Source: Planctomycetota bacterium
GTDB lineage: Bacteria; Planctomycetota; Phycisphaerae; UBA1845; UTPLA1
NCBI GenBank assembly: GCA_015654675.1
Contig: JAATGM010000005.1
Coordinates: 62,001 to 126,000, forward strand
DNA: 64,000 bases
Direction of reading: 5' to 3'
Below are positions 1 through 64,000 of this stretch, one piece after another. A program made the position numbers and the translations under genes. The notes under the pieces were generated by a model. The model worked only from the letters and a program-made list of their open reading frames with translations, had not been told where the DNA came from and did not search any database. How positions within the stretch are numbered: position 1 is the stretch's first letter; each line of letters starts with the position of its first letter.

Positions 1-1
1 G

Positions 2-346
2 CTGCTCACCCACCACGGATTCGTCCGCTCGGTGCGCGGCTCCAAGGGCGGATATGTGCTCGCCCTCGAGCCGGCCGCCATCACGCTCTACCAGCTCATT
101 GTCGCGATCGAAGGTCCGGTCGAATTCGTCAAGTGCGCCGAGCCGCTCAACGCCGACGGAGAGTCTTCCTGTGATCTCCTCGAAGTCTGTCCCGTGTCGC
201 GCCCCGTTCGGAAGATTCACGAACGGCTGTCGCAATTCCTGAAAGAAGTCAGCCTGGCCGAAATCGCGGCCGAGGCCTGTTGCTGCGGTCAGCACGACAA
301 CGCCTTGCCCGTCTCAATCGGCATGCCCGTGGAGTCGAAGTCATGA
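2..346 (+). CDS. iscR: Rrf2/IscR-type transcriptional regulator, C-terminal part
   Basis: The reading frame is open at the left edge, so the N-terminal half of the winged helix is missing. What remains starts at the end of the recognition helix and wing, with the Rrf2 signature [16 protein letters not shown]. Downstream cysteines ([14 protein letters not shown]) sit where Rrf2 proteins hold a [2Fe-2S] cluster, and a CCCG cluster lies near the C-terminus. Its stop overlaps the iscS start by 4 bases (ATGA). As the first gene of an isc operon it is most likely the iron-sulfur sensing repressor IscR; the spacing of the extra cysteines differs from the E. coli protein, so the ligand set is an inference. 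Confidence 0.85.
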
Positions 347-1557
347 AGTCCCCGATCTACATGGACAACAACGCCACCACGCCGGTCGATCCGCGCGTGC
401 TCGATGCGATGCTGCCCTACTTCAAGGAAAAATTCGGCAACGCCGCTAGCCGCAATCACGAGTTCGGCTGGGTCGCCGAGGAAGGCGTCGAAAAGGCCCG
501 CGAGCAGGTCGCAAAGGCCATCAACGCCTCCCCCAAGGAAATCGTCTGGACCAGCGGCGCCACCGAGAGCAACAACATCGCGATCAAAGGCATTGCCTCC
601 ATGTATCGCGAGCAGGGCAACCACATCATCACCCAGGTCATCGAGCACAAGGCCGTCATCGATCCGGCCAAGTTCCTCGAGCAGACCGGCTGCCACGTCA
701 CGTTCCTGCCGGTCGACAAAGACGGCCGCGTCTCCGCCGAGCAGGTCCGCGAGGCCATGACCGACAAGACCGTCCTCGTCTCGATCATGCACGCCAACAA
801 CGAAATCGGAACCATCAACCCCATCAAGGAAATCGGAAAGCTCTGCAAGGAAAAAGGCGTCATCTTCCACACCGACGCCTGCCAGACCTTCGCCAAAGTC
901 CCGATTGATGTCGAAGACATGGGCATCGACCTGCTCTCCTGCTCCGGCCACAAGATCTACGGCCCCAAGGGCGTCGGCGCGCTTTACGTCCGCCGCAAGC
1001 GCCCCCGCGTCCGATGCGAGCCGGTCCTTCACGGCGGCGGCCACGAGCGCGGCATGCGCAGCGGGACGCTCAACGTCCCCGGCATCGTCGGAATGGGCAA
1101 AGCTGCTGAGCTCTGCTTCGACAACATGGCCGAGGAAACGAAATTCGTCGGCGGCCTTCGCGACCGGCTGAAAGACAAGCTCTTCAGCCAGCTCGACGAG
1201 ATCTTCCTGAACGGCCACGCAACCGAGCGCATCCCCAACAACCTGAACATCAGCTTCCTCTACGTCGAAGGCGAGTCGCTCATGATGGGCTTCTCCGACG
1301 TCGCGGTCAGTTCCGGCTCCGCCTGCACCAGCGCCTCGCTCGAGCCCAGCTACGTCCTCAAGGCCCTCGGCCTCGGAGACGACCTGGCCCACAGCAGCAT
1401 CCGCTTCTCGCTCGGCCGATTCACCACCCAGCAGGAAGTCGATTACGTCGCCGAACGCGTTGTGACGGCGGTCAAGCGGCTCCGCGAGATGAGCCCGCTC
1501 TACGAAATGGCCCAGGAAGGCGTCGACCTCAGCAAGGTCCAGTGGGCCCACCATTAA
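343..1557 (+). CDS. iscS: Cysteine desulfurase IscS
   Basis: PLP-dependent enzyme that takes sulfur from cysteine and passes it as a persulfide to IscU and to tRNA-thiolation enzymes. The product is 404 residues, the same length as E. coli IscS. The PLP lysine lies in [10 protein letters not shown] (K204) and the mobile-loop catalytic cysteine in SSGSACTS (C328). The C-terminal tail [11 protein letters not shown] matches the IscU-docking tail of proteobacterial IscS closely. The start is the ATG overlapping the iscR stop; an open frame extends 63 bases further upstream inside iscR but carries no conserved sequence. It is co-transcribed with iscU. Confidence 0.97.
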
Positions 1558-1602
1558 TCAAAGGACAGGAACGCGGCGATCGGCCGCTCAGGAGACTTTC
1601 GA

Positions 1603-2016
1603 ATGTCATATAGCGACAAAATCGTTGAACACTACCAGCACCCGCGCAACGTCGGCTCCTTCGACAAGGCCGATCCGAACGTCGGGACCGGCATCGTCGG
1701 CGCCCCCGAGTGCGGCGACGTGATGAAGCTCCAGATCAAGTGCGACGATCAGGGCAACATCCTCGACGCCAAGTTCAAGACCTTCGGCTGCGGCAGTGCC
1801 ATCGCCTCCAGCTCGCTCGCAACCGAGTGGCTCAAGGGCAAGACGGTCGACGAGGCCCTTACGATTCGGAACACCGACATCGTCAAGGAACTTGCCCTGC
1901 CGCCCGTGAAAATCCATTGCAGCGTCCTGGCCGAAGACGCCATTCGCGCCGCAATTGCCGATTACAAGAAGAAGTCCGAGGAGCGCCAGCCCGCAACCGC
2001 CGGCGCTTCGCGTTAG
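1603..2016 (+). CDS. iscU: Iron-sulfur cluster assembly scaffold IscU
   Basis: Scaffold on which [2Fe-2S] clusters are built before delivery to apoproteins. It has 137 residues, about nine more than E. coli IscU, with an extra polar C-terminal tail. The three cluster cysteines are visible (C37 in PECGD, C63 in FGCGS, C106 in IHCS) with D39 and H105. The LPPVK motif (residues 99-103) recognised by the HscA chaperone is intact, which fits the hscBA genes downstream. An AGGAG ribosome-binding site lies 8 bases before the ATG. Confidence 0.97.
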   Translation: MSYSDKIVEHYQHPRNVGSFDKADPNVGTGIVGAPECGDVMKLQIKCDDQGNILDAKFKTFGCGSAIASSSLATEWLKGKTVDEALTIRNTDIVKELALPPVKIHCSVLAEDAIRAAIADYKKKSEERQPATAGASR

Positions 2017-2099
2017 AACTCTTCAAGACTAGAATCCGTATGCCGGTGGCGAAGATGCAACCGGCCCCAAGAGTACAGTAGCCTTCACAGGAGCTTTCA

Positions 2100-2429
2100 A
2101 TGGCAGTCAATATCTCCGAACGCGCGGCATCGGAAGTCAAAACGATCATCCAGCAGCAAAACCTCCCCGAAAACACCTACCTCCGCGTAGGCGTTAAGGG
2201 CGGCGGCTGCAGCGGCTTTTCCTACACCCTCGACCTCACCGACTCAGTCGGCGAGAACGACGAAGTCTTCGACGTTCACGGCGTAAAGGTCATTTGCGAC
2301 TCCAAGAGCTATCTCTATCTCAATGGCGTTGCAGTCGACTTCAAGGACGAGGTCATGGGCCGCGGGTTTGTCTTCAACAACCCGAATGCCTCCCACACCT
2401 GCGGGTGCGGCAGCAGCTTCAGCGCCTGA
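2100..2429 (+). CDS. iscA: A-type iron-sulfur carrier IscA/ErpA
   Basis: Small HesB/IscA-fold carrier that receives iron or Fe-S clusters and hands them to targets. The 109 residues carry the three diagnostic cysteines: C37 in GGGCSGF and C101/C103 in HTCGCGSSF. A good ribosome-binding site (AGGAGC) precedes the ATG. Its place between iscU and hscB argues for IscA, although the sequence also resembles ErpA; the two cannot be separated from motifs alone. A terminator-like hairpin follows before hscB. Confidence 0.94.
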   Translation: MAVNISERAASEVKTIIQQQNLPENTYLRVGVKGGGCSGFSYTLDLTDSVGENDEVFDVHGVKVICDSKSYLYLNGVAVDFKDEVMGRGFVFNNPNASHTCGCGSSFSA

Positions 2430-2472
2430 CGCGCGAAGACGCCGCGCCCTCGGCGGCGAAATTCCGGAATAC

Positions 2473-2517
2473 GGCAAGGCCCCGGATAACGATGCCGCGG
2501 CCTTGCCTCTTTGTTTC
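2473..2517 (+). terminator. Terminator-like hairpin inside the isc operon (iscA-hscB gap)
   Basis: A perfect 9-bp inverted repeat, GGCAAGGCC at 2473-2481 and GGCCTTGCC at 2499-2507, is followed at once by a T-rich tract (TCTTTGTTTC). This has the form of an intrinsic terminator but lies within an operon, 25 bases before hscB, so it is more likely an attenuator or an mRNA processing or stability element that lowers hscBA-fdx-iscX expression relative to iscSUA. Confidence 0.6.
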
Positions 2518-2532
2518 TGGCGGGTTTGCTCG

Positions 2533-3150
2533 ATGAACACCACCCTCAGGTCATTCCCGATCAAGTGCGCGACGTGCGAGTCGCTCGCCCAGGCACCCGT
2601 CGCCTGCGCAGAGTGCCACTCGCTCCTCGAACACGTCTCGGGTGCCGACTACTTCGAGCTGTTCGGGCTCGAGCGCAGCTTCGATATCGCCCCAGCCGAC
2701 ATCCAGCGCAAATTCCTTGCCATCGCCCGCAACATCCACCCCGACGCCTTCGTCTCGGCCGACGCGGCCACGCAGTCCGTCGTCCTGCATCTTTCCTCGG
2801 CCGTGAATAAGGCCTACGAAACACTTCGCGATCCGGTCCGCCGCGCCGAATACATTCTCGAAGTCTCGGGCGGCAAGTCCGCCGCCGACGACAAGCGCGT
2901 CGCCCCCGAACTTCTCGCCGAAGTCATGATGCTGCGTGAAGAAATCGAAGAGTTGCGTGCCGGCGGAAACACGGCCGCAATCGCCGCAATCCGCCCCGAC
3001 ATTGCCCGAAAAAAGGACGCCACCCTGCACAAGATCGCCGACCTCTGCCGGCGAATCACGGCCGACGCCGACGCATCCGTGCACGACGACCTGCGCCTCC
3101 AGTTGAACTCCATCAAATACTTCGACAATCTCCTGGCCCAGCTCGCATGA
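2533..3150 (+). CDS. hscB: J-domain co-chaperone HscB with N-terminal zinc-finger cysteines
   Basis: J-protein that brings IscU to HscA and stimulates its ATPase. The 205-residue product has the J-domain HPD motif at residues 69-71 (NIHPDAF) and a helical IscU-binding C-terminal domain. Residues 12-28 carry two CxxC pairs (CATC and CAEC), a probable zinc site absent from E. coli HscB but found in human HSCB. I chose the ATG at 2533 because the open frame upstream overlaps iscA without similarity. The stop overlaps the hscA start (ATGA), indicating translational coupling. Confidence 0.93.
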
Positions 3151-5075
3151 CTCCACCCAGCGACATCATCGTCGGCATCGACCTCGGCACGACCTTCTCC
3201 CTCGTCGCCTGGTGCGACGAACGCGGCCCCCAGGTCGTCCGCGACGAAAACGGCGATGGCCGCGTCCCCTCCGTCATTGGCTTCTCGCCCGACGGCTCGC
3301 TCAAGATCGGCTGGGATGCCCGCAATCACGCCGTCGAGAACCCCGAACACACCGTCTACTCCGTGAAACGCCTCATGGGCATCGGTGCAGATGTCCTCGC
3401 GCGCGAGCTCCCTTACCTCTCCTACCACGTCATCTCCGGCCAGCGCGATCAGGTCGTCATCGAAGTCAACGGCCGCCCGGTGACGCCCCAGGAAATCTCC
3501 GCCATCATCCTCCGCGAGTTGAAGGCCCGCGCCGAACGGCAATTGGGCCGCGAAATCCGCAAAGCGGTGATCACCGTCCCCGCCTACTTCGACGACTCGC
3601 AGCGACAAGCCACGCGCGACGCCGGCCAGATCGCCGGGCTCGAAGTCGTCCGCATTATCAATGAACCCACGGCCGCCGCCCTCGCCTACGGGATCGGTCA
3701 GCGCGCCGCGACCACTGCCCCCAAATCAACCGCCCTGCCCATCGGCGACAAGTCGAAATGCACCGCCCCCCAGCCCGTCAGCGAAGATGCGACCGGTGCG
3801 GAGCCCAGCACCATCGCCGTCTACGACCTCGGCGGCGGAACCTTCGACGTCACTGTCCTGCGACTTCACGATGGCGTTTTCGAAGCCATCTCAACCCACG
3901 GCGACACGCACCTGGGCGGCGACGACTTCGACCGCGTCATCATGGATCTCGTGCAGCGCGAAGTCCGCGAGAAAACTGGCATCGACATCATGACGCCCGC
4001 CACCCGCCAGGCCCTCCGCCTCCTGAGCGAACAGGTAAAGATCCGCCTCAGCACTAACAACGACGCCCGCATCGAGCTCGACCTCGGCAACAGCGGCAAG
4101 TACGAACGAACCGTCACTCGCTCCGAATTCGAATCGCTGATTGCCCCGCTGATCGACCGCACCATCGATGCCTGCCGCCGCGCCCTCGCCGACGCCGCCC
4201 TCGACCCCGCCGCCATCCAGCGTATCGTCATGGTGGGCGGCTGCACGCGAATCCCCCTCGTCCGCTCCCGCGTCGCCGAGTTCTTTAAGACAACGCCCTA
4301 CACCGCGCTGAATCCCGACGAAGTCGTCGCCCTCGGCGCAGCCGTTCAGGCCCAGATCCTCGCCGGCGGCCGCCGAGACCTCCAACTGCTCGACGTCACC
4401 CCGCTCTCCCTCGGCATCGAAACCATGGGCGGCGCCATGGGCAAGCTCATCATGCGAAACGCCCGCATCCCCTGCGAAGCCCGCGAAATGTTCACCACTT
4501 TCATGGACGGCCAGGCCAACGTGAAGATCAACGTGCTGCAAGGCGAGCGCGAGCTGGCCGCCGACTGCCGCTCTCTCGGCGAATTCGCGCTCGGCGGCAT
4601 TCCACCCATGCCCGCCGGCATTCCGAAAATCGAAGTCGCCTTCCTTATCGATGCCAACGGCATCCTCAACGTGAGCGCCCGCGAACAGCGTAGCGGCCGC
4701 GAAGCCAGCATCCAGGTCGTCCCGGCCCACGGCCTCACGCGCGACGAAGTCCGCAAAATCGAGCTCGACAGCGTCCGCTTTGCCCGCCAGGACATGGACG
4801 CCCACCGTCTCATCGACCTTCGCAACCAGATCGAGTTCGACGCCCACAAGACCGAGCAGGTCCTCGCCCGCGTCGCCGAGACTCTTCCGCGCGAAGAGCG
4901 CATCGCGATTGAAGAATCGATCCGAGTCCTGCGAAAGCTCAGCCAGACCAGCGGCGACCCCGAAAAACTCCATCAAGCCCTCGAACAATTCGGAAAATCA
5001 ACCCTCCATCTCGCGGAGTTCGCTATAACACGCTCCCTGCAGGAAGCGCAGGCAACGACGAAAGGCCAGGTGTGA
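3147..5075 (+). CDS. hscA: Hsp70-family chaperone HscA
   Basis: Specialised DnaK-like ATPase that, with HscB, releases the cluster from IscU. It has 642 residues. The ATPase domain shows IDLGTTFS near the N-terminus, [12 protein letters not shown] and DLGGGTFDV; the linker is [16 protein letters not shown], followed by the substrate domain and lid. An insertion of roughly 36 residues (185-221, rich in Ala, Pro, Ser and Thr) separates the [11 protein letters not shown] and DLGGGTFD motifs; I know of no such insert in E. coli HscA. It overlaps hscB by 4 bases and fdx by 4 bases. Identity as HscA rather than DnaK rests on operon context and the shortened acidic tail. Confidence 0.95.
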
Positions 5076-5524
5076 TCGTGGGTGGACAGAATCCCTATAT
5101 TGCCGACGCGGAAGTGCGTCTGCCGAAAAAGAAGTATCGCCTCACCATCATCGACGAGCAGAAAAAGGAACACGTGCTCGATATCGACCCCGCCAAGCTC
5201 CCCTTCGGTGATCACGGCCTGCCCGGCAGCATTCTTGACATCGCCATGGGCAACAACATCGAGCTCGATCACGCCTGCGGCGGCGTCTGCGCCTGCAGCA
5301 CCTGCCACATCTACGTGAAGGAAGGCCTCGACACCTGCAACGCCGCCACCGAAGACGAGGAAGACCAACTCGACGAGGCCTACGCCCTCAAGCCCACCTC
5401 GCGTCTCGGCTGCCAGTGCGTCCCCGATGGCTCCAAAGACATCGTCGTCGAAATCCCAACCGTCAACCGCAACCTCGCCCGCGAGCCGCACGGCGCCGAG
5501 TCCATGACGTCAAAGCACGACTAA
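5072..5524 (+). CDS. fdx: ISC-type [2Fe-2S] ferredoxin
   Basis: Adrenodoxin-like ferredoxin that supplies electrons for cluster assembly. The product is 150 residues, with the cluster cysteines C69, C75, C78 and C114 in the C-x5-C-x2-C-x35-C spacing of bacterial Fdx, and RLGCQ around the last one. It has about 20 extra residues at the N-terminus and a longer C-terminal tail than the roughly 110-residue E. coli protein. Translation starts at a GTG that overlaps the hscA stop (GTGA). Confidence 0.96.
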
Positions 5525-5535
5525 GGATCCGCAAC

Positions 5536-5760
5536 ATGCCGCGCAAAATAAAATGGACCGACAGCGAAGACGTCGGCATCCTGCTCCACGAGCAGAAGCC
5601 CGACATCGACCCGCTCACCGTCCGCTTCACCGACCTCCGCGAATGGGTTGTCGCCCTGCCCGACTTCGGCGACGATCCGCACGCCTCCAACGAGGCCAAG
5701 CTCGAGGCCATACAGATGGCCTGGCTTGAGGAATTCAAGGCCGCCCGCGACGAAGATTGA
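5536..5760 (+). CDS. iscX: IscX, small acidic ISC accessory protein
   Basis: A 74-residue acidic protein with the typical IscX features WTDSEDVGILLHE, DPLTVRFTDLREWV and EAIQMAWLEEF. IscX binds IscS and iron and modulates the desulfurase. It starts 11 bases after fdx, as in proteobacterial operons. The upstream in-frame extension lies inside fdx and is not conserved. Confidence 0.95.
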   Translation: MPRKIKWTDSEDVGILLHEQKPDIDPLTVRFTDLREWVVALPDFGDDPHASNEAKLEAIQMAWLEEFKAARDED

Positions 5761-5791
5761 CCCGCGCGCCGTTCGAAACGAAAGTCTCCGA

Positions 5792-6505
5792 ATGTCCATC
5801 GTCCCCCAGGCACAAGTCATCACGGTCGCGCCGCAGGCCCCCGCCCGGCCCAGAAGTGCCCTTCATTCCCTCTCCAGTCATCTTCGCTTCTGGCCCGTCG
5901 CAGTCATCGGCCTCGCCATAGACCTCTGGACCAAGCATTGGGCCTTCGCCCACATCGACCCGCAGGTTCCGAAAGTCGTCATCCCCAACGTCCTGCGATT
6001 CCAGCTCTCGCTGAACTCCGGCGCGCTCTTTGGAATGGGCAAGGGCTTTGCCCCCATCTTCGTCGGCGCGTCCGTTCTCGCCCTCATGTTCGTCGTATAC
6101 CTGTTCATCCACTCCACTCCGAAACATCGCTCCATGCACGTCGCCCTCGGCCTCGTCCTGGCTGGCGCAATCGGCAACCTCTACGACCGCACCTTCGAAA
6201 AGGCCTATGTCTGGGACAGCCCCATCACCCGCCAGCACCAGGCCGGCGTCCTGATTCGCTCAACCGAACACAGCGTCACCATCGGCGAATACCCCACCGG
6301 CGCAAATCCGCACGTCTACCCGCTCTCCCCAAACATCACCACCGGCATCCGCCCCGTCGTCCGCGACTTTATCAAGATTGAAGCCCGCGCCTTCGGCCAC
6401 GAAGTCTGGCCCTGGATCTTCAATATTGCCGACGCGCTCCTCGTCGTCGGCGTCATCATCCTCCTCATCAATTTCTGGTTCGAACGCCGCCCCGAAACGC
6501 ACTAG
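5792..6505 (+). CDS. lspA: Signal peptidase II (lipoprotein signal peptidase)
   Basis: Inner-membrane aspartyl protease that removes signal peptides from prolipoproteins; several lipoprotein genes lie in this window. Family motifs are DLWTK (44-48), NSGALFG (75-81), GNLYDR with catalytic D132, and FNIADA with catalytic D214. At 237 residues it is much longer than the usual 160-170. The extra length is an N-terminal extension of about 30 residues and an insertion of about 70 residues between the two catalytic motifs. I chose the ATG at 5792, just after iscX; it may be read through from the isc operon. Confidence 0.92.
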   Translation: MSIVPQAQVITVAPQAPARPRSALHSLSSHLRFWPVAVIGLAIDLWTKHWAFAHIDPQVPKVVIPNVLRFQLSLNSGALFGMGKGFAPIFVGASVLALMFVVYLFIHSTPKHRSMHVALGLVLAGAIGNLYDRTFEKAYVWDSPITRQHQAGVLIRSTEHSVTIGEYPTGANPHVYPLSPNITTGIRPVVRDFIKIEARAFGHEVWPWIFNIADALLVVGVIILLINFWFERRPETH

Positions 6506-6569
6506 CCCCCGCGTCACGCCATTTTTTCTCGGCCAATCGCGCCTCTGGCAAATCGCCCCGCCGTCGGCG

Positions 6570-6575
6570 TATAAT
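6570..6575 (+). promoter_or_regulatory. Candidate -10 box upstream of the di-haem lipoprotein
   Basis: TATAAT lies 42 bases before the start of the di-haem lipoprotein gene. The best -35 partner, TGGCAA at 6546-6551, is weak and has an 18-bp spacer. A separate promoter here would uncouple the gene from lspA. Confidence 0.45.
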
Positions 6576-6616
6576 TTGACGCTCTCCTCGCAGTGGCCTC
6601 CCTCTAGGAACTTGGA

Positions 6617-7192
6617 ATGAAACTCGTCAAGCGAGTGGTGTTCGTCGGTCTGATTGCATTCGTCGGGTGCGGCACAACGCCCGAGGGCTGGATCACCCAG
6701 CCCACCGAAACCAACCTCGTCATTGGCGGTCTGAACAATCTTCAGCCCTACTTCGCCAAGTTGCAGTCCCCGGACCGCTCGCTGCCTGACATGGGCGACT
6801 TTCTGCTCGCAAGCTGCGGCTGCGGCGACTGGCGCGTCCTCATTCGCCCAACCAACGGCGCACCGCAGGTTCAATTCCCCGTCCGCTTTTATTCGAACGG
6901 TCCCTATCAACCCACCGGCGAAGTCGCCGTCTTCGGAACGGACGACGACAAGGGCTTCAGCGGCCGCCTCAACCAGGACTCCGGCCAGGTAGCCGGCAAC
7001 GCCCTCAACGGCGCGATGGCCGCCTATATCGACGGCCTGCGCAGCGACCCCCACGTCGGCCAGACCGTCGACGCCTGCATCATGTGCCACGTGGGCGACG
7101 ATCCCATCTTCCCGCTGCCTCCGACCCACCCGCAAAAATACAAAACCAACCCGCGCGTCTGTCTTGAATGCCACTCCGCCAACGGCCAATAG
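6617..7192 (+). CDS. Lipoprotein with two haem c-binding motifs
   Basis: A 191-residue exported lipoprotein. Residues 1-18 form a signal peptide ending in the lipobox AFVGC, with C18 the lipidated cysteine. Two haem c attachment motifs, CIMCH (154-158) and CLECH (182-186), sit in the last 40 residues. The middle part also contains a CGCGDW stretch and otherwise has no motif I recognise. It is probably a periplasmic electron carrier or a sensor anchored to a membrane; partner oxidoreductases are not in the neighbourhood. I cannot assign a named cytochrome family. Confidence 0.75.
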   Translation: MKLVKRVVFVGLIAFVGCGTTPEGWITQPTETNLVIGGLNNLQPYFAKLQSPDRSLPDMGDFLLASCGCGDWRVLIRPTNGAPQVQFPVRFYSNGPYQPTGEVAVFGTDDDKGFSGRLNQDSGQVAGNALNGAMAAYIDGLRSDPHVGQTVDACIMCHVGDDPIFPLPPTHPQKYKTNPRVCLECHSANGQ

Positions 7193-7197
7193 CCGTC

Positions 7198-7226
7198 TTG
7201 ACACCCCCACCTCCCGAATCTAACGT
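7198..7226 (+). promoter_or_regulatory. Candidate sigma-70 promoter of the aquaporin gene
   Basis: A perfect -35 box TTGACA (7198-7203) is followed after 17 bp by a weak -10, TAACGT (7221-7226). It lies in the 128-bp gap between the di-haem lipoprotein and the aquaporin. Confidence 0.45.
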
Positions 7227-7320
7227 TCCCCCCGACTGATCGATCGCCGGCGCGGCGTCCCGATCGGATCCACGTCCAACGCGGCAAAGCAATGGCCGCG
7301 GTACCGCAGGAGTTCAGCCC

Positions 7321-8046
7321 ATGTCCAAGATCGCCAAGGCGTGTATGGCGGAGGCCATCGGAGCGTTCGCCCTAAGCTTCATCGGGGCCGGTGTCATCTG
7401 TCTCAACGCATACCAGGGCGGCAACAATCCCGGACTCATCGGCATCGCACTCGCCCACGGAATCATCCTCTCCATCGGTGTCTCTGCCGCCATGAACGTC
7501 TCCGGCGGACACCTCAACCCTGCCGTCACGACTACCATGCTCCTCACCGGCCGAATCGGTCTCGGCGATGCCATTAAATACATCATCGCGCAGCTCCTTG
7601 GCGCGACCGTAGCCGGCTTCCTCGTTTTGATGATCTTCAAGCACCTCTCGTTCGGCGGCGAGAGCGTCGTCAAGCTCGCTGGTTTGGGAACGCCATCCTA
7701 CAACCCCAGTGTCATTTCGATGGGTCAGGCCATCTTCATTGAGACCCTCCTAACCTTCCTCCTCGTCTTCGCTATCTTCGGAACCGCAGTCGATCCCCGC
7801 GCCCCGAAGATCGGCGGCTTCGGCATCGGCCTCACCATCGCCTGCGACATCCTGCTCGGCGGCCCGCTCACCGGTGCGGCCATGAATCCCTCCCGCACCT
7901 TCGGTCCCGGAATCGTCGCCTACATGTCCGGCAATCTGCCGAATTTCTTCGCGCAGCACGCGGTGTATTGGATCGGCCCTATCGTCGGCGGCGCGGTCGC
8001 CGGCCTCCTGTACGACAATTTCATCATGGAAAAGAAGCCGGCCTAG
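7321..8046 (+). CDS. Aquaporin / glycerol-facilitator family (MIP) channel
   Basis: Six-helix membrane channel of the MIP family, 241 residues. The two pore half-helices are recognisable: GGHLNPAVTT (NPA at 66-68) and GAAMNPSRTFGPG, where the second NPA is changed to NPS (187-189) before the conserved arginine R190. The family moves water, glycerol or small uncharged solutes, sometimes including arsenite, but substrate cannot be read from this sequence. It appears to be a single gene with its own promoter. Confidence 0.9.
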   Translation: MSKIAKACMAEAIGAFALSFIGAGVICLNAYQGGNNPGLIGIALAHGIILSIGVSAAMNVSGGHLNPAVTTTMLLTGRIGLGDAIKYIIAQLLGATVAGFLVLMIFKHLSFGGESVVKLAGLGTPSYNPSVISMGQAIFIETLLTFLLVFAIFGTAVDPRAPKIGGFGIGLTIACDILLGGPLTGAAMNPSRTFGPGIVAYMSGNLPNFFAQHAVYWIGPIVGGAVAGLLYDNFIMEKKPA

Positions 8047-8096
8047 TCCGCCGGCCCAGGATCGACTTCATTCATTCATAGAAAGGCCTGACTGGT

Positions 8097-8645
8097 ATGC
8101 GAAAGCTCATCTTCCCGGTTCTCATCGGTGTCGTCTCGGCCATCGCTGGTTGCAGCGCAACCAGCGGCGCATGGGAAGGCGCCAAAGTCGCCATGAACCT
8201 CTCGAAAGACTCGAGCTACGTCGACGTCTCCCTCGATGGTCAGAAGGCCGAGCAAAACACCGCCAAGAAGGCCTACACCGGCCATTCCGATTGGAAAGTA
8301 AAGGAACCCGTCGGCACCGCCCCGCGCCTCCGATATGACGTCACGAAGCCCGAAAAGCTCGGCCGAATTACTTCCGTCACAATCTCGATCTACCAGGAGT
8401 TCCACTCCGACTACTCCAATCAGCCCGAGTTCACCATCGTCGCCCGCAACCCGGACGCCGCCAGCCAGATGCAACCCAACACCGATTACGATCTTGCCAA
8501 TCCCGGCGCCGGCTTCAAGATCATGGACGTGGATGGAAAAGACGTCTCCGGCGTCGAGCTCAAACCCGGCATGAAGTACAAACTCATCCTCACCGTCCGC
8601 GCGGACAAGAGCGAAACCGCCCAGGTCGAGTTCAAGACTCGCTGA
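8097..8645 (+). CDS. Small lipoprotein of unknown function
   Basis: A 182-residue protein with a lipoprotein signal peptide (lysine- and arginine-containing start, hydrophobic core, lipobox AIAGC with the cysteine at residue 19). The mature part looks like a soluble beta-rich domain with many charged residues and no cysteine. I do not recognise a family. It lies 50 bases after the aquaporin gene and 43 bases before mnmE on the same strand. Confidence 0.7.
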   Translation: MRKLIFPVLIGVVSAIAGCSATSGAWEGAKVAMNLSKDSSYVDVSLDGQKAEQNTAKKAYTGHSDWKVKEPVGTAPRLRYDVTKPEKLGRITSVTISIYQEFHSDYSNQPEFTIVARNPDAASQMQPNTDYDLANPGAGFKIMDVDGKDVSGVELKPGMKYKLILTVRADKSETAQVEFKTR

Positions 8646-8688
8646 CGCTCCGCCGTACCCCAGCCGGGCAAACGGCTATCCTAATAGC

Positions 8689-10065
8689 ATGTTCGACACC
8701 GGCGACACCATCGCCGCCGTGAGCTCTCCGCCCGGAGCGGCTCCGCGCGGCATCATCCGCCTGACCGGCCCGGACGCCCTCCGCTTCGCCTCAAATTGGT
8801 TCGATCCGGACGACGCTCTCCCGGTGCACGCCCAGCCGTCTTGGTCGCGCATCCCCGGTCGGGTCCGCCTGGCGGGCACGACCATCCCCGCTACCGCCCA
8901 CATATTTCGCAATCCTCGCAGCTATACCCGCGCCGATCTCGTCGAACTTCACTTGCTCGGCGCACCGGGTCTGCTCGCCCTGCTCCTCGACGATCTGGTC
9001 GCAGCCGGCGCACGTCGCGCCGGCCCCGGAGAGTTCACCGCGCGTGCATTTATCAACGGCGGAATCGGACTCGCCGAAGCTCAGGGCATCGCCGCGCTCA
9101 TCTCCGCCCAGTCCGATGCCGAGCTTTCCGCCGCTCGCAGGTTGCTCACGGGCCAGCTTTCCACCGTCGCCGCCGTCGCCCGTGAAGAGCTCGCCGATCT
9201 CCTCTCGCTCGTCGAAGGCGCGCTCGATTTCGCCGACGAACCGATCGACTTCATCACCGCCGATCAGCTCCGTTCACGTCTTGTCGCTCTCGCGTCACGC
9301 CTCGACGCAACCCTCGCGGCCGGCGCGGCCGCCGAGCGATTCGGCGTGCTCCCACGTATTCTGCTCGCAGGCCGACCGAACGCTGGCAAGAGTTCCCTGC
9401 TGAACCGCCTGACCGGCCTCGATCGAGCCATCAGCTCGCCCATCGCGGGAACCACGCGAGACCGCCTCGCCGCCCCGATCAAACTCCCGATCGGAGACGC
9501 CCTCATCATCGACGTCGCGGGCGTCGATCCATCGACCGAGCAGATCAATCAGCTCGCACAGGACTCTGCCTCAGCCGCTGTGCACGACTCCGATCTGATT
9601 CTTCAAGTGGTGGACGCCGCCGCCCCGGTCGATCCGCCCGCGACCCGCTGCGACATCGTGGTGCTAAACAAGTGTGATCTCCTCGATGCGGCCGGCCGCG
9701 AAAAACTCTCCGCCCGCCTGCACGCCGCAACCGGCCTCGAAGTTCGTTCCGTTAGCGCCGCGACAGGCGCCGGCTGCGATGAGTTGCTCGCCGCAATCTC
9801 CGAATCCCTCCGCGCCCGCCGGATGGACGTCCGCGAGCAACAGCTCGCCCTGGCCGTCGAGCATCGCGACGCCCTCGCCGCCGCGACTCAGGCGATCCGC
9901 CGCGCCATCGACCTGGCTGCGTCCGACGCGCGAGCCCGCGCCGACGCCGAATTGATCGCCGTCGAACTCCACGAAGCCGCAGATCGCCTCGGAATGCTCA
10001 CAGGAGAACTCGTCCCGGACGAGTTGCTCGGCCGGATCTTCGCCCGCTTTTGTATTGGAAAGTGA
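8689..10065 (+). CDS. mnmE: tRNA modification GTPase MnmE
   Basis: GTPase that, with MnmG, modifies the wobble uridine of several tRNAs (cmnm5U). The 458-residue product has the N-terminal folate-binding domain (DTIAAVSSPPG, GIIRLTG, GPGEFTARAFINGG), a central G domain with P-loop GRPNAGKSS, switch GTTRD and NKCD, and the terminal FCIGK with the catalytic C-terminal cysteine. The G3 motif reads DVAGVDP instead of the usual DTAGlr, a noticeable substitution. It ends 3 bases before the convergent gene. Confidence 0.95.
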   Translation: MFDTGDTIAAVSSPPGAAPRGIIRLTGPDALRFASNWFDPDDALPVHAQPSWSRIPGRVRLAGTTIPATAHIFRNPRSYTRADLVELHLLGAPGLLALLLDDLVAAGARRAGPGEFTARAFINGGIGLAEAQGIAALISAQSDAELSAARRLLTGQLSTVAAVAREELADLLSLVEGALDFADEPIDFITADQLRSRLVALASRLDATLAAGAAAERFGVLPRILLAGRPNAGKSSLLNRLTGLDRAISSPIAGTTRDRLAAPIKLPIGDALIIDVAGVDPSTEQINQLAQDSASAAVHDSDLILQVVDAAAPVDPPATRCDIVVLNKCDLLDAAGREKLSARLHAATGLEVRSVSAATGAGCDELLAAISESLRARRMDVREQQLALAVEHRDALAAATQAIRRAIDLAASDARARADAELIAVELHEAADRLGMLTGELVPDELLGRIFARFCIGK

Positions 10066-10068
10066 ACT

Positions 10069-11541
10069 CTACGGAGACAGCCGCTCGTCCGCGCCGCGCC
10101 CCAGTTCAAGCCCCACAAAGCTGAAGAACTGGTCCTGCGAGAGTCGCGGGATGCCCAGCGCTTGCCCCTGCCGAATGCACCGATCGTAGAATGTCGCGTC
10201 GCGCTCGGCCCGCCGCGCCTGGGTCGGCCCGATCGGATTCTTTTCCGTGGGCTTCGCAACCGCCGCATCCGCCGCCGAGGGCTTCTTCCCGCGGACGATA
10301 TAGTCCGTCGTCGCGTCCACGTCCTTCACGACTACGCCGCCAAAGCGGTTGATGAACGCCACGACCTTGTCGTACGCTCCGGGGTCGGGCGAACCGTCGT
10401 AGTCGCTATCGAACTCGCCGATCACCACAAATCGCGGCTTCTTGTTCTTGTTCCGGCTCAGCAGAATGTTTCCGACCAGGTCGTCCTGCAGGATCGGCTC
10501 ATCCGCCGGCGGCGGCGTGATCACGCGGCATTCCGCCGTGTGCTGGCCCACCGACGTCACCTCGATCGTCGCCTTGCCGTGCCCGTCATTCGGTACCGGC
10601 TTGTCGAACGAATACACCGAAAACGGCATGCCCAGCTTTACACCGTCCAGCTTGCCCATATCGATGTGAATCAGCGCGTCCCCGGGCAGTGCTCGAATCA
10701 CCCGCCCGATCGGCTGCCGCGCGATGTCAAGTTCGTTCGTTCCCTCGGGCCCCGGCGAACGATACTGCGCCAGCAATTCGCCCTGCTGTGCCATCGTCTG
10801 CTCATACCGCGCCACCGACGCCTCGTGCTTGTCGGCCGCCGCTTTCATGTCGGCCGCGACCTTCGTCAGCTCGTCTTTCTTTGCGGCGATGTTCTTCGAC
10901 AGATCATCGATCTCGGTGGTCTTCAGCCGCGCAAACTCGCTCTTGTCGTTCGAGATCGCGTCCACCTTCTTCTGAAGGTCGGTCAGCTTCGTCCCGAAAT
11001 CCTCTTCCAGCGACTTCGTCCGCGCCTGCGCCTCATCCAGTGCCTTGTTCGCTTCATCGAGCGCCTGCGTCGACTTCAATCGAGTGTCATTCTCGACGAC
11101 GTACCATTCATACATCTGACGCAGCGCCGGAATCGCCCCCGTACCACGACCAATCTGCTCAGGGCTCGGAACCTTTCCGGCTGACCCGATCTCGTCGATC
11201 ACGGCGGTCCACTGCGTCTCGACCGCCGCAAGATTATCATCCGCCTTGCCGGTCAACCGATTGTTCAACGTCCCGATCGTATCCAGCGCAACCTTCAGCA
11301 CCGGCTGCTGCCCGCCTCCCTGGCCCGACAGTGCCCGCGCACCAGGCGTTGAGTCCGCCGTTCCGATCATTGTCTTGACTTTGTTTTGCGCGGCCAATGA
11401 ATCCTGACGAAGTTGCTCTTGATTGGTGAACATCAGCACGAGGAATACCGTCGTGCCGAGCCACAGGGCGACGAACACGATCAGCCACACGTGCACGCCC
11501 GTGATTCCGCTAGCTCGCTGCTGGGGCCGCGCTCCGGCCAT
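10069..11541 (-). CDS. Membrane-anchored coiled-coil protein of unknown function
   Basis: A 490-residue protein with a short cytoplasmic N-terminus, one transmembrane helix near residues 16-38 (VWLIVFVALWLGTTVFLVL) and a long region rich in Ala, Lys, Glu and Asp from about 40 to 265 that is likely coiled coil. The C-terminal part (about 270-400) looks globular, with GDALIHIDMGKLDGVKLGM, possibly a small beta-barrel, then a segment dealing with FDSDYDG. A good ribosome-binding site (AGGAG) precedes the start. The layout recalls cell-envelope or division accessory proteins, but I cannot name a family. Confidence 0.75.
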   Translation of the reverse strand: MAGARPQQRASGITGVHVWLIVFVALWLGTTVFLVLMFTNQEQLRQDSLAAQNKVKTMIGTADSTPGARALSGQGGGQQPVLKVALDTIGTLNNRLTGKADDNLAAVETQWTAVIDEIGSAGKVPSPEQIGRGTGAIPALRQMYEWYVVENDTRLKSTQALDEANKALDEAQARTKSLEEDFGTKLTDLQKKVDAISNDKSEFARLKTTEIDDLSKNIAAKKDELTKVAADMKAAADKHEASVARYEQTMAQQGELLAQYRSPGPEGTNELDIARQPIGRVIRALPGDALIHIDMGKLDGVKLGMPFSVYSFDKPVPNDGHGKATIEVTSVGQHTAECRVITPPPADEPILQDDLVGNILLSRNKNKKPRFVVIGEFDSDYDGSPDPGAYDKVVAFINRFGGVVVKDVDATTDYIVRGKKPSAADAAVAKPTEKNPIGPTQARRAERDATFYDRCIRQGQALGIPRLSQDQFFSFVGLELGRGADERLSP

Positions 11542-12056
11542 AGGAAACTCCTGGTTATTTTAGGTTTCGGGGCGCTGTGCGGGGCTCAATGTCCGCGCCG
11601 AGCAGACCGCCGCGCGATCCGCGAATGCTCTGGCGTTTTCACAGGCAGGGGGGTCAAACCACCCGGGTTGAGTCCAAGCTGGCTGGGCTCTTGTTAGCAC
11701 GTTTCAGTATCGGCATTTACACATGCTGTGTCAATGCTTGCGCGACTCCGCGCAAGCCGTCTTTGCGCGACCGCCGCCCCAACTCTAATCCCAGTCGCGA
11801 TCGAACATTGATCCTGCCTCCCTCGTCCTTGGACGCAGCCATTTGCCTTCAGCTGACGAGCACGCCGCTGCGCGTCGCCGGCCGGTCATCGCCGTTCGGG
11901 CAATTCTCGCCCGCATTCGGCAAATTCCGCACAACCCCGATAACCCCGTCTTAACTCACACTTAGTCCTTTTCTCACAGCTCCTCCATCATCGCTTAACG
12001 AGCCACCTCTACGCTCACCCCGGTCCGAGACACCTCGTTCGCCACGGAGCTTCGAA
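11542..12056. other. 515-bp divergent intergenic region
   Basis: No convincing gene is seen here. The region carries the ribosome-binding site of the - strand coiled-coil gene at its left end and the leader of the pseudopilin gene at its right end. Inside it are a small palindrome (ACACA-TGC-TGTGT at 11719-11731) and a perfect 9-bp stem hairpin at 11736-11757. Short open frames across it have no recognisable sequence. Confidence 0.6.
11736..11757. repeat. Perfect 9-bp stem hairpin in a divergent intergenic region
   Basis: GCTTGCGCG at 11736-11744 and CGCGCAAGC at 11749-11757 flank the tetraloop ACTC. No T-tract follows on either strand, so a simple terminator is unlikely. A second inverted repeat, ACACA-TGC-TGTGT, lies five bases upstream. 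These could be operator or mRNA structures for either divergent gene. Confidence 0.6.
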
Positions 12057-13091
12057 ATGTTCCAAAATCGCCCGGCTCGCAACCCCCGCGCCTTCACCCT
12101 GATCGAACTCCTCATCGTCATCTCCATCATCGCGCTCCTCATCGGAATCCTGCTCCCCTCCCTTTCAGCCGCCCGCAAGCAAGGCCAGGCCGTCAAATGC
12201 GCGGCCGCCATGCACGACATCAGCACCGCCATGAGCAGCTACCTCGCCGATTGGAACGGCACCTATCCGCCCTCCTACATCTACCCTTCCGATACCGAGG
12301 CCAACTACGACTTTTACGCCCAAAACGCCGCCCACCCCTTCGGATACATCCACTGGTCGTGGTTCCTCTACAGCAAGGGCCAGGTCGGCGACAAGGCCTT
12401 TCAATGCCCTTCCTATCCCAGGGGCGGTGCACCGCGAACGAATCCCGGCCAAAGCGACAATTGGGAAACCGGTCAGGCCGACCAGAACGGCGCCGCGGGC
12501 CCCAACAACACCGTCGAAGACGCCCAGGCCGTGCGCATGGCCTACACTGGCAATGCCGCGATCTTCCCGCGCAACAAGTTCACTGAAGAGCTCTCGTCCG
12601 CGGAAGGCGGCGGTCAGCGAGTCAACCTCTTCACCCAGGAAACTAAAATCGGCGATACCGGCAAGACCATCCTCATCACCGAATTCAACGACAACTGGCG
12701 CAACATCGGCGTCGATCAGGGCGGCTCTATCCTCTCCAAGAGCCACCGCTCCATTAACCCGTTCACGCACATTGGCTCCGGTAACGACGAATACTCCGCG
12801 CCACCGCAGGCCCCCGGCTTCACTTACGGCGACGCCCCCTACTACGGCCTGCTGCAGAAAGAACAGCTCGACCAGACCAGCGGCCTGATGAACAACCCCG
12901 GCATCGCCGAGATAAACGCCGTCGGCCGCCACCATCCCGGCGGCGATGCCTACACCGGCGGCACCGCCAATTTCCTCTACGCCGACAGCCACGTGGAAAA
13001 GAAGTCCGTCCTGCAGACGATGATGAACTGGGAATGGGGTCTCTACTACTACTCCCTCAGCGGCGCCAACAAAGTCGGCCCGCCCTGGTAA
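12057..13091 (+). CDS. Type II secretion pseudopilin-like protein (planctomycete H-X9-DG type)
   Basis: A 344-residue protein with a class III prepilin signal: a short basic leader, then A|FTLIELLIVISIIALL, which would be cleaved before F14 and methylated by prepilin peptidase. After the N-terminal helix comes a large globular domain, ending with GGTANFLYADSHVE, the segment seen at the end of the planctomycete DUF1559-like pseudopilin families. Such proteins are exported by type II secretion-like machinery and are usually present in dozens of copies per planctomycete genome. The neighbouring secreted PstS-dockerin gene lies 109 bases downstream on the same strand. Confidence 0.88.
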   Translation: MFQNRPARNPRAFTLIELLIVISIIALLIGILLPSLSAARKQGQAVKCAAAMHDISTAMSSYLADWNGTYPPSYIYPSDTEANYDFYAQNAAHPFGYIHWSWFLYSKGQVGDKAFQCPSYPRGGAPRTNPGQSDNWETGQADQNGAAGPNNTVEDAQAVRMAYTGNAAIFPRNKFTEELSSAEGGGQRVNLFTQETKIGDTGKTILITEFNDNWRNIGVDQGGSILSKSHRSINPFTHIGSGNDEYSAPPQAPGFTYGDAPYYGLLQKEQLDQTSGLMNNPGIAEINAVGRHHPGGDAYTGGTANFLYADSHVEKKSVLQTMMNWEWGLYYYSLSGANKVGPPW

Positions 13092-13156
13092 TTAAGGTCC
13101 GTCAACAGAAGCAAAAAGGAGCTGACTCGACCATCAATGATACGGTCGGATCGTAA

Positions 13157-13191
13157 TTAAGATATTGTGAAGTCTATTTATCTTAAGGAGG
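13157..13191 (+). promoter_or_regulatory. Inverted repeat adjoining a perfect Shine-Dalgarno site
   Basis: TTAAGATA (13157-13164) and TATCTTAA (13179-13186) form an 8-bp AT-only-type inverted repeat with a 14-base loop. Its right arm overlaps the first bases of AAGGAGG (13185-13191), an unusually complete ribosome-binding site 9 bases before the secreted protein start. The structure could partly mask the site, or be a protein operator. Confidence 0.55.
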
Positions 13192-13200
13192 GTTTAACCA

Positions 13201-16200
13201 ATGTTTAGTCGATCGTTCATCACCCGCGCCGCCCAGCTTGCTGTGGCGGTCGCAACGAGCGTCGCGCCGCTCGCAACCGCGCATGCCCAGATAGGCGCAT
13301 GTTGCCTGCCGCCCGCCGTCCCGGCCCTGACCACCCAGCCCTGCCTCCAAACCGATGCCCTCAACTGCGCGTCGCTGGGCGGAACCTACCTCGGCGATAA
13401 CACCATCTGCACTTCCCCCAACTACGCCGCCCCCAGTTCCTGCGCCTCCGTCCAGATCGGCGTCGGACAAAACGGCGCACCCAGCGGCGGCCAGGTCAAC
13501 ATCAGCGGCGCAACGCTCTTCAAGCAATTCTTTACCGTCCCGGCTTCCACCAACGCCGACTGCCTCCCGCCGCTCGGCACGCCGGCTAATGGCAGAACCG
13601 CCCCCAACGATCCGGGCACCTGCTCCAACCTCGTCCCGTTCTGCGGCTTCTTCAATAGCCCCTGTCCCGGCTTCGGCCCAACCAATCAGTTGGCCCCCAC
13701 GTTCAGTTGCTCGGCCCCCAATACCTACTACTGGCTCGTCCAGTACCGCGGCTCGGGTTCCGTCGAGGGCTTCATCGAGTTCGTCGATAACCAGCTCCAG
13801 GGCATCATCCCAACCTTTGCGCCCCTCGATAGCGGATTCATCAACCGCCTGCAATTCGCCAACCTCGGTCAGCAGAGCAACATCGCTCCCTGCGCCAAGG
13901 CAGACTACAACGGCAACGGAATTACCACCGACGACAGCGGAACTCCGGTCATTCCGCAGAGCATCGATATCGCCGTCTCCGACGTGCCCTCCGTCATGGT
14001 CGTCGTCGGGTCAGGCACAGGCGCCGATACCAAGTGGAACCGCAAGCCGACCGCAACCGGCTACGGCCTCAACCCGCGCACCTCAACCGGCGGCCTCTCG
14101 AATCTCCTGGCAACGCTCAATCGCGGTCTGCTGACCCTCAACCAGAACAACAATCCGCCCGTCACCCCGGCCCCGGATGGCAACACCATCTACGACAACA
14201 CCATCGCCTGGGTTCCCATCGCCGCGATCGCCAATCGCGGTACCAATCTCGAAAACGTTCGCTACACCGATCTTCAATACCTCGAAGTCACCGGCCGGCT
14301 ATCCAACGGTGAAAATCTCGAGGCTGCCACGCGCGATGCCGGCTCCGGAACTCGAAACGGCTTCGACAACTCCCTCAGCGTTGATCCGAGCCAGGGCGTC
14401 GGCGAAAACCTCGGGCCCCGAATCGGCTTCGCTCAGGAGTCCAACGTCGGAATCGTCCCCGTCCCGCCCAGCGGAACCACCTTCGACATCCCCACCGGCG
14501 GCCGCACCCAGGGCAGCAACTGCGGCGGCTCCGGAATCATGAACAACGCCGTCAAGCAGCGCCGCCTCGCCGTCGGTTACAACGGTCTCTTCGGCGGAGC
14601 CGCCGCTGCAAACCAGCGAACCGGCCTCTACGAAGTCCTCAACGTCGCCAAAGACGTCGATGACAACGGCAACCCCATTCCAGGTTTCACGCCGACAGCC
14701 CAGCCCGCCGATCCTGCCGGCTCTGGCTGCCCGACCCCGCCGGGCAATCGCCGACCCGCCAACAACGGCTATGTGCGGCCCGCCGTCGACACCGTACTGG
14801 ACAACTCGGACCCGCTGCTCGGCTACCAGATCGGCGGCCCCGAAACCATGATCACGCGCGGCGACCCGAATGCCGGCCTGGGTGCCAATTCCAACCCGGC
14901 CATGGCGAACGTCAGTGCCCGCAACTATGTTCGCAATATCGTCTATAGCATTGCGAACTTCATCTCAGCCCCGTCCCAGGACAACAACAACAACATGCCG
15001 GGCCAGTTCCTTGCCTTCAGCTTCGCCCTAACCTCGGCGGTCGATTCGCTTCCCGATCTCCGCAACCCGACAAAGTTCCTGCCCAACCCGGGCTTCATCC
15101 AGTCCCTGCAGGACTTCTCGCGTTGCAACAGCGTCTCGACCAACAATCCGTTGGCGTTCGGTGCGGCCAACGTCGCCGGCTTTGTCCCGCTCCGCAATAC
15201 GCGGGTCGGCTTCGGCGGAACCTACAGCGACGGAAGCTCCGACGGCCTCTACAAGAACTTCAGCGGCTCCTTCACGCTGGCCACCGCCAACCAGCTCAAC
15301 CGCCGCAATCGTGTCTCCGGCGATTTCAATAACGACGGCCAGCGGAACCTCTTAGACGTCGCCAAGCTCATGGCGGCCCTCAAGGACCGCAACGCCTTCG
15401 TTGCGTCTGAAGGGATCTCGGTCGGCACCGGCGGCGGAACCGGCGCCTGTGTCGATGATTTCGTCGTCCCCGAGATCATCGGTGACTTCGACGGCGACGG
15501 TAACTTCAACGCCGTTGACGCTCGCTACTTCGCCGACGGACTAGGACTCGACGTCTCCACCGGCAAGCTCGATCGCAAGCAGGGCTTCATCGCGATCGAT
15601 ACCGAATGGAGCAATCTCGGAATGGGCAACAATTACTTCGCCACCACCCTCGCCACGCCGACCGTTTACAAGCCCGGTGACTCGCGAGCCGACGTGGCCG
15701 GCAGCGCTCAGGGTGCCTTCCGCGGTGCCTACCCCAACGGCAACGACGGCACGGTCAACGCCGCCGACATCAACTACGTCTATGCCAATTTTGGCAACTG
15801 GAAGAACATCGACCAGGCCGCCAAGATCGACCTGAGCGCCGACATGAACGGCGACCTCATCGTCGATCAGCGCGACGTGGATGAGATCGTTCTCGCCGTC
15901 CTCTGCACCCGCTACGGCGACGTCAACCTCAACGGCATCGTTGATGCCGCCGATCGCGCCATCATTGTTGCCAACCAGACTCAAACCGGCCTCGGTTGGG
16001 CTGGTGGCGACATCAACGGTGACGGCATCGTCAACGCCCTCGACTTGGCGCTCTGCGATGCCAACATCCCCTTCAATGGCCCGTCCTGCGCCGCCGTCCT
16101 GTGTGGCGACATCAACGCCGACGGCCAGGTCAACAGCGCCGACGTCGTCCTCTTCTCTGCGGCGATCCTCGGCCAAACCAACGACGCCGCCTACCAGGGC

Positions 16201-16299
16201 CGCTCCGACGTGAACAACAACCCCCCGGCCAACGGCAGCGACGTCCAGAAGTTCGTCTGCTGCCTCCTGAACGGCGGCATCGGAGCAAGCTGCCCGTAA
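13201..16299 (+). CDS. Secreted protein with PstS-like domain and eight dockerin-like repeats
   Basis: A 1032-residue exported protein. Residues 1-29 are a Sec signal peptide ending in ATAHA. A cysteine-rich segment follows (GACCLPP...C...C), of a kind common in planctomycete surface proteins. Residues about 100-600 resemble a PstS-type periplasmic-binding fold: NISGATLFKQFF near 102, GSGSVEGF, SIDIAVSDVP, AIANRGTN and RDAGSGTRNGF near 380. From about 705 onward there are eight calcium-binding dockerin/EF-hand-like repeats of the DxNxDGxVNxxD form (near 706, 760, 843, 880, 905, 935, 968 and 1001), the last one degenerate. It may bind phosphate or another anion outside the cell while anchored through the repeats; the ligand is inferred only from fold-like motifs. 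Confidence 0.8.
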   Translation: MFSRSFITRAAQLAVAVATSVAPLATAHAQIGACCLPPAVPALTTQPCLQTDALNCASLGGTYLGDNTICTSPNYAAPSSCASVQIGVGQNGAPSGGQVNISGATLFKQFFTVPASTNADCLPPLGTPANGRTAPNDPGTCSNLVPFCGFFNSPCPGFGPTNQLAPTFSCSAPNTYYWLVQYRGSGSVEGFIEFVDNQLQGIIPTFAPLDSGFINRLQFANLGQQSNIAPCAKADYNGNGITTDDSGTPVIPQSIDIAVSDVPSVMVVVGSGTGADTKWNRKPTATGYGLNPRTSTGGLSNLLATLNRGLLTLNQNNNPPVTPAPDGNTIYDNTIAWVPIAAIANRGTNLENVRYTDLQYLEVTGRLSNGENLEAATRDAGSGTRNGFDNSLSVDPSQGVGENLGPRIGFAQESNVGIVPVPPSGTTFDIPTGGRTQGSNCGGSGIMNNAVKQRRLAVGYNGLFGGAAAANQRTGLYEVLNVAKDVDDNGNPIPGFTPTAQPADPAGSGCPTPPGNRRPANNGYVRPAVDTVLDNSDPLLGYQIGGPETMITRGDPNAGLGANSNPAMANVSARNYVRNIVYSIANFISAPSQDNNNNMPGQFLAFSFALTSAVDSLPDLRNPTKFLPNPGFIQSLQDFSRCNSVSTNNPLAFGAANVAGFVPLRNTRVGFGGTYSDGSSDGLYKNFSGSFTLATANQLNRRNRVSGDFNNDGQRNLLDVAKLMAALKDRNAFVASEGISVGTGGGTGACVDDFVVPEIIGDFDGDGNFNAVDARYFADGLGLDVSTGKLDRKQGFIAIDTEWSNLGMGNNYFATTLATPTVYKPGDSRADVAGSAQGAFRGAYPNGNDGTVNAADINYVYANFGNWKNIDQAAKIDLSADMNGDLIVDQRDVDEIVLAVLCTRYGDVNLNGIVDAADRAIIVANQTQTGLGWAGGDINGDGIVNALDLALCDANIPFNGPSCAAVLCGDINADGQVNSADVVLFSAAILGQTNDAAYQGRSDVNNNPPANGSDVQKFVCCLLNGGIGASCP

Positions 16300-16348
16300 C
16301 CCGCGCCCGGACGCGATCAACTCGCGCCGAAAATAATGTGTTCCAAAC

Positions 16349-16385
16349 GAGGCCCGCAGCCCAGCGCCGCGGGCCTCTTCTTTTC
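16349..16385 (+). terminator. Intrinsic terminator after the PstS-dockerin gene
   Basis: A perfect 9-bp stem (GAGGCCCGC at 16349-16357, GCGGGCCTC at 16369-16377) with an 11-base loop is followed by TTCTTTT. It ends the transcript of the large secreted protein just ahead of the arsR promoter. Confidence 0.88.
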
Positions 16386-16388
16386 CCC

Positions 16389-16416
16389 TTGACCCCTGCA
16401 CGCCAACAACTATAAT
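16389..16416 (+). promoter_or_regulatory. Sigma-70 promoter of the arsR-arsC pair
   Basis: The -35 box TTGACC (16389-16394) and a perfect -10 TATAAT (16411-16416) are spaced by 16 bp. An inverted repeat TTCG-N8-CGAA (16416-16431) covers the expected transcription start and is a candidate ArsR operator. This is the clearest housekeeping promoter in the window. Confidence 0.82.
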
Positions 16417-16443
16417 TCGCCAATTAACGAAATGGTGGATCTT

Positions 16444-16869
16444 ATGCAAACCCTCGTCACCCTCGCCAATGCCCTCTCCGACGAAAGCCGTGTCCGTATT
16501 CTCGCCATGCTCCTGCCCGGCGAGCTCTGCGTCTGCCAGATCATCGCCCTACTCGACCTCGCCCCCTCCACCGTCTCAAAACACCTCCTCATCCTTCGCC
16601 ACGCCGGCCTCATCGAAAGCCGAAAGCAGGCCCGCTGGATGCATTACCGCCTCGCCGACCGCAACGCCCCACCCGCCGTCCGCAACACACTTGCTTGGGC
16701 CTTCCGAACTCTTGCCGGCAGTCCCCGCGCCAAAGACGACGCCCGCAAGCTCAAAGCCATCCTCGCCATCGACCCCGAGCGCCTCTGCGAAATGCAACGC
16801 GCCGGCCAGCCCTGCTGCACGCCCTCCGGCCAAAAACGCGGAACCAGCTCTGCCCATAGGGAGACATGA
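16444..16869 (+). CDS. arsR: ArsR/SmtB-family metalloregulator
   Basis: Winged-helix repressor that leaves DNA when it binds arsenite or a similar metal. The helix-turn-helix is clear (LLDLAPSTVSKHLLILRHAGLIESRKQ...W), with ELCVCQI just before it, the position of the As(III)-binding CVC motif of classical ArsR proteins. A further CC pair lies near the C-terminus. I chose the ATG at 16444 because GGTGG precedes it and the family normally begins near here; an ATG at 16432 is possible. It is followed after one base by arsC, so the pair is one operon. Confidence 0.92.
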   Translation: MQTLVTLANALSDESRVRILAMLLPGELCVCQIIALLDLAPSTVSKHLLILRHAGLIESRKQARWMHYRLADRNAPPAVRNTLAWAFRTLAGSPRAKDDARKLKAILAIDPERLCEMQRAGQPCCTPSGQKRGTSSAHRET

Positions 16870-16870
16870 A

Positions 16871-17395
16871 GTGATCTCGCAATTGCTCCGCCTGCTCACC
16901 CTCTTCGCCGCCACGGCAACCCTCGCCTGCAACAAATCTCCGGAGACCTCCTCGATGCCGGCCCCCGCACCCGATGCGCCGCCGAAAAAATCCGTCATCA
17001 TCCTGTGCACCGGCAACACCTGCCGCTCGCAGATGGCCGAGGCCTTCTGGAAAAAATACGCCCCCGACTGGTACGTTGTCTCCGCGGGAACCAAACCAAA
17101 GGCCGAGGTCTACCCGCTTGCAATCGCCGCCATGAAGGAAAAGGGCATCGACATCAGCCACGCCAGCCCCAAAGGCCCTGACCAGTTCCTGAAGCACCAT
17201 TTCGACCTCGTCATCACCGTCTGCGACAACGCCGAAAAGGAATGTCCCAATTTCCCCAACGCCGCCAAACACCTCCACTGGCCATTCGACGACCCACCCC
17301 AAGCCCCCGGCGATGACCAGGAAAAAATGAAAGTAACCCGCCGAGTCCGCGATGAAATAGAACAAAAAATCCGCAGCTATCTATCCGGTCCCTGA
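16871..17395 (+). CDS. arsC: Thioredoxin-type arsenate reductase with lipoprotein-like N-terminus
   Basis: Low-molecular-weight phosphatase-fold arsenate reductase. With the GTG start at 16871 the protein is 174 residues: the CX5R loop is CTGNTCR (C46-R52), the two redox cysteines are C118 and C125 in VCDNAEKEC, and WPFDDP follows. These match the thioredoxin-linked ArsC of Gram-positive bacteria. Residues 1-20 form a hydrophobic stretch ending in TLAC, compatible with a lipobox, which would place the enzyme outside the cytoplasm. An AGGGAG site 7 bases before the GTG supports this start, but an ATG at 16955 with GGAG upstream would give a normal cytosolic 146-residue enzyme. Confidence 0.88.
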   Translation: MISQLLRLLTLFAATATLACNKSPETSSMPAPAPDAPPKKSVIILCTGNTCRSQMAEAFWKKYAPDWYVVSAGTKPKAEVYPLAIAAMKEKGIDISHASPKGPDQFLKHHFDLVITVCDNAEKECPNFPNAAKHLHWPFDDPPQAPGDDQEKMKVTRRVRDEIEQKIRSYLSGP

Positions 17396-17758
17396 TTCTG
17401 TAAAAGGCGAGATCTCTCCGCCGATCCCGGCGTCCGGGACACCCCTTCTCCTGAAACAAATCCACTCCACCACTTGACTCTCCAATTATGCTGCATAAAA
17501 CAATATCCGAACACGCCCCAATCACAACGACTGGGGCAGATCGGGGTCAATCTGCGCAAGGGCCCGGGATAAGGGTCAGCGCCGATTCCCCGCGCTGGCG
17601 AAAGTTCTTTGAAAAGTGAACCAGCTGCCGCGCATCTCCTGCGGCATTACCAACTTGCAGCGCGTCTCAAAAATCTCATCTTCGCGGGGTGAAGCGAATG
17701 AGTGTCGGAAGCGACTGCCGGAGTGCATCTATTGTCTGATTCCTCCCCCGCCCCAACA
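17396..17758. other. 363-bp intergenic region
   Basis: No gene is seen. It holds a weak promoter-like pair (TTGACT at 17474-17479, TAAAAC at 17496-17501, 16-bp spacer) facing the downstream methyltransferase. It also has a 6-bp stem (GCCCCA/TGGGGC near 17515-17537) with no T-tract. Confidence 0.5.
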
Positions 17759-18523
17759 ATGCACCCCATGGCCCAGTCGGACGAAATCAAACCCATCGAC
17801 CAGCTTACCACGCAGGCGGGCTATGACCGCTGGGCCCACATCTATGATTCGGAAGACAATCCGTTAGTGGGAGTTGAAGAGTCCCGCGTCGTCGAGTTGC
17901 TCGGCCAGGTTCGTGGACTTTGCGTTGCCGACGTCGGTTGTGGCACCGGACGCCACGCCTTTCGCCTTGCCGGCGAGGGTGCCGACGTCACAGCCCTCGA
18001 TTTTTCCGAAGGTATGCTCGCCAAGGCCCGCGCCAAGGCGGGCTCCGATCGGATCCATTGGCGGCAGCACGACCTTGCCGATCCCCTGCCGGTCGCCGAC
18101 GGCTCGCTCGACCGCATTCTGTGCGGCCTGGTTGTTGATCACATTGCTGAACTGACGGCCCTGTTCGCCGATTTTCACCGCGCTCTCAAGCCGGATGGTT
18201 TCGCAGTCATCTCGGTGATGCATCCCGCCATGATGCTTAAGGGCGTTCAGGCGCGTTTCACGGACCCAGCCACCGGCCGCGAAACTCGCCCCGCCAGCAT
18301 CCCCAACCAGATCAGCGACTACGTGATGGCGGCCCTGAATGCCGGGCTGCGAATTGATCACATCAGCGAGCACGTGGTCGACGACGCCTACGCCGACCGC
18401 TCCCCGCGAGCCGCTAAGTACCGCGGCTGGCCAATCCTGCTTCTGATGAAGCTTTCCCCGACACCAACGCCGCTGGCCAACCCCCGCCCGCGCGGACCGG
18501 TCGGCCGAACTCCGCGCTGCTAG
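17759..18523 (+). CDS. Class I SAM-dependent methyltransferase
   Basis: A roughly 254-residue methyltransferase with the Rossmann motif I VADVGCGTGRHAFRLA, post-I acidic residue in VTALDFSEGML, and motif LADPLPVADGSLDRILCGLV. The substrate cannot be told; it lacks the cysteine pattern of the arsenite methyltransferase ArsM, so its nearness to arsC is probably chance. The start is uncertain: GTG at 17702 and ATGs at 17759 and 17768 are in frame and none has a strong ribosome-binding site. It ends 3 bases from the convergent MATE gene. Confidence 0.85.
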   Translation: MHPMAQSDEIKPIDQLTTQAGYDRWAHIYDSEDNPLVGVEESRVVELLGQVRGLCVADVGCGTGRHAFRLAGEGADVTALDFSEGMLAKARAKAGSDRIHWRQHDLADPLPVADGSLDRILCGLVVDHIAELTALFADFHRALKPDGFAVISVMHPAMMLKGVQARFTDPATGRETRPASIPNQISDYVMAALNAGLRIDHISEHVVDDAYADRSPRAAKYRGWPILLLMKLSPTPTPLANPRPRGPVGRTPRC

Positions 18524-18526
18524 CCG

Positions 18527-19984
18527 CTATCCGGGAGCGCCAAGCGATTCGGCGGCGATTTCATTCTGCGCCGCGTTGTCGACGTGCTTGAACAATTTGA
18601 TCCTGCGCCAAGGTCCGCGCTCGAATCGCCACCAAAGCAGCAGTCCGAGCACCGCGATATAGATGGTGCACATGAGCCACGGCCCGTTGAATCCGAGCGA
18701 CGGCACATAGCGACTGACCATCCACCCGCCGCCGACGAAGATGCCCCAGCAGCAAACCAGAAAGGCCGCTGCCGGCCAGCGCGTGTCGCCCGCTCCGCGC
18801 AGCGCGCTGCTATAGGTGATTCCGAGCCCGTCAAAGACCTGGAAGACGGCCGCCCAGATCAGCGCGATTCCACCCAACGCGATGACGTCCGCGTCCGGCG
18901 ACATGAGCCGCATGAGCGGCGTACGGGCGAGCCAGAAGAACAGACCGATAGCCCCCATGTAGGCGCAGGTCATGAGCATTGCGGCGGTCGCCCGACGTGC
19001 GGCGAGTTCGGGTTTACCGCGACCAATGGCGTGCCCAACGAGCGAGGTCAGCGCCATGCCAATTCCGACCGCCGGCATGAACGAAAGGTGCATGTATTGC
19101 ACGCTGACGTTGGTGGCGGCCATCGCGGCTTCGCCGTAGCCGGCCACGAGATAACTCATGAAGACCGCCCACGCGGCGATGTCGAGGAACCATTGAATGG
19201 ACGAGGGACCGCCAACGCGGAAAAGCCCGGCCAGCATGCTCCACGAGAGTCGCCAGGACTTCCGCGTGTCGAACTTCTCGGCGAACTCGGTTGATAGAAA
19301 TGCGACGGCGAGAATCAGTGCGCGGAGACACCAACTCAGGACAGTGGCGAGAGCTGAACCTGCCGCTCCCATCGCGGGACAGCCGAAATGGCCGAAGATG
19401 AAGATCCAATTGAGAACCGCATTGCTGATGAGCGACGCGACGGCGGCCCAGACGCTGACGCCCGGTCGCTGAACGCCATTGAAAAAGCCGTCGAGACCAG
19501 CGACGAGCAGCGAGGGCGCGACGCTCCACAGATCGATGCGGACGTACGCGATCTCGATAGCCATGACGCCTGGGGGATGGCCGATCCAGCGAATGAGGTC
19601 GGGAATGAGCCAGGTGGTAGGCCACATGACAATCCCGAAGGCGAAGGCGAGATAAAATGATTGCCAGCCGTAGGCGGCGGCTTCGCGGCGATTCCCGCGC
19701 CCCAGGGACTGGGCGGAGAAGGTGGTGACGGCGGTGGCCACGCCATTGCCTAGGCACAGCACCGACCAGACGAGGATAGTGGCGGGAGAAATTGCAGCGA
19801 GTGCGTCCTTGCCAAGGCGCGAGACCATGACGAAGTCGGTAAACCCCATCAGCATCCGCGAAACGGTGGTGCCGATATTGGGGATCGCCAACGCGAAGAT
19901 GCGCCGCATCTCGCCGCGGAGCGAGGTGTCGCCGTCCGCGTCGAGCCGTGCATAATCAAGAATGGGCGCTTCGCCTGCTGACAT
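18527..19984 (-). CDS. MATE family multidrug/metabolite exporter
   Basis: A 485-residue, twelve-helix membrane antiporter of the MATE (NorM/DinF-like) family. The N-terminal half shows the typical LAIPNIGTTVSRMLMGFTDFVMVSRLG and the inner repeat VGGPSSIQWFLDIAAW in the second half. MATE proteins export cationic drugs or metabolites using sodium or proton gradients. I chose the ATG at 19984; a TTG at 20008 lies inside the terminator hairpin of the upstream NifU-type gene. The gene therefore either has a very close promoter or depends on read-through. Confidence 0.93.
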   Translation of the reverse strand: MSAGEAPILDYARLDADGDTSLRGEMRRIFALAIPNIGTTVSRMLMGFTDFVMVSRLGKDALAAISPATILVWSVLCLGNGVATAVTTFSAQSLGRGNRREAAAYGWQSFYLAFAFGIVMWPTTWLIPDLIRWIGHPPGVMAIEIAYVRIDLWSVAPSLLVAGLDGFFNGVQRPGVSVWAAVASLISNAVLNWIFIFGHFGCPAMGAAGSALATVLSWCLRALILAVAFLSTEFAEKFDTRKSWRLSWSMLAGLFRVGGPSSIQWFLDIAAWAVFMSYLVAGYGEAAMAATNVSVQYMHLSFMPAVGIGMALTSLVGHAIGRGKPELAARRATAAMLMTCAYMGAIGLFFWLARTPLMRLMSPDADVIALGGIALIWAAVFQVFDGLGITYSSALRGAGDTRWPAAAFLVCCWGIFVGGGWMVSRYVPSLGFNGPWLMCTIYIAVLGLLLWWRFERGPWRRIKLFKHVDNAAQNEIAAESLGAPG

Positions 19985-20005
19985 GTCGCGCAATAACTCC
20001 GCCGA

Positions 20006-20046
20006 CAAAAAATCCCCCGGACGACCCTGGCGGCCGACCGGGGGAT
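20006..20046 (-). terminator. Intrinsic terminator of the NifU-type gene
   Basis: On the - strand a 9-bp stem (positions 20038-20046 pairing with 20012-20020, ATCCCCCGG/CCGGGGGAT) is followed by a run of T (A-run at 20007-20012 on the + strand). It lies between the NifU-type gene and the MATE gene. Confidence 0.8.
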
Positions 20047-20073
20047 CAAAATAACGACTTCGTTCGGCCTATC

Positions 20074-20343
20074 TCACACGCAGACGACCTCGCGAACTTC
20101 AGGCACCGATTCGCGAAGGTTGCGCTCGACGCCGTGCTTCAAGGTCATTGCCGATGACGGGCAGCCAACGCACGCACCCAGCAGCCGAACCCGCACGACT
20201 CCGTCAGCGGTGACTTCGACGAGCTGAATGTCGCCACCGTCGCCCTGCACTGCCGGGCGAAGCTTCGACAGAACATCCGCCACGCGTTCTCGGAGCGGTT
20301 TCTCCGGCGAAGTCCGGGCTGAATTGGTCTTGGTGCTGGCCAT
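20074..20343 (-). CDS. NifU C-terminal domain protein (Nfu-type Fe-S scaffold)
   Basis: An 89-residue, single-domain NifU-like protein with the cluster-binding CxxC in GACVGCPSS and the flanking LRPAVQGDGGDIQLVEV and TLKHGVERNLRESVPEV segments. Stand-alone Nfu proteins carry [4Fe-4S] or [2Fe-2S] clusters to targets, so this complements the ISC operon at the left of the window. It is divergent from purM and has its own terminator. Confidence 0.93.
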   Translation of the reverse strand: MASTKTNSARTSPEKPLRERVADVLSKLRPAVQGDGGDIQLVEVTADGVVRVRLLGACVGCPSSAMTLKHGVERNLRESVPEVREVVCV

Positions 20344-20449
20344 GATCGCCCTATTGTAGCCGATGCTTCACCGGGCCTCAACCGCCACGGAGATCCAATG
20401 CGGCCGGTCCGCCTTCCCCGTCCACCGTCGGCCCGCTAACCTTTCGCGC

Positions 20450-21529
20450 GTGTCGCGATCACTGACTTACAAAGACGCAGGCGTGGACATCGATGCCGGC
20501 GATGAAGCCGTCAATCGAATCAAGTCGGTTGTCCGCCGCACGTTCGGGCCGCGCGTCTTCGGCGATCTGGGCGGTTTCGCCGCCTGCTTCCGACTGGACT
20601 ACAACGAAAAACTCTTCGCTCGCAACTACAAGGAACCGCTCCTCGTCGCCTGCACGGACGGCGTCGGCAGCAAGCTGCTCGTCGGCATCGAAGCGGCTCG
20701 CACGCGCGGCCCGGCCGCCATCCGCTCGCTCGGCATCGATCTTGTCGCGATGAATGTCAACGACTTGCTCTGCACCGGCGCCGAACCGCTCTTTTTCCTC
20801 GACTACGTGGCTGTTCATAAGCTCGAGCCCGCTGTTGTGGCGGAAATCGTCTCCGGAATCGCCGACGGCTGCGTCGAAGCCGGCTGCGCCCTCGTCGGAG
20901 GCGAAACCGCTGAGCTACCCGAGCTCTACTCTCCCGGCCACTTCGACCTGGCCGGATTCTCCGTGGGCGTTGTCGATCGCCGCCGCCTGATCGACCCGAA
21001 GCGCGTCGAACCCGGCGACATCGTCCTGGGTCTCGCTTCGAGTGGCGTTCACTCCAACGGTTACGCCCTCGCTCGCCACGTCCTCCTCCGCCAGAAAAAG
21101 CTCAAGCTCAGCGACATTCCGCGCGGCCTCGACGCCCCGCTCGGCGAAGTCCTCCTGCGACCGACGCGCATCTACGTGCAAGCCGTGCAAGCCGCCCTCG
21201 CGCGCTATCGCCGAAAGCGCGTCATCCGCGCCATGGCTCACGTCACCGGTGGCGGGCTGCCCGGGAACTTGCCGCGAGCAGTTCCGCCCGACTGCGACAT
21301 CGTCATCAAGAAAGGAAGCTGGCCCACGCCACCGATCTTCAATCTCATTCAATCCTGCGGCGTCGCGGAAGACGAGATGTACCGCGTCTTCAACATGGGC
21401 ATCGGTTTCATCCTCATTGTCGCCCCCACCTTCGCCCGCTCCATCGCCGCCATTCTTAAACGACGCGGCGAAAAGGTTTTCAACATCGGTAGCGTTCGCA
21501 AGGGATCCGGTGAGTTCGCCTGGAAGTGA
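20450..21529 (+). CDS. purM: Phosphoribosylformylglycinamidine cyclo-ligase
   Basis: AIR synthetase of purine biosynthesis: it closes the imidazole ring of FGAM using ATP. The 359-residue product shows SLTYKDAGVDIDAGDEAV, the GFAACF segment, VACTDGVGSKL, GIDLVAMNVNDLLCTGAEPLFFLDY, VGGETAELP and GLASSGVHSNGY, all characteristic. The GTG at 20450 gives the family's normal N-terminus; an ATG 87 bases upstream would add unrelated sequence. Confidence 0.96.
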   Translation: MSRSLTYKDAGVDIDAGDEAVNRIKSVVRRTFGPRVFGDLGGFAACFRLDYNEKLFARNYKEPLLVACTDGVGSKLLVGIEAARTRGPAAIRSLGIDLVAMNVNDLLCTGAEPLFFLDYVAVHKLEPAVVAEIVSGIADGCVEAGCALVGGETAELPELYSPGHFDLAGFSVGVVDRRRLIDPKRVEPGDIVLGLASSGVHSNGYALARHVLLRQKKLKLSDIPRGLDAPLGEVLLRPTRIYVQAVQAALARYRRKRVIRAMAHVTGGGLPGNLPRAVPPDCDIVIKKGSWPTPPIFNLIQSCGVAEDEMYRVFNMGIGFILIVAPTFARSIAAILKRRGEKVFNIGSVRKGSGEFAWK

Positions 21530-21701
21530 CACGCGCCTCCGGCTTGTCAATCGCCCTGAAGACGTAAGCTGCCGGGCGTTTTTATCGCTGCGCATCCTTC
21601 AAGTTCGGCCTCTGGCTCACGCGACCGTGCTCGCTAGAATGGCGACCCCTCGCTACGCCCCCGTAGGCGACGAGTAACGCAACTTGGATGGGAGAACCGC
21701 C

Positions 21702-23069
21702 ATGACGATGGCCGAAAAACTGTCAAATTGGGCCGCGGGCCTGAAGTATTCAGACCTGACCGCTGAAGCCATTCACGAAGTCAAACGCCGCCTGATCGAT
21801 TCCACGGCAACGGCGCTCGGCGCGTATTCGAGCAAGGCCGCCCAGATCGTCCGCGGGCTTGCCCTCGAGCGCCCCGCAACAAAGGCCAGTGCCGCGATCA
21901 TCGGCACCAATAAACGCACCACGCCGGACCTTGCCGCCTTCTGCAACGGGGCCCACGTCCGCTACCTCGACTACAACGATACCTATCTTTCCAAGGAACC
22001 CGCCCACCCCTCCGACAACATTCCCGCCACGCTGGCCGTCGCCCAGGCCGCCGGCGCCCCCGGCAAAGACTTCATCCTCGCGACCGTCATCGCCTACGAA
22101 ATCCAATGCTCGCTCTGCGATGCCGCCAGTCTGCGAAAATACGGCTGGGACCACGTCTTCTATGTCGCCCTCGGCAGCGCCCTCGGTGCAAGCCGACTTT
22201 GGCGCTCAAAGCCCGATCAGATGGTTCATGCCCTCGGCCTTGCGGGCGTCTGCAACATCGCCACGCGCCAGACGCGCACCGGCCAGATCAGTATGTGGAA
22301 GGCCTGCGCCGCATCGAATGCCGCCCGCAATGGCGTCTTCGCCGCCGACCTCGCCCGTCGCGGTTTCACCGGCCCGAACGAAATCTTTGAAGGCCCCAAG
22401 GGTGTCTTCAACATGCTCACGGGCGGCCAGTTCAACGTCGAGCTTGGCAGCGAGTCCGCCGGTTACATGATCAGCAAGACCTATATCAAGTTCTGGCCCG
22501 CCGAATACCACGCGCAGTCCGCGATTGACGCCGCGCTCCAGCTTCGCAAGCAGATCCGCGATTCGAAGCAGACAGCCGACGACATCATGGGCATCGTCAT
22601 CGAGAGTTTTGAAGCCGCCGTCAGCATCATCGGTAGCGAACCCGAAAAGTGGCGGCCCACCAGTCGCGAGACGGCCGACCACTCCATGGGGTACATGGTC
22701 TGCGCCGCCCTCTACGACGGCGACGTCACCAAGAAAACCTTCGACCCGAAGCGCTTCACCGAAAAGAAGGTCCTCGACCTCCTCGATCGCACCCGCATTC
22801 GCGAGGCCGACGACCTGAATCCCGGCTACCCCGCCGGAATCCCCAATCGACTCATCATCACCATGAAAGATGGCCGCAAGCTCGAAAAGCGGGTCGACTT
22901 CCCGCGCGGCCATGCCGGAAACCCCATGTCCGATGACGAAGTGGAGTACAAATTTCGCACTCTCGCCAAGGGCGTCATCAGCGAGAAAACCCAGAACGCC
23001 CTCCTGAAGCAAATGTGGGCAATCGACAAAGCGAAGAACCTCAAAGACGTCTGGGCCTTCAAGGTCTAG
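21702..23069 (+). CDS. MmgE/PrpD family protein (2-methylcitrate dehydratase-like)
   Basis: A 455-residue protein of the MmgE/PrpD fold. It shows an N-terminal helical domain (KRRLIDSTATALGAY), the NGAHVRYLDYNDTYL substrate segment, HPSDNIPATLAVAQ, and KACAASNAARNGVFAADLARRGFTGP. In propionate metabolism PrpD dehydrates 2-methylcitrate; related proteins act on citrate or aconitate-like acids. No methylcitrate synthase or lyase is nearby, so the substrate is open. A GGGAG site precedes the ATG at 21702. Confidence 0.9.
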   Translation: MTMAEKLSNWAAGLKYSDLTAEAIHEVKRRLIDSTATALGAYSSKAAQIVRGLALERPATKASAAIIGTNKRTTPDLAAFCNGAHVRYLDYNDTYLSKEPAHPSDNIPATLAVAQAAGAPGKDFILATVIAYEIQCSLCDAASLRKYGWDHVFYVALGSALGASRLWRSKPDQMVHALGLAGVCNIATRQTRTGQISMWKACAASNAARNGVFAADLARRGFTGPNEIFEGPKGVFNMLTGGQFNVELGSESAGYMISKTYIKFWPAEYHAQSAIDAALQLRKQIRDSKQTADDIMGIVIESFEAAVSIIGSEPEKWRPTSRETADHSMGYMVCAALYDGDVTKKTFDPKRFTEKKVLDLLDRTRIREADDLNPGYPAGIPNRLIITMKDGRKLEKRVDFPRGHAGNPMSDDEVEYKFRTLAKGVISEKTQNALLKQMWAIDKAKNLKDVWAFKV

Positions 23070-23125
23070 CGGGGCCTCACGCCACCGCGTGGACGCCCAT
23101 CACTGACGAGCTATACTCGCGAGCC

Positions 23126-23881
23126 ATGAAACGATTCGCTATCGCAACGGCCGCCCTGATCCTGCTGAGCGCCGGATGCAAGGATTCCCGGCGGCTGCCG
23201 TCGAAGTCCTGGACCGCGACACCCGGTCCTGTCACCGTCAACGCGGTTGTCCTCGACGAAAAGGCCGCGCCGCGGCAGGTCGCTCTCGCCATGCTGGACC
23301 TGCTTCGCAAATGCCGCGATGTTCGCGGGCAGGGCCTTGCCGATCCCACTCGTGCCGCCGAGTTCGACGAGACGCGGAACCTCATCCGTCGCCTGGCGGC
23401 CCCCGAGGCAATTCATGAGCTAGCTTTGAAGGATCCTCTCAGGGTCATTCCCAAGGACGTCACCGCGGAGCAGGCCGTTGAGATATTCACCAATTCATGG
23501 CCGTCGCTCGTCGCGCGCTACATCAACGGGCTTGCTCCTGAGTCATTGGTTGAGCAGCTTCCTAATTCGACGTCGGCGCGCGTCATCGTCCGAGCCGACA
23601 GTCCCGACGACCGGGCCGTTGTTTCCGATCTGGAAAAGTCATTGGCCGGCCAGCGCGGTCCGTCCCGCCAGCCCCTGGCTCCCGGCTCCGAAGCATTCAA
23701 TGCGGCAGTCCGCGATGCGGCGCTGGATCGCGGCGTCGTCGTCCCCATCGAGACGCAGATCGAGCTGAGTCTCGTCCGAGAATCCGGATTCTGGCGAGTC
23801 AGCCGAATCCAGCTCAATCGAGCAGCCGCCGGTTTCGCGAAAAATCCGGCAACAACGACCACGCGGGCTTCAGCCTCTTAA
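23126..23881 (+). CDS. Lipoprotein of unknown function
   Basis: A 251-residue lipoprotein with the signal MKRFAIATAALILLSAGC (lipid cysteine at residue 18). The mature protein is largely alpha-helical in appearance, with a final segment resembling the last strands of small transport-factor-like folds (ETQIELSLVRESGFWRVSRIQL). I do not recognise a family. It starts 56 bases after the PrpD-like gene. Confidence 0.75.
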   Translation: MKRFAIATAALILLSAGCKDSRRLPSKSWTATPGPVTVNAVVLDEKAAPRQVALAMLDLLRKCRDVRGQGLADPTRAAEFDETRNLIRRLAAPEAIHELALKDPLRVIPKDVTAEQAVEIFTNSWPSLVARYINGLAPESLVEQLPNSTSARVIVRADSPDDRAVVSDLEKSLAGQRGPSRQPLAPGSEAFNAAVRDAALDRGVVVPIETQIELSLVRESGFWRVSRIQLNRAAAGFAKNPATTTTRASAS

Positions 23882-24060
23882 TGCTCTCTGCTCAAATCTG
23901 ACGCTTCAACTCACCTAATTCCGGACCCAGCTCATCCACTCGGCAATTTCTGCGCAGTCGGTGCAAATCATGCACCCGCGCTAAAGCTTTTTGACGCTCT
24001 GCGCCGATTGCTTGTCTTGCCTATGCATCACAAATTACCCAAGTTAACACTGGCAGCCGA
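23882..24060. other. Intergenic spacer before the structured leader
   Basis: Contains one weak hairpin (GGTGCA at 23960-23965 with TGCACC at 23971-23976) followed 10 bases later by five T. It could be a poor terminator for the lipoprotein gene. I see no open frame or convincing promoter. Confidence 0.4.
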
Positions 24061-24219
24061 AGCGATGACAACATCGCTCATCAACGCCAAACGGTTAACC
24101 GGGGAATCGGCAAATCCTGCCGCGCAAGGACAGCGCGGAAAACTACAGATCGCAAGCGGCTTCGACCGGCCAATCGTGGAGACGAATCGCGCCGGTGGGG
24201 GGCAGGTCACTGGTTGCCG
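24061..24219 (+). promoter_or_regulatory. Highly structured leader, riboswitch-like, before the B12-fold gene
   Basis: Four perfect short stems follow each other. AGCGATG/CATCGCT (24061-24067 with 24072-24078) is a hairpin with a 4-base loop. CGGCAA/TTGCCG (24108-24113 with 24214-24219) would close a multi-way junction that holds CCGCGC/GCGCGG (24120-24125 with 24133-24138) and ACCGGC/GCCGGT (24165-24170 with 24191-24196). The closing stem ends 19 bases before the start codon, near the GGAG site at 24229-24232. The sequence does not fit the cobalamin riboswitch consensus. A regulatory RNA is inferred from pairing only. Confidence 0.45.
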
Positions 24220-24238
24220 CGGCACTTCGGAGAACCCC

Positions 24239-24985
24239 ATGCAGTCGTCCCTCTCGACCGATCGTCTCCTCCAGCAGTACATGGAGCCCCTCATGTCCGG
24301 CCGACGCTCGGCCTGCCGGCAGCTCGTCCAGGAGGCCGTCGCCTCCGGATTCGAGCCGCGCTCGCTCTATCAAAAGCTCATCTGGCCGGCCATGGCCTAC
24401 GTTGACGAGGCCTATCGCGACGATCGCATCTCGACCGTCACGCAGAATATGGCCACCTGCATCAACCGCATCGTCGCCGACCAGCTTCAGCAGCATCTTC
24501 CGGCTCGGGCATCCACCGGTCGCCGAGTTCTCATCACCTGCGCCCGTGGCGAACAGGAAGAAATCGGCGGCCAGATGTGCGCCGATCTCTTCGAGGCCGA
24601 CGGCTGGGAAGTCACGTTCATCGGCGGCGGCGTGCCGCACGACGAAATCGTCACCCTGATTGGCCAATTGCGCCCCGAGATCATGATGATCTTCGGCAGC
24701 AAGCCGCAGGACACCCCCGACGTCCGCGCCCTGATCGACCGAATCCGCGAGATCGATGCCTGCCCGACCATGAATATCATGGTCTCCGGCGGAGTCTTCA
24801 CCCGCGCCGACGGACTCTGGAAAGAAGTAAAGGCCGACCTGCTGGCCGAGACCGCTGTCGAAGCGCTCGACGTGGCCGGAAATGCTGTTCCGCGCACGCC
24901 CGACCTGCGCGTGCCCGGGGCACCCAAGAAGCGCCGCCGCCGCCGGAAGCCACCGCTTCTGACGACGCCCGAAGACGAAAACTAA
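24239..24985 (+). CDS. Cobalamin-binding-fold protein lacking the ligand histidine
   Basis: A 248-residue protein with the two-part architecture of B12-binding regulators and photoreceptors: a helical bundle (about 10-88) followed by a Rossmann-like domain (about 95-225) with VLITCARGEQEEIG, FEADGWEVTFIGGGVP and the IFGSKPQD segment. The usual D/E-x-H-x-x-G ligand motif reads EQEEIG (105-110), so the lower-ligand histidine is glutamate, and the helix that normally carries EH reads TQNM. B12 binding is therefore doubtful. The C-terminus is very basic (KKRRRRRK), perhaps for nucleic acid contact. I chose the ATG at 24239 for its GGAG site; a longer frame upstream covers the structured leader. 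Confidence 0.82.
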   Translation: MQSSLSTDRLLQQYMEPLMSGRRSACRQLVQEAVASGFEPRSLYQKLIWPAMAYVDEAYRDDRISTVTQNMATCINRIVADQLQQHLPARASTGRRVLITCARGEQEEIGGQMCADLFEADGWEVTFIGGGVPHDEIVTLIGQLRPEIMMIFGSKPQDTPDVRALIDRIREIDACPTMNIMVSGGVFTRADGLWKEVKADLLAETAVEALDVAGNAVPRTPDLRVPGAPKKRRRRRKPPLLTTPEDEN

Positions 24986-25041
24986 GCTCACAGCTCTCCG
25001 GCTGGTTCTCAGTCGGGAGCCGAGCAGAAGCGAACCTACCG

Positions 25042-25075
25042 AACCCGCGTCGGCGATCACGCCGATGCGGGTTTT
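25042..25075. terminator. Convergent intrinsic terminator
   Basis: A long stem, AACCCGC-g-TCGGCG with CGCCGA-t-GCGGGTT, has the loop ATCA (25056-25059) and T residues at 25072-25075. It lies between the B12-fold gene and the convergent alpha/beta hydrolase and can serve both strands, more clearly the + strand. Confidence 0.82.
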
Positions 25076-25147
25076 CGGTAATTCAGTGGCAAGGCCGACC
25101 GCAATGCGCGTGCCTACTCGTGGCATGAATCAGACATGATTGGATTG

Positions 25148-26140
25148 TCAGTTCTGCGGTCGGTTCAACATGAACCGGCGAACAAGATCCGCGATCTCGT
25201 CGGCCGCCGTATCGAGGGCAAAGTGCCCCGCATCGAGGATGTGGACCTGCGCCTTCGGAACGTCACGGCGGTACGCCTCGGGCTCCGTTAGCTGAAACGA
25301 CAAGTCATATTTTCCCCATAGCACAAGCAGACGCGGCTGCGTCTTTTGCATCCATGCCTGCCACTTCGGGTAGGCGTCTACGTTGGTGCGGTAGTCGAAG
25401 AATAGGTCACTTTGAATGTCTACCTCGCCCGGTTTGTTCAGAAATGCGTATTCGTCGGTCCACAGATCGGGGTCGTATTTTTCAGGATTCGGGTCGCTGC
25501 CGACGTGACGTGTCCGCGTGGTCTCCAGCGAAAGCAAATTAGTTCGCAGCGCGGCCTCGTTCGCGGCGCGGTCTGCCCAGAACGCGCGGCGTGTCTTCCA
25601 GTTCGCGCCCAGGCCTTCGTTGTGCGCCACCGCATCCTGCACGATCAGGGCTTCGACGCGATCGGGGTGAGCGAGCGCCATCCGAAATCCGACCGGTCCG
25701 CCGTAGTCCTGCATGTATAGGGTGTACTTGGGCAGGTTCAACGCTTCGGTGAAGTGATCCATCACCTTGGCGATGTTGTCGAAGGTGTATGAGTATTTCT
25801 TGGGCGTCGGCGCATCGCTGTGCCCGAAGCCCGGATAGTCGGGCGCGATCATGTGGAACTGGCTCGCCAGCCGCGTGAGCAGCGGCTCGTACATGCGCGA
25901 GGATGATGGCAGCCCGTGAAGCAGCAGAAGGACCGGAGCATCTTTCGGCCCGGCCTCGCGATAGAAGATGGAGAGGCCGTCGACTTCCACGGAACGGTAT
26001 GAGACGTGCTGGGCCACCGGCGACTCCTTCGTTTTTGCGAGCACGTTGCCTGATTGACTAGGCGCGCCGACAAGACAAAGCCAAGCCAACCAAGGCAATG
26101 TCATTCCATTCACCGGTTGAAACGATGACTCTCTCAACAT
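25148..26140 (-). CDS. Exported alpha/beta hydrolase, haloalkane dehalogenase/epoxide hydrolase-like
   Basis: A 330-residue protein with a hydrophobic N-terminal leader (LPWLAWLCLVG) suggesting export. The oxyanion motif is LLLLHGLPSSS, followed by PDYPGFGHSD. The nucleophile position is an aspartate (MQDYGGPVG), as in haloalkane dehalogenases and epoxide hydrolases rather than serine esterases. A cap region (about 170-250) and the late D and H (LWGKYDLSF, DAGHFALD) complete the triad. It is the last gene of a five-gene - strand operon; its ATG overlaps the aldo/keto reductase stop by one base. Confidence 0.88.
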   Translation of the reverse strand: MLRESSFQPVNGMTLPWLAWLCLVGAPSQSGNVLAKTKESPVAQHVSYRSVEVDGLSIFYREAGPKDAPVLLLLHGLPSSSRMYEPLLTRLASQFHMIAPDYPGFGHSDAPTPKKYSYTFDNIAKVMDHFTEALNLPKYTLYMQDYGGPVGFRMALAHPDRVEALIVQDAVAHNEGLGANWKTRRAFWADRAANEAALRTNLLSLETTRTRHVGSDPNPEKYDPDLWTDEYAFLNKPGEVDIQSDLFFDYRTNVDAYPKWQAWMQKTQPRLLVLWGKYDLSFQLTEPEAYRRDVPKAQVHILDAGHFALDTAADEIADLVRRFMLNRPQN

Positions 26141-27081
26141 TACTTGCCTCTCGGAATGAACCCCGGGATGCCGGTCTCTACAACAGCATTGAACCTGACC
26201 CGCATCGTAATTCCCTCGGTGATCTCCGACATCGCGTCTTCTGGAATGGCCGAGACGTCAAAGTTCTCTTTGATGCGATCGGGAGTCTTCGAAGTGGTCA
26301 GGAGCGCCGTCCCGCGCTGGATTGCCCAGGCGAGTAAGACCTGTGCAGAGGTCTTGTTGACTCGCCGGGCGATAGTGGTGATGACCGGGTCATCCAGCAA
26401 CTTTGGCACACTGCTATGCCCGAGTGCTGCGAATGCTTGCAACACGATGCCATTCGATTTGCAATAGTTCAAAAGTTCCCATTCAGGCAGGTACGGATGC
26501 GACTCGACGTGAACGACCGCCGGCTTGATTCTCGCCGCCTCAACGATTCCCTTCACCTGTTCCAGACTGACGTCGGACAAACCGATCGCCTTGCACTTGC
26601 CTTCGTCTACCAAGGCCTCCAGCGCCCTCCATGTATCAAGCAACGTCGCCGCTTTGTCATAGATCACCTTGCCGTTTGCATCTCTTGGGTCTTGCTCTTC
26701 TCCGGGCTGGAAGGCAAAGGGGGTGTGGATGAGATAAAGATCGATGAAGTCGAGTCGAAGTTTCTTGAGACTCGCCTCGAAAGCGGGTTTGACGCGTTCG
26801 GGACGGTGATTGTTATTCCAGAGCTTTGTGACGACCACCACGTCCTCCCGCTTAATCTTTCCTTCCTTGAACACTTCCTGCATCGCTTCTCCGACCTCGT
26901 TTTCAGTTCGGTAGCGTTCCGAAGTGTCGAGCAGACGAAAGCCCGCTTCCAGGGCCGCCTTGGTAGCGACTCTGGTCGCAACGGGATCGGGAATGAGTGT
27001 GCCAAAGCCGAGTGCGGGAATGGCAACCGAGCCGTTGTTGAGGGGGAACTTCGTGTAGCGAAGGGTGTCTAGGTTTGCCAT
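26140..27081 (-). CDS. Aldo/keto reductase
   Basis: NADPH-dependent carbonyl reductase of the AKR superfamily, 313 residues. The catalytic tetrad is visible: D in FRLLDTSERY, Y in the same segment, K in VVTKLW and H in YLIHTPF. AKRs of this type (2,5-diketo-gluconate reductase-like) reduce aldehydes and ketones including methylglyoxal. It overlaps the mug stop and the hydrolase start, so it belongs to the middle of the operon. The exact substrate is unknown. Confidence 0.94.
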   Translation of the reverse strand: MANLDTLRYTKFPLNNGSVAIPALGFGTLIPDPVATRVATKAALEAGFRLLDTSERYRTENEVGEAMQEVFKEGKIKREDVVVVTKLWNNNHRPERVKPAFEASLKKLRLDFIDLYLIHTPFAFQPGEEQDPRDANGKVIYDKAATLLDTWRALEALVDEGKCKAIGLSDVSLEQVKGIVEAARIKPAVVHVESHPYLPEWELLNYCKSNGIVLQAFAALGHSSVPKLLDDPVITTIARRVNKTSAQVLLAWAIQRGTALLTTSKTPDRIKENFDVSAIPEDAMSEITEGITMRVRFNAVVETGIPGFIPRGK

Positions 27082-27683
27082 TATTTCATTCCTTCATCAA
27101 TTCTGCGGCGTTCGTGTTGCGCAATGGCCCAGACTCGAAGGGCTCCAAAGAGTTGCGCGAGGGTCGCGGGCAGGTAGTGGGCATTAAGGCCGCTGGGGTT
27201 GGGGAGGACCCAGGCGTGGCTGCCTCCAAAGAGGTCTCTTTGAAGTCCAACGCGGGCGTCTTTGACGCCGGAGACGACGCGGTAGGGGTGGATGCCGACG
27301 AAGGCGACGACCGTCGGGCGCCAGCGTTTGACTTTGGCCTGGAGCCGCCGGCCGCCGGCGCGAAGTTCGTCGTCCGTGAGTTCATCGGCGCGGGCGGTGG
27401 CGCGTTCCACGATGTTGGTAATGCCGAAATGGAGATCGAGAAGGAGTAATCCTTCGAAGGGTGAAAAGAGGCGCGGAGTAAAGCCACCGGCGTGGAGCGC
27501 GGGCCAGAACCGATTACCGGGGCGGCCAAAGTGGCGTCCGATGGCGGCGGTATAGAGGCCGGGATTGATGCCGGCGAAGAGGACGATGAGGTTCTTGGCG
27601 ATGAGATCCGGGAGGGGCTTATTGTGCGCGGCGAGGATCTGGGCTTTGGTGGGTTTCCATGGAGTGGGCAGAGTCCGAGTCAT
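27081..27683 (-). CDS. mug: G/U mismatch-specific uracil-DNA glycosylase
   Basis: A 200-residue Mug/TDG-family DNA repair glycosylase that removes uracil or ethenocytosine opposite guanine. The active-site segment GINPGLYTAAIG holds the key asparagine and the second motif is PNPSGLNAHY. This is slightly longer than E. coli Mug. The ATG at 27683 follows the SDR stop by two bases; a GTG at 27692 is also possible. Finding a DNA repair enzyme inside a carbonyl-metabolism operon is unusual; ethenocytosine arises from lipid aldehydes, which may be the link (inference). Confidence 0.92.
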   Translation of the reverse strand: MTRTLPTPWKPTKAQILAAHNKPLPDLIAKNLIVLFAGINPGLYTAAIGRHFGRPGNRFWPALHAGGFTPRLFSPFEGLLLLDLHFGITNIVERATARADELTDDELRAGGRRLQAKVKRWRPTVVAFVGIHPYRVVSGVKDARVGLQRDLFGGSHAWVLPNPSGLNAHYLPATLAQLFGALRVWAIAQHERRRIDEGMK

Positions 27684-27685
27684 CT

Positions 27686-28414
27686 TCACCACCGGCCGAA
27701 GTGCGCGCCGCCATCCACTGACAGGATGTCACCGGTGACCGTGGCGGCGTTGGTCAGATACATGACCGCGTCGGTGATGTCCTTGACCGTCGATGGCCGG
27801 CCCATCGGCGACAGACTCTCCATCTCGTCCTTTGGTGTGTCGCGATGCATTGGCGTGAGGACAACGCCCGGCGCGACGGCGTTCACGCGAATGCCGTCTT
27901 TCGCGTACTCCATCGCAAGATGCTGCGTAATTGTTTCAAGGCCGCCTTTGGTAAACATTGGCACCGCCGCCGTCACGCCCCGGATCGGATTGCGAGCAAG
28001 GGCCGCTGTGATCGTGACGATGCTCCCGCCGGTCTTCTGCGCAAGCATCTGCTTGATGACCATCTGGGTGAGATAGAAGAAGCCCTCGACGTTCGTCGAG
28101 ACGAGCGACTTGAAGTCCTCGGCCGTGTAATCGGTAAATGGCTTGGTGAAGAAGATACCGGCGTTATTGACCAGTGCGTCGATCGACTTGAAGCGAGAGA
28201 GCGCGGTCTCGACGACGTAAGCGGCGATTGCCGGATCGCCGATATGGCCGTCCACCAGAGCGACGTGGTCGGAAGCTGCGATCTCCGTGGATTGAGTCAT
28301 CTGCCGGGAATTGGCAACGACGTTGAATCCGCGCTCGGCAAACGCCTTCACGAGTCCCGCTCCGATCCCCTGCGAAGCGCCGGTCACGATGGCCGTCTTC
28401 TGCGGGACGCCCAT
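27686..28414 (-). CDS. SDR-family oxidoreductase with substituted catalytic residues
   Basis: A 242-residue short-chain dehydrogenase fold with the nucleotide-binding TGASQGIG, the NNAG motif and a final GDILSVDGG. The usual Ser-Tyr-Lys set is incomplete. K156 is present (PMFTKGG), but the position four before it is P152 instead of tyrosine, and the serine region reads TITAALARNP. N108 (STNVEG) is kept. Either a different catalytic arrangement is used or the protein is not a normal dehydrogenase. It lies 57 bases after the NTF2-like gene and 2 bases before mug. Confidence 0.88.
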   Translation of the reverse strand: MGVPQKTAIVTGASQGIGAGLVKAFAERGFNVVANSRQMTQSTEIAASDHVALVDGHIGDPAIAAYVVETALSRFKSIDALVNNAGIFFTKPFTDYTAEDFKSLVSTNVEGFFYLTQMVIKQMLAQKTGGSIVTITAALARNPIRGVTAAVPMFTKGGLETITQHLAMEYAKDGIRVNAVAPGVVLTPMHRDTPKDEMESLSPMGRPSTVKDITDAVMYLTNAATVTGDILSVDGGAHFGRW

Positions 28415-28471
28415 GGATGTCTCCTGAATGAAAAAAGCCGCTCACGGATCTAGAGCAGACGCATCATGCCG

Positions 28472-28843
28472 TTAATGCGCACCATCGTAGAAGAACTGCT
28501 CTCGCGTGATCTTGTCGTTCTTGACTGTGTAGAGCCCGACCTCTTCGAGGGTGAGACGCTCGCCGGTGGATTTGCGGGTGATGTCCAGGGTGAAATAGAC
28601 GGCAAACTGGCCCTCGGAATCGGTGCCGCCGCAGAAAAACGGGCCGCGTACCTTCTCGCCGTGGAATGTGTTGACCTCGACCCACCGCTTGGATTTATCG
28701 ATTACGGGTCGCTTGCCGGCCGTCTCTTTGCCGTCGCCTTCGACGGAAACTATGTCGGGCGCGTACATCGTCTCCATCACGTCGAAGTTCTTGCCCTGGC
28801 TGCACAATTCCACAAACTGGCCGGCGAGGGTTTTCACGCTCAT
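28472..28843 (-). CDS. NTF2/SnoaL-like small protein
   Basis: A 123-residue protein of the SnoaL/nuclear transport factor 2-like fold: an N-terminal helix pair (LAGQFVELCSQGKNFDVMETMYAPDIVS), then a curved beta-sheet (VRGPFFCGG, FAVYFTLDITRKSTG). Members bind or isomerise small molecules; I cannot tell which. A strong ribosome-binding site (AAGGAG) precedes the ATG. It is the first gene of the operon that runs to 25,148. Confidence 0.85.
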   Translation of the reverse strand: MSVKTLAGQFVELCSQGKNFDVMETMYAPDIVSVEGDGKETAGKRPVIDKSKRWVEVNTFHGEKVRGPFFCGGTDSEGQFAVYFTLDITRKSTGERLTLEEVGLYTVKNDKITREQFFYDGAH

Positions 28844-28874
28844 GAAGTTCTCCTTCTAAAGAAAGCGATTCGTT

Positions 28875-28886
28875 GCGGATATCCGC
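28875..28886. promoter_or_regulatory. 12-bp perfect palindrome upstream of the five-gene operon
   Basis: GCGGATATCCGC lies 32 bases upstream of the first gene of the - strand operon, between it and selC. The position suits an operator for a dimeric regulator. No regulator gene lies in the operon. Confidence 0.4.
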
Positions 28887-28993
28887 TTTTGATCTAATGC
28901 GATGCATTCGCGCCCAACCGCGCTGGGCGACTCGCGAGATCGTAGGTCGCTTGTGGGAACTCTGACAGCCGCATCATTTCTTTGGAAAACCCA

Positions 28994-29088
28994 CGGGAGC
29001 GGATGGGAATCGAACCCACCAGAAGCCGCGTAGCGACTCCTCAACGGCTTTGAAGACCGCGGGACCCACCAGGAATCCGGACGCTCCC
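28994..29088 (-). tRNA. selC: Selenocysteine tRNA, anticodon TCA
   Basis: On the - strand the sequence begins GGGAGCGT and ends ATCCGCTCCCG. It has a 6-bp D stem (GGATTC/GGGTCC), an anticodon loop CTTCAAA with anticodon TCA, a long variable arm (about 29025-29040) and a T arm TGGGTTCGATTCCCA. The long acceptor and D stems with the long extra arm are diagnostic of tRNA-Sec. CCA is not encoded. It implies that this organism inserts selenocysteine at UGA, though selA, selB and selD are outside the window. Confidence 0.96.
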
Positions 29089-29237
29089 AGGTCGGCCTGC
29101 CTCGCCATTATCGCAAGCCGGCACACCTGCATCTCACCCGAACGCACCGCCCGCCACAACCCACCCGCGTGGGACGCATTCCTCTACGCAGCTATACTGG
29201 CGGCGAATGAGTCTCGCCCGTTCGGAGTCGCCGCCCA

Positions 29238-30269
29238 TTGCTTCGTGATGCCCGTCGATGGCTGACCGCTCACGCCGCGTCGGCCGCCCTCCGCGCCGCT
29301 CCGCTCGCTCCCGCCTGGTCCATCCGCGCGGCCCAGAAGTCCCTCGCGGCCTTGGGGCCGATCGCGCCCGTTTTGGCCCGAACCGTTGCCGCCAATATGA
29401 AGGCCGTCGGCCTCTACAGTCCCGAAGCGCACCGCGACTACTTCGTCCGCGTGGCAGAGCACCTTGCCGCCGCCATCCACATCTTCCGCCACGTTCCGCC
29501 CGACGCCGCAGCAACCGGCACAATGGCCGCCCCTCTCGCCTGCATCGTCCACGAGCAAATCCAACTCGACGGCTCCATTGACCTTCTCCGCCATGCCGTC
29601 GCCGCCGGGCGCGGCGCAATCATCGTCGGCTGCCATATCACAAACTTTCTTCTCATCCTCGCCCGGCTAAACGAAGACATCCCCCTCACCGTCTATCTAC
29701 GCCATTCGCACGACCCGCGCCGCAACGTCGCGAAGGAGCGCTGGTGCCGCGCCACCGGCCTGCAATTCATCGCCGAACCGGCAAGCTCCACCGACCCCAC
29801 GCGCCGCGCCGCCGCAATGGCCGAAGCCCTCCAGTCCGGCCGAGTGCTGGTCATTACTCCGGATCTGCCGCAAAAGGACGCCAACGGAATTCCTGTCAAC
29901 TTCATCGATCGCCGCATCTGGCTCCCGAACGGCCCGGCCGCGCTCTCCCTGCTCACTGGCGCGCCGCTCGTCGCCGCCGTCGCCCGCCCAGCCGGCCGCG
30001 CGACCGTGCTCGTCCTCGAAGGCCCGAACAGCGCCGATGTCACCGCCAAATCGCGCGGTTGGCGCCAGGCCGCGATCGCCGAGCGCATGCAATGGTTCGC
30101 CGACCGCTTCGCCCACTATCTCCGCGCCCATCCGTCGCTCTGGTTCCTCTGGGGCGATAACCGCTGGACCCGCGTTTTCAGTGGAGACCCGCGCTTTTCC
30201 CAACCCGCAACAGCCGCCCAGGGCTCCGCGCCCGAAACCGCAAACATCAATATCGCCGGGGCCATCTAA
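29238..30269 (+). CDS. LpxL/HtrB-like lysophospholipid acyltransferase family protein
   Basis: A 343-residue protein like the lauroyl/myristoyl acyltransferases that finish lipid A. The block GRGAIIVGCHITNFLL corresponds to the HX4(D/E) active site, but the acidic residue five after H133 is leucine (L138). Later blocks (LVITPDLPQ, FIDRRIWLPNGPAALSLLTGAPLV, HPSLWFLWGDNRWT) fit the family. It may be a variant enzyme acting on another lipid or may be inactive. Translation begins at TTG with GGAG 10 bases upstream. It leads a three-gene operon. Confidence 0.85.
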   Translation: MLRDARRWLTAHAASAALRAAPLAPAWSIRAAQKSLAALGPIAPVLARTVAANMKAVGLYSPEAHRDYFVRVAEHLAAAIHIFRHVPPDAAATGTMAAPLACIVHEQIQLDGSIDLLRHAVAAGRGAIIVGCHITNFLLILARLNEDIPLTVYLRHSHDPRRNVAKERWCRATGLQFIAEPASSTDPTRRAAAMAEALQSGRVLVITPDLPQKDANGIPVNFIDRRIWLPNGPAALSLLTGAPLVAAVARPAGRATVLVLEGPNSADVTAKSRGWRQAAIAERMQWFADRFAHYLRAHPSLWFLWGDNRWTRVFSGDPRFSQPATAAQGSAPETANINIAGAI

Positions 30270-30272
30270 CTC

Positions 30273-31067
30273 ATGCTCGCCCTCGGCCTCCTGCTCCTCG
30301 TCCCCGCCCTGATGTGGACCGGCCAGTCCATCATGCTCAAATGCGCCGGCCAGCCCATCCGCTGGCGAATCAGTTCCAGCGGCCTCTCCAAGCGGCTCAA
30401 GAGCATCAACCGAATCATCACCAACGGCTCGCTTGCCGCCGTCCTCGTCGCATACCCCCTCCTCAAGGGCGAAAACTTCCTCGGCTATTACGCCCGGCTC
30501 TTCCCGCTCGGCCGCGCGCCGCTCCAAGCCCTGCACGGCTTCGCCGCCGTCGCCATCTACCTCGCGCTGCTCTACCTCGGCTGGATGCTCACCGACAACA
30601 TCCGATTCAGCATCCGCCACCGGCCGGCCGACATCGCCGCCAGACTGGCAGTCATTCCCTTCTCGGCCATCCTCGGCTCAACCATCGAAGAGTTGATGTT
30701 CCGCGCCGTCGTCCTCGCCAGTCTTCTCGATTCGTTCTCAACGCCCGTCGCCGTCATCATGGGCGCGATAATCTTCGCCGCCGCCCACTACGTCCGCCGC
30801 GTAAAACGCTACTGGACATTCCCCGGCCACATCGCCCTCGGCCTGCTCCTATGTGTCTGCTTTGCCTGCACGCGCACCCTCTGGCTCCCGCTCGGCGTCC
30901 ACGCCGGCGGCATCTTCATGATCATGGGCGCCCGACCGCTGATGCGCTACGTCGGTCCACCCTGGCTCGTCGGCGCGAGCATCTTCCCCTACGCCGGAAT
31001 CGCAGGGATCGCCGGCCTCTCAACGCTCACCATAAATCTCTGGATGCTGTATCGGGTTGCCTCATGA
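30273..31067 (+). CDS. CPBP-family intramembrane metalloprotease (CAAX protease-like)
   Basis: A 264-residue membrane protein with about seven helices. The CPBP motifs are present: EExxxR (IEELMFRA), FxxxH (FAAAHYVRR) and a late histidine (GVHAGG). Bacterial members often act in peptide maturation, immunity or membrane-protein cleavage. It starts 3 bases after the acyltransferase gene and overlaps the next gene by 4 bases, so it is probably functionally linked to both. Confidence 0.86.
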   Translation: MLALGLLLLVPALMWTGQSIMLKCAGQPIRWRISSSGLSKRLKSINRIITNGSLAAVLVAYPLLKGENFLGYYARLFPLGRAPLQALHGFAAVAIYLALLYLGWMLTDNIRFSIRHRPADIAARLAVIPFSAILGSTIEELMFRAVVLASLLDSFSTPVAVIMGAIIFAAAHYVRRVKRYWTFPGHIALGLLLCVCFACTRTLWLPLGVHAGGIFMIMGARPLMRYVGPPWLVGASIFPYAGIAGIAGLSTLTINLWMLYRVAS

Positions 31068-31501
31068 CGACATCGTTCGATCCCAAACTCACCGCCGTCG
31101 TGTTCGAACCTCAACGCCCGCAGCCCGAGATTGATCAGTTCGTCGAACGAAACGCCCTGGCCGCCGCGAAGCGCTACACAATCCACAAACTCGACGATCT
31201 CAACTCAGCCATTGCCGAAGGCCGTTATTCGGCGGTGGTCTTCCCCGCAATCGGCGTCGCCATCCGTGGAATCTGGGACGGCGATATCAACTTTCCCCAA
31301 TGGCGGGCGAGAAGCGTTGCAATTCACTTCGTCACGCCCGCTCCCGCCACCGCCGATCAGTATCTCGCGCTCATGGCCGAGGAGTGGCGCGAATGGAATG
31401 GCACCCGCCACCAACGCAACGCCATCGCCGGCGCAATTCTCAGCGTGTTCCTGCTCGCCGCCGCCTTCCTGATCAACTGGTTTTGCGCAACCAAGCACTA
31501 A
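31064..31501 (+). CDS. Tail-anchored protein of unknown function
   Basis: A 145-residue protein with a soluble N-terminal part (about 1-115) and one C-terminal membrane helix (AIAGAILSVFLLAAAFLINWF). The soluble part contains YSAVVFPAIGVAIRGIWDGDIN, resembling a small Rossmann-like or sugar-binding domain, and FPQWRARSVAIHFVTP. I do not recognise it. Its start overlaps the CPBP stop (ATGA), pointing to a coupled function at the membrane. An open frame that runs back across the CPBP gene is a shadow. Confidence 0.75.
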   Translation: MTTSFDPKLTAVVFEPQRPQPEIDQFVERNALAAAKRYTIHKLDDLNSAIAEGRYSAVVFPAIGVAIRGIWDGDINFPQWRARSVAIHFVTPAPATADQYLALMAEEWREWNGTRHQRNAIAGAILSVFLLAAAFLINWFCATKH

Positions 31502-32379
31502 GAGCACCGCGGCTCCATTGGATGCCCGCGAAAAAACTCCCAGATCACGGCCGTCGCATCCAACCGATCCGTCGACGGCCCCGCGATCCGCTCGCTCAGC
31601 ACCCCATCGCCCCCCGGCCACACATGCCCCGCCCCATCCACCATGTAAAACAAAACTTCCGCATCCCCACCCCGATACTTCCGCACGCTAACGCCGCCCA
31701 CTTGCGACACCACTTCACCGCCACTCGCACAGCCATTCGCCGTCGCCCACAGCTCTGGCCAAGTCCGCACAGCCGGCTTCTCATCCGTCCCACCCCACGG
31801 ATCACGAACAACCCCACCTGCTACCGGATTCAACGGATCAGCCGACCCCGCGACATAGATCAAAGGCACCGGCCTCGTCAGCACAAACCGCGCAATCGTC
31901 AACGGTCCCGCCACGACGGCAATCGCGGCCACACGATCCGCCAGTTCAATCCCCAACCGAAACGCCATCGACCCGCCGTTGGAAAATCCTGCGACAAAAA
32001 CCCGCTGCGAGTCAACGCGATGCTGGCCGGCAACCTCTTCCAGGACCGCCCGAACGAACCCAACATCATCCACATTCTGCCGTCCCGCAAACCCCCGCCC
32101 AGATCCATCGTTCCAAATCGGCGGATTCGTCAAAAACCGCGCCGGACGATCCGCATCGCGCCGAATCGCCTCCGGATAAACCGCGATAAACCCTTCGCGA
32201 TCCGCCAAAGTGCTTAGCCGGGTCGCCCGCGCCGCGATCTCCGCCGTACCACCCGCCCCATGCAACATGAAAACAACCGGCCAAGGCCGCGATCCGTCAT
32301 ATTGCTGCGGCACATGCAGTAGATATCGCCGCCGCAACCCGGCGTGCTCAACCACCACTTCTCGCCCAGCCCGCGACAT
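31498..32379 (-). CDS. PHB depolymerase-like esterase (LpqC family)
   Basis: A 293-residue alpha/beta hydrolase like the polyhydroxybutyrate depolymerase and feruloyl esterase group (LpqC). The oxyanion motif is FMLHGAGGTAE, the nucleophile elbow is AGFSNGGSMA (Gly-Phe-Ser-Asn-Gly), and the late aspartate and histidine lie in VAGSADPLNP and DGAGHVWPGG. There is no clear signal peptide from the ATG chosen. Its stop overlaps the convergent gene by 4 bases. Confidence 0.9.
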   Translation of the reverse strand: MSRAGREVVVEHAGLRRRYLLHVPQQYDGSRPWPVVFMLHGAGGTAEIAARATRLSTLADREGFIAVYPEAIRRDADRPARFLTNPPIWNDGSGRGFAGRQNVDDVGFVRAVLEEVAGQHRVDSQRVFVAGFSNGGSMAFRLGIELADRVAAIAVVAGPLTIARFVLTRPVPLIYVAGSADPLNPVAGGVVRDPWGGTDEKPAVRTWPELWATANGCASGGEVVSQVGGVSVRKYRGGDAEVLFYMVDGAGHVWPGGDGVLSERIAGPSTDRLDATAVIWEFFRGHPMEPRCS

Positions 32380-32441
32380 ATCGCTCGTCTATCCTCGCCG
32401 AAGCTGTCCCGCCATAATATCCCCGCCGAAAGGAGACCACC

Positions 32442-33221
32442 GTGAAGATTCGATCCGCCCTGATCATCTGCCTCTGCGCCGCCGCCACCGCACAGGCCAA
32501 GGTCGTCACCAAGACCATCGAATACAAGGATGGCGAAACCGCGCTCAAGGGCTACCTCGCCTGGGACGACGCCCTCAAGGGCAAAAGCCCCGGCATCCTG
32601 ATCGTGCACGAGTTCTGGGGACTCAACGACCACGCCCGCAAGCAGGCCGACCGACTCGCCGAGCTCGGCTACGTCGCCTTCGCGCTGGACATGTACGGCG
32701 ACGGCATGGCCACCGACGACCCCCACAAAGCCGGCGAAATGGCCGGCCGCTTCCGCCAGGATAAGAAGCTATTGATCGCCCGCGCCAAGGCCGGCCTCAA
32801 CGTGCTCCTCAAAAACGAAAACGTGAACAGCAGCAAGATCGCCGCAATCGGCTACTGCTTCGGCGGCTCGACGGTCCTCCAGCTCGCCCTCTCAGGCGCC
32901 GACCTGGCCGGCGTCGTCAGCTTCCACGGCGGCCTCGGCGGCATCCAATACGAGCCGGGCACGAAAGTCACCGCCAAAATCCTCGTCCTGCATGGCGCCG
33001 ACGACCCCATGATCCCCGCCGACCAGATCACCGCCTTCCAGGACACACTGCGAAAAGCCAACGCCGATTGGGAGATGAACTACTACGGCAACGCCGTCCA
33101 CAGCTTCACCAACGAATCCGCCGCCAAGGCCAACATCAAGGGCGTCGCCTATCACAAACCCACCGCCGAGCGCTCATGGCAGGCGATGCGAGACTTCTTC
33201 GCAGAGATATTCGGGAGCTGA
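32442..33221 (+). CDS. Exported dienelactone hydrolase family protein
   Basis: A 259-residue alpha/beta hydrolase with a signal peptide ending near AQAK (residues 1-19). Diagnostic features are HEFWGLND, the cysteine nucleophile in GYCFGGS, and the late aspartate and histidine (LHGADDPMIP, VHSFTNE). Family members cleave dienelactone or other small esters; the exported form suggests a broad esterase. It is divergent from the LpqC-like gene. Confidence 0.9.
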   Translation: MKIRSALIICLCAAATAQAKVVTKTIEYKDGETALKGYLAWDDALKGKSPGILIVHEFWGLNDHARKQADRLAELGYVAFALDMYGDGMATDDPHKAGEMAGRFRQDKKLLIARAKAGLNVLLKNENVNSSKIAAIGYCFGGSTVLQLALSGADLAGVVSFHGGLGGIQYEPGTKVTAKILVLHGADDPMIPADQITAFQDTLRKANADWEMNYYGNAVHSFTNESAAKANIKGVAYHKPTAERSWQAMRDFFAEIFGS

Positions 33222-33251
33222 GTGCGTCTGACCCAGCCATGCGACTGAGCG

Positions 33252-34505
33252 ATGTCCACGGAAATCGAACACGATTTATCGCCGTTGTTGCCGCCCCTGC
33301 GCCGGTTTCAATCGACGCTCGCGCTGGAGGCATCGGCTGAATTCCGCCAAATCGCACCGCGCATTGGGCGTGTGCTAGATGCGATCGTTTCCTACGACGA
33401 TGCTGCGACACAAGCTGTCGCGACAGATCAGCGATCTTTCCGCGCCGTCGCCTGGAACGTCGAACGCGGCATCCATCTCAACGCCATCATCCACACCCTT
33501 CAAACCCATCCCGATCTCCGCAGCGCCGACCTCTACTTCCTCACCGAACTCGACTTTGGTATGGCCCGCTCCGCCAACCGCGACATCCCCGGCGAAATCG
33601 CCCGAGCGCTCAATCTGAACGGCGCATTCGCCCCCTGCTACCTCAACCTCGATCGCGGCAGCGGCCTCGAGCAACTCGCGGCCGCCGAAAACACCTACGG
33701 CATCCACGGCAACGCCCTCTTCTCGCGCTGGCCCCTCCGCGACGCCGCCACCGTCCGCCTCCGCAACGGCAAAGACAAAATGCGCGGCAAGGAAAAACGC
33801 ATCGGCTCGCAAGTCGCCGTCCTCGCCACCGTCGACCTTCCCACCGGCCCGCTCCGCTGCGCCAGCGTCCACTTGGATGCTCACTCTTCGCGCACCCACC
33901 GCCGCAACCAGCTCCGCGAAGTCCTCGACGCCCTCGACAAAGTCCGCCCCATGCCCGCCCTCATCGGCGGCGACTTCAACACCAGCACCCACAACACCAA
34001 CCGCGCCGTCTGGGCCATCATCGGCTTCTGGGTCCGCGTCGCCATGGGCGTGCGCCGCGTCCTCACGAAGCACTACCCCTACCCCGAGCGGTTTTTCGAG
34101 CTGCCTCTCTTTCGCATGCTCGAACGCCGCGGATACGACTTCCGCTCGCTCAACGAACTCGGCGCAACAACCCTCGATCACCGCATCCTCAGCGAAAAGG
34201 ACCGCAGCAATCTAAAAGACTGGCTCCCCGAGTGGTGCCTCGCACACGTCGAACGCGAGTTGAAACCCTTCAACAACACCGCCTCGCTCAAGCTCGACTG
34301 GTTCGCCGGCCGCGGCCTCCAACCGTCTCGCTCGCCCGAAGCAGCTCCCCCAGCCGTCATCCGCGGAATCCAGCAAGACGGCCGCCGCCTCTCCGATCAC
34401 GACCCCATCGTGCTCGATTTCGAATTGTCGTCCCCCGTCCCCTCCACCAGCGCCGGCCCGATGTCCGCGACCACTTCCCGCTCGCCCGTCCTCGCGACGA
34501 GATGA
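33252..34505 (+). CDS. Endonuclease/exonuclease/phosphatase family protein
   Basis: A 417-residue protein of the metal-dependent EEP fold (DNase I, exonuclease III, sphingomyelinase, inositol phosphatase). Active-site blocks are AWNVERG, LYFLTELD, HLDAHSS, GGDFNTS and LSDHDPIVLDF. It has a long N-terminal part before the domain and an insertion near 270-320. Substrate cannot be told. It starts 30 bases after the dienelactone hydrolase gene, and its 3' end overlaps the convergent small gene by about 109 bases. Confidence 0.86.
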   Translation: MSTEIEHDLSPLLPPLRRFQSTLALEASAEFRQIAPRIGRVLDAIVSYDDAATQAVATDQRSFRAVAWNVERGIHLNAIIHTLQTHPDLRSADLYFLTELDFGMARSANRDIPGEIARALNLNGAFAPCYLNLDRGSGLEQLAAAENTYGIHGNALFSRWPLRDAATVRLRNGKDKMRGKEKRIGSQVAVLATVDLPTGPLRCASVHLDAHSSRTHRRNQLREVLDALDKVRPMPALIGGDFNTSTHNTNRAVWAIIGFWVRVAMGVRRVLTKHYPYPERFFELPLFRMLERRGYDFRSLNELGATTLDHRILSEKDRSNLKDWLPEWCLAHVERELKPFNNTASLKLDWFAGRGLQPSRSPEAAPPAVIRGIQQDGRRLSDHDPIVLDFELSSPVPSTSAGPMSATTSRSPVLATR

Positions 34506-34858
34506 CGCATCCACACCCCGCCGCGCCCGGAGCCCGGCGACCGCACATGAAACCAAAGCTCGATCGCCGCGTTCGTCGCAGCCCGACGCGTCACATGCAC
34601 GGTCATTTCGTGATAACCCCCGTCGTCATCGGCAAGAAACTCATCCGCCAGCCGGCAAAACGAATCCAGAAACGCGTCGATCGCCACCCGCCGATACCCG
34701 CGTTCGTCTTCCCCCGCACAGGCCACGAGCTCGATCGCATCCTCGGGCGAAACCACAGCCAGCGCGTTCAATAACTCGGTCAGCGCCTCACGATGCAGCG
34801 CGGTCGAGTGCTCCATCGAGAATTCAACTCGCTCGGGATCAAATTGCTCAGTCGCCAC
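34397..34858 (-). CDS. Conserved small protein of unknown function
   Basis: A 153-residue acidic protein with no signal or membrane helix. It starts 3 bases after asnB, so it is the last gene of a GT4-asnB operon. The last 36 codons overlap the convergent EEP gene. I do not recognise a family; regions such as AIDAFLDSFCRLADEFLADDDGGY and AAIELWFHVRSPG look folded rather than random. Confidence 0.6.
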   Translation of the reverse strand: MATEQFDPERVEFSMEHSTALHREALTELLNALAVVSPEDAIELVACAGEDERGYRRVAIDAFLDSFCRLADEFLADDDGGYHEMTVHVTRRAATNAAIELWFHVRSPGSGRGGVWMRHLVARTGEREVVADIGPALVEGTGDDNSKSSTMGS

Positions 34859-34861
34859 CCG

Positions 34862-36862
34862 TCAATCCCGCCGATCCAGCATCCGCCGCGCCCAGGTCTC
34901 CGCGATCGCCATCCGCCAGGTCAGCATCGCCGCCCGTCCATCGCCGCCATCAAATCGTTTGGTTAGCCGCTCGACGCCCCCCCGCTCAAAACATCCGCGC
35001 TCGCCAAACTTCTTCGAGGCAAACAAGTCCTTCCACCACTCGCGCATCGGCCCGCGCAGCCACGCATTCGTCGGCGCCGCAAATCCGATCTTGTCGGTGC
35101 GCAGCCGAATCGCATCCGGCACGCGCCCTGCGACCGATTCGCGCAAGATGTACTTTGTCCACCCGCCCAGCAATTTCCGATCCGCCGGCAGCGCCATCGC
35201 AGGCATGACGAGCCGATCATCCAGAAACGGCACCCGCGCCTCGATCGAAAACGCCATCGAATTACGGTCCTCGAAGTGCAGCAAACTCGGCAGACTCGTC
35301 GATAGCAGCATCTCCCAGCAAAACCGCTCGAACCCGCCCCGCGCCAAAGCCGGCACTTTGCGCTCCCCGCGAGGTATTCGCTGTTGATACGGCAACACCG
35401 TCATCTCATCCGCAGCCAGCAGCTCTCCCGCGAGCCAGTCGCACTGCCGTTCGTCGCGCCACCGTCGCAACCCGTTCCGCGCTACGCGCGGCAGCAGTTG
35501 CCCGGCCACGTGGCCGGCAAGCCCTGCAAATGAAAAATGCTCCTTCAGCGGCCCCGCCCAGAACTCACGCGCCGCCCGGCCCCAGTGCAGTCGCAAAATC
35601 GAATCGGCGATGTAAGGCGGAAAATAACCCGGATATCCGCAAAACAGTTCATCCGCGCCCTGCCCGTCCAGCAACACGGAGATGCCGTTCTCGCGCGCCA
35701 GCCGCATCACCTCCCATTGCATCAGGATCGATGGCGAACTGAATGGCTCATCCTGATGCCACATGATCCGCTCCATTTCGCCCACCAGCCGCGATGGATC
35801 AGGCGTCACGCGATGATCGTGCAATCCCGGATACGCCGCGTGAACGGCATCGACGTATCGCGACTCGTCCAGCCCATCCCCCGGCAGCACCGCGCTGAAC
35901 GTGTGCTGCGACCATTCACGCGGACACGTGTCTGGGGCCAGGTGCCGGATCGAAGCCACGATCGTGCTGCTGTCCAACCCACCCGATAGACACGACCCCA
36001 CCGGCACATCGCTTCGAAGGTGAGCCCGCACGCTTTCATCGATCCGCCCCAACCAATCGCTCGTCGTTCCCGAACTGCTTCCGCCAACCGAGTCCGGTGG
36101 AAAAAACGCCGACATTTTCCCCAGCTTCGCGTTCAGAGACGCCGGCCGCAGATCGATCTCCAGCCAAGTCCCCGGTTGCAAAGACCACACGCCCTCGAAC
36201 AGCGTCTCATTCGTATGATCGAGCAATCCGGAGACAAGAAAGTCCCGCAGCCGCGCCTCATTCACATCCCGCGATACGCCCGGCAAGAGCAGCAGCGACT
36301 TGATCTCCGAAGCAAACGCATGCCCGCCCTCAAACGCCGCGAGATAGAGCGGCTTAATGCCAAGACGATCGCGCGAGAGAATCATCCGTCCCGCCACCCA
36401 ATCCACGATCGCAATCGCCCACATCCCGTTGAATCGCCAGAAACAATCCGGTCCCCAGGCCCGATACGCCGCCAGCGCCACTTCCGTATCGCTCGATCCC
36501 GCAAACTGCATCCCCCGCCCGCATAACTCCTCGCGCAGCGCCGCGTAGTTGTAGATCTCCCCATTGAAAGCGATCCACACATGCCCATCCGCCGCCGCCA
36601 TCGGCTGATGGCCGCGCTCCGAAAGATCGATGATCGCCAGCCGCCGCGCCCCGATCCCCACGGCAGCCCGCGCCCCACCCCAATCCACCGCCTCGTCCGG
36701 CCGCCCCAACCGCCGCGCCACCGCCGGAGTGCCGCCCGCCCCAAACACAACCGCCCCGCCGTCATCCGGCCCACGATGATGGAGTAGCTGCGTCATTCGC
36801 GTCAGCAGCGAAGCCGCTTCGCCGTTGACCGCGTCAAACATCACGCCGGCTATTCCGCACAT
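34862..36862 (-). CDS. asnB: Glutamine-hydrolysing asparagine synthase (AsnB family)
   Basis: A 666-residue enzyme: an N-terminal class II glutaminase domain beginning MCGIAGV (Cys2 nucleophile), with HHRGPDDGG and FNGEIYNYAALREEL. The C-terminal ATP-binding synthetase domain has SGGLDSST, the P-loop-like motif, and LLDGQGADELF. AsnB-like proteins make asparagine from aspartate, but those in glycan clusters often amidate sugar acids instead. Here it lies 5 bases downstream of a GT4 gene, which favours a role in polysaccharide synthesis; that is an inference. Confidence 0.93.
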   Translation of the reverse strand: MCGIAGVMFDAVNGEAASLLTRMTQLLHHRGPDDGGAVVFGAGGTPAVARRLGRPDEAVDWGGARAAVGIGARRLAIIDLSERGHQPMAAADGHVWIAFNGEIYNYAALREELCGRGMQFAGSSDTEVALAAYRAWGPDCFWRFNGMWAIAIVDWVAGRMILSRDRLGIKPLYLAAFEGGHAFASEIKSLLLLPGVSRDVNEARLRDFLVSGLLDHTNETLFEGVWSLQPGTWLEIDLRPASLNAKLGKMSAFFPPDSVGGSSSGTTSDWLGRIDESVRAHLRSDVPVGSCLSGGLDSSTIVASIRHLAPDTCPREWSQHTFSAVLPGDGLDESRYVDAVHAAYPGLHDHRVTPDPSRLVGEMERIMWHQDEPFSSPSILMQWEVMRLARENGISVLLDGQGADELFCGYPGYFPPYIADSILRLHWGRAAREFWAGPLKEHFSFAGLAGHVAGQLLPRVARNGLRRWRDERQCDWLAGELLAADEMTVLPYQQRIPRGERKVPALARGGFERFCWEMLLSTSLPSLLHFEDRNSMAFSIEARVPFLDDRLVMPAMALPADRKLLGGWTKYILRESVAGRVPDAIRLRTDKIGFAAPTNAWLRGPMREWWKDLFASKKFGERGCFERGGVERLTKRFDGGDGRAAMLTWRMAIAETWARRMLDRRD

Positions 36863-36867
36863 CGACG

Positions 36868-38043
36868 TTACGCCTCATCAACGCGCGGCTGCGCAGCCAT
36901 CACGCGCTCATAAATCGCCACATATTGTCTCGCCACAACTGAAGGCCCGAAACGCGCCCAACATCGTTCCGCAAGAGCCCGCGGCTCATACCGGCCAGTC
37001 TCCCCTGCCAGCCGCCGCATCGCGTCGGAGAGCCCTCCAACATCGCCAACGTCGACCAGCAAGCCATCCCCAGCGCCGACGATCGACTCCGGCCCGCCGC
37101 ATCGCGTTGCGATCACTGGCCTCCCGCAAGCCAGCGCCTCGATCAACGTCACGCCAAACGTCTCGGCATGACTCGCCAAGACAAACACGTCCGACTCTAT
37201 CAGTGTGTTTCGCACCGCCCGATGCCCGGCCAGCTCTCCCGGCAGCCGCACCCGATCCGCCACACCCAGCTCAGCCGCCATCGCCCCCAACTTCCCGCGG
37301 ATGGGTCCGTCGCCCGCTACCGTTAGCGTCGCGTCCGGCAGCCCGCGCGCGATTCGCGCAAACGCCTCAATCACATCCTCCAATCCCTTGCCGGGGCGCA
37401 TCGCCGCAATCGTCAAGAACCGGACACCAGCCGCCCGGCGTGCCGGCTCCGGCGGCTCCAGGAAAATGCGATCAAGAGTATTGGGCACGATGTCCACATC
37501 GCGTCGCAGCCCCGCATCGCGCATATTCGCCGCCAGCGCCGGGCTCACCGCCGTGATCGCCCCCGCAGCCTCCCACGCCCGCCGCACCTGCCACCGCTGC
37601 CATGCCGTCTCTACCATCATAGAAAACGGCCCAGCATGCTCGGTCAATACGATTGGCACTCCCCACACGCTGGCGAGTTTGTACGCCGCGTACCCGGCCG
37701 GCAGCACAACATGCGCATGCACAAGATCGGGCGGCCCCTTCTCAGCCACATACTCGCAGAAGAGCTTGCGCACGGCCGACGAGAACGCGATCGACCCATG
37801 CCGCTCGCGGGGCCACCATCGGAAGCCGCGCCAACGCCAGATTTTGAGGGCTTCATCATCTTCTTCGACCATCTCGCCCGATCCACTGCCCGGACGCCAC
37901 TCTCTTAGCGACCGAAGTTCGGGAAACAACACCGTTACTTCGTGACCAGCTTCGGCCACGGCTTTGGCGGCCGAGCGCACGAAGCTCCCCGCATAGGGAA
38001 CTTCCGTCGTCGGATACCAACTCGGGATCACCACAATCCGCAT
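36868..38043 (-). CDS. Glycosyltransferase family 4
   Basis: A 391-residue GT-B glycosyltransferase. It begins MRIVVIPSWYPT, has the acceptor-domain segment AGYAAYKLASVWG, and the GT4 donor site ASHAETFGVTLIEALACGRPVIAT, with the E-x7-E motif. It transfers a sugar from a nucleotide sugar onto a growing glycan or lipid. The ATG at 38043 gives the normal family start. It heads an operon with asnB and the small gene, and is divergent from the next glycosyltransferase gene. Confidence 0.92.
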   Translation of the reverse strand: MRIVVIPSWYPTTEVPYAGSFVRSAAKAVAEAGHEVTVLFPELRSLREWRPGSGSGEMVEEDDEALKIWRWRGFRWWPRERHGSIAFSSAVRKLFCEYVAEKGPPDLVHAHVVLPAGYAAYKLASVWGVPIVLTEHAGPFSMMVETAWQRWQVRRAWEAAGAITAVSPALAANMRDAGLRRDVDIVPNTLDRIFLEPPEPARRAAGVRFLTIAAMRPGKGLEDVIEAFARIARGLPDATLTVAGDGPIRGKLGAMAAELGVADRVRLPGELAGHRAVRNTLIESDVFVLASHAETFGVTLIEALACGRPVIATRCGGPESIVGAGDGLLVDVGDVGGLSDAMRRLAGETGRYEPRALAERCWARFGPSVVARQYVAIYERVMAAQPRVDEA

Positions 38044-38091
38044 CGACCCATCTTGCGAGAATTTGCCGGCGCCCGCCACCACCCCGCCAGG

Positions 38092-39399
38092 ATGACGCCG
38101 CGTCCGCTTCCCGATCTAATCGCTGCTGTCATGGCTTCTCGGCGCGTTTTGATCGTCACCTACTGGTATCCGCCGACGCCCGGCGCAGGCGCCGAGCGCG
38201 CCGCCGGCTTTTCACGGCACTTGCCGGAGCACGGATGGGACCCGATCGTGCTCACGGCTCAGACGCATGGAGCGTCATGGTCGGCCCGGATCTTCGGATT
38301 TGGCGAGAGCGAATCGGCGGATGAAGTGCAGACTGTCTATCGTGTGCCCGACCTGGTCGGGGCGGGCGACATACAAGGCCCATACACGGGCCCACCCGTG
38401 CGGAAATCTGAACATTGGCTTCGACGCCTTGTGTTTCCTGACCGCTTCGCGATCTGGGCAGGTCGCGCCCAGCGAGAGGCACGCTACAAACTCGAAGATG
38501 CGCTTCCGGACATCGTCTGGACGACTTTTCCGCCGGCCAGCGCCGCCATGGCCGCGGGAATCCTGGCTGATCGCTTTTCGCGGCCGCTCGTAATCGACTT
38601 CCGCGATCCCTGGTTCGGAGCTGGCGGATACGCTCCACAATCACAGCGCCAGCGTGAACGTCACGAGGAGCTCGAGCGGCGGCTGATCAGGCAGGCCGCT
38701 GCCATCACTGTAATTTCGGAGGCAATGCGGGATGACCTTTGTCGACGACTCGATGTCGAACCGTCCCGCGCCCACGTAATTACAAATGGGTTTGATGCTG
38801 CCCGATGCATTCAGGTCGAACCTGTGCAGACGCAGCGCCCGCCTGAACTCGTGCACGTCGGCAGCGTGTCACAACGCAATCGACCGGATCTATTTCTGCA
38901 GGCACTGGCCGCCGCTCGACGGCTGGGACCGCTGCCGTGGCGAGTGCGCTTCGTGGGAAATATTTCAGCCGGCTATATCGCTTCCCTTGGTCTCGCCGAC
39001 TCTGTTTCTATAACCGGAATGGTTCCGTGGAATGACGCCTGGCGCGAGACCTGCCAATCGACGGCCCTGCTTCTTCTGGCGGGAGACTATGTTGGAGAGT
39101 GGGGCCACAACACAAAGGTTTTCGAATATCTTCGTTCGAGCCGCCCCATTCTCTGTCTCGAGGAACGTCCAGGAAGCAATGACCGGCGCTTGCTGGAGTC
39201 GCTGGCCGGCGACCGGTCGCGTTTTGGCTTGCTGACAAATCCTGCGTCTATCCTTGAAGGGATTAATGCCGTCATGGGGATAGGCAAAGAATCGCCGATC
39301 GGAACTCTTGACGCCTCCGAAGGTCTAGATCGCTACGATCGCGGCCGGCTTACGGGCCAACTCGCCGAAATTCTCGATGACATCGTCGCTCATCGTTGA
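38092..39399 (+). CDS. Glycosyltransferase (GT4-like)
   Basis: About 435 residues with GT4 architecture: VLIVTYWYPPTPGAGAERAAG at the start, HLPEHGWDPIVLT, a central DFRDPWF and a donor domain with KVFEYLRSSRPILCLE. Its C-terminal motif is less typical than that of its neighbours, so donor and acceptor are unknown. The start is uncertain (ATG at 38092 or 38131). It is divergent from the GT4-asnB operon and 29 bases ahead of the NeuA-NeuB fusion, probably in one transcript. Confidence 0.85.
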   Translation: MTPRPLPDLIAAVMASRRVLIVTYWYPPTPGAGAERAAGFSRHLPEHGWDPIVLTAQTHGASWSARIFGFGESESADEVQTVYRVPDLVGAGDIQGPYTGPPVRKSEHWLRRLVFPDRFAIWAGRAQREARYKLEDALPDIVWTTFPPASAAMAAGILADRFSRPLVIDFRDPWFGAGGYAPQSQRQRERHEELERRLIRQAAAITVISEAMRDDLCRRLDVEPSRAHVITNGFDAARCIQVEPVQTQRPPELVHVGSVSQRNRPDLFLQALAAARRLGPLPWRVRFVGNISAGYIASLGLADSVSITGMVPWNDAWRETCQSTALLLLAGDYVGEWGHNTKVFEYLRSSRPILCLEERPGSNDRRLLESLAGDRSRFGLLTNPASILEGINAVMGIGKESPIGTLDASEGLDRYDRGRLTGQLAEILDDIVAHR

Positions 39400-39428
39400 A
39401 CCGTCGCCTGCATTGAGGCCGATGAATC

Positions 39429-41252
39429 ATGATGGACGGAACGCTCGCAGTCATTATCGCACGCGCCGGCAGCAAGGGGCTGCCCAACAAGTGCGTGGCG
39501 CCGCTCAATGGCCGTGCGGTCATCGAATACACCTTCGACGCCGCGCTGGCCGCGCGCTTGTCCGATGCCGTCTGTCTGAGCACGGACTCCGCCGAAGCAA
39601 AAAAGCTCGCGCGCCAGCGCGACATCTTCGTGGTGGATCGTCCGCCCGAACTCGCAGCGGATAGCGCGACGGTTGACGCCGCCGTTCGTCACGCGGTAAG
39701 TGTATATGAGGCCGCCCACCGGCATTTCCGCGCCGAGCGAATTGTGATCCTTTACGGAAACGTTCCCATCCGGCCCGACGATGCGATTGACCGCACTGTG
39801 AAGATGCTCGCTGACACCCGGTGCGATTCCGTCCGAACCGTGGCCCCGGTTACCAAGCAACACCCCGACTGGATTCACTCGCTCGACGGCGACAAGCTCT
39901 GCAAGTTTCGCGAAAACAGCATCTATCGCCGACAGGACCTTCAGCCACTCTACTTTCATGATGGCGCGGTCGTCGCGGTCACGCGCGCCGCGCTCTTTAC
40001 GGAGCCGCGCCATGCGCAGGACTTTCACGCTTTCTTCGGTACTGATCGCCGGGGCATTGTGGTTGCCGCCGGCGACACCGTCGATATTGACGACTACGCC
40101 GATCTTCGGCTCGCTCAGGCAATGCTCGTCTCGAGAACTGTACAAACCGTGCGTTTCGGCAAATCAGCAATCGGAGTGGGCCATCCCACGTACGTCATCG
40201 CCGAGGCCGGAGTAAACCATGACGGTAAGCTCGCGCAGGCGTTGAAGCTGATTGACGCCGCCAAGAGCGCGGGCGCCAATGCCGTCAAGTTTCAAGCATT
40301 TGCCGCTGAAAAACTCGTCACGCGTGCGGCAGCCGCCTGCGATTACCAGAAGCAGCACGACCACCACAGCCACTCGCAGCGCGCGATGCTTGAACGACTC
40401 GAACTCTCGGCGGCGCAGTTCGCGGCATTGCACCGACACGCCCAGGATGTCAGCATCGATTTCCTCGCCACGCCCTTCGGCATCGACGAACTGCACATGC
40501 TTACTGATTTGGGCGTGCCCGCCATCAAACTCGCATCGCCCGATCTTGTGAATGTTCTGTTGATAGAAGCCGCCGCCGCGACCGGGCTGCCGCTCATCGT
40601 TTCAACCGGCGCCGCGCTCGATGACGAAATAGACGAGACGGTCTTTCATTTCCAACGTCTGGGTGCGTTCGATCGTCTTACGCTGCTCCACTGTGTCAGC
40701 AGCTATCCCACGCCGCTCGGCGAGGCGAACCTCGGTCGCATTCGCATGCTCGCGAGCCGTCATCGTGTTCCGGTAGGGTTTTCCGACCACACACGGGAAT
40801 CAACCACCGGAGCACTGGCCGTAGCAGCCGGCGCATTGGTGCTCGAAAAACATTTGACGCTCGATCGCGCCGCGGACGGGCCAGATCACTTTTTCTCGCT
40901 CGATCCCGCGTCCATGTCGGCCTACGTCGCCGCCGTTCGTGCCGCCGAATCGGTTATGGGCGACGGCTCCGTCCGGCTGTCCGATACTCAACTCGAGACG
41001 CGTACCTTGGCTCGATCGCACGTTGTCGCTGCCGCGCGAATCGCGCCAGGGCGGCTTCTCACGCCCGAAAACATCACCATCAAGCGTACTGGCCTCACGG
41101 ATGGACTGATCGAACCGCGGAATATCCCGAAACTGCTTCGCCGACGCGCGGCGGTTGAAATTGCCCCCGATACTCCGATTACGCTCGCCCTCTTGAGCCC
41201 GGAAACCCATCCCTCTGAAGCCGCCAATCCAATTGCTTCTGCTAATAACTAA
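39429..41252 (+). CDS. Fusion of a CMP-nonulosonate cytidylyltransferase and a NeuB-type synthase
   Basis: One 607-residue polypeptide with two enzymes that normally are separate. Residues about 5-235 are a NeuA-like cytidylyltransferase (IIARAGSKGLPNK, TDSAEAKKLA, VILYGNVPIRP, YFHDGAVVAVTR). Residues about 248-515 are a NeuB-like nonulosonate synthase (YVIAEAGVNHDGK, NAVKFQAF, TPFGIDELHML, GFSDHT), followed by the SAF antifreeze-like domain (about 525-590; RSHVVAAARIAPG, LTDGLIEP). The pair would make and CMP-activate a nine-carbon acidic sugar (sialic, legionaminic or pseudaminic acid). The first motif's PARGGSK reads IARAGSK. No frameshift is needed. Confidence 0.9.
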   Translation: MMDGTLAVIIARAGSKGLPNKCVAPLNGRAVIEYTFDAALAARLSDAVCLSTDSAEAKKLARQRDIFVVDRPPELAADSATVDAAVRHAVSVYEAAHRHFRAERIVILYGNVPIRPDDAIDRTVKMLADTRCDSVRTVAPVTKQHPDWIHSLDGDKLCKFRENSIYRRQDLQPLYFHDGAVVAVTRAALFTEPRHAQDFHAFFGTDRRGIVVAAGDTVDIDDYADLRLAQAMLVSRTVQTVRFGKSAIGVGHPTYVIAEAGVNHDGKLAQALKLIDAAKSAGANAVKFQAFAAEKLVTRAAAACDYQKQHDHHSHSQRAMLERLELSAAQFAALHRHAQDVSIDFLATPFGIDELHMLTDLGVPAIKLASPDLVNVLLIEAAAATGLPLIVSTGAALDDEIDETVFHFQRLGAFDRLTLLHCVSSYPTPLGEANLGRIRMLASRHRVPVGFSDHTRESTTGALAVAAGALVLEKHLTLDRAADGPDHFFSLDPASMSAYVAAVRAAESVMGDGSVRLSDTQLETRTLARSHVVAAARIAPGRLLTPENITIKRTGLTDGLIEPRNIPKLLRRRAAVEIAPDTPITLALLSPETHPSEAANPIASANN

Positions 41253-41338
41253 GAGGCGCTACTTCCCGCGCCGATAGTTCCATCGAGGTTCCTTGACGCG
41301 AACGACTCGCGCCGAGGATTGTGCCGAGGGATGACTTC

Positions 41339-42223
41339 ATGCAAGCGACCGTAAAGCCCGGACTCAACGACGCTGCCACCATCGTCAACAGCGCCATCAC
41401 CAGCGTCGGTGAAATCGCTACGCTTCCCGAAATCACGGTGCGGATCATCAAAATCGTCGAAGACCCGAAGTCGACCGCGCGCGACCTCCACGAAGTCATC
41501 CGCAACGACCCGGCGCTTGCCTCAAAAATTCTGAAAGTAGTGAACTCCGCCTTCTACGGTCTTCCCGGCCAGATTAACAACGTCGACCGCGCCATTGTGC
41601 TTCTCGGCCTTTCCGCCGTGAAGAACATTGCTATTGCCGCCTCGATGACCCGTCTCTTCCAGGGCGGCGTCACGATCGACGGCTTCAATGGCATGGAACT
41701 CTGGCGACACTCTGCCGCTGTCGGCGCCGTGTGCCGTTCTATCGCGAAGATTCAGGGCGCCCAGTGCATGGAAGAAGTCTTCCTCGCCGGACTCATGCAC
41801 GACCTCGGCCTCCTCATCATGCGACAAGCCCTCCCGCGCAAGCTCGCCGAAGTCATCGCCAAGCACCGCGCCGCCCCAAAGGCCTTCACTCAGATCGAAG
41901 AAGAAATCATCGGTGCCGACCACCAGGCGTTCGGTCAGGCCCTCGCCACCAAGTGGCGCTTCCCGCGCGGCCTATGCGCTGTCATCGGCTACCACCACAA
42001 GCCCCAGCTTCTGGCTCCCGAGTTCCGCAGCATGGTCGAGATCGTTCACGTCGCCGACATCCTCGCATGCAAAACCGATATTGGCTTCACCCGCACACAC
42101 GGCCACGCCGAGTTGACGCCCGAGCTGCTCCAGGCCGTGGGCCTCAAGCAGACCGACGCCGACGTCATCCTCGCCGAGCTGCCCGAAAACGTCCGCGCTA
42201 CCGAGGCCCTCTTCCAAAACTAA
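41339..42223 (+). CDS. HDOD domain signalling protein
   Basis: A 294-residue protein filling one HDOD domain, an HD-related output module that lacks a full metal-binding set. Blocks present are LPEITVRIIKIVEDPKST, VIRNDPALASKILKVVNSAFYG, IVLLGLSAVKNIA, and the VFLAGLMHDLGLLI helix, where the HD motif is visible. Such proteins act in cell-cycle, motility or stress signalling. The ATG at 41339 is preceded by GAGG. It lies 87 bases after the fusion gene and may be independent. Confidence 0.9.
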   Translation: MQATVKPGLNDAATIVNSAITSVGEIATLPEITVRIIKIVEDPKSTARDLHEVIRNDPALASKILKVVNSAFYGLPGQINNVDRAIVLLGLSAVKNIAIAASMTRLFQGGVTIDGFNGMELWRHSAAVGAVCRSIAKIQGAQCMEEVFLAGLMHDLGLLIMRQALPRKLAEVIAKHRAAPKAFTQIEEEIIGADHQAFGQALATKWRFPRGLCAVIGYHHKPQLLAPEFRSMVEIVHVADILACKTDIGFTRTHGHAELTPELLQAVGLKQTDADVILAELPENVRATEALFQN

Positions 42224-42265
42224 AGCGCCCGTCCAAAGCGACGCACTCGCGATTATCATGTCCGA

Positions 42266-43528
42266 GTGAATCGCAGGCCGACGAGCAACAGACCGCACCC
42301 CGAAGCCGCCCCACCCGCCGGCCTCGTCCCCAATTCGCCCCACCCCTGGGTCCAGGTCCGCTCCCTCTCGTTCCACCCCTTCATCTACTCACGCATGATC
42401 CAGTCCGCCGCGCCCAACGCCGCCCCCGGCGATATCGTCGCGGTCTACGACCGCGCCGGCCAGATTTTCGGCCACGCCCTCTACAACCCGCGCTCCCAGA
42501 TCGGCCTCCGCGTCCTACGCCACGGACCCGACCCGATCGACGACACCTTCTGGCGCGAACGCATCGCCGCCGCTGTCGCCCTCCGCCGCGAAACCCTCAA
42601 GCTCGACCAGCAGACAGACGCCTACCGCCTCGTTCACAGCGAAGGCGACGCCCTCTCCGGCCTCATCGCCGAACGCTACGCCGACCACATCGTCATCGAG
42701 TGCTTCTCGCTCGGAATCTTCCAGCGAGTAGAAATGCTCCAGCAGATGCTCGCCGATGCCCTCGGCCCGCCGCCTACATCCCGCGACGGCCCACCCTCAT
42801 GGAAGTTCGTCGTCCGCGCCGACGAACGCACGCAACAGCTCGAAGGCTTCCGCCTCCCCCCGACTCCGCAACCCGAATCGCGCCGCCTCATCATCCGCGA
42901 ACACGACGTCCGCTTCCGCGTCGACCCGCGTCACGGCCACAAGACCGGCTTCTTCTGCGATCAGCGCGACAACCGCCTCGCCTTCGCCGCCCTCTGCAAC
43001 GACGCCTCCGTCCTCGACCTCTGCTGCAACACCGGCGGCTTCGGCCTGCTCGCCAAATGCCGCGGCAAGGCCCGCGAAGTCACGGCCCTCGATCTCGACG
43101 AAGTCGCCCTCGAACTCGCGAAGGAAAACGCCAACCTCAACCAGGCCCGCATCCAACACGTCCACGCCGACGCCTTCGGCTACCTCCGCCAGCTCATCAC
43201 CAACGGCAAACAATTCGACGCCGTCGTCCTCGACCCGTCGAAACTCATCGCCACCCGCGAAGACATGCGCGAAGGCCGCCAGCGCTACCTCGACTTCAAC
43301 AAGCTCGCCCTGCAGGTCATCCGCCCCGGCGGAATCCTCCTCACCTGCTCTTGCAGCGGACTCCTCTCACGCGACGACTTCCTCGACATGGTGCGGCACG
43401 CCACCCGCATCGCCAACCGCCGCGCCAACGTCTTCAACGTCACCGGCGCAGCCCCCGACCACCCCCTCGCCCTCGATTGCCCCGAAACCAGCTACCTCAA
43501 AGCCGCCTGGTTACGCGTCGGCCAATAG
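42266..43528 (+). CDS. RlmI-like 23S rRNA methyltransferase (PUA plus class I MTase)
   Basis: A 420-residue protein with an N-terminal PUA-like region (about 27-90; SFHPFIYSRM, GHALYNP) and a class I methyltransferase domain with SVLDLCCNTGGFGLLAKC as motif I and VVLDPSKL as motif IV (RlmI has DPPKF). LLTCSCSGLL carries the catalytic-type cysteine region of m5C enzymes. RlmI methylates C1962 of 23S rRNA; assignment here is by family. It begins at GTG. A 666-residue open frame on the same strand is only its codon-bias shadow. Confidence 0.88.
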   Translation: MNRRPTSNRPHPEAAPPAGLVPNSPHPWVQVRSLSFHPFIYSRMIQSAAPNAAPGDIVAVYDRAGQIFGHALYNPRSQIGLRVLRHGPDPIDDTFWRERIAAAVALRRETLKLDQQTDAYRLVHSEGDALSGLIAERYADHIVIECFSLGIFQRVEMLQQMLADALGPPPTSRDGPPSWKFVVRADERTQQLEGFRLPPTPQPESRRLIIREHDVRFRVDPRHGHKTGFFCDQRDNRLAFAALCNDASVLDLCCNTGGFGLLAKCRGKAREVTALDLDEVALELAKENANLNQARIQHVHADAFGYLRQLITNGKQFDAVVLDPSKLIATREDMREGRQRYLDFNKLALQVIRPGGILLTCSCSGLLSRDDFLDMVRHATRIANRRANVFNVTGAAPDHPLALDCPETSYLKAAWLRVGQ

Positions 43529-43543
43529 CGCGAAGGCATCCGA

Positions 43544-44485
43544 TCAAGTTGGGATGCGTCTTGGCAGTCGTCCGAGCAGGGCGTTCACCGCGGCTCTCCA
43601 GGGATCGGCGAGAAACGGCCAGAGCGAGGCGGCCCGCACAAATGCGCCGCCGGCCAGCCGGCGGTCTCCGCGGGCCAGATACTGCAAACCAGCCCGCTGC
43701 CACAGCCGCGCCCTCGCTTGGCGCAGCGTGAGCCGCGCCGAAGGCAGATGCCCGATCAAGTGTGCATGCCGGTTCAGTATCATTTCACCGTGAATTCGAA
43801 GTCGCTCCGGATCGCCCCCAAATTGCACCGGACCAACGCGCCGCCTGGCCAACGGTTCTGGCGCGACGCTGATGGCACAGGTTGTGGCGAGACGAATGAG
43901 GAATTCGCGATCTTCGGCGGCCATCATCGTCTCATCGAAGCCGCCCGCGGCGATGAATTGATCGCGCTCCAGAAGCAGGGTGGATGCGCCGCCGGCTAAG
44001 ACATTTCGGCAGAGCAGCGCTTGGATCAGATCGTCCCGATCGGTAGAGCCGCGGTATGCAACCACGGTTTCGCCGCCTTCAACAGGCCAATGGAGCCCCG
44101 ACAACAACGCGGGCGCTCCGGTCCGCCGTGCGAGTGCAAGCTGCGAGGCAAGCTTTTCCGGAAGCCACTCGTCGTCGGCATCGAGGAACGCAACCCAATC
44201 GCCGCGCGCCAACCGCACACCATGGTTTCGGGCCGCCGATGGACCGGCATTTGCCTGCCGCGCATTTCGAACGATTCCACCCAGCGAGCCAATGAGCTCT
44301 GGTGTGGCGTCCGAACTTCCATCATCGACGACCACGATTTCAAGCGGAGGATATGATTGTGCGAGCGCCGAGCCGATCGCATTGCCTACCACCGAGCCGC
44401 TATTGAAGGTTGGAATGACGACCGATACGCGCGGACAAAACGCGAATCGATTCGTCGAGTCAGTTCCGGCGACAGACGGACTCAA
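43544..44485 (-). CDS. Glycosyltransferase family 2
   Basis: About 313 residues. The GT2 (GT-A) signature is clear: RVSVVIPTFNSGS, VVVDDGSSDAT, DWVAFLDADDEW (the DxD-like metal site) and EDREFLIRLA, where ED marks the catalytic acid. The start is not an ATG: a TTG at 44485 has GGAG 8 bases upstream and gives a short leader before the fold. It overlaps the 3' end of the upstream GT4 gene by 26 bases, so both are co-transcribed. Confidence 0.88.
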   Translation of the reverse strand: MSPSVAGTDSTNRFAFCPRVSVVIPTFNSGSVVGNAIGSALAQSYPPLEIVVVDDGSSDATPELIGSLGGIVRNARQANAGPSAARNHGVRLARGDWVAFLDADDEWLPEKLASQLALARRTGAPALLSGLHWPVEGGETVVAYRGSTDRDDLIQALLCRNVLAGGASTLLLERDQFIAAGGFDETMMAAEDREFLIRLATTCAISVAPEPLARRRVGPVQFGGDPERLRIHGEMILNRHAHLIGHLPSARLTLRQARARLWQRAGLQYLARGDRRLAGGAFVRAASLWPFLADPWRAAVNALLGRLPRRIPT

Positions 44486-45674
44486 GAATCTGCTCCAACT
44501 GAGCTGCGTCACGGCCGAGCGGGAATCGATCCACGACCCGCCTGCGACCCGCTTCGCCGAGTCGGCGCCGCCCGTCGGCATCACGCGCCAACTCAATCCA
44601 GCGCTCCGCCATCGCGGCGGGCGAATCGTCTGTCAGGACATATCCCGTCTCACCGTCGATCACGGATTCGCCGGCCCCGCAATAGAATTTCCCCGGCGCG
44701 CAGCCAAGCACCACAGCCGGCAGGCCGCAAGCCATCGCTTCAATGACCGAAATCCCGAACGACTCGACGTGCGACGGGAGGGCGAAGACATCCGATGCAC
44801 GGAGAAACGGTTCTACGCGATCGCGCATTCCCGCGAATCGAACCTTTCCGCCGATCGACGAATTGGCCGCCCGCGCCTGCAATCCCGCACGAAGTGGGCC
44901 ATCGCCGACCAGCAGCAGTCGCAATTCAGGGATGGCCCTCGAGCTGCGCGCGGCGGCATCCAGCAATAATTCGACGTTCTTCTGGTCCGCCATCCGACCT
45001 GTCCAGCAGACCACAAACGCGTCTTCCGGCAATCCGAGCGTCCGCCGAAGCTCGGCGCGTTGGAGTGAAGTCGCGGGACGGAAACGATCGACATCAACCG
45101 TCGGCGGCACAACATGGGATCGAGTTGGGTCCAACCCGTAGCCGCTTACCGCGATGCCGCGCGTCATGGAGCTGTCGAACATGACGGCATCGGCCGACTG
45201 AAACCCGCGCCGCTCTGCCTGGCGCATCAGCCGATCGTCGAGTTGGTATGCCCATCGCTGGTGGGCGCCGCGCGTCGCATTTTCGGCAGTATGCGCGGGC
45301 TCGTAGAGCAGCCGGCAGCAGCAGGCGACCAGTCCCACGGGACGCCGCAGCGTTTTTCTTGCTGCCGTGGCGAACTCCGGTTGGCAGGTCAGGACTGCGT
45401 CGCATTCGTCCATCAGCCGGTCAGCGGTGCGTGCCGCACGCCTCACGCGCCCCCGCGATTGAAGCGACCAGTGGGCAACTCGGCTCGGTGGTACGTCGAC
45501 GCCAACCACCCGCAGGCCATCGACCAATTGCTCGGCGTCTCGGGCACTCTCGACGGGAGTTACCAGCCGGACGTTGTGATCGCGAAGGCGCAGTATGCGG
45601 GCCAGATTGCGAACCCGCCCAGACATTCCACAGCCGCGCGATTCGAGTCTCGGTACGTGCCATAACAGTTGCAT
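44460..45674 (-). CDS. Glycosyltransferase family 4
   Basis: About 404 residues of GT-B fold. The donor-binding half has FVVCWTGRMADQKNVELLL and SHVESFGISVIEAMACGLPAVVL (GT4 E-x7-E site). The acceptor half begins LLWHVPRLESRGCGMSGRVRNLARIL. I chose the ATG at 45674; an ATG 57 bases upstream adds unlikely sequence. With the GT2 gene it makes a two-gene glycan-synthesis transcript next to the NeuA-NeuB fusion. Confidence 0.9.
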   Translation of the reverse strand: MQLLWHVPRLESRGCGMSGRVRNLARILRLRDHNVRLVTPVESARDAEQLVDGLRVVGVDVPPSRVAHWSLQSRGRVRRAARTADRLMDECDAVLTCQPEFATAARKTLRRPVGLVACCCRLLYEPAHTAENATRGAHQRWAYQLDDRLMRQAERRGFQSADAVMFDSSMTRGIAVSGYGLDPTRSHVVPPTVDVDRFRPATSLQRAELRRTLGLPEDAFVVCWTGRMADQKNVELLLDAAARSSRAIPELRLLLVGDGPLRAGLQARAANSSIGGKVRFAGMRDRVEPFLRASDVFALPSHVESFGISVIEAMACGLPAVVLGCAPGKFYCGAGESVIDGETGYVLTDDSPAAMAERWIELARDADGRRRLGEAGRRRVVDRFPLGRDAAQLEQILESVCRRN

Positions 45675-45796
45675 GAGTGCCGTCCGGCCTAGGCAGGAAT
45701 TGCGCATCCGCTTGTATTGGCGGGAATGCATCGCCCTGCAGCAAAGGATTTAACGGCTGAATCGTGCGCCCGCCTTCAGGCAACTGTTCCGGGCCC

Positions 45797-45834
45797 CAAA
45801 AAGAAAAAGGGTCGGACGATCTGATGTCCGACCC
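45797..45834 (-). terminator. Intrinsic terminator of the DUF2203 gene
   Basis: On the - strand, GGGTCGGA (pairing 45827-45834 with 45809-45816, 8 bp) is followed by a T-run broken by one C (A-rich 45798-45808 on the + strand). It separates the DUF2203 gene from the glycosyltransferase transcript. Confidence 0.85.
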
Positions 45835-45863
45835 GGGGAAATCGCTTTGTTGGTCTGAACGGA

Positions 45864-46307
45864 TTAGGACGCGGTTTCAACAACCTGCCGGCCGTTGTAC
45901 CCCGTGTCCAATTCATGCCAAAACCCGACGGTCGACTCGCCCAGCCGCCAGCACAGATAGACCTCGCGGCCCTCGCGCATCGAAGGGAAATCGATCAATC
46001 CTGTCGCCCAGTCTTTCAGTTCACAGCCGATGTCCGAAAGCTCTTCCGCCAGGCCTCGCAGCTTTTCGACTGCCGCATGACTGGCGTCTTCAGTGGTGCG
46101 TCGCTGCTCGGCTGACGCCTTCTCAGGCAGCTCGTGGGCGCGCCGCTGCGCATCAACGACAACCTGATACTGAGCTACGACGTCCTCAACGATTCGTCGT
46201 ACCAACGGCAACGTACGGTTCGCATGCTCCAATGTGAAAAACTTTTTCGGTTCTTCACGAGATGACCGTCGCCGCGGACGAGTTTTGGGGGATGAGTCCA
46301 TGGGCAT
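45864..46307 (-). CDS. DUF2203 family protein
   Basis: A 147-residue protein with the family's FFTLEHANRTLPLVRRIV and the closing GLIDFPSMREGREVYLCWRLGE, WHELDTGYNGRQ. The function is not established. It has a basic N-terminal extension (KTRPRRRSSREEPKK). It ends in its own terminator. Confidence 0.85.
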   Translation of the reverse strand: MPMDSSPKTRPRRRSSREEPKKFFTLEHANRTLPLVRRIVEDVVAQYQVVVDAQRRAHELPEKASAEQRRTTEDASHAAVEKLRGLAEELSDIGCELKDWATGLIDFPSMREGREVYLCWRLGESTVGFWHELDTGYNGRQVVETAS

Positions 46308-46408
46308 GCCACCTTTCCGCGATCGCCGGACGAGCGAATCGCTTCCTAATCAACACTAGCACCCACCCCATGGCGTGTCAACGAATGCTCAGCGATCTGC
46401 CGGCCTGT

Positions 46409-46984
46409 TTAATGCCCTTTTCCAGACGCCATCGCTGCAAAATTCGACATGATGCTGAGGCAGCCGCACGCCAGCATCAATCCGCAAACGATTAAGCTGA
46501 GAATCGATTGCCATCGCCGCCCTGTTCGACGCACGAGTCCCAGAATCGCGAAGAGCACGCCTGCAATTGAGGCGATTAGCGTCACAATCGAGCTTACAAC
46601 CAGCATTGGTTCCTTGCTCGTCTGTTCCACGAATGCCGGCATTTGATCTTGCTGGAGCTTCAGGTCAGGCGCCATCCGTTTCATTACTTTGTATGAACCC
46701 GCGAACGCCAGGCAAAGGCAAAGGAGCACCACAATCGAACACACGAGCGACGCTGACGCAAACCAGTTCGATTGCGCCGGGGGAGTGAACTGCGGAATTG
46801 GACCGGCTGATGCAACTTGGGGCCCGGAATAGGCCGCCGTTGTGCTCGTCACGGCTGGTGGGACTAGCCCCGTCGGTGCATTCATCACTTTTCGGCAGTA
46901 GGGACATGTGACCGCCTGGCCGGCAAATTCGTCATCGACTTCGATGGGTTTCCCGCAAGTGGAGCACTGGAACTGAATGGGCAT
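46409..46984 (-). CDS. Zinc-ribbon membrane protein of unknown function
   Basis: A 191-residue protein with an N-terminal zinc ribbon (CSTC...CPYC, residues 7-30), a Thr/Ser/Pro linker, and three probable membrane helices (near 77-95, 130-150, 160-180). Planctomycetes carry many such short zinc-ribbon membrane proteins; no role is known. It is divergent from nrdJ across a 412-bp gap. Confidence 0.75.
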   Translation of the reverse strand: MPIQFQCSTCGKPIEVDDEFAGQAVTCPYCRKVMNAPTGLVPPAVTSTTAAYSGPQVASAGPIPQFTPPAQSNWFASASLVCSIVVLLCLCLAFAGSYKVMKRMAPDLKLQQDQMPAFVEQTSKEPMLVVSSIVTLIASIAGVLFAILGLVRRTGRRWQSILSLIVCGLMLACGCLSIMSNFAAMASGKGH

Positions 46985-47148
46985 GCAAACTCCTAATAAC
47001 GCGATCTTCCTTGCTGACGCGGCCGCGATTCTAGAGTGACACTGCTATCGTTGCGACGAGTGGAATTGTGATTCGCGATGAATCGGATAGCCCAATCTTC
47101 GCCCGGCAACCAAGTTGCGGACAATCCGCGCGAAGTGCTAATCCTGCG

Positions 47149-47176
47149 TTGACATCTACAATATGTTGTGTACCAT
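47149..47176 (+). promoter_or_regulatory. nrdJ promoter
   Basis: A perfect -35 TTGACA (47149-47154), a 16-bp spacer and a partial -10 TACCAT (47171-47176). A candidate NrdR box fills the spacer, so binding would block RNA polymerase. Confidence 0.65.
47156..47171 (+). promoter_or_regulatory. Candidate NrdR box
   Basis: CTACAATATGTTGTGT agrees with the published NrdR-box pattern acaCwAtATaTwGtgt at 13 of 16 positions. The core CAATATGTTG deviates once. It lies between the -35 and -10 boxes of the ribonucleotide reductase gene, as expected for the ATP/dATP-sensing repressor NrdR. The usual second box about 31 bp away was not found. Confidence 0.7.
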
Positions 47177-47210
47177 CGCCCCTTGCCCTCCAAATCTGGG
47201 ATGAGGGTGA

Positions 47211-47309
47211 CCGATACAGGTGTTAGTCATGGCTAAGTTGATCGTATCGGTTGCCTCGAACGGTGAGCGAAGGGCACAAATACGCTCCAACCCGTTTGCT
47301 CGGTTCGAG
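47211..47309 (+). promoter_or_regulatory. Structured nrdJ leader RNA candidate
   Basis: CCGATAC (47211-47217) pairs with GTATCGG (47244-47250). Next, a long hairpin forms: CTCGAAC (47255-47261) with GTTCGAG (47303-47309), GAGCGAA (47265-47271) with TTTGCTC (47295-47301, one G-T pair) and GGG (47272-47274) with CCC (47291-47293), leaving a 16-base loop. It starts about 30 bases after the predicted transcription start. It may relate to the reported nrdJ RNA motif; only the pairing is seen here. Confidence 0.6.
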
Positions 47310-47396
47310 TTAAGTAAAAAAGCTGGTTAAGGGAGAGTCGTTTGGCGCCCGGCGGCGTGGCCTCGTGCCCGTTGTCGGCTGAGACGGGGTTTTGTC

Positions 47397-50066
47397 ATGA
47401 TCGTCAAAGCGATGGATCGAAAGACATCACGGCTCACGGATGACGCCGAGCACCTCGCATGCTTTACCGAGAATGCGGTCAAGGTATTGCGCGCTCGCTA
47501 TCTGAAAAAGAACGAAAAGGGCGAGTGCGTAGAGGTCCCCGGCGACCTTTTTCGCCGCGTCGCCCACACCATCGCGTCCCCCGAGCGTCTCTATTCTGAC
47601 GACCCCGAAGTCCGCAGCGAGTGGGAAGATCGTTTCTACAACCTGATGATCAGCCAGCAGTTCATGCCGAATAGCCCGACGCTCATGAACGCCGGCCGTG
47701 AAATGGGAATGCTGTCGGCTTGCTTCGTGCTGCCCGTCCGAGACTCAATCGATGAAATCTTTGATTCGATCAAGCACACGGCGCTGATTCAGAAGGCCGG
47801 CGGCGGGACGGGGTTCGCATTCGACGAACTTCGACCCACAGGCGATTTCATCAAATCATCCGGCGGGACGACCAGCGGCCCGATCAGCTTCTGGCGGGCA
47901 TTCAGTGAAGCGACCAACGCAATCCAGCAGGGTGCGTTCCGCCGCGGCGCGAACATGGGGATGATGAATATCCATCACCCCGACATCCTGAAGTTCCTGC
48001 ATGCCAAAGAAGATCTGACGCAGTTCACCAATTACAACATCTCCGTCAAAGTCACCGACGAATGGATGGACGCGTTCCTGGAATCTGCGACGTCGCCTCA
48101 CTTGGTCCGCAATCCCCGCACCGGCAAAAACTATTGGCTGCCCAAGAGCTTGGCGATCTGGGATTACACCATCAGCGATCTGCCTGAGGCCGTCGTCGGC
48201 CATCAGCCGGCGGTTCCGGTGTACTCGCGGCAGGATATCTGGGACATCATCATTAAGAACGCATGGAAGACCGGCGAACCGGGCGTCGTCTTCATCGACC
48301 GGATCAATGAATACAACCCGACACCCCACATCGGTCGGATGGAAGCCACCAATCCGTGCGGCGAGCAGCCGCTCCTGCCTTACGAGGCCTGCAACCTCGG
48401 CAGTATCAATCTTGGGGCGTTTGTCACCGATGAGTGCACAACTCGCGCGGAAGTTGATTGGGACTCGCTGAAAACAGCGATCCACGAGTCGACCCGCTTC
48501 CTCGACAACGTCATCGATGCAAATCGCTATCCGCTGCCCGAGATCGACGCGATCTGCAAAGGCAACCGCAAGATTGGCCTCGGAGTGATGGGATTCGCAG
48601 ACGCTCTTTACAAGCTTGGCGTTCGCTACGACTCGCCGGACGGCGTCGCGTGGGGCGAGCGCTTCATGAAATTCGTGAACGACGAGGCTCACAACTACTC
48701 AGAGAAACTCGCCCGCGAGAGAGGCAACTTCCCGAATTGGGAGGGAAGCCTCTGGGACACGAAGTATCACCGCCCGATGCGAAACGCCTGCACGACGACT
48801 GTTGCTCCGACCGGCACGATCAGCATCATTGCCAACTGCTCCGGCGGCATCGAGCCGATGTTCAGTCTCGCGTTTTTCCGAAACGTTTTGAAAGGCCAGG
48901 CCGAAGGCCGGAAGCCGTTGATCGAGATCAACGACACCTTCCTTCGCGTTGCCAGGCATCGCGGATTCTATAGCGAGGGTCTGATGGATCAGATCGCCAG
49001 GGATGGCACCCTCGCTTCAATTGACGCCGTCCCTGCGGATGTCAAACACGTGTTCGTTTGTGCCCACGACATCCGACCCGATTGGCACATGAAGATGCAG
49101 GCCGCTTTCCAACGGCATTGCGACGCCAGCATCTCAAAGACGATCAACTTCCCCCATGACGCCAATGCGAATGACGTCGAGCAGATCTATCGCATGGCCT
49201 ACGAGCTTCGCTGCAAAGGCGTCACTGTCTATCGAGATGGTTGTCGCTCCAGCCAGCCCATGGCTCTGAAGGACTCGGAGAAGTTGCATCAAAAGAACGA
49301 GACCGTGGCATCCGAACCGGTCAAACTTAATGGCGACACGCCCGACCTCGCCGCGGCCGGCGCACGGATCAGCACCGAGACCAATCTTTTCGGCGAGCGG
49401 ATCACCCGCGTCGATCCGCCGGCCGTTCCTTCGTTGGAGCCGCAGCCGCTGCCGGCGATTGTCTCGGGCCTGCGAATCCGCCAAATGACGCCCTTCGGCA
49501 ACATGCACGTCAACATCACTGTCGATGCCAGGGCCGAGCGGGAATTGGAAGTATTTGCCCAGCTTGGCAAGGGTGGCGACCTGGCCAACAGCGACCTCGA
49601 AGCCATTTGCCGGATGATCAGTCTGTGGTTGCGGGCGGGTGGAGCCCTTACGCATGTCATCAAGCAGCTCGCCGGAATCGGTTCGAGCTTGCAAATCCCG
49701 ACTCGAACTGGCCGGATCATGTCGCTGGGCGACGGGTTGGCCCAGGCCCTCAAGCGCTACTTGAAGGCCAAAGAACGCCACGGCTTGAAGGCCATCCTGC
49801 TCGGCGACGTGGACCCAGCCGTTTTGGAAAACGACGCACCTTCGATGCCGGCCAATGGACACACTGAAGAAGGTCCGGCCCCGCTCGTCGGACGGCCGGC
49901 GACGTCGGCTCTGGCGGGCGCGCACGGCGCGGTCGCGCCCGATCAGGGCCTCCCGCTTGACCGGCCGGCATACGGTTTCAAGCTCAAATGCCCGGAGTGC
50001 AATTCGGGCCTCGAATTGTCGGAGGGTTGCAAGAAGTGCCATCACTGCGGATGGGCCCAATGCTGA
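47397..50066 (+). CDS. nrdJ: Adenosylcobalamin-dependent ribonucleotide reductase (class II)
   Basis: An 889-residue class II reductase that makes deoxyribonucleotides with a B12 radical, independently of oxygen. Active-site blocks: GGGTGFAFDELRP, RRGANMGMMNIHHPDI, NPCGEQPLLPYEACNLGSINLG (the cysteine, asparagine and glutamate of the radical site) and APTGTISIIANCSGGIEP. The C-terminus has a zinc ribbon CPEC...CKKCHHC with the re-reducing cysteines and ends in a further cysteine. It is the only reductase in the window, without nrdR. It is terminated by the hairpin near 50,221-50,265. Confidence 0.97.
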   Translation: MIVKAMDRKTSRLTDDAEHLACFTENAVKVLRARYLKKNEKGECVEVPGDLFRRVAHTIASPERLYSDDPEVRSEWEDRFYNLMISQQFMPNSPTLMNAGREMGMLSACFVLPVRDSIDEIFDSIKHTALIQKAGGGTGFAFDELRPTGDFIKSSGGTTSGPISFWRAFSEATNAIQQGAFRRGANMGMMNIHHPDILKFLHAKEDLTQFTNYNISVKVTDEWMDAFLESATSPHLVRNPRTGKNYWLPKSLAIWDYTISDLPEAVVGHQPAVPVYSRQDIWDIIIKNAWKTGEPGVVFIDRINEYNPTPHIGRMEATNPCGEQPLLPYEACNLGSINLGAFVTDECTTRAEVDWDSLKTAIHESTRFLDNVIDANRYPLPEIDAICKGNRKIGLGVMGFADALYKLGVRYDSPDGVAWGERFMKFVNDEAHNYSEKLARERGNFPNWEGSLWDTKYHRPMRNACTTTVAPTGTISIIANCSGGIEPMFSLAFFRNVLKGQAEGRKPLIEINDTFLRVARHRGFYSEGLMDQIARDGTLASIDAVPADVKHVFVCAHDIRPDWHMKMQAAFQRHCDASISKTINFPHDANANDVEQIYRMAYELRCKGVTVYRDGCRSSQPMALKDSEKLHQKNETVASEPVKLNGDTPDLAAAGARISTETNLFGERITRVDPPAVPSLEPQPLPAIVSGLRIRQMTPFGNMHVNITVDARAERELEVFAQLGKGGDLANSDLEAICRMISLWLRAGGALTHVIKQLAGIGSSLQIPTRTGRIMSLGDGLAQALKRYLKAKERHGLKAILLGDVDPAVLENDAPSMPANGHTEEGPAPLVGRPATSALAGAHGAVAPDQGLPLDRPAYGFKLKCPECNSGLELSEGCKKCHHCGWAQC

Positions 50067-50077
50067 TTCAGGTTTTT

Positions 50078-50116
50078 CCGCAGGACTGCCGATAGAACAA
50101 TCGGCAATTTCTGCGG
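50078..50116 (+). repeat. Two-tier hairpin 3' of nrdJ
   Basis: CCGCAG (50078-50083) pairs with CTGCGG (50111-50116) and TGCCGAT (50087-50093) with ATCGGCA (50100-50106). It begins 12 bases after the nrdJ stop, without a T-tract, so it may protect the mRNA 3' end ahead of the true terminator. Confidence 0.6.
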
Positions 50117-50220
50117 ACCGACCGGCTTCGGCCGACCAACCGCGGGAAGGCGATTATCCGAGGGTAAGTAGGCCCCCTGATCCTGTGAGGGAAATAGGAG
50201 CTGGCTTCTTTCCCCTCCGG

Positions 50221-50265
50221 AAAGCACCGGGAAACCCCTAGCGGGTGCTCGGTGCTTTCTTTTTT
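50221..50265 (+). terminator. Intrinsic terminator of nrdJ
   Basis: AAAGCACC (50221-50228) pairs with GGTGCTTT (50251-50258), followed by CTTTTTT. The stem overlaps the last codons of the convergent - strand hydrolase gene, so the element works only on the + strand. Confidence 0.85.
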
Positions 50266-51434
50266 CCCCTGGCCTGATCGAAGAACTCAACCACCCGCTT
50301 TTGATAGCCCTCGAAGTCGGTCGTCATGATGTTGCTGTGGGGTCCGGGGCCGAGCCACTTTGCCTTCGGTTCGCGAGCACAGTCGTAAAGCAAGTCCATG
50401 TTTTCAGGGGGAATAAGGACGTCATCTGCTCCGTGGATCAGGAGCACCGGCCGCGGACTGATTTTCGCGATTGCATCGCGCGCATCGACTTGCGTCATCG
50501 ATCGCCCCGCGTGAAGGGATATCCCCGCGAGCAAGAGCTTCATATAGACAGGACCGATGATGGGGACGCGCCGCGCCTGTTGCTCTGCTAAAGCTGGCGC
50601 GGACAGAAATGCGCTATCGAGCACAACGCCTTCTACACGTGGGTCATCAGCGGCCTCGCGTACGAGTGCCATTGCTCCCATGGAAGAGCCAAGCCCGAAT
50701 ACGTGCTTGGCCTGGGCGGGCCGCTCGTTCTTCAACCAATCGACAGCCGCGCGAACGTCTGCGGTCTCGAATAGCCCAAACGTCGCTGTGTGCCCGTCGC
50801 TGTCGCCGTGCCCTCGAAAATCGAAGATCAACGCGTTGTAGCCACAACCCGCAAAGACGCTCAGGAAGTCGATGAAGTTTCCCTTATTGGCGCCCAGTCC
50901 GTGGCAGATCACGACGGTGGAGTCCGCGCCGCGCTGCGGCATGAACCAGCCGGAAAGGGTCAGCCCGTCGGCGGTCTTGAAGGTCACCGGTTCCAGATTG
51001 AGGTAAGCATACGCACCGAGATCGATCGCATTTCCGATCTTGATCCGATGAATGAGCGAGCCGACCAGAAGCGGAACAAATACACAGATCACGAGCAGGG
51101 CGCGGGCCGGCCCGATGAACTGAGTCACGGCAATCATGCCACGGTGCGGATCGCCGCGCTTTTTCGCAAGCCGTCCCCATCTGCGGTAGCGCTCGCCGAT
51201 ATGTCCGACGCTACGCTTCCAGACGCCCCATGCCAGCCGCCATCCGACGAGAAACCAGAACGCCAGCAGCACTTCTACCCAAAGAACCCGGCCGCGAGCA
51301 GCATGTGCCGCGAACGCCTCTGCTGCCGCGATCACCGGCACCATTACGAGGACGTACAAAGCGAAGCCGCGCCAAGGCAATCGACGTACGCGCGGCCAGC
51401 CAAACCCGAGAATCGCCCCCAATGCGGGCGGCAT
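50238..51434 (-). CDS. Membrane-anchored alpha/beta hydrolase
   Basis: A 398-residue protein with three or so N-terminal membrane helices (LPWRGFALYVLVMVPVIAAAEAF, VLLAFWFLVGWRL, ARALLVICVFVPLLVG) and a C-terminal serine hydrolase domain. The hydrolase has VICHGLGANKG, FDFRGHGDSDG, the GLGSSMGAM nucleophile elbow, and the late aspartate and histidine in LIHGADDVLIP and GPHSNIM. The hydrolase faces either side of the membrane; the substrate is unknown. The N-terminus may be incomplete: an upstream frame with another helix looks like a frameshifted continuation. Confidence 0.83.
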   Translation of the reverse strand: MPPALGAILGFGWPRVRRLPWRGFALYVLVMVPVIAAAEAFAAHAARGRVLWVEVLLAFWFLVGWRLAWGVWKRSVGHIGERYRRWGRLAKKRGDPHRGMIAVTQFIGPARALLVICVFVPLLVGSLIHRIKIGNAIDLGAYAYLNLEPVTFKTADGLTLSGWFMPQRGADSTVVICHGLGANKGNFIDFLSVFAGCGYNALIFDFRGHGDSDGHTATFGLFETADVRAAVDWLKNERPAQAKHVFGLGSSMGAMALVREAADDPRVEGVVLDSAFLSAPALAEQQARRVPIIGPVYMKLLLAGISLHAGRSMTQVDARDAIAKISPRPVLLIHGADDVLIPPENMDLLYDCAREPKAKWLGPGPHSNIMTTDFEGYQKRVVEFFDQARGKKKAPSTR

Positions 51435-51580
51435 GACGAGGAGTAGGCTTCGTCTAGGTGAAAGACGAGCGGGCGAAGAGCAAAAACGGCGACGATGCTC
51501 GCAGCGCCGATTGCCGTGAATAATGCAAGTCGTGGCGTCGTGGACCGGTGTCCCGCTTTCATCCGATTAAGCTTGCGCAT
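51435..51580 (-). other. Possible frameshifted N-terminal piece of the membrane hydrolase
   Basis: The - strand frame from the ATG at 51580 encodes a membrane helix (RLALFTAIGAASIVAVFALR) and runs, in another frame, into the start of the hydrolase gene. A one-base shift near 51450-51465 would join it to LLLVMPPALGAILGF, giving a second hydrophobic helix. It is either a sequencing or assembly indel, a real frameshift, or coincidence. Confidence 0.35.
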
Positions 51581-51639
51581 CGAATGTCTTGTGATATAAC
51601 GCGAGCATGGCGGCGGCTTTGCTGATCATCGCTGGTTCC

Positions 51640-52158
51640 CTAAGACGGCGGACTTGAGGCGGCCCGCCGGAGGTTGAGGATGAGCTCGACTTCCCCCAGG
51701 TGACGGTTGAGTCGCTGGGCGATCTCCTGCGACGCCAGACCCTCGTCGGCCAGCACGTAGACCTGATTCGTACGCGGCTCCGTTGGTTCCGGCGGCAGGG
51801 TCGCTGTAATCGGCGGAGCCGCCGGCGTGCTGCCATTCAACTTCTTGATCCGCTGATCGGCCTCAGCGATGGCCCGGTTAAGGCGGGCAACGCCGTCGTC
51901 AATCTGGGAAGAGAGTCGCTGCGAAAGTTGTTCGAGGTCTTTGAGCAGGTCCTCAATATCGCCGCGGACTTGCTGTTCCTCGCGGACGGCCCCATCGATC
52001 TCGCGCCGGTACTGCTTGGCGGAGGGTCCGCCCGACTTCTTCCTCACCGCCAGCGAGATGAGAACAAGAGCCAGCAGTACGCCCGCGAGAATCATGAGCT
52101 GGCGCGGACTGGCGTCCAGCCCGGAACCGGTGGCGGCGGCAAGAAATGCGGTGGTCAT
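51640..52158 (-). CDS. Membrane-anchored coiled-coil protein (DUF2802-like)
   Basis: A 172-residue protein: one N-terminal membrane helix (LMILAGVLLALVLISLAV), a coiled-coil region (about 45-100) rich in Glu, Gln and Lys, a Pro/Thr linker, and a C-terminal helix-turn-helix-like segment (LADEGLASQEIAQRLNRHLGEVELILNL). The last part is typical of DUF2802-type proteins, some of which sit near flagellar genes. Its ATG overlaps the larC stop by 3 bases, so it is coupled to larC. Confidence 0.75.
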   Translation of the reverse strand: MTTAFLAAATGSGLDASPRQLMILAGVLLALVLISLAVRKKSGGPSAKQYRREIDGAVREEQQVRGDIEDLLKDLEQLSQRLSSQIDDGVARLNRAIAEADQRIKKLNGSTPAAPPITATLPPEPTEPRTNQVYVLADEGLASQEIAQRLNRHLGEVELILNLRRAASSPPS

Positions 52159-53348
52159 GCTTGCTTCGCATACGCAGTGTGCCACGCACGCCGTGCTTCG
52201 TCCATGACATCGCGCAGCGCCGCCGAGTGCTTGCGAGCCGCCGCCGCGCAGTCGTCAAACTCCGGCGAAGCGATAACGACACTGCCGGCTCGCCGGCCGA
52301 CCTTGACGCGGATGGTTCCAAAGCGCGTCTCGACCGGGTCAATGGTCCGGGCAAGCGTGCTCCGGCGGCAGTTGTATCGCCGCACGCCGAACGTCGTCGT
52401 CTCGACGAACAGGATGCTCTCAAGAGCGTCGGCAAGTTGCGGCGTCGCGATGTCGGAAAGCTTGAGCCCGGGCCGGCTCTTCTTCATGGTGATAGCGCTG
52501 GTCGCAACGTCGAGCGCACCTGCCTCAAGCAGTCGATCTGTGACGTAGCCGATGGTCTGCGGGGTCGTATCGTCGAGGTTGGCTTCAAGGACGACAACTT
52601 CGTCGCTTTCCGCGCCATCAGCGGACGCTTCGCTAATAAGCACGCGCAGCAGGTTGGGCCGCGTCTGGCCCTCGCGTGTGCCGGCCCCATAGCCGATGGC
52701 CGCCAGTTTCATATTCGGAAGCGGCCCGAATCGCTGGGCGAGGGTTGTGAGAATAGCCGCGCCGGTAGGCGTCGTAAGCTCGCCGGGCTCATCGGTAGCA
52801 AGGATGGGAATGCCCTTTAGCAGTGCAGCCGTGCCAGGCGCCGGAACGGGCATGATGCCATGCTCGCATTTGACAGTGCCATGGCCGGTCGGGATGGCGG
52901 AGCATTCGACTCGCGTAATGCCGAGCCGATGGAGTCCCGCAACCGCGCCGACGACATCGACGATGGCATCGACTGCGCCGACTTCGTGGAAGTGGACCTT
53001 CTCGATGGTGCTGTTGTGCGCAGCCGCTTCGGCCTCAGCCAGGCGCGTGAAGATGGCCCGGGCCTGCGTGCGAACGGCATCGGAGAGCGAAGACTTGTCC
53101 AGGATCTCAACGATGTGCTTCAAGTGTCGATGCCCCGGTTTGCCGGTCATACGAACGTCGACCTTGGTAGCCGCAAAGCCCTGCTTCTTGATCTTTTGGA
53201 TGTCGAGCGAGTAATCGGCGAGGTTCAGCTTCGCCAGTTCTTCGCGAAGTGCGTCGGCCGGCAGGCCGGCGTCAACCAGCGCCCCAAGGATCATGTCTCC
53301 GCTGGCGCCGCTGAAGCAGTCAAAGTAGGCAAGTTTCATACTTGGCAT
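52155..53348 (-). CDS. larC: Nickel-pincer cofactor biosynthesis protein LarC
   Basis: A 397-residue LarC: it inserts nickel into the pincer cofactor of lactate racemase-type enzymes. Recognisable blocks are LAYFDCFSGASGDMILGALVDAG, HRHLKHIVEIL, KVHFHEVGAVDAIVDVVGA and TPTGAAIL, then the C-terminal VVVLEANLDDTTPQTIGYV half. In some bacteria larC is split by a programmed frameshift; here it is one frame. larB and larE are not in the window. The start is ATG 53348 (AGGGAG just upstream) or the ATG at 53339. Confidence 0.93.
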   Translation of the reverse strand: MPSMKLAYFDCFSGASGDMILGALVDAGLPADALREELAKLNLADYSLDIQKIKKQGFAATKVDVRMTGKPGHRHLKHIVEILDKSSLSDAVRTQARAIFTRLAEAEAAAHNSTIEKVHFHEVGAVDAIVDVVGAVAGLHRLGITRVECSAIPTGHGTVKCEHGIMPVPAPGTAALLKGIPILATDEPGELTTPTGAAILTTLAQRFGPLPNMKLAAIGYGAGTREGQTRPNLLRVLISEASADGAESDEVVVLEANLDDTTPQTIGYVTDRLLEAGALDVATSAITMKKSRPGLKLSDIATPQLADALESILFVETTTFGVRRYNCRRSTLARTIDPVETRFGTIRVKVGRRAGSVVIASPEFDDCAAAARKHSAALRDVMDEARRAWHTAYAKQA

Positions 53349-53448
53349 TTTCTCCCTTGGGGGAGCGTAATGCGCGTTTGCAGGCGCGGCAACGCAGGCC
53401 CGTTTCTCTATAATCGGCGCGGGGCACGTCGAGCCGCGGAGTCGCCGC

Positions 53449-54327
53449 ATGCCTGTTCGCTCACCGGTTGTCGCGGGACGCTTCTACCCATCGCGAGCGG
53501 CGGACTGCCGACGTGAGCTTGAAGCGAGTCTACCTCAAGCGGGCCAGCTGCCCGAAATCGCAGGCCAGGTAATCGGCGGCATCGGCCCGCATGCCGGCTG
53601 GGCCTGCAGCGGCGCGGTCATGGCCATGACGGCCGAGGCATTGGGCCGGAGGCGGGGAGTCAGAGCAGTGATTGTGTTTGGGGCCGTGCATGTACGGGGG
53701 GTAAACGCGGCAGCGGTGTATCCGTCGGGAGCTTGGGAAGCGCCGCTGGGCGCCTCGAAGATCGATGAGGAACTGGCCGGGGCGATCGTGGCGGCGGGCA
53801 TTGCGGCGAATCCGGAAGCCCACCAATTCGAACACAGCATCGAGGTTCAGATACCGTTTGTTCAGCACTATCTGCCAGAGGCCAAGATCGTGCCGATCAT
53901 GGTTCCTCCCGACGACGAGGCCCACGAAGTCGGTGCTGCGGTCGCGCGGGTCTGTCGCGCGGCCGACGCGGAAGTGCTCTTCCTGGGATCAAGCGATCTG
54001 ACGCACTATGGCCCGGCATACGACTTTATGCCGAAGGGTGTCGGCGCCGCGGGGCTCGGCTGGGCGAAGGAGCACAATGACAGGCGGATGATCGAGGCGA
54101 TGCTTCGCATGGATGCGGCGGCCATCGTCCCCGAGGCCGAAGCGCACTGGAACGCCTGCGGTGCGGGCGCGATCGCGGCAACAATTGCGGCATGTCTCGA
54201 ATCGGGGGCCAACGAAGCCGCGCTCCTCCGGCACACAACCAGCTACGAAGTCCTGCGCGAGCGACTGGGAGAACCCGCGGAAGACGCGGTGGGATATGCG
54301 GGCGTGGCGTTCTCAAGGGTTGATTAG
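53449..54327 (+). CDS. amrB: AmmeMemoRadiSam system protein B (Memo family)
   Basis: A 292-residue Memo-fold protein. The family motifs are SPVVAGRFYPS, GPHAGWACSG, FGAVHVRG, FEHSIEVQIPFV and SSDLTHYGP. Its metal-binding histidines are visible in these blocks. AmrB usually occurs with AmrA and a radical SAM protein, but neither is seen nearby. It is divergent from larC over 100 bp, with the 3' end overlapping rsmB by 4 bases. Confidence 0.93.
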   Translation: MPVRSPVVAGRFYPSRAADCRRELEASLPQAGQLPEIAGQVIGGIGPHAGWACSGAVMAMTAEALGRRRGVRAVIVFGAVHVRGVNAAAVYPSGAWEAPLGASKIDEELAGAIVAAGIAANPEAHQFEHSIEVQIPFVQHYLPEAKIVPIMVPPDDEAHEVGAAVARVCRAADAEVLFLGSSDLTHYGPAYDFMPKGVGAAGLGWAKEHNDRRMIEAMLRMDAAAIVPEAEAHWNACGAGAIAATIAACLESGANEAALLRHTTSYEVLRERLGEPAEDAVGYAGVAFSRVD

Positions 54328-55724
54328 GAACTGCGGACCAGCCGGGCCACGAATCCGCCGTCTCGCCAAATCCGTTTGGCGTCGCCGGGGTCGGGTAGCG
54401 TGAGCTGCGAAGATTTGAGCCGCCATCCATGGTTCTGTTTGCAGAAACCCGTCACGACCTCCTCATTTTCCTCCGGCTCGATTGAGCACGTGGCATAGAG
54501 CATGTCGGTTTGGGGGCCGGCGAACCGTGCGGCCTGATCGAGCAGGCGCCGCTGCAGCCGGGCGAGCTTTCGCAAGACATTTGCGTTGAGACGGTAGCGG
54601 GCCTCAGGTCGCCGGGCGAGCGTGCCACTGTTGCTGCAAGGGGCGTCAATCAGGATGACACCCGGCGAAGCGCCCAGCGCTCGGAGCTGGGCTTCGAGTC
54701 CCTCAGCGGGGACGCACATAACGGAGGTCAGTTGGAGCCGAGCCGCGTTGTCGGCCGCCATGCGAAGACGACGGAGATTCGTATCGCTCGCAATGACGAT
54801 CCCGCGATCGTTCATGAGTTCGGCGGCATGCGTCGCCTTTGTCCCCGCACCGGCACAAAGATCGAGTACGAACTCGCCTGACTTTGGCGGCCGGGCAAGC
54901 CATACGGCCTGTGCGGTCGCGTCCTGTGGTTGGCAAAGGCCCTGTTGAAATTCAGCAAGCTGGAGAATCGGTCGATCGAGAACTACCTGTATCGATTGAA
55001 CGCGTGGATCGATGCGCGCCGTGAGTCCGCTCTTGGTCAGTTGCCGGAGCAGGTCGGCTGGTTTGATCCGCCGCGTGTTAGCGCGAAGCACTACCGGCGG
55101 GCGGGCGATATTCATGCGGCAGATGCGTTCGGTCGCTTTATTGTCGAATCGGTCGCTCCATCGACGCACGAGCCACGACGGGGTCGAATTGGTCAACGAC
55201 AGGTAATCAAGCGCGTGCTGCTCGGGATCAGGAAGGATTGGATCTTTGAAGAGGAACCCTCGATCAGCATCGATCGCGAGCCAGCGACGCGGATCGGCAT
55301 TGGGCGGCCGATCCACTCTTTCGCCGCGCGAGCGTAGCAACGCCCGCAGCACGGCATTAACCAGCCCGGCGGGTTTTTGTCCCGCCATTTGCTTCGCCTG
55401 CTCAACCGCGGCATCGACCGCCGCGAAGGCAGGTACTCGGTCGAGCCAGCACAGCTGATAGGCGGCGATCGACAGAATCCAGCGGAAGGGCGGCTCAAGT
55501 CGCGACCATTCGCCGCGAAAGAACTTGCTCGCCACATGCGAAAGCGTCAGCCGATGCCGAAGGACGCCCTGCGTCAACTCGTTCGCGAGCCCCGCGTCGG
55601 CGGCCGAGAGCGCTCCCTCGCGCTGGAGTTGATCCAGTTGTTCAGTCGCAAAGCCCTCGCCTGCATCGACAAGCAATAAAGCTTCAAGAGCGCGATCTCG
55701 GGCGTTGGGTGCGTCTGACTTCAC
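54324..55724 (-). CDS. rsmB: 16S rRNA (cytosine-967-C5)-methyltransferase RsmB
   Basis: A 466-residue enzyme with an N-terminal NusB-like RNA-binding domain (ARDRALEALLLVDAGEGF, LANELTQGVLRHR) and a C-terminal m5C methyltransferase domain. The domain has VLDLCAGAGTKATHAAELM (SAM site), IDAPCSNSGTL and YATCSIEPEENEEVV; the latter two hold the two cysteines of this family. It overlaps fmt by 4 bases and belongs to the def-fmt-rsmB translation operon. Confidence 0.95.
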   Translation of the reverse strand: MKSDAPNARDRALEALLLVDAGEGFATEQLDQLQREGALSAADAGLANELTQGVLRHRLTLSHVASKFFRGEWSRLEPPFRWILSIAAYQLCWLDRVPAFAAVDAAVEQAKQMAGQKPAGLVNAVLRALLRSRGERVDRPPNADPRRWLAIDADRGFLFKDPILPDPEQHALDYLSLTNSTPSWLVRRWSDRFDNKATERICRMNIARPPVVLRANTRRIKPADLLRQLTKSGLTARIDPRVQSIQVVLDRPILQLAEFQQGLCQPQDATAQAVWLARPPKSGEFVLDLCAGAGTKATHAAELMNDRGIVIASDTNLRRLRMAADNAARLQLTSVMCVPAEGLEAQLRALGASPGVILIDAPCSNSGTLARRPEARYRLNANVLRKLARLQRRLLDQAARFAGPQTDMLYATCSIEPEENEEVVTGFCKQNHGWRLKSSQLTLPDPGDAKRIWRDGGFVARLVRSS

Positions 55725-56695
55725 AATCCGGGGGCCTTCGCCGGTTCGACCCGCTCAAAGCGGTCTCCCGGCTTGACGTGCCGCCCGTTCACAAAGCTTC
55801 GCCAGTCCATCAGCTTGCCCGACGCCGGCTTAAGTTCAAGAAGCTCAAGTTCTCCGGCCGCGCACCCGACGTGCAGGACGTCCGTCACATGACCCGCTGC
55901 CGATTGCGGTCGCCCGGCAGCTTCCGCGGGTCGCACACGAGCCAGCGCAACAAGTTCGCTCCGCTTTCCATCGGCGGCGACAAAACGCGCCGCGGCACCC
56001 GGCCATGACCACAGTCCGTTGATCCGCGCCGCGGCCGAGGCCGCCGGCAGCGAAAAATCCGCCCAACCGTCAGACTTTTTCAATTTAGGCGCCGGTGTGG
56101 CTCGACTTGCGTCCTGCTCCTCGCCCGGGTCGTCGGGATTGGCGATCAGTCGATGGAGCGCGGCCTGAAGGCAGTCGCACCCGATCCGTGCCAGTCGATC
56201 GTGCAAATCATCTGCTGTTTCTTCCGGAGCGATCGCTGTTCGGCGCTGAGCCAGAATCGGACCCGCGTCCATTTTCTCGACCAGTCGGAAAATCGTGACC
56301 CCAGATTCGAGTTCGCCATTGAGGACCGCTCGCTGCACAGGCGCAGCCCCTCGATAGGCCGGCAGCAGCGACCCATGCAGGTTGATGATGCCCGCTGGAA
56401 ACATCGTCAGCAGCTCGGCGCCAATTTTCTGACCGAATGCGACGACATACGCGAGATCAACTCGCATCCCGCGCAGTTCGGCCAGAACGTCCGGCGAGTT
56501 CACATCTCCCGGAGTCAGCACGCGAGCCCCCGCCGTCAGGGCATACGCCTTCAACGGCGTCGCCTGCAACGACTTCCCCCGCCCAGCCGGTCGGTCGGGC
56601 TGCGACACCACAGCGACAATCTCATGTCCATCGGACTTCAGCGAGCGAAAGGTCGGCACGCCGAATTCGCCGGAGCCGAGAAAGAGAATTCGCAT
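55721..56695 (-). CDS. fmt: Methionyl-tRNA formyltransferase
   Basis: A 324-residue enzyme that formylates the initiator tRNA using 10-formyl-THF. Visible blocks: FLGSGEFGVPTFRSL, VAVVSQPDRPAGRGK, and NLHGSLLPAYRGAAPVQRAV with the catalytic Asn-His. Further along are IFRLVEKMDAGPIL and the C-terminal domain. It sits 6 bases after def and overlaps rsmB. Confidence 0.96.
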   Translation of the reverse strand: MRILFLGSGEFGVPTFRSLKSDGHEIVAVVSQPDRPAGRGKSLQATPLKAYALTAGARVLTPGDVNSPDVLAELRGMRVDLAYVVAFGQKIGAELLTMFPAGIINLHGSLLPAYRGAAPVQRAVLNGELESGVTIFRLVEKMDAGPILAQRRTAIAPEETADDLHDRLARIGCDCLQAALHRLIANPDDPGEEQDASRATPAPKLKKSDGWADFSLPAASAAARINGLWSWPGAAARFVAADGKRSELVALARVRPAEAAGRPQSAAGHVTDVLHVGCAAGELELLELKPASGKLMDWRSFVNGRHVKPGDRFERVEPAKAPGL

Positions 56696-56701
56696 GCGTT
56701 C

Positions 56702-57244
56702 CTACTTTGCCTTGGCCTTGGGGCGGCTTTTTTTGTAGTCGGCTTCGAGCTGCTTAAGCGAACGACGTGCCTTGAGTTTGTCGGCCTCACTGAAACGGTC
56801 GATGATCAGTTTGCCGTCAAGATGGTCTGTCTCGTGCTGCCAGATTCTGGCCAGTAGTTCCGTCCCGGTCAGCTTGAACTCACGCCCTTCAAGGTTCGTC
56901 GCGGTAATCGTGACTTCCCCGGCGCGGCGAATCACACCGTTCACATGTGGAATGGAAAGGCAGCCCTCGTCAGAATCGATCAGCCCCGACCTGTCCGAAA
57001 GTCGCGGATTGATGAACACCATGTCCTTGGCTGCCTCGCCCCGTGGATTTGAGACGAACAAACGCCACGAAAGACCAACCTGCGGGGCAGCCAGTCCGAC
57101 GCCATCAGCTTCAACCATGAGTTCGAGCATCCGCTTGACGACCTGCTGGACGAGCGGAGTTATCGCTTCGATCGGTTCGGCGACCTGCCGCAAGCGCGGG
57201 TCGGGATAGTTAATGATGGCAAGTTTTTCGACGTTCAGCTTCAA
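56702..57244 (-). CDS. def: Peptide deformylase
   Basis: A metal-dependent deformylase of about 180 residues removing formyl from new proteins. The three motifs are GVGLAAPQVG, EGCLSIP (cysteine ligand) and QHETDHLDG (HExxH). The start is a TTG at 57244 with GGAGAG 7 bases upstream; a TTG at 57259 is less likely. It opens the def-fmt-rsmB operon. Confidence 0.95.
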   Translation of the reverse strand: MKLNVEKLAIINYPDPRLRQVAEPIEAITPLVQQVVKRMLELMVEADGVGLAAPQVGLSWRLFVSNPRGEAAKDMVFINPRLSDRSGLIDSDEGCLSIPHVNGVIRRAGEVTITATNLEGREFKLTGTELLARIWQHETDHLDGKLIIDRFSEADKLKARRSLKQLEADYKKSRPKAKAK

Positions 57245-57361
57245 CCGGGCGCTCTCCAAATCTGGACTCGTATCTTAGGGCGGAATGCGGAGATGGAAAA
57301 CGCGGCGGCTTGCCGACAACGGGAGTTGTGAATAGATTTTAGGGATTCGGACGCCAGTCCG

Positions 57362-58867
57362 ATGGCCCAGCGAGGCGAAGAAGCGGGTCCAGTCTTCCCG
57401 ATGGCCAACGACGCAACCAATTTCAGCGCGGGGGAGCCCTCCGATTCGGTGAAGGCCACCGCGCAAAAGTGCTTCGACCACGCCCGCAAGGTCGGTGAGG
57501 CAAAAAACTACGACTACGCGATCGAGCTCTATATGCAGGGGCTCGCCCTGTGGACTTCAGCCGTTGAAGAGGGGCTGAAGATGCTACGCGTCGTGGGAGT
57601 CGCACGGCGACAGGCGGGCAAGTCCGCTCCCGGATTTCTGACTGTTCGAAAGTTCCCCCTCGGCGGCAAAGACGCCCTGAAAAACCTGCTGGCTGCCTAC
57701 CAGCTCTTTGCACTTGACCCTTTGAACTCGCAGTACCAGGAGGCGATTCTGGTCAACGCCGCAAAACTGGGGCTGGCGCGGGTCGGCTTGTGGATCGCTC
57801 CGATCCTGTGGGAGTCATTTTCCCGTGAGGGGAAGATGGCCGGCGCCCGCTGCGAGGTAATTTTCATTGCCCTGAACGAAGTCGGTGATCGCCTGCAGGC
57901 CGCGGCCGATTACAAAGCCGCCGCTGAGGTGTTTAAGGTCTCGCAGTACTTCGCGGATGTCTGGAAACAGGCCCAGCCCGACCGTCCCGAAGCCCATCGC
58001 GCCGTCAGCGCCGCCAGCAGCAAGCTGACCATCGTGGTGGGGCGATTCGACACCGACGAGGATTTTCGCAGCTCGCTGAAAAACGGCGAGGCGCAGCGCG
58101 ACCAGCATGATCGCCAGCGGAGCGTGCAGCAGGAGGACCGCCTTCGCGAACTCATTGACAAGGCCCGAGCCGACTATCGCGCCAATCCTAACACACCGCT
58201 AAAACTGCTTGCGCTGGTGGACCTGCTCACCCGTCAGGAAATCGAAAGCGAAGAGGACGAGGCCATCGCGCTGCTGAGCGAGGCGTCACAGCGGATTCAG
58301 GATTACGCGCTGAAATTCAAAGCGGACGACATCCGCGTGCGGCGGCTGCGGCGTCGCGAGCGGGAAGCAATCGACAAACATCGCGCGGCCCCACAGGACG
58401 CCGCTCTGAAACACGACGCCGAGCGAGTAAGGCGATCTCGCGTCGAAGAAGAGCTAAAGGTCATTGAAGACCGCATCGCCCACTATCCGACAGACATGCG
58501 CCTGCGCTACGAATTGGGGGTGCGGCTGTTCGAAATGGGCCGGATCGATGACGCGATCCCGGTTTTTCAGCAGGCCCAGAGCGAACCCAAACGCCGCGAC
58601 CATGCCCGGCTGTACATCGGGCGATGCTTCTACGAAAAAAAATTCTACGCCCAGGCCGAAAACGTCTTCCGTCAAACCCTTGGCGAGCATGAACTGAAGA
58701 ACGACGAAGTCGGAAAAGAGCTCCAATACTGGCTCGCCCGAGCGCTCGATGCGGCCGGCAAATCGGCCGAGGCGGGCGGGGTCTATGGCCAATTAATCCA
58801 GATCGATTACAATTATCGCGACGCGCGGTTGCGGTTTGAAAAGCTGAACGACGGCGGCGCGGGATAG
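57362..58867 (+). CDS. Large TPR-like protein of unknown function
   Basis: A 501-residue cytosolic protein rich in helical pairs. It has ACDxxKxF-type repeats in the first part (CFDHARKVGEAKNYDYAIELYMQGLALW) and a charged coiled-coil middle (about 235-370, RLREL, RRLRRREREAI). C-terminal tetratricopeptide repeats follow (DMRLRYELGVRLFEMGRIDDAIPVFQQA, ARLYIGRCFYEKKFYAQAENVFRQTL). It may be a scaffold. The start is uncertain; the ATG at 57401 gives a plausible alternative. It is 26 bases from rpsT. Confidence 0.78.
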   Translation: MAQRGEEAGPVFPMANDATNFSAGEPSDSVKATAQKCFDHARKVGEAKNYDYAIELYMQGLALWTSAVEEGLKMLRVVGVARRQAGKSAPGFLTVRKFPLGGKDALKNLLAAYQLFALDPLNSQYQEAILVNAAKLGLARVGLWIAPILWESFSREGKMAGARCEVIFIALNEVGDRLQAAADYKAAAEVFKVSQYFADVWKQAQPDRPEAHRAVSAASSKLTIVVGRFDTDEDFRSSLKNGEAQRDQHDRQRSVQQEDRLRELIDKARADYRANPNTPLKLLALVDLLTRQEIESEEDEAIALLSEASQRIQDYALKFKADDIRVRRLRRREREAIDKHRAAPQDAALKHDAERVRRSRVEEELKVIEDRIAHYPTDMRLRYELGVRLFEMGRIDDAIPVFQQAQSEPKRRDHARLYIGRCFYEKKFYAQAENVFRQTLGEHELKNDEVGKELQYWLARALDAAGKSAEAGGVYGQLIQIDYNYRDARLRFEKLNDGGAG

Positions 58868-58892
58868 AACAGAGCATTGAGAGGTAAGTCCA

Positions 58893-59210
58893 GTGGCGAA
58901 GCGATCGTTGTCGTCGATGAAGCGGGTGCGGCAGACTGTAAAGCGCGCCGAACGAAACAAGAGCCGGCGCAGTGCGCTCAAGAGCCAGGTACGGTCATTC
59001 CTGGATGCCGCCGATACCGGCAAGGCCGACGCGGCCTCGAAGGAATTTCTGGCCGCCAGCGCCCTGATCGATCGGGCAGCCTCGCACGGCATCATCCACA
59101 AGAACACCGCCGGCCGTCGTAAGAGTCGGCTCGCCAAGCGCCTGAACGCGCTGAAGTCGGGCGGCGCTAAGACGCCTGCAAAGCCCACGAAGCCGGCCGC
59201 CAAGAAGTAA
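58893..59210 (+). CDS. rpsT: 30S ribosomal protein S20
   Basis: A 105-residue basic protein that binds 16S rRNA early in small-subunit assembly. The family features are KRVRQTVKRAERNKSRRSALKS, SALIDRAASHGIIHKNTAGRRKSRLAKRL and a lysine-rich tail that here is longer than usual (KTPAKPTKPAAKK). Translation starts at GTG with GAGGT upstream. Confidence 0.97.
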   Translation: MAKRSLSSMKRVRQTVKRAERNKSRRSALKSQVRSFLDAADTGKADAASKEFLAASALIDRAASHGIIHKNTAGRRKSRLAKRLNALKSGGAKTPAKPTKPAAKK

Positions 59211-59249
59211 CCGACGGAAAGTTCTGGGGGGCGGCGGGCTGGATGTGCG

Positions 59250-59822
59250 ATGGAGCCCGCATCCAAATCCTACGTTTCACGAGCTGGATTGAAACTGGAG
59301 GCAGCGCTGCGCGCATTCGGCGTCAACGTCCATGGCCGAATCTGCGCGGACTTGGGTTCTAATGCGGGCGGATTCGTCGATTGCCTCTCGAAACACGGGG
59401 CGGCCAAGGTCTACGCCATAGAGCGCGGCTACGGGGTACTCGACTACCGCCTGCGACGCGACGCACGCGTGGTTGTGATGGAACGAACCAGCGCGCTAAG
59501 CGTGACACTTCCGGAGCGGGTCTCGTTGGTGACGATCGACGTCGGTTGGACGCGGCAGCGGCTGGTCTTGCCGGCTGCATTGCGGATGCTGTCGGCAGGC
59601 GGAGAAATCGTGTCGCTGATCAAGCCGCACTACGAAGCAGAAGCCGGACAACTGGACGGCGGGGTGTTGCGATCGGAGCACATTACGGGCGTGCTGGAGC
59701 GATTGCGTCACGATGTGTCGGGACTGGGGCTGGTCGTGGCAAGTGAGCTTGAGAGCCCGATCGAGGGGCGCGGCGGCAACCGGGAGTGGCTGTGGCTGAT
59801 TCGACCTGAGGCCAGAGCGTAA
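59250..59822 (+). CDS. TlyA-like rRNA 2'-O-methyltransferase lacking an S4 domain
   Basis: A 190-residue FtsJ/TlyA-type methyltransferase. It begins YVSRAGLKLEAALRAFG, the linker that in TlyA joins the S4 domain, then ADLGSNAGGFVDCL (SAM site), VYAIERGYGVLDYRLR, SLVTIDVGWTRQRLVLPA and IVSLIKPHYE. TlyA proteins of about 270 residues carry an N-terminal S4 RNA-binding domain; this one is missing it. GGFVD stands where TlyA has GGFTD. The target (rRNA in TlyA) is uncertain. It starts 39 bases after rpsT. Confidence 0.85.
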   Translation: MEPASKSYVSRAGLKLEAALRAFGVNVHGRICADLGSNAGGFVDCLSKHGAAKVYAIERGYGVLDYRLRRDARVVVMERTSALSVTLPERVSLVTIDVGWTRQRLVLPAALRMLSAGGEIVSLIKPHYEAEAGQLDGGVLRSEHITGVLERLRHDVSGLGLVVASELESPIEGRGGNREWLWLIRPEARA

Positions 59823-59899
59823 ACAAATTTCAGCGTGAAAAAGTATTGGTTCGCGGCGTTAAGATGGGGGTAAGCGAGTCAATCAAGCAGGGATCGGAC

Positions 59900-60433
59900 A
59901 TGCACCAACCATTGTCACGCCGCGATTTTGTGGACTTTGGAACGCGGGCCTGTGTGGCCGGGGTAGTGGGCGGCGCATGGTCCGCTACGGCCCTGGCGGC
60001 GGAGGGAACCGCACAACCGGCTCCAGCCAGGGAAAAGCCAAAACGGCCACCCGCTCTTGAATCGGAGCTAGTACGCGAGTTCGTCGCGGCCGCGCACAGC
60101 GACTTGCCGAAGACCAAGCTGATGCTTGAGAAGCAACCGCGCCTGATCAACGCCACGTGGGACTGGAGCGAGGGCGATTTTGAGACTGCCCTGGGCGGCG
60201 CCTCGCACATGGGACGGCCGGACATTGCCAATTATTTACTGGCTCACGGCGCACGCCTCGACATTTTCGCCGCTGCGATGCTCGGGCAGCTTGAAATCGT
60301 GAAGGCGGCAGTGACGTCCTATCCCGACATCGTTCGCGTTCCCGGCCCGCATGGTATCCCGCTGATTAAGCACGCCGAGGCGGGTGGGAGCGGGTCGAAC
60401 CAGGTGCTGATTTTCTTGAAGTCGCTCGGGTAA
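59900..60433 (+). CDS. Tat-exported small ankyrin-repeat protein
   Basis: A 177-residue protein with a twin-arginine signal (SRRDFVDFG, then a hydrophobic stretch to ATALAAEG, residues 1-35). The mature part has one or two ankyrin-type repeats (GDFETALGGASHMGRPDIANYLLAHGARLD). The role is unknown. The start is the ATG at 59900 (AGGG upstream); an ATG at 59864 adds 12 residues before the twin-arginine motif. Confidence 0.7.
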   Translation: MHQPLSRRDFVDFGTRACVAGVVGGAWSATALAAEGTAQPAPAREKPKRPPALESELVREFVAAAHSDLPKTKLMLEKQPRLINATWDWSEGDFETALGGASHMGRPDIANYLLAHGARLDIFAAAMLGQLEIVKAAVTSYPDIVRVPGPHGIPLIKHAEAGGSGSNQVLIFLKSLG

Positions 60434-60451
60434 TAGGTGGGGTGATGGGTT

Positions 60452-60910
60452 TCAGTCAGGGTATGTGCGGTCGCGGACGATCTTCCAGTCGTCCTTGAAT
60501 CTAACCATATCAAGAATGAAGTAGCCCGTGCTCGCGACGTCGCCGCCGCGCCGCACTTCGTAGCGACCGGTGACGGTGGCGGTATCACGATCGATCAACT
60601 TCGCGTCCGTCCCGAGGAAACACAGCGTTCCCATCTCGGCGGCATCTCGATATCGCGCGTGATAGCGCTGCGAGACGGCCTTCCAACCACGAGTGATGCT
60701 GGGCTGTGTCGTTGCTTTCGACTCGCCCGCGCGCGGAAACGCCACAAAAGTCAGGTCGTCGTTTTGCCAGTAGGCATTCATGAAGCCGTCGAGATCGCCG
60801 TGGCTCCACGCCCGGGCCTGCTGATCCAACGTCTGTTTGATTTGATCGACCGGTCCGATGACCGTGCAACCGGCAAGGCAAAGGATTAAAGCCAGGGCGA
60901 GTCGCTTCAC
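60452..60910 (-). CDS. SnoaL/DUF4440-like lipoprotein
   Basis: A 152-residue lipoprotein with the signal MKRLALALILCLAGC (lipid cysteine at residue 15). The mature part is an NTF2-like fold (LDQQARAWSHGDLDGFMNAYWQNDDLTFVAF, WKAVSQRYHARYRD, TGYFILDMVRFKDDWKIVRDRTY), related to SnoaL-like proteins. The ligand is unknown. It starts 8 bases after serS ends, so it may share the serS transcript. Confidence 0.8.
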   Translation of the reverse strand: MKRLALALILCLAGCTVIGPVDQIKQTLDQQARAWSHGDLDGFMNAYWQNDDLTFVAFPRAGESKATTQPSITRGWKAVSQRYHARYRDAAEMGTLCFLGTDAKLIDRDTATVTGRYEVRRGGDVASTGYFILDMVRFKDDWKIVRDRTYPD

Positions 60911-60918
60911 GGCAAGGC

Positions 60919-62256
60919 CTATGCTCCGCGCGGCGTAATTCGTTCCATTCCATTCATATAGGGTCGGAGCGCCTTGGGAACTGTGACACTGCCGTCAGAA
61001 TTCTGGTTCAACTCCAGAATCGGAATCAAAATGCGCGGGCTCGCAATGACGGTGTTGTTTAGCGTGTGACAGACTTGGACCTTCTTGGCCCCGTCGCGGT
61101 ACTTCAAGTTAAGTCGCCGTGCCTGAAACTCCCCAAACCGGCTGGCCGAATGCGTCTCTCCGTAGCCGTTGCGCGATGGCATCCAGGTCTCGATGTCGTA
61201 CATCTCAACCTTTCCCTGCCCCATATCGCCGGTGCACACGGCCATCACACGATAGGGCAATTCCAATGCCTGCAAGACCGCCTCGGCATTGGCAATGATC
61301 TCGTGATGGAAACGCTCGCTCTCGGCCTCGTCGGCTCGACAGATAACAACCTGCTCCACCTTGTCGAAAAAATGAATACGGTAGATGCCGGCGGTGTCCT
61401 TGCCGGCAGCACCGGCCTCGCGCCGAAAACAGGTCGAAACCGCCGCGAATTTTTTGGGCAGTTCCGCGTCGTCAAGGATTTCGTCCGTGTGAAAGGCGGT
61501 CAGCGGAACCTCGGCGGTACCCACTAACGATTTCTCATCGCGCTCGCAACGGTAGGCCTGCTCCTCGCCGCCGGGGTAATAGCCGGTGCCGCGCATCATG
61601 TCGTCCTTGACGAGAATCGGCACGTTGAACAGTTCAAATCCGCGCGACGTGATGGTGTCGACCGCCAGCCGTAGCACCGCGTAATGCAGCATCGCGCCCG
61701 GACCGCGTAGCACATAGTTTCGCGTGCCCGCAAGCTTGACACCGCGGGGAATGTCGAGGATTCCAAGCGACTCACCCAGTTGAACATGGTCCTTCACGTC
61801 GAAATCGAACTTTCGCGGGCTCCCGACGCGGCGAACTTCGACGTTCCCATTGGCGTCAGGCCCAACCGGAGTCTTGGCCGACGGCACCTGTGGCACCGTC
61901 AGCATAAGCCGGTCAAACTCCTCCAGGACGAGTTTGGTTTCGGCCTCGACCTCTTTCGTCCGCCCCTTGATCTCGCCAAGACGGCCCTGGGTCTTCTCCG
62001 CCTCTGACTTGATGCCCGCTTCGGTCATGCCCTTGGCGATGGCATCCTGATACCATTTGCTCTTCGGGTTGCGATACAACGCCACGTTCGATCCGAGGTC
62101 GTTGCTCTCGGTACGCAACTTGTCGAACTCGGTCTGGAGCTCCTTGCGGCGCTGGTTGACGGCCAATAGACGGTCGAGGTCGCAGGCCACGCGCTTGTCA
62201 CGGATGGCCCGGCGGACGTCATCGATGTGTTCGGAGATGTACTTGATATCGAGCAT
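60919..62256 (-). CDS. serS: Seryl-tRNA synthetase
   Basis: A 445-residue class II synthetase that charges serine tRNAs and also the selenocysteine tRNA found at 28,994-29,088. It has an N-terminal coiled-coil arm (about 30-110), then class II motif 2 (FRREAGAAGKDTAGIYRIHFFDKVEQV) and motif 3 (NNTVIASPRILIPILE). A strong aromatic/glycine block RGTGYYPGGEEQAY is present. It is divergent from the FG-GAP lipoprotein gene. Confidence 0.97.
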   Translation of the reverse strand: MLDIKYISEHIDDVRRAIRDKRVACDLDRLLAVNQRRKELQTEFDKLRTESNDLGSNVALYRNPKSKWYQDAIAKGMTEAGIKSEAEKTQGRLGEIKGRTKEVEAETKLVLEEFDRLMLTVPQVPSAKTPVGPDANGNVEVRRVGSPRKFDFDVKDHVQLGESLGILDIPRGVKLAGTRNYVLRGPGAMLHYAVLRLAVDTITSRGFELFNVPILVKDDMMRGTGYYPGGEEQAYRCERDEKSLVGTAEVPLTAFHTDEILDDAELPKKFAAVSTCFRREAGAAGKDTAGIYRIHFFDKVEQVVICRADEAESERFHHEIIANAEAVLQALELPYRVMAVCTGDMGQGKVEMYDIETWMPSRNGYGETHSASRFGEFQARRLNLKYRDGAKKVQVCHTLNNTVIASPRILIPILELNQNSDGSVTVPKALRPYMNGMERITPRGA

Positions 62257-62404
62257 GGGACTCCCGTGAATCGTGCGTGGGGAAGTATCTACAGGGCGGT
62301 TTTGCGGCCGTCAAACCGACTCGGCGGGGCGATTGCGACCGGACTCGCCGATATGCATAGAATGAGGATACCCGCCTCGCGAGGTCTCCGGAGGTAAGTG
62401 GATT

Positions 62405-63781
62405 GTGAGCGACTGCCCCCCATCGGTTCATCGCCATTCAAAGGCCCTTCGGTTGGCTCAATTCACACTGCTGACGGCGTTCGCCGTGACGACGGCGGGG
62501 TGTCAGGTTGCCGGTCAAATCGTCGGAACACTGATCCCCGGGATCATCAACGGCATCAATAATGGCGGCGGCGGGCAGCCCTCCAACTACCCTAAGCGCA
62601 CCGTATGGCAGCCCTTTGGCGTCACCGGGCTCGCGTCCCACCCGGTCCGACCGACCGTCATGGCCACCGCCGACTTCAATGCCGACGGCCGGCCGGACAT
62701 CCTGGCCGGCTTCGATGGCAACTCTGTCCAGATTCCGTCGCTGGTCATCTTCTTTCAGGTTTTCTCCAACAACACCATCACGTGGAATCAGGTGACAATC
62801 GCCCAGTCCGCCGATCTGCTCGGTCTCGGGGGCGTGGCGATTGGCGACCTGAACGCGGACGGGCGCCCCGACGTGGTGGCTGCCGGCAACGGAGCGATCT
62901 TTTTCCTCCGCGCTCCCGCCACCGACCCGACCGTTGGCAACCAATGGTCGAAGTTTACGATCGCGCAATCATCTGGCGGCGGCCTCGGCCAGTGGCGCGA
63001 GGTCCGCATCGCTCAAATCGACAACCTCTTCCAGCCCGACATCGTGGCTGCCAACGAAACCTCAAATCTGCTCTGCTTTTTCGCGGCGCCTGAGCTGATC
63101 GGCGGACCGACCAACATGACGGGAACTGGCTGGACGCGCGTGACGATCGACGCGACCAGTCGTACGGGTGCGTATGGCGTCGCAGTGGACGACGTGAATG
63201 CGGATGGCCGCCCCGATGCGGTCTCGACCGCGCCGGGCGAGTCAAACGCACGACTCGCGTGGTATCAGAATCCGGGCGGCAACGCGACCGGCACGTGGAC
63301 GAAGTTCGCGATTGGCAATCCGCGCGGCGTGACAAAGGTGGAGATGGGCGATCTCAATCAGGACGGCCCGCGCGACGCGGTCGCGATGAACCCGCAGGCG
63401 CCCAGCGCCGCCGATGCCAACGACGGGCTTCAGATCGTTTGGTTCCAGCGCCCGACCGACCCGACGACGCCTTGGCCCGGTTTTGTTCTGGCTCAATACA
63501 CGACCAACGTGCCGGTCGATTTCGCCATTGCTGATGTTGAAGCGAACGGTCGCCTGAACGTCATCGCCGCCACCACCAATTCCAACACACTGCGATGGTT
63601 CTCGAGGCGGGACAACGTTCAGCAGCTCTGGATCGAGAACATGCTGACCGACCTGACGCCCGCGCCGTTCAGAATTGCGGTAGGCGACTTTGATTTGAAC
63701 GCCCGCCCTGACGTGGTCGCGGGGCTTCGCGCATCGAGTGATACCAATGATGCGGTGACGTGGTACTTCAATCCGCAATAG
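62405..63781 (+). CDS. FG-GAP/VCBS repeat lipoprotein
   Basis: A 458-residue secreted protein. A lipobox FAVTTAGC follows the signal peptide (the cysteine near residue 33). The mature part has about six FG-GAP/VCBS-type repeats with calcium-binding DxNxDGxxD loops (ADFNADGRPDILAG, GDLNADGRPDVVAA, DDVNADGRPDAVS, GDLNQDGPRDAVAM, ADVEANGRLNVIAA, GDFDLNARPDVVAG), likely forming a beta-propeller. It is probably a surface adhesion or binding protein. GGAGGT lies 8 bases before the GTG start. Confidence 0.85.
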   Translation: MSDCPPSVHRHSKALRLAQFTLLTAFAVTTAGCQVAGQIVGTLIPGIINGINNGGGGQPSNYPKRTVWQPFGVTGLASHPVRPTVMATADFNADGRPDILAGFDGNSVQIPSLVIFFQVFSNNTITWNQVTIAQSADLLGLGGVAIGDLNADGRPDVVAAGNGAIFFLRAPATDPTVGNQWSKFTIAQSSGGGLGQWREVRIAQIDNLFQPDIVAANETSNLLCFFAAPELIGGPTNMTGTGWTRVTIDATSRTGAYGVAVDDVNADGRPDAVSTAPGESNARLAWYQNPGGNATGTWTKFAIGNPRGVTKVEMGDLNQDGPRDAVAMNPQAPSAADANDGLQIVWFQRPTDPTTPWPGFVLAQYTTNVPVDFAIADVEANGRLNVIAATTNSNTLRWFSRRDNVQQLWIENMLTDLTPAPFRIAVGDFDLNARPDVVAGLRASSDTNDAVTWYFNPQ

Positions 63782-63799
63782 CTGCCCATTCCTGCCGAG

Positions 63800-64000
63800 T
63801 CACCTCAGAAGCGACAAGATCGACGACATCTGCTGATTAGCCACTCCGAGCAATGCCGAGCCGGCCTGCAGCAGCACGTTTTGTCGGTTGAGCATCGCGG
63901 TTTCTGCCGCGAAGTCGACGTCGTTTAGCGAGCTGGTGGCGTCAGCCAGCGACGCCTTAAGCGCGTTAAGACTGTTGATACTTGTATCCACCTGATATCG
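63800..64000 (-). CDS. Flagellin, C-terminal end (partial)
   Basis: The right edge holds the last 66 or so codons of a flagellin gene read on the - strand. The D0 C-terminal helix is recognisable: DVDFAAETAMLNRQNVLLQAGSALLG and the terminal SILSLLR. It shows that this organism builds flagella. The N-terminal part lies beyond 64,000, so length and glycosylation sites are unknown. Confidence 0.92.
   Translation of the reverse strand, partial: RYQVDTSINSLNALKASLADATSSLNDVDFAAETAMLNRQNVLLQAGSALLGVANQQMSSILSLLR

Follow-up and report, generated by a model that had tools for sequence, protein, structure and literature searches.

A single planctomycete gene joins, in one uninterrupted reading frame, a cytidylyltransferase of the CMP-nonulosonate-synthetase type to a synthase of the NeuB type. 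Enzymes that make sialic-acid-like sugars and enzymes that activate them are usually described as distinct proteins. The gene is a real fusion of these two known enzyme kinds, conserved and recurrent, but it is not a new kind of system. Its product is probably a bifunctional enzyme predicted to make a nonulosonic acid and then activate it with CMP, the two closing steps of the route, a Neu5Ac-type product being the simplest case. Three curated domains, conserved catalytic residues, fold matches for both halves, synteny and the presence of one NeuC in each of the fused genomes checked point to this reading; counting against it are the family-wide replacement of the Neu5Ac pocket, scores below the NCBIfam equivalog cut-offs and the failure to find PF07388.

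The window, meaning the whole stretch of 64,000 nucleotides that was analysed, corresponds to positions 62001-126000 of contig C11 in a 4.93-Mb genome that carries the fusion gene in one copy. In the open reading frames of the window the gene is free of internal stops and frameshifts, and is laid out as follows:

39429..41252, forward strand: fused cytidylyltransferase-NeuB-SAF gene, 607 residues, with a second in-frame ATG at 39432
39429..40136, forward strand: N-terminal CMP-nonulosonate-synthetase-type domain, residues 1-236, of a subfamily with LYGNVPIR and HDGA motifs
40137..41195, forward strand: NeuB synthase (barrel and SAF), residues ~237-589, from Pfam and fold match

Three Pfam domains lie along the protein above their cut-offs: CTP_transf_3 at residues 7-144 (63.5 bits against 22.6), within a whole cytidylyltransferase domain that extends over residues ~1-236, the NeuB barrel at residues 274-513 (248.4 against 22.1) and SAF at residues 532-588 (26.9 against 21). 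The linker between the two halves is just ~5-10 residues long. Together with the 607-residue frame, these domains bear out an earlier note on this DNA, which had described a cytidylyltransferase joined without frameshift to a nonulosonate synthase with a SAF domain. Both halves fall below the NCBIfam equivalog cut-offs, so neither earns a specific enzyme name: the NeuB half reaches 320.8 bits against the 399.65 of the N-acetylneuraminate synthase model TIGR03569 (NeuB_NnaB), and the N-terminal half 78.4 against the 205.7 of PseF, its best NCBIfam model.

The search for further copies that the earlier note had proposed returned the same fused frame, at E <= 1e-110, in 24 of the 114 genomes of the same order of Phycisphaerae (the source genome and 23 others, together from 17 genera, one of the frames being broken by a contig end), and full-length single-frame matches of 50-60% identity are present in 11 of the 60 nearest genomes. 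A named collection, in which some records are seemingly identical to contigs of the order-level genomes (equal protein scores), holds 11 loci, all from Phycisphaerae or Planctomycetota; three are fused, and eight have separate neuA and neuB genes, with overlaps of 4-17 bp or a gap of 1 bp. That neuA and neuB touch or overlap in some relatives could suggest that an assembly or frameshift error had united two genes here, an outcome that the earlier note had named as fatal to its claim, but with the frame intact in 23 further genomes of the order and in three contigs of the named collection such an artefact is hardly credible, and for the family as a whole both chance and mis-assembly are ruled out.

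On a tree of the NeuB domain (68 rows) the fused state takes 13 changes, eight of them forced by well-supported branches; judged from this synthase-domain tree, switching between fused and separate genes, by fusion or by splitting, is repeated and at least eight switches are needed. Other Planctomycetota (genomes G120, G069, G170 and G157; loci L081, L083, L084 and L088) have a second type of fusion, in which the NeuA joined to NeuB is an ordinary one (QPTSP- or QATSP-type motif). It sits apart from the subfamily of the window on the NeuA tree, a quick one with long branches, and the two kinds are separable by motifs alone. Two further candidates were rejected: an in-frame Sinorhizobium fusion, seen as a single tblastn piece, is actually two genes, and a phage fusion in a Moritella record is two annotated genes. 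No paper on a NeuA-NeuB fusion was found in the open-licence literature, which is weak evidence of novelty. A nonulosonate synthase is likewise joined to a pathway partner in Leptospira interrogans (PMC3438082), where the partner is a C-terminal phosphatase-like domain rather than an N-terminal cytidylyltransferase.

The earlier note had also remarked that the activating enzyme comes first although it acts second. The order is indeed so, but there is nothing special about it, since neuA-neuB-neuC is the gene order both of unfused relatives and of the Sinorhizobium meliloti capsule cluster, and it is hence uninformative as a sign of channelling. The S. meliloti cluster differs in having separate genes, an ordinary NeuA pocket and a polysialyltransferase next to it.

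In the synthase half (N. meningitidis numbering) residues E25, K53, Q55, K129, S132, S154, Y186, S213, H215, E234, H236, D247 and R314 are invariant in all 25 aligned fusions of the window's type. With these catalytic residues in place and with both NeuB and SAF above their Pfam cut-offs, this half is a synthase of the NeuB type. Barrel, SAF domain and catalytic residues are shared with NeuB of N. meningitidis (1xuu) and Leptospira borgpetersenii (6ncs, 36% identity), from which the fusion differs in having a cytidylyltransferase in front and in scoring below the equivalog cut-off. Position 134 is D in 25 of 25 fusions, as in 6ncs, whereas it is E in the N. meningitidis enzyme; a literature search on the role of E134 gave nothing useful.

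An AlphaFold2 model of the fusion (20 rows; mean pLDDT 88.5, pTM 0.66), in which the placement of the halves relative to each other is not fixed, matches 6ncs (Z 38.7) and 1xuu (Z 38.0) over the NeuB half and 6ifd (Z 25.6) and 1eyr (Z 24.7) over the activator half. NeuB is a domain-swapped dimer. Since the active sites of known NeuA enzymes are also assembled across a dimer (PMC6580227), one homodimer could serve both halves.

The activator half keeps the catalytic core of its family and departs from NeuA in its sugar pocket. Residues R12, K21, R71, R165, Q166, D209 and D211, whose roles are taken from published work (PMC2901514; PMC6580227), are kept in the 38 members, fused or separate, as is F192, and R12, K21, R71, R165, D209 and D211 together with the Pfam match place the half in the CMP-nonulosonate synthetase family (CTP_transf_3). 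The fold (Z ~25) and the CTP, Mg and carboxylate residues are those of NeuA from N. meningitidis (1eyr) and Vibrio cholerae (6ifd). By comparison with these enzymes, the Neu5Ac contacts have given way to other residues in all 38 members (S82 is replaced by V or I, Q104 by Y, T106 by N, N175 by D, and Y179 by V, A, I or C), the window protein having V, Y, N, D and V at these five positions and thus lacking the contact residues of a strict NeuA; usually C also stands in for N22, a ribose contact (34 of 38 members, one being a fragment without a start). In the N. meningitidis enzyme Q104, N175 and Y179 are tied to Neu5Ac binding and catalysis, and changes at Q104 lower kcat/Km by 200- to 47,000-fold (PMC2901514), while docking links O4 and O8 to S82 and Q108 of the V. 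cholerae enzyme (PMC6580227). Where the N. meningitidis residue numbering was carried over around K142 the alignment has a gap, and nothing here is based on that position. The earlier label of NeuA therefore holds as far as a cytidylyltransferase of the CMP-nonulosonate-synthetase type is meant, but strict NeuA is unsupported. Position 104 carries Y, as it does in the PseF-type CMP-pseudaminic acid synthetase of Aeromonas caviae (9ftb), in which S takes the place of the R165 retained in the fusion.

NeuC, NeuB and an activator suffice for a minimal route from UDP-GlcNAc through ManNAc and Neu5Ac to CMP-Neu5Ac. The sugar genes of the genome were sought family by family. As the earlier note had said, NeuC and the dehydratases are missing from the window; the only NeuC above the cut-off in the genome (373 bits against 235.9 for the hydrolysing UDP-GlcNAc 2-epimerase model, which may take in LegG too) lies on another contig:

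C53 29873-30967 (14825-16006, reverse strand, of locus L061): NeuC, alone among unrelated genes

Exactly one NeuC (E <= 1e-20) is found in each of nine fused genomes checked. In those of the same family it is unlinked to the fusion and 47-58% identical to the NeuC of contig C53; in those of another family it lies directly downstream of the fusion and is 35-36% identical. The genome gave no match to PseG, which rules out a pseudaminic acid product, and so does not hold the set that marks that pathway (PseF or PseI above cut-off, together with PseG). Nor does it hold LegB and LegC above cut-off, the mark of a legionaminic acid pathway, the cut-offs of these models being strict: no LegB reaches its cut-off (475 bits) in the 11 genomes checked, the nine fused ones giving at most 189 bits, and the PseC/LegC-like transaminase of the genome is under both cut-offs and unlinked. 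With PseG missing and no LegB at cut-off, the simplest conclusion is a product of Neu5Ac type. No PF07388 polysialyltransferase, the sole sialyltransferase family searched, was found in the genome. In two genomes with separate genes, LegB-type dehydratases score close to the cut-off (420-436 bits; G042, locus L124, and G026, locus L125), and a legionaminic acid pathway may coexist there with separate neuA and neuB.

A bifunctional enzyme acting on another sugar, be it legionaminic acid, Kdn or an undescribed C9 acid, would account for the rewired cytidylyltransferase pocket. The loss of every tested Neu5Ac contact throughout the subfamily, on a long stem branch, argues for such a sugar, as do Y104 and the D at synthase position 134; set against these are the absence of PseG, the low LegB scores, the weak and unlinked transaminase and a NeuC above its cut-off (with the proviso about LegG), and we consider another sugar unlikely, though a serious contender. 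It is improbable that the Phycisphaerae subfamily, whether fused or beside NeuB, activates a nonulosonic acid other than Neu5Ac, legionaminic or pseudaminic acid and that the fused enzyme passes this acid directly from site to site. The diverged pocket and the C at position 22 could also be taken to mean that the N-terminal half is inactive as a sugar activator and persists as a structural or regulatory remnant, but none of the 38 members, even where the gene is separate, has lost its P-loop, CTP, Mg or carboxylate residues, which makes this very improbable.

The genes around the fusion are these:

34862..36862, reverse strand: asparagine-synthase-type amidotransferase, also near the fusion in genomes G011 and G005
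36868..38082, reverse strand: glycosyltransferase family 4, likewise next to the fusion in the closest relative, G011
38020..39399, forward strand: glycosyltransferase-4-like protein, on the fusion's own strand and 29 bp ahead of it (longest frame from 37942)
41321..42223, forward strand: HDOD-domain protein, starting 68 bp after the fusion with no NeuC between

The glycosyltransferase-4-like gene just upstream is probably co-transcribed with the fusion. Relatives have the order neuA-neuB-neuC-HDOD, with NeuC (scoring above its curated cut-off) in 18 of 26 loci and HDOD, a conserved neighbour, also in 18 of 26; across the order an HDOD-domain gene is conserved immediately behind neuA-neuB(-neuC) (the window, L023, L024, L026, L029 and others). 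Elsewhere in the window, the stretch 29238-30266 scores 28.2 bits (cut-off 22.3) as a lipid A acyltransferase type, which fits an outer-membrane glycolipid.

According to the reading we favour, a bifunctional enzyme with a Neu5Ac-type product, the C-terminal NeuB barrel with its SAF lid would condense a 2-acetamido hexose with PEP; the simplest candidate for the hexose is ManNAc, supplied from UDP-GlcNAc by the genome's one NeuC on contig C53. The other half would then link the C9 acid to CMP, using CTP and Mg2+, and the CMP-sugar would feed the synthesis of a surface glycan, in which the glycosyltransferase of the gene immediately upstream may take part. The fusion itself would have arisen from adjoining neuA and neuB genes, with lineages subsequently moving between the fused and separate states several times.

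The interest of these findings is chiefly for specialists, and a one-gene maker of CMP-sugars could be a handy biocatalyst. The two activator kinds found in fusions, together with the switching between fused and split genes, provide a natural test of whether coupling both steps pays, and the changed sugar pocket of the activator subfamily suggests that Planctomycetota have a sugar specificity not yet characterised.
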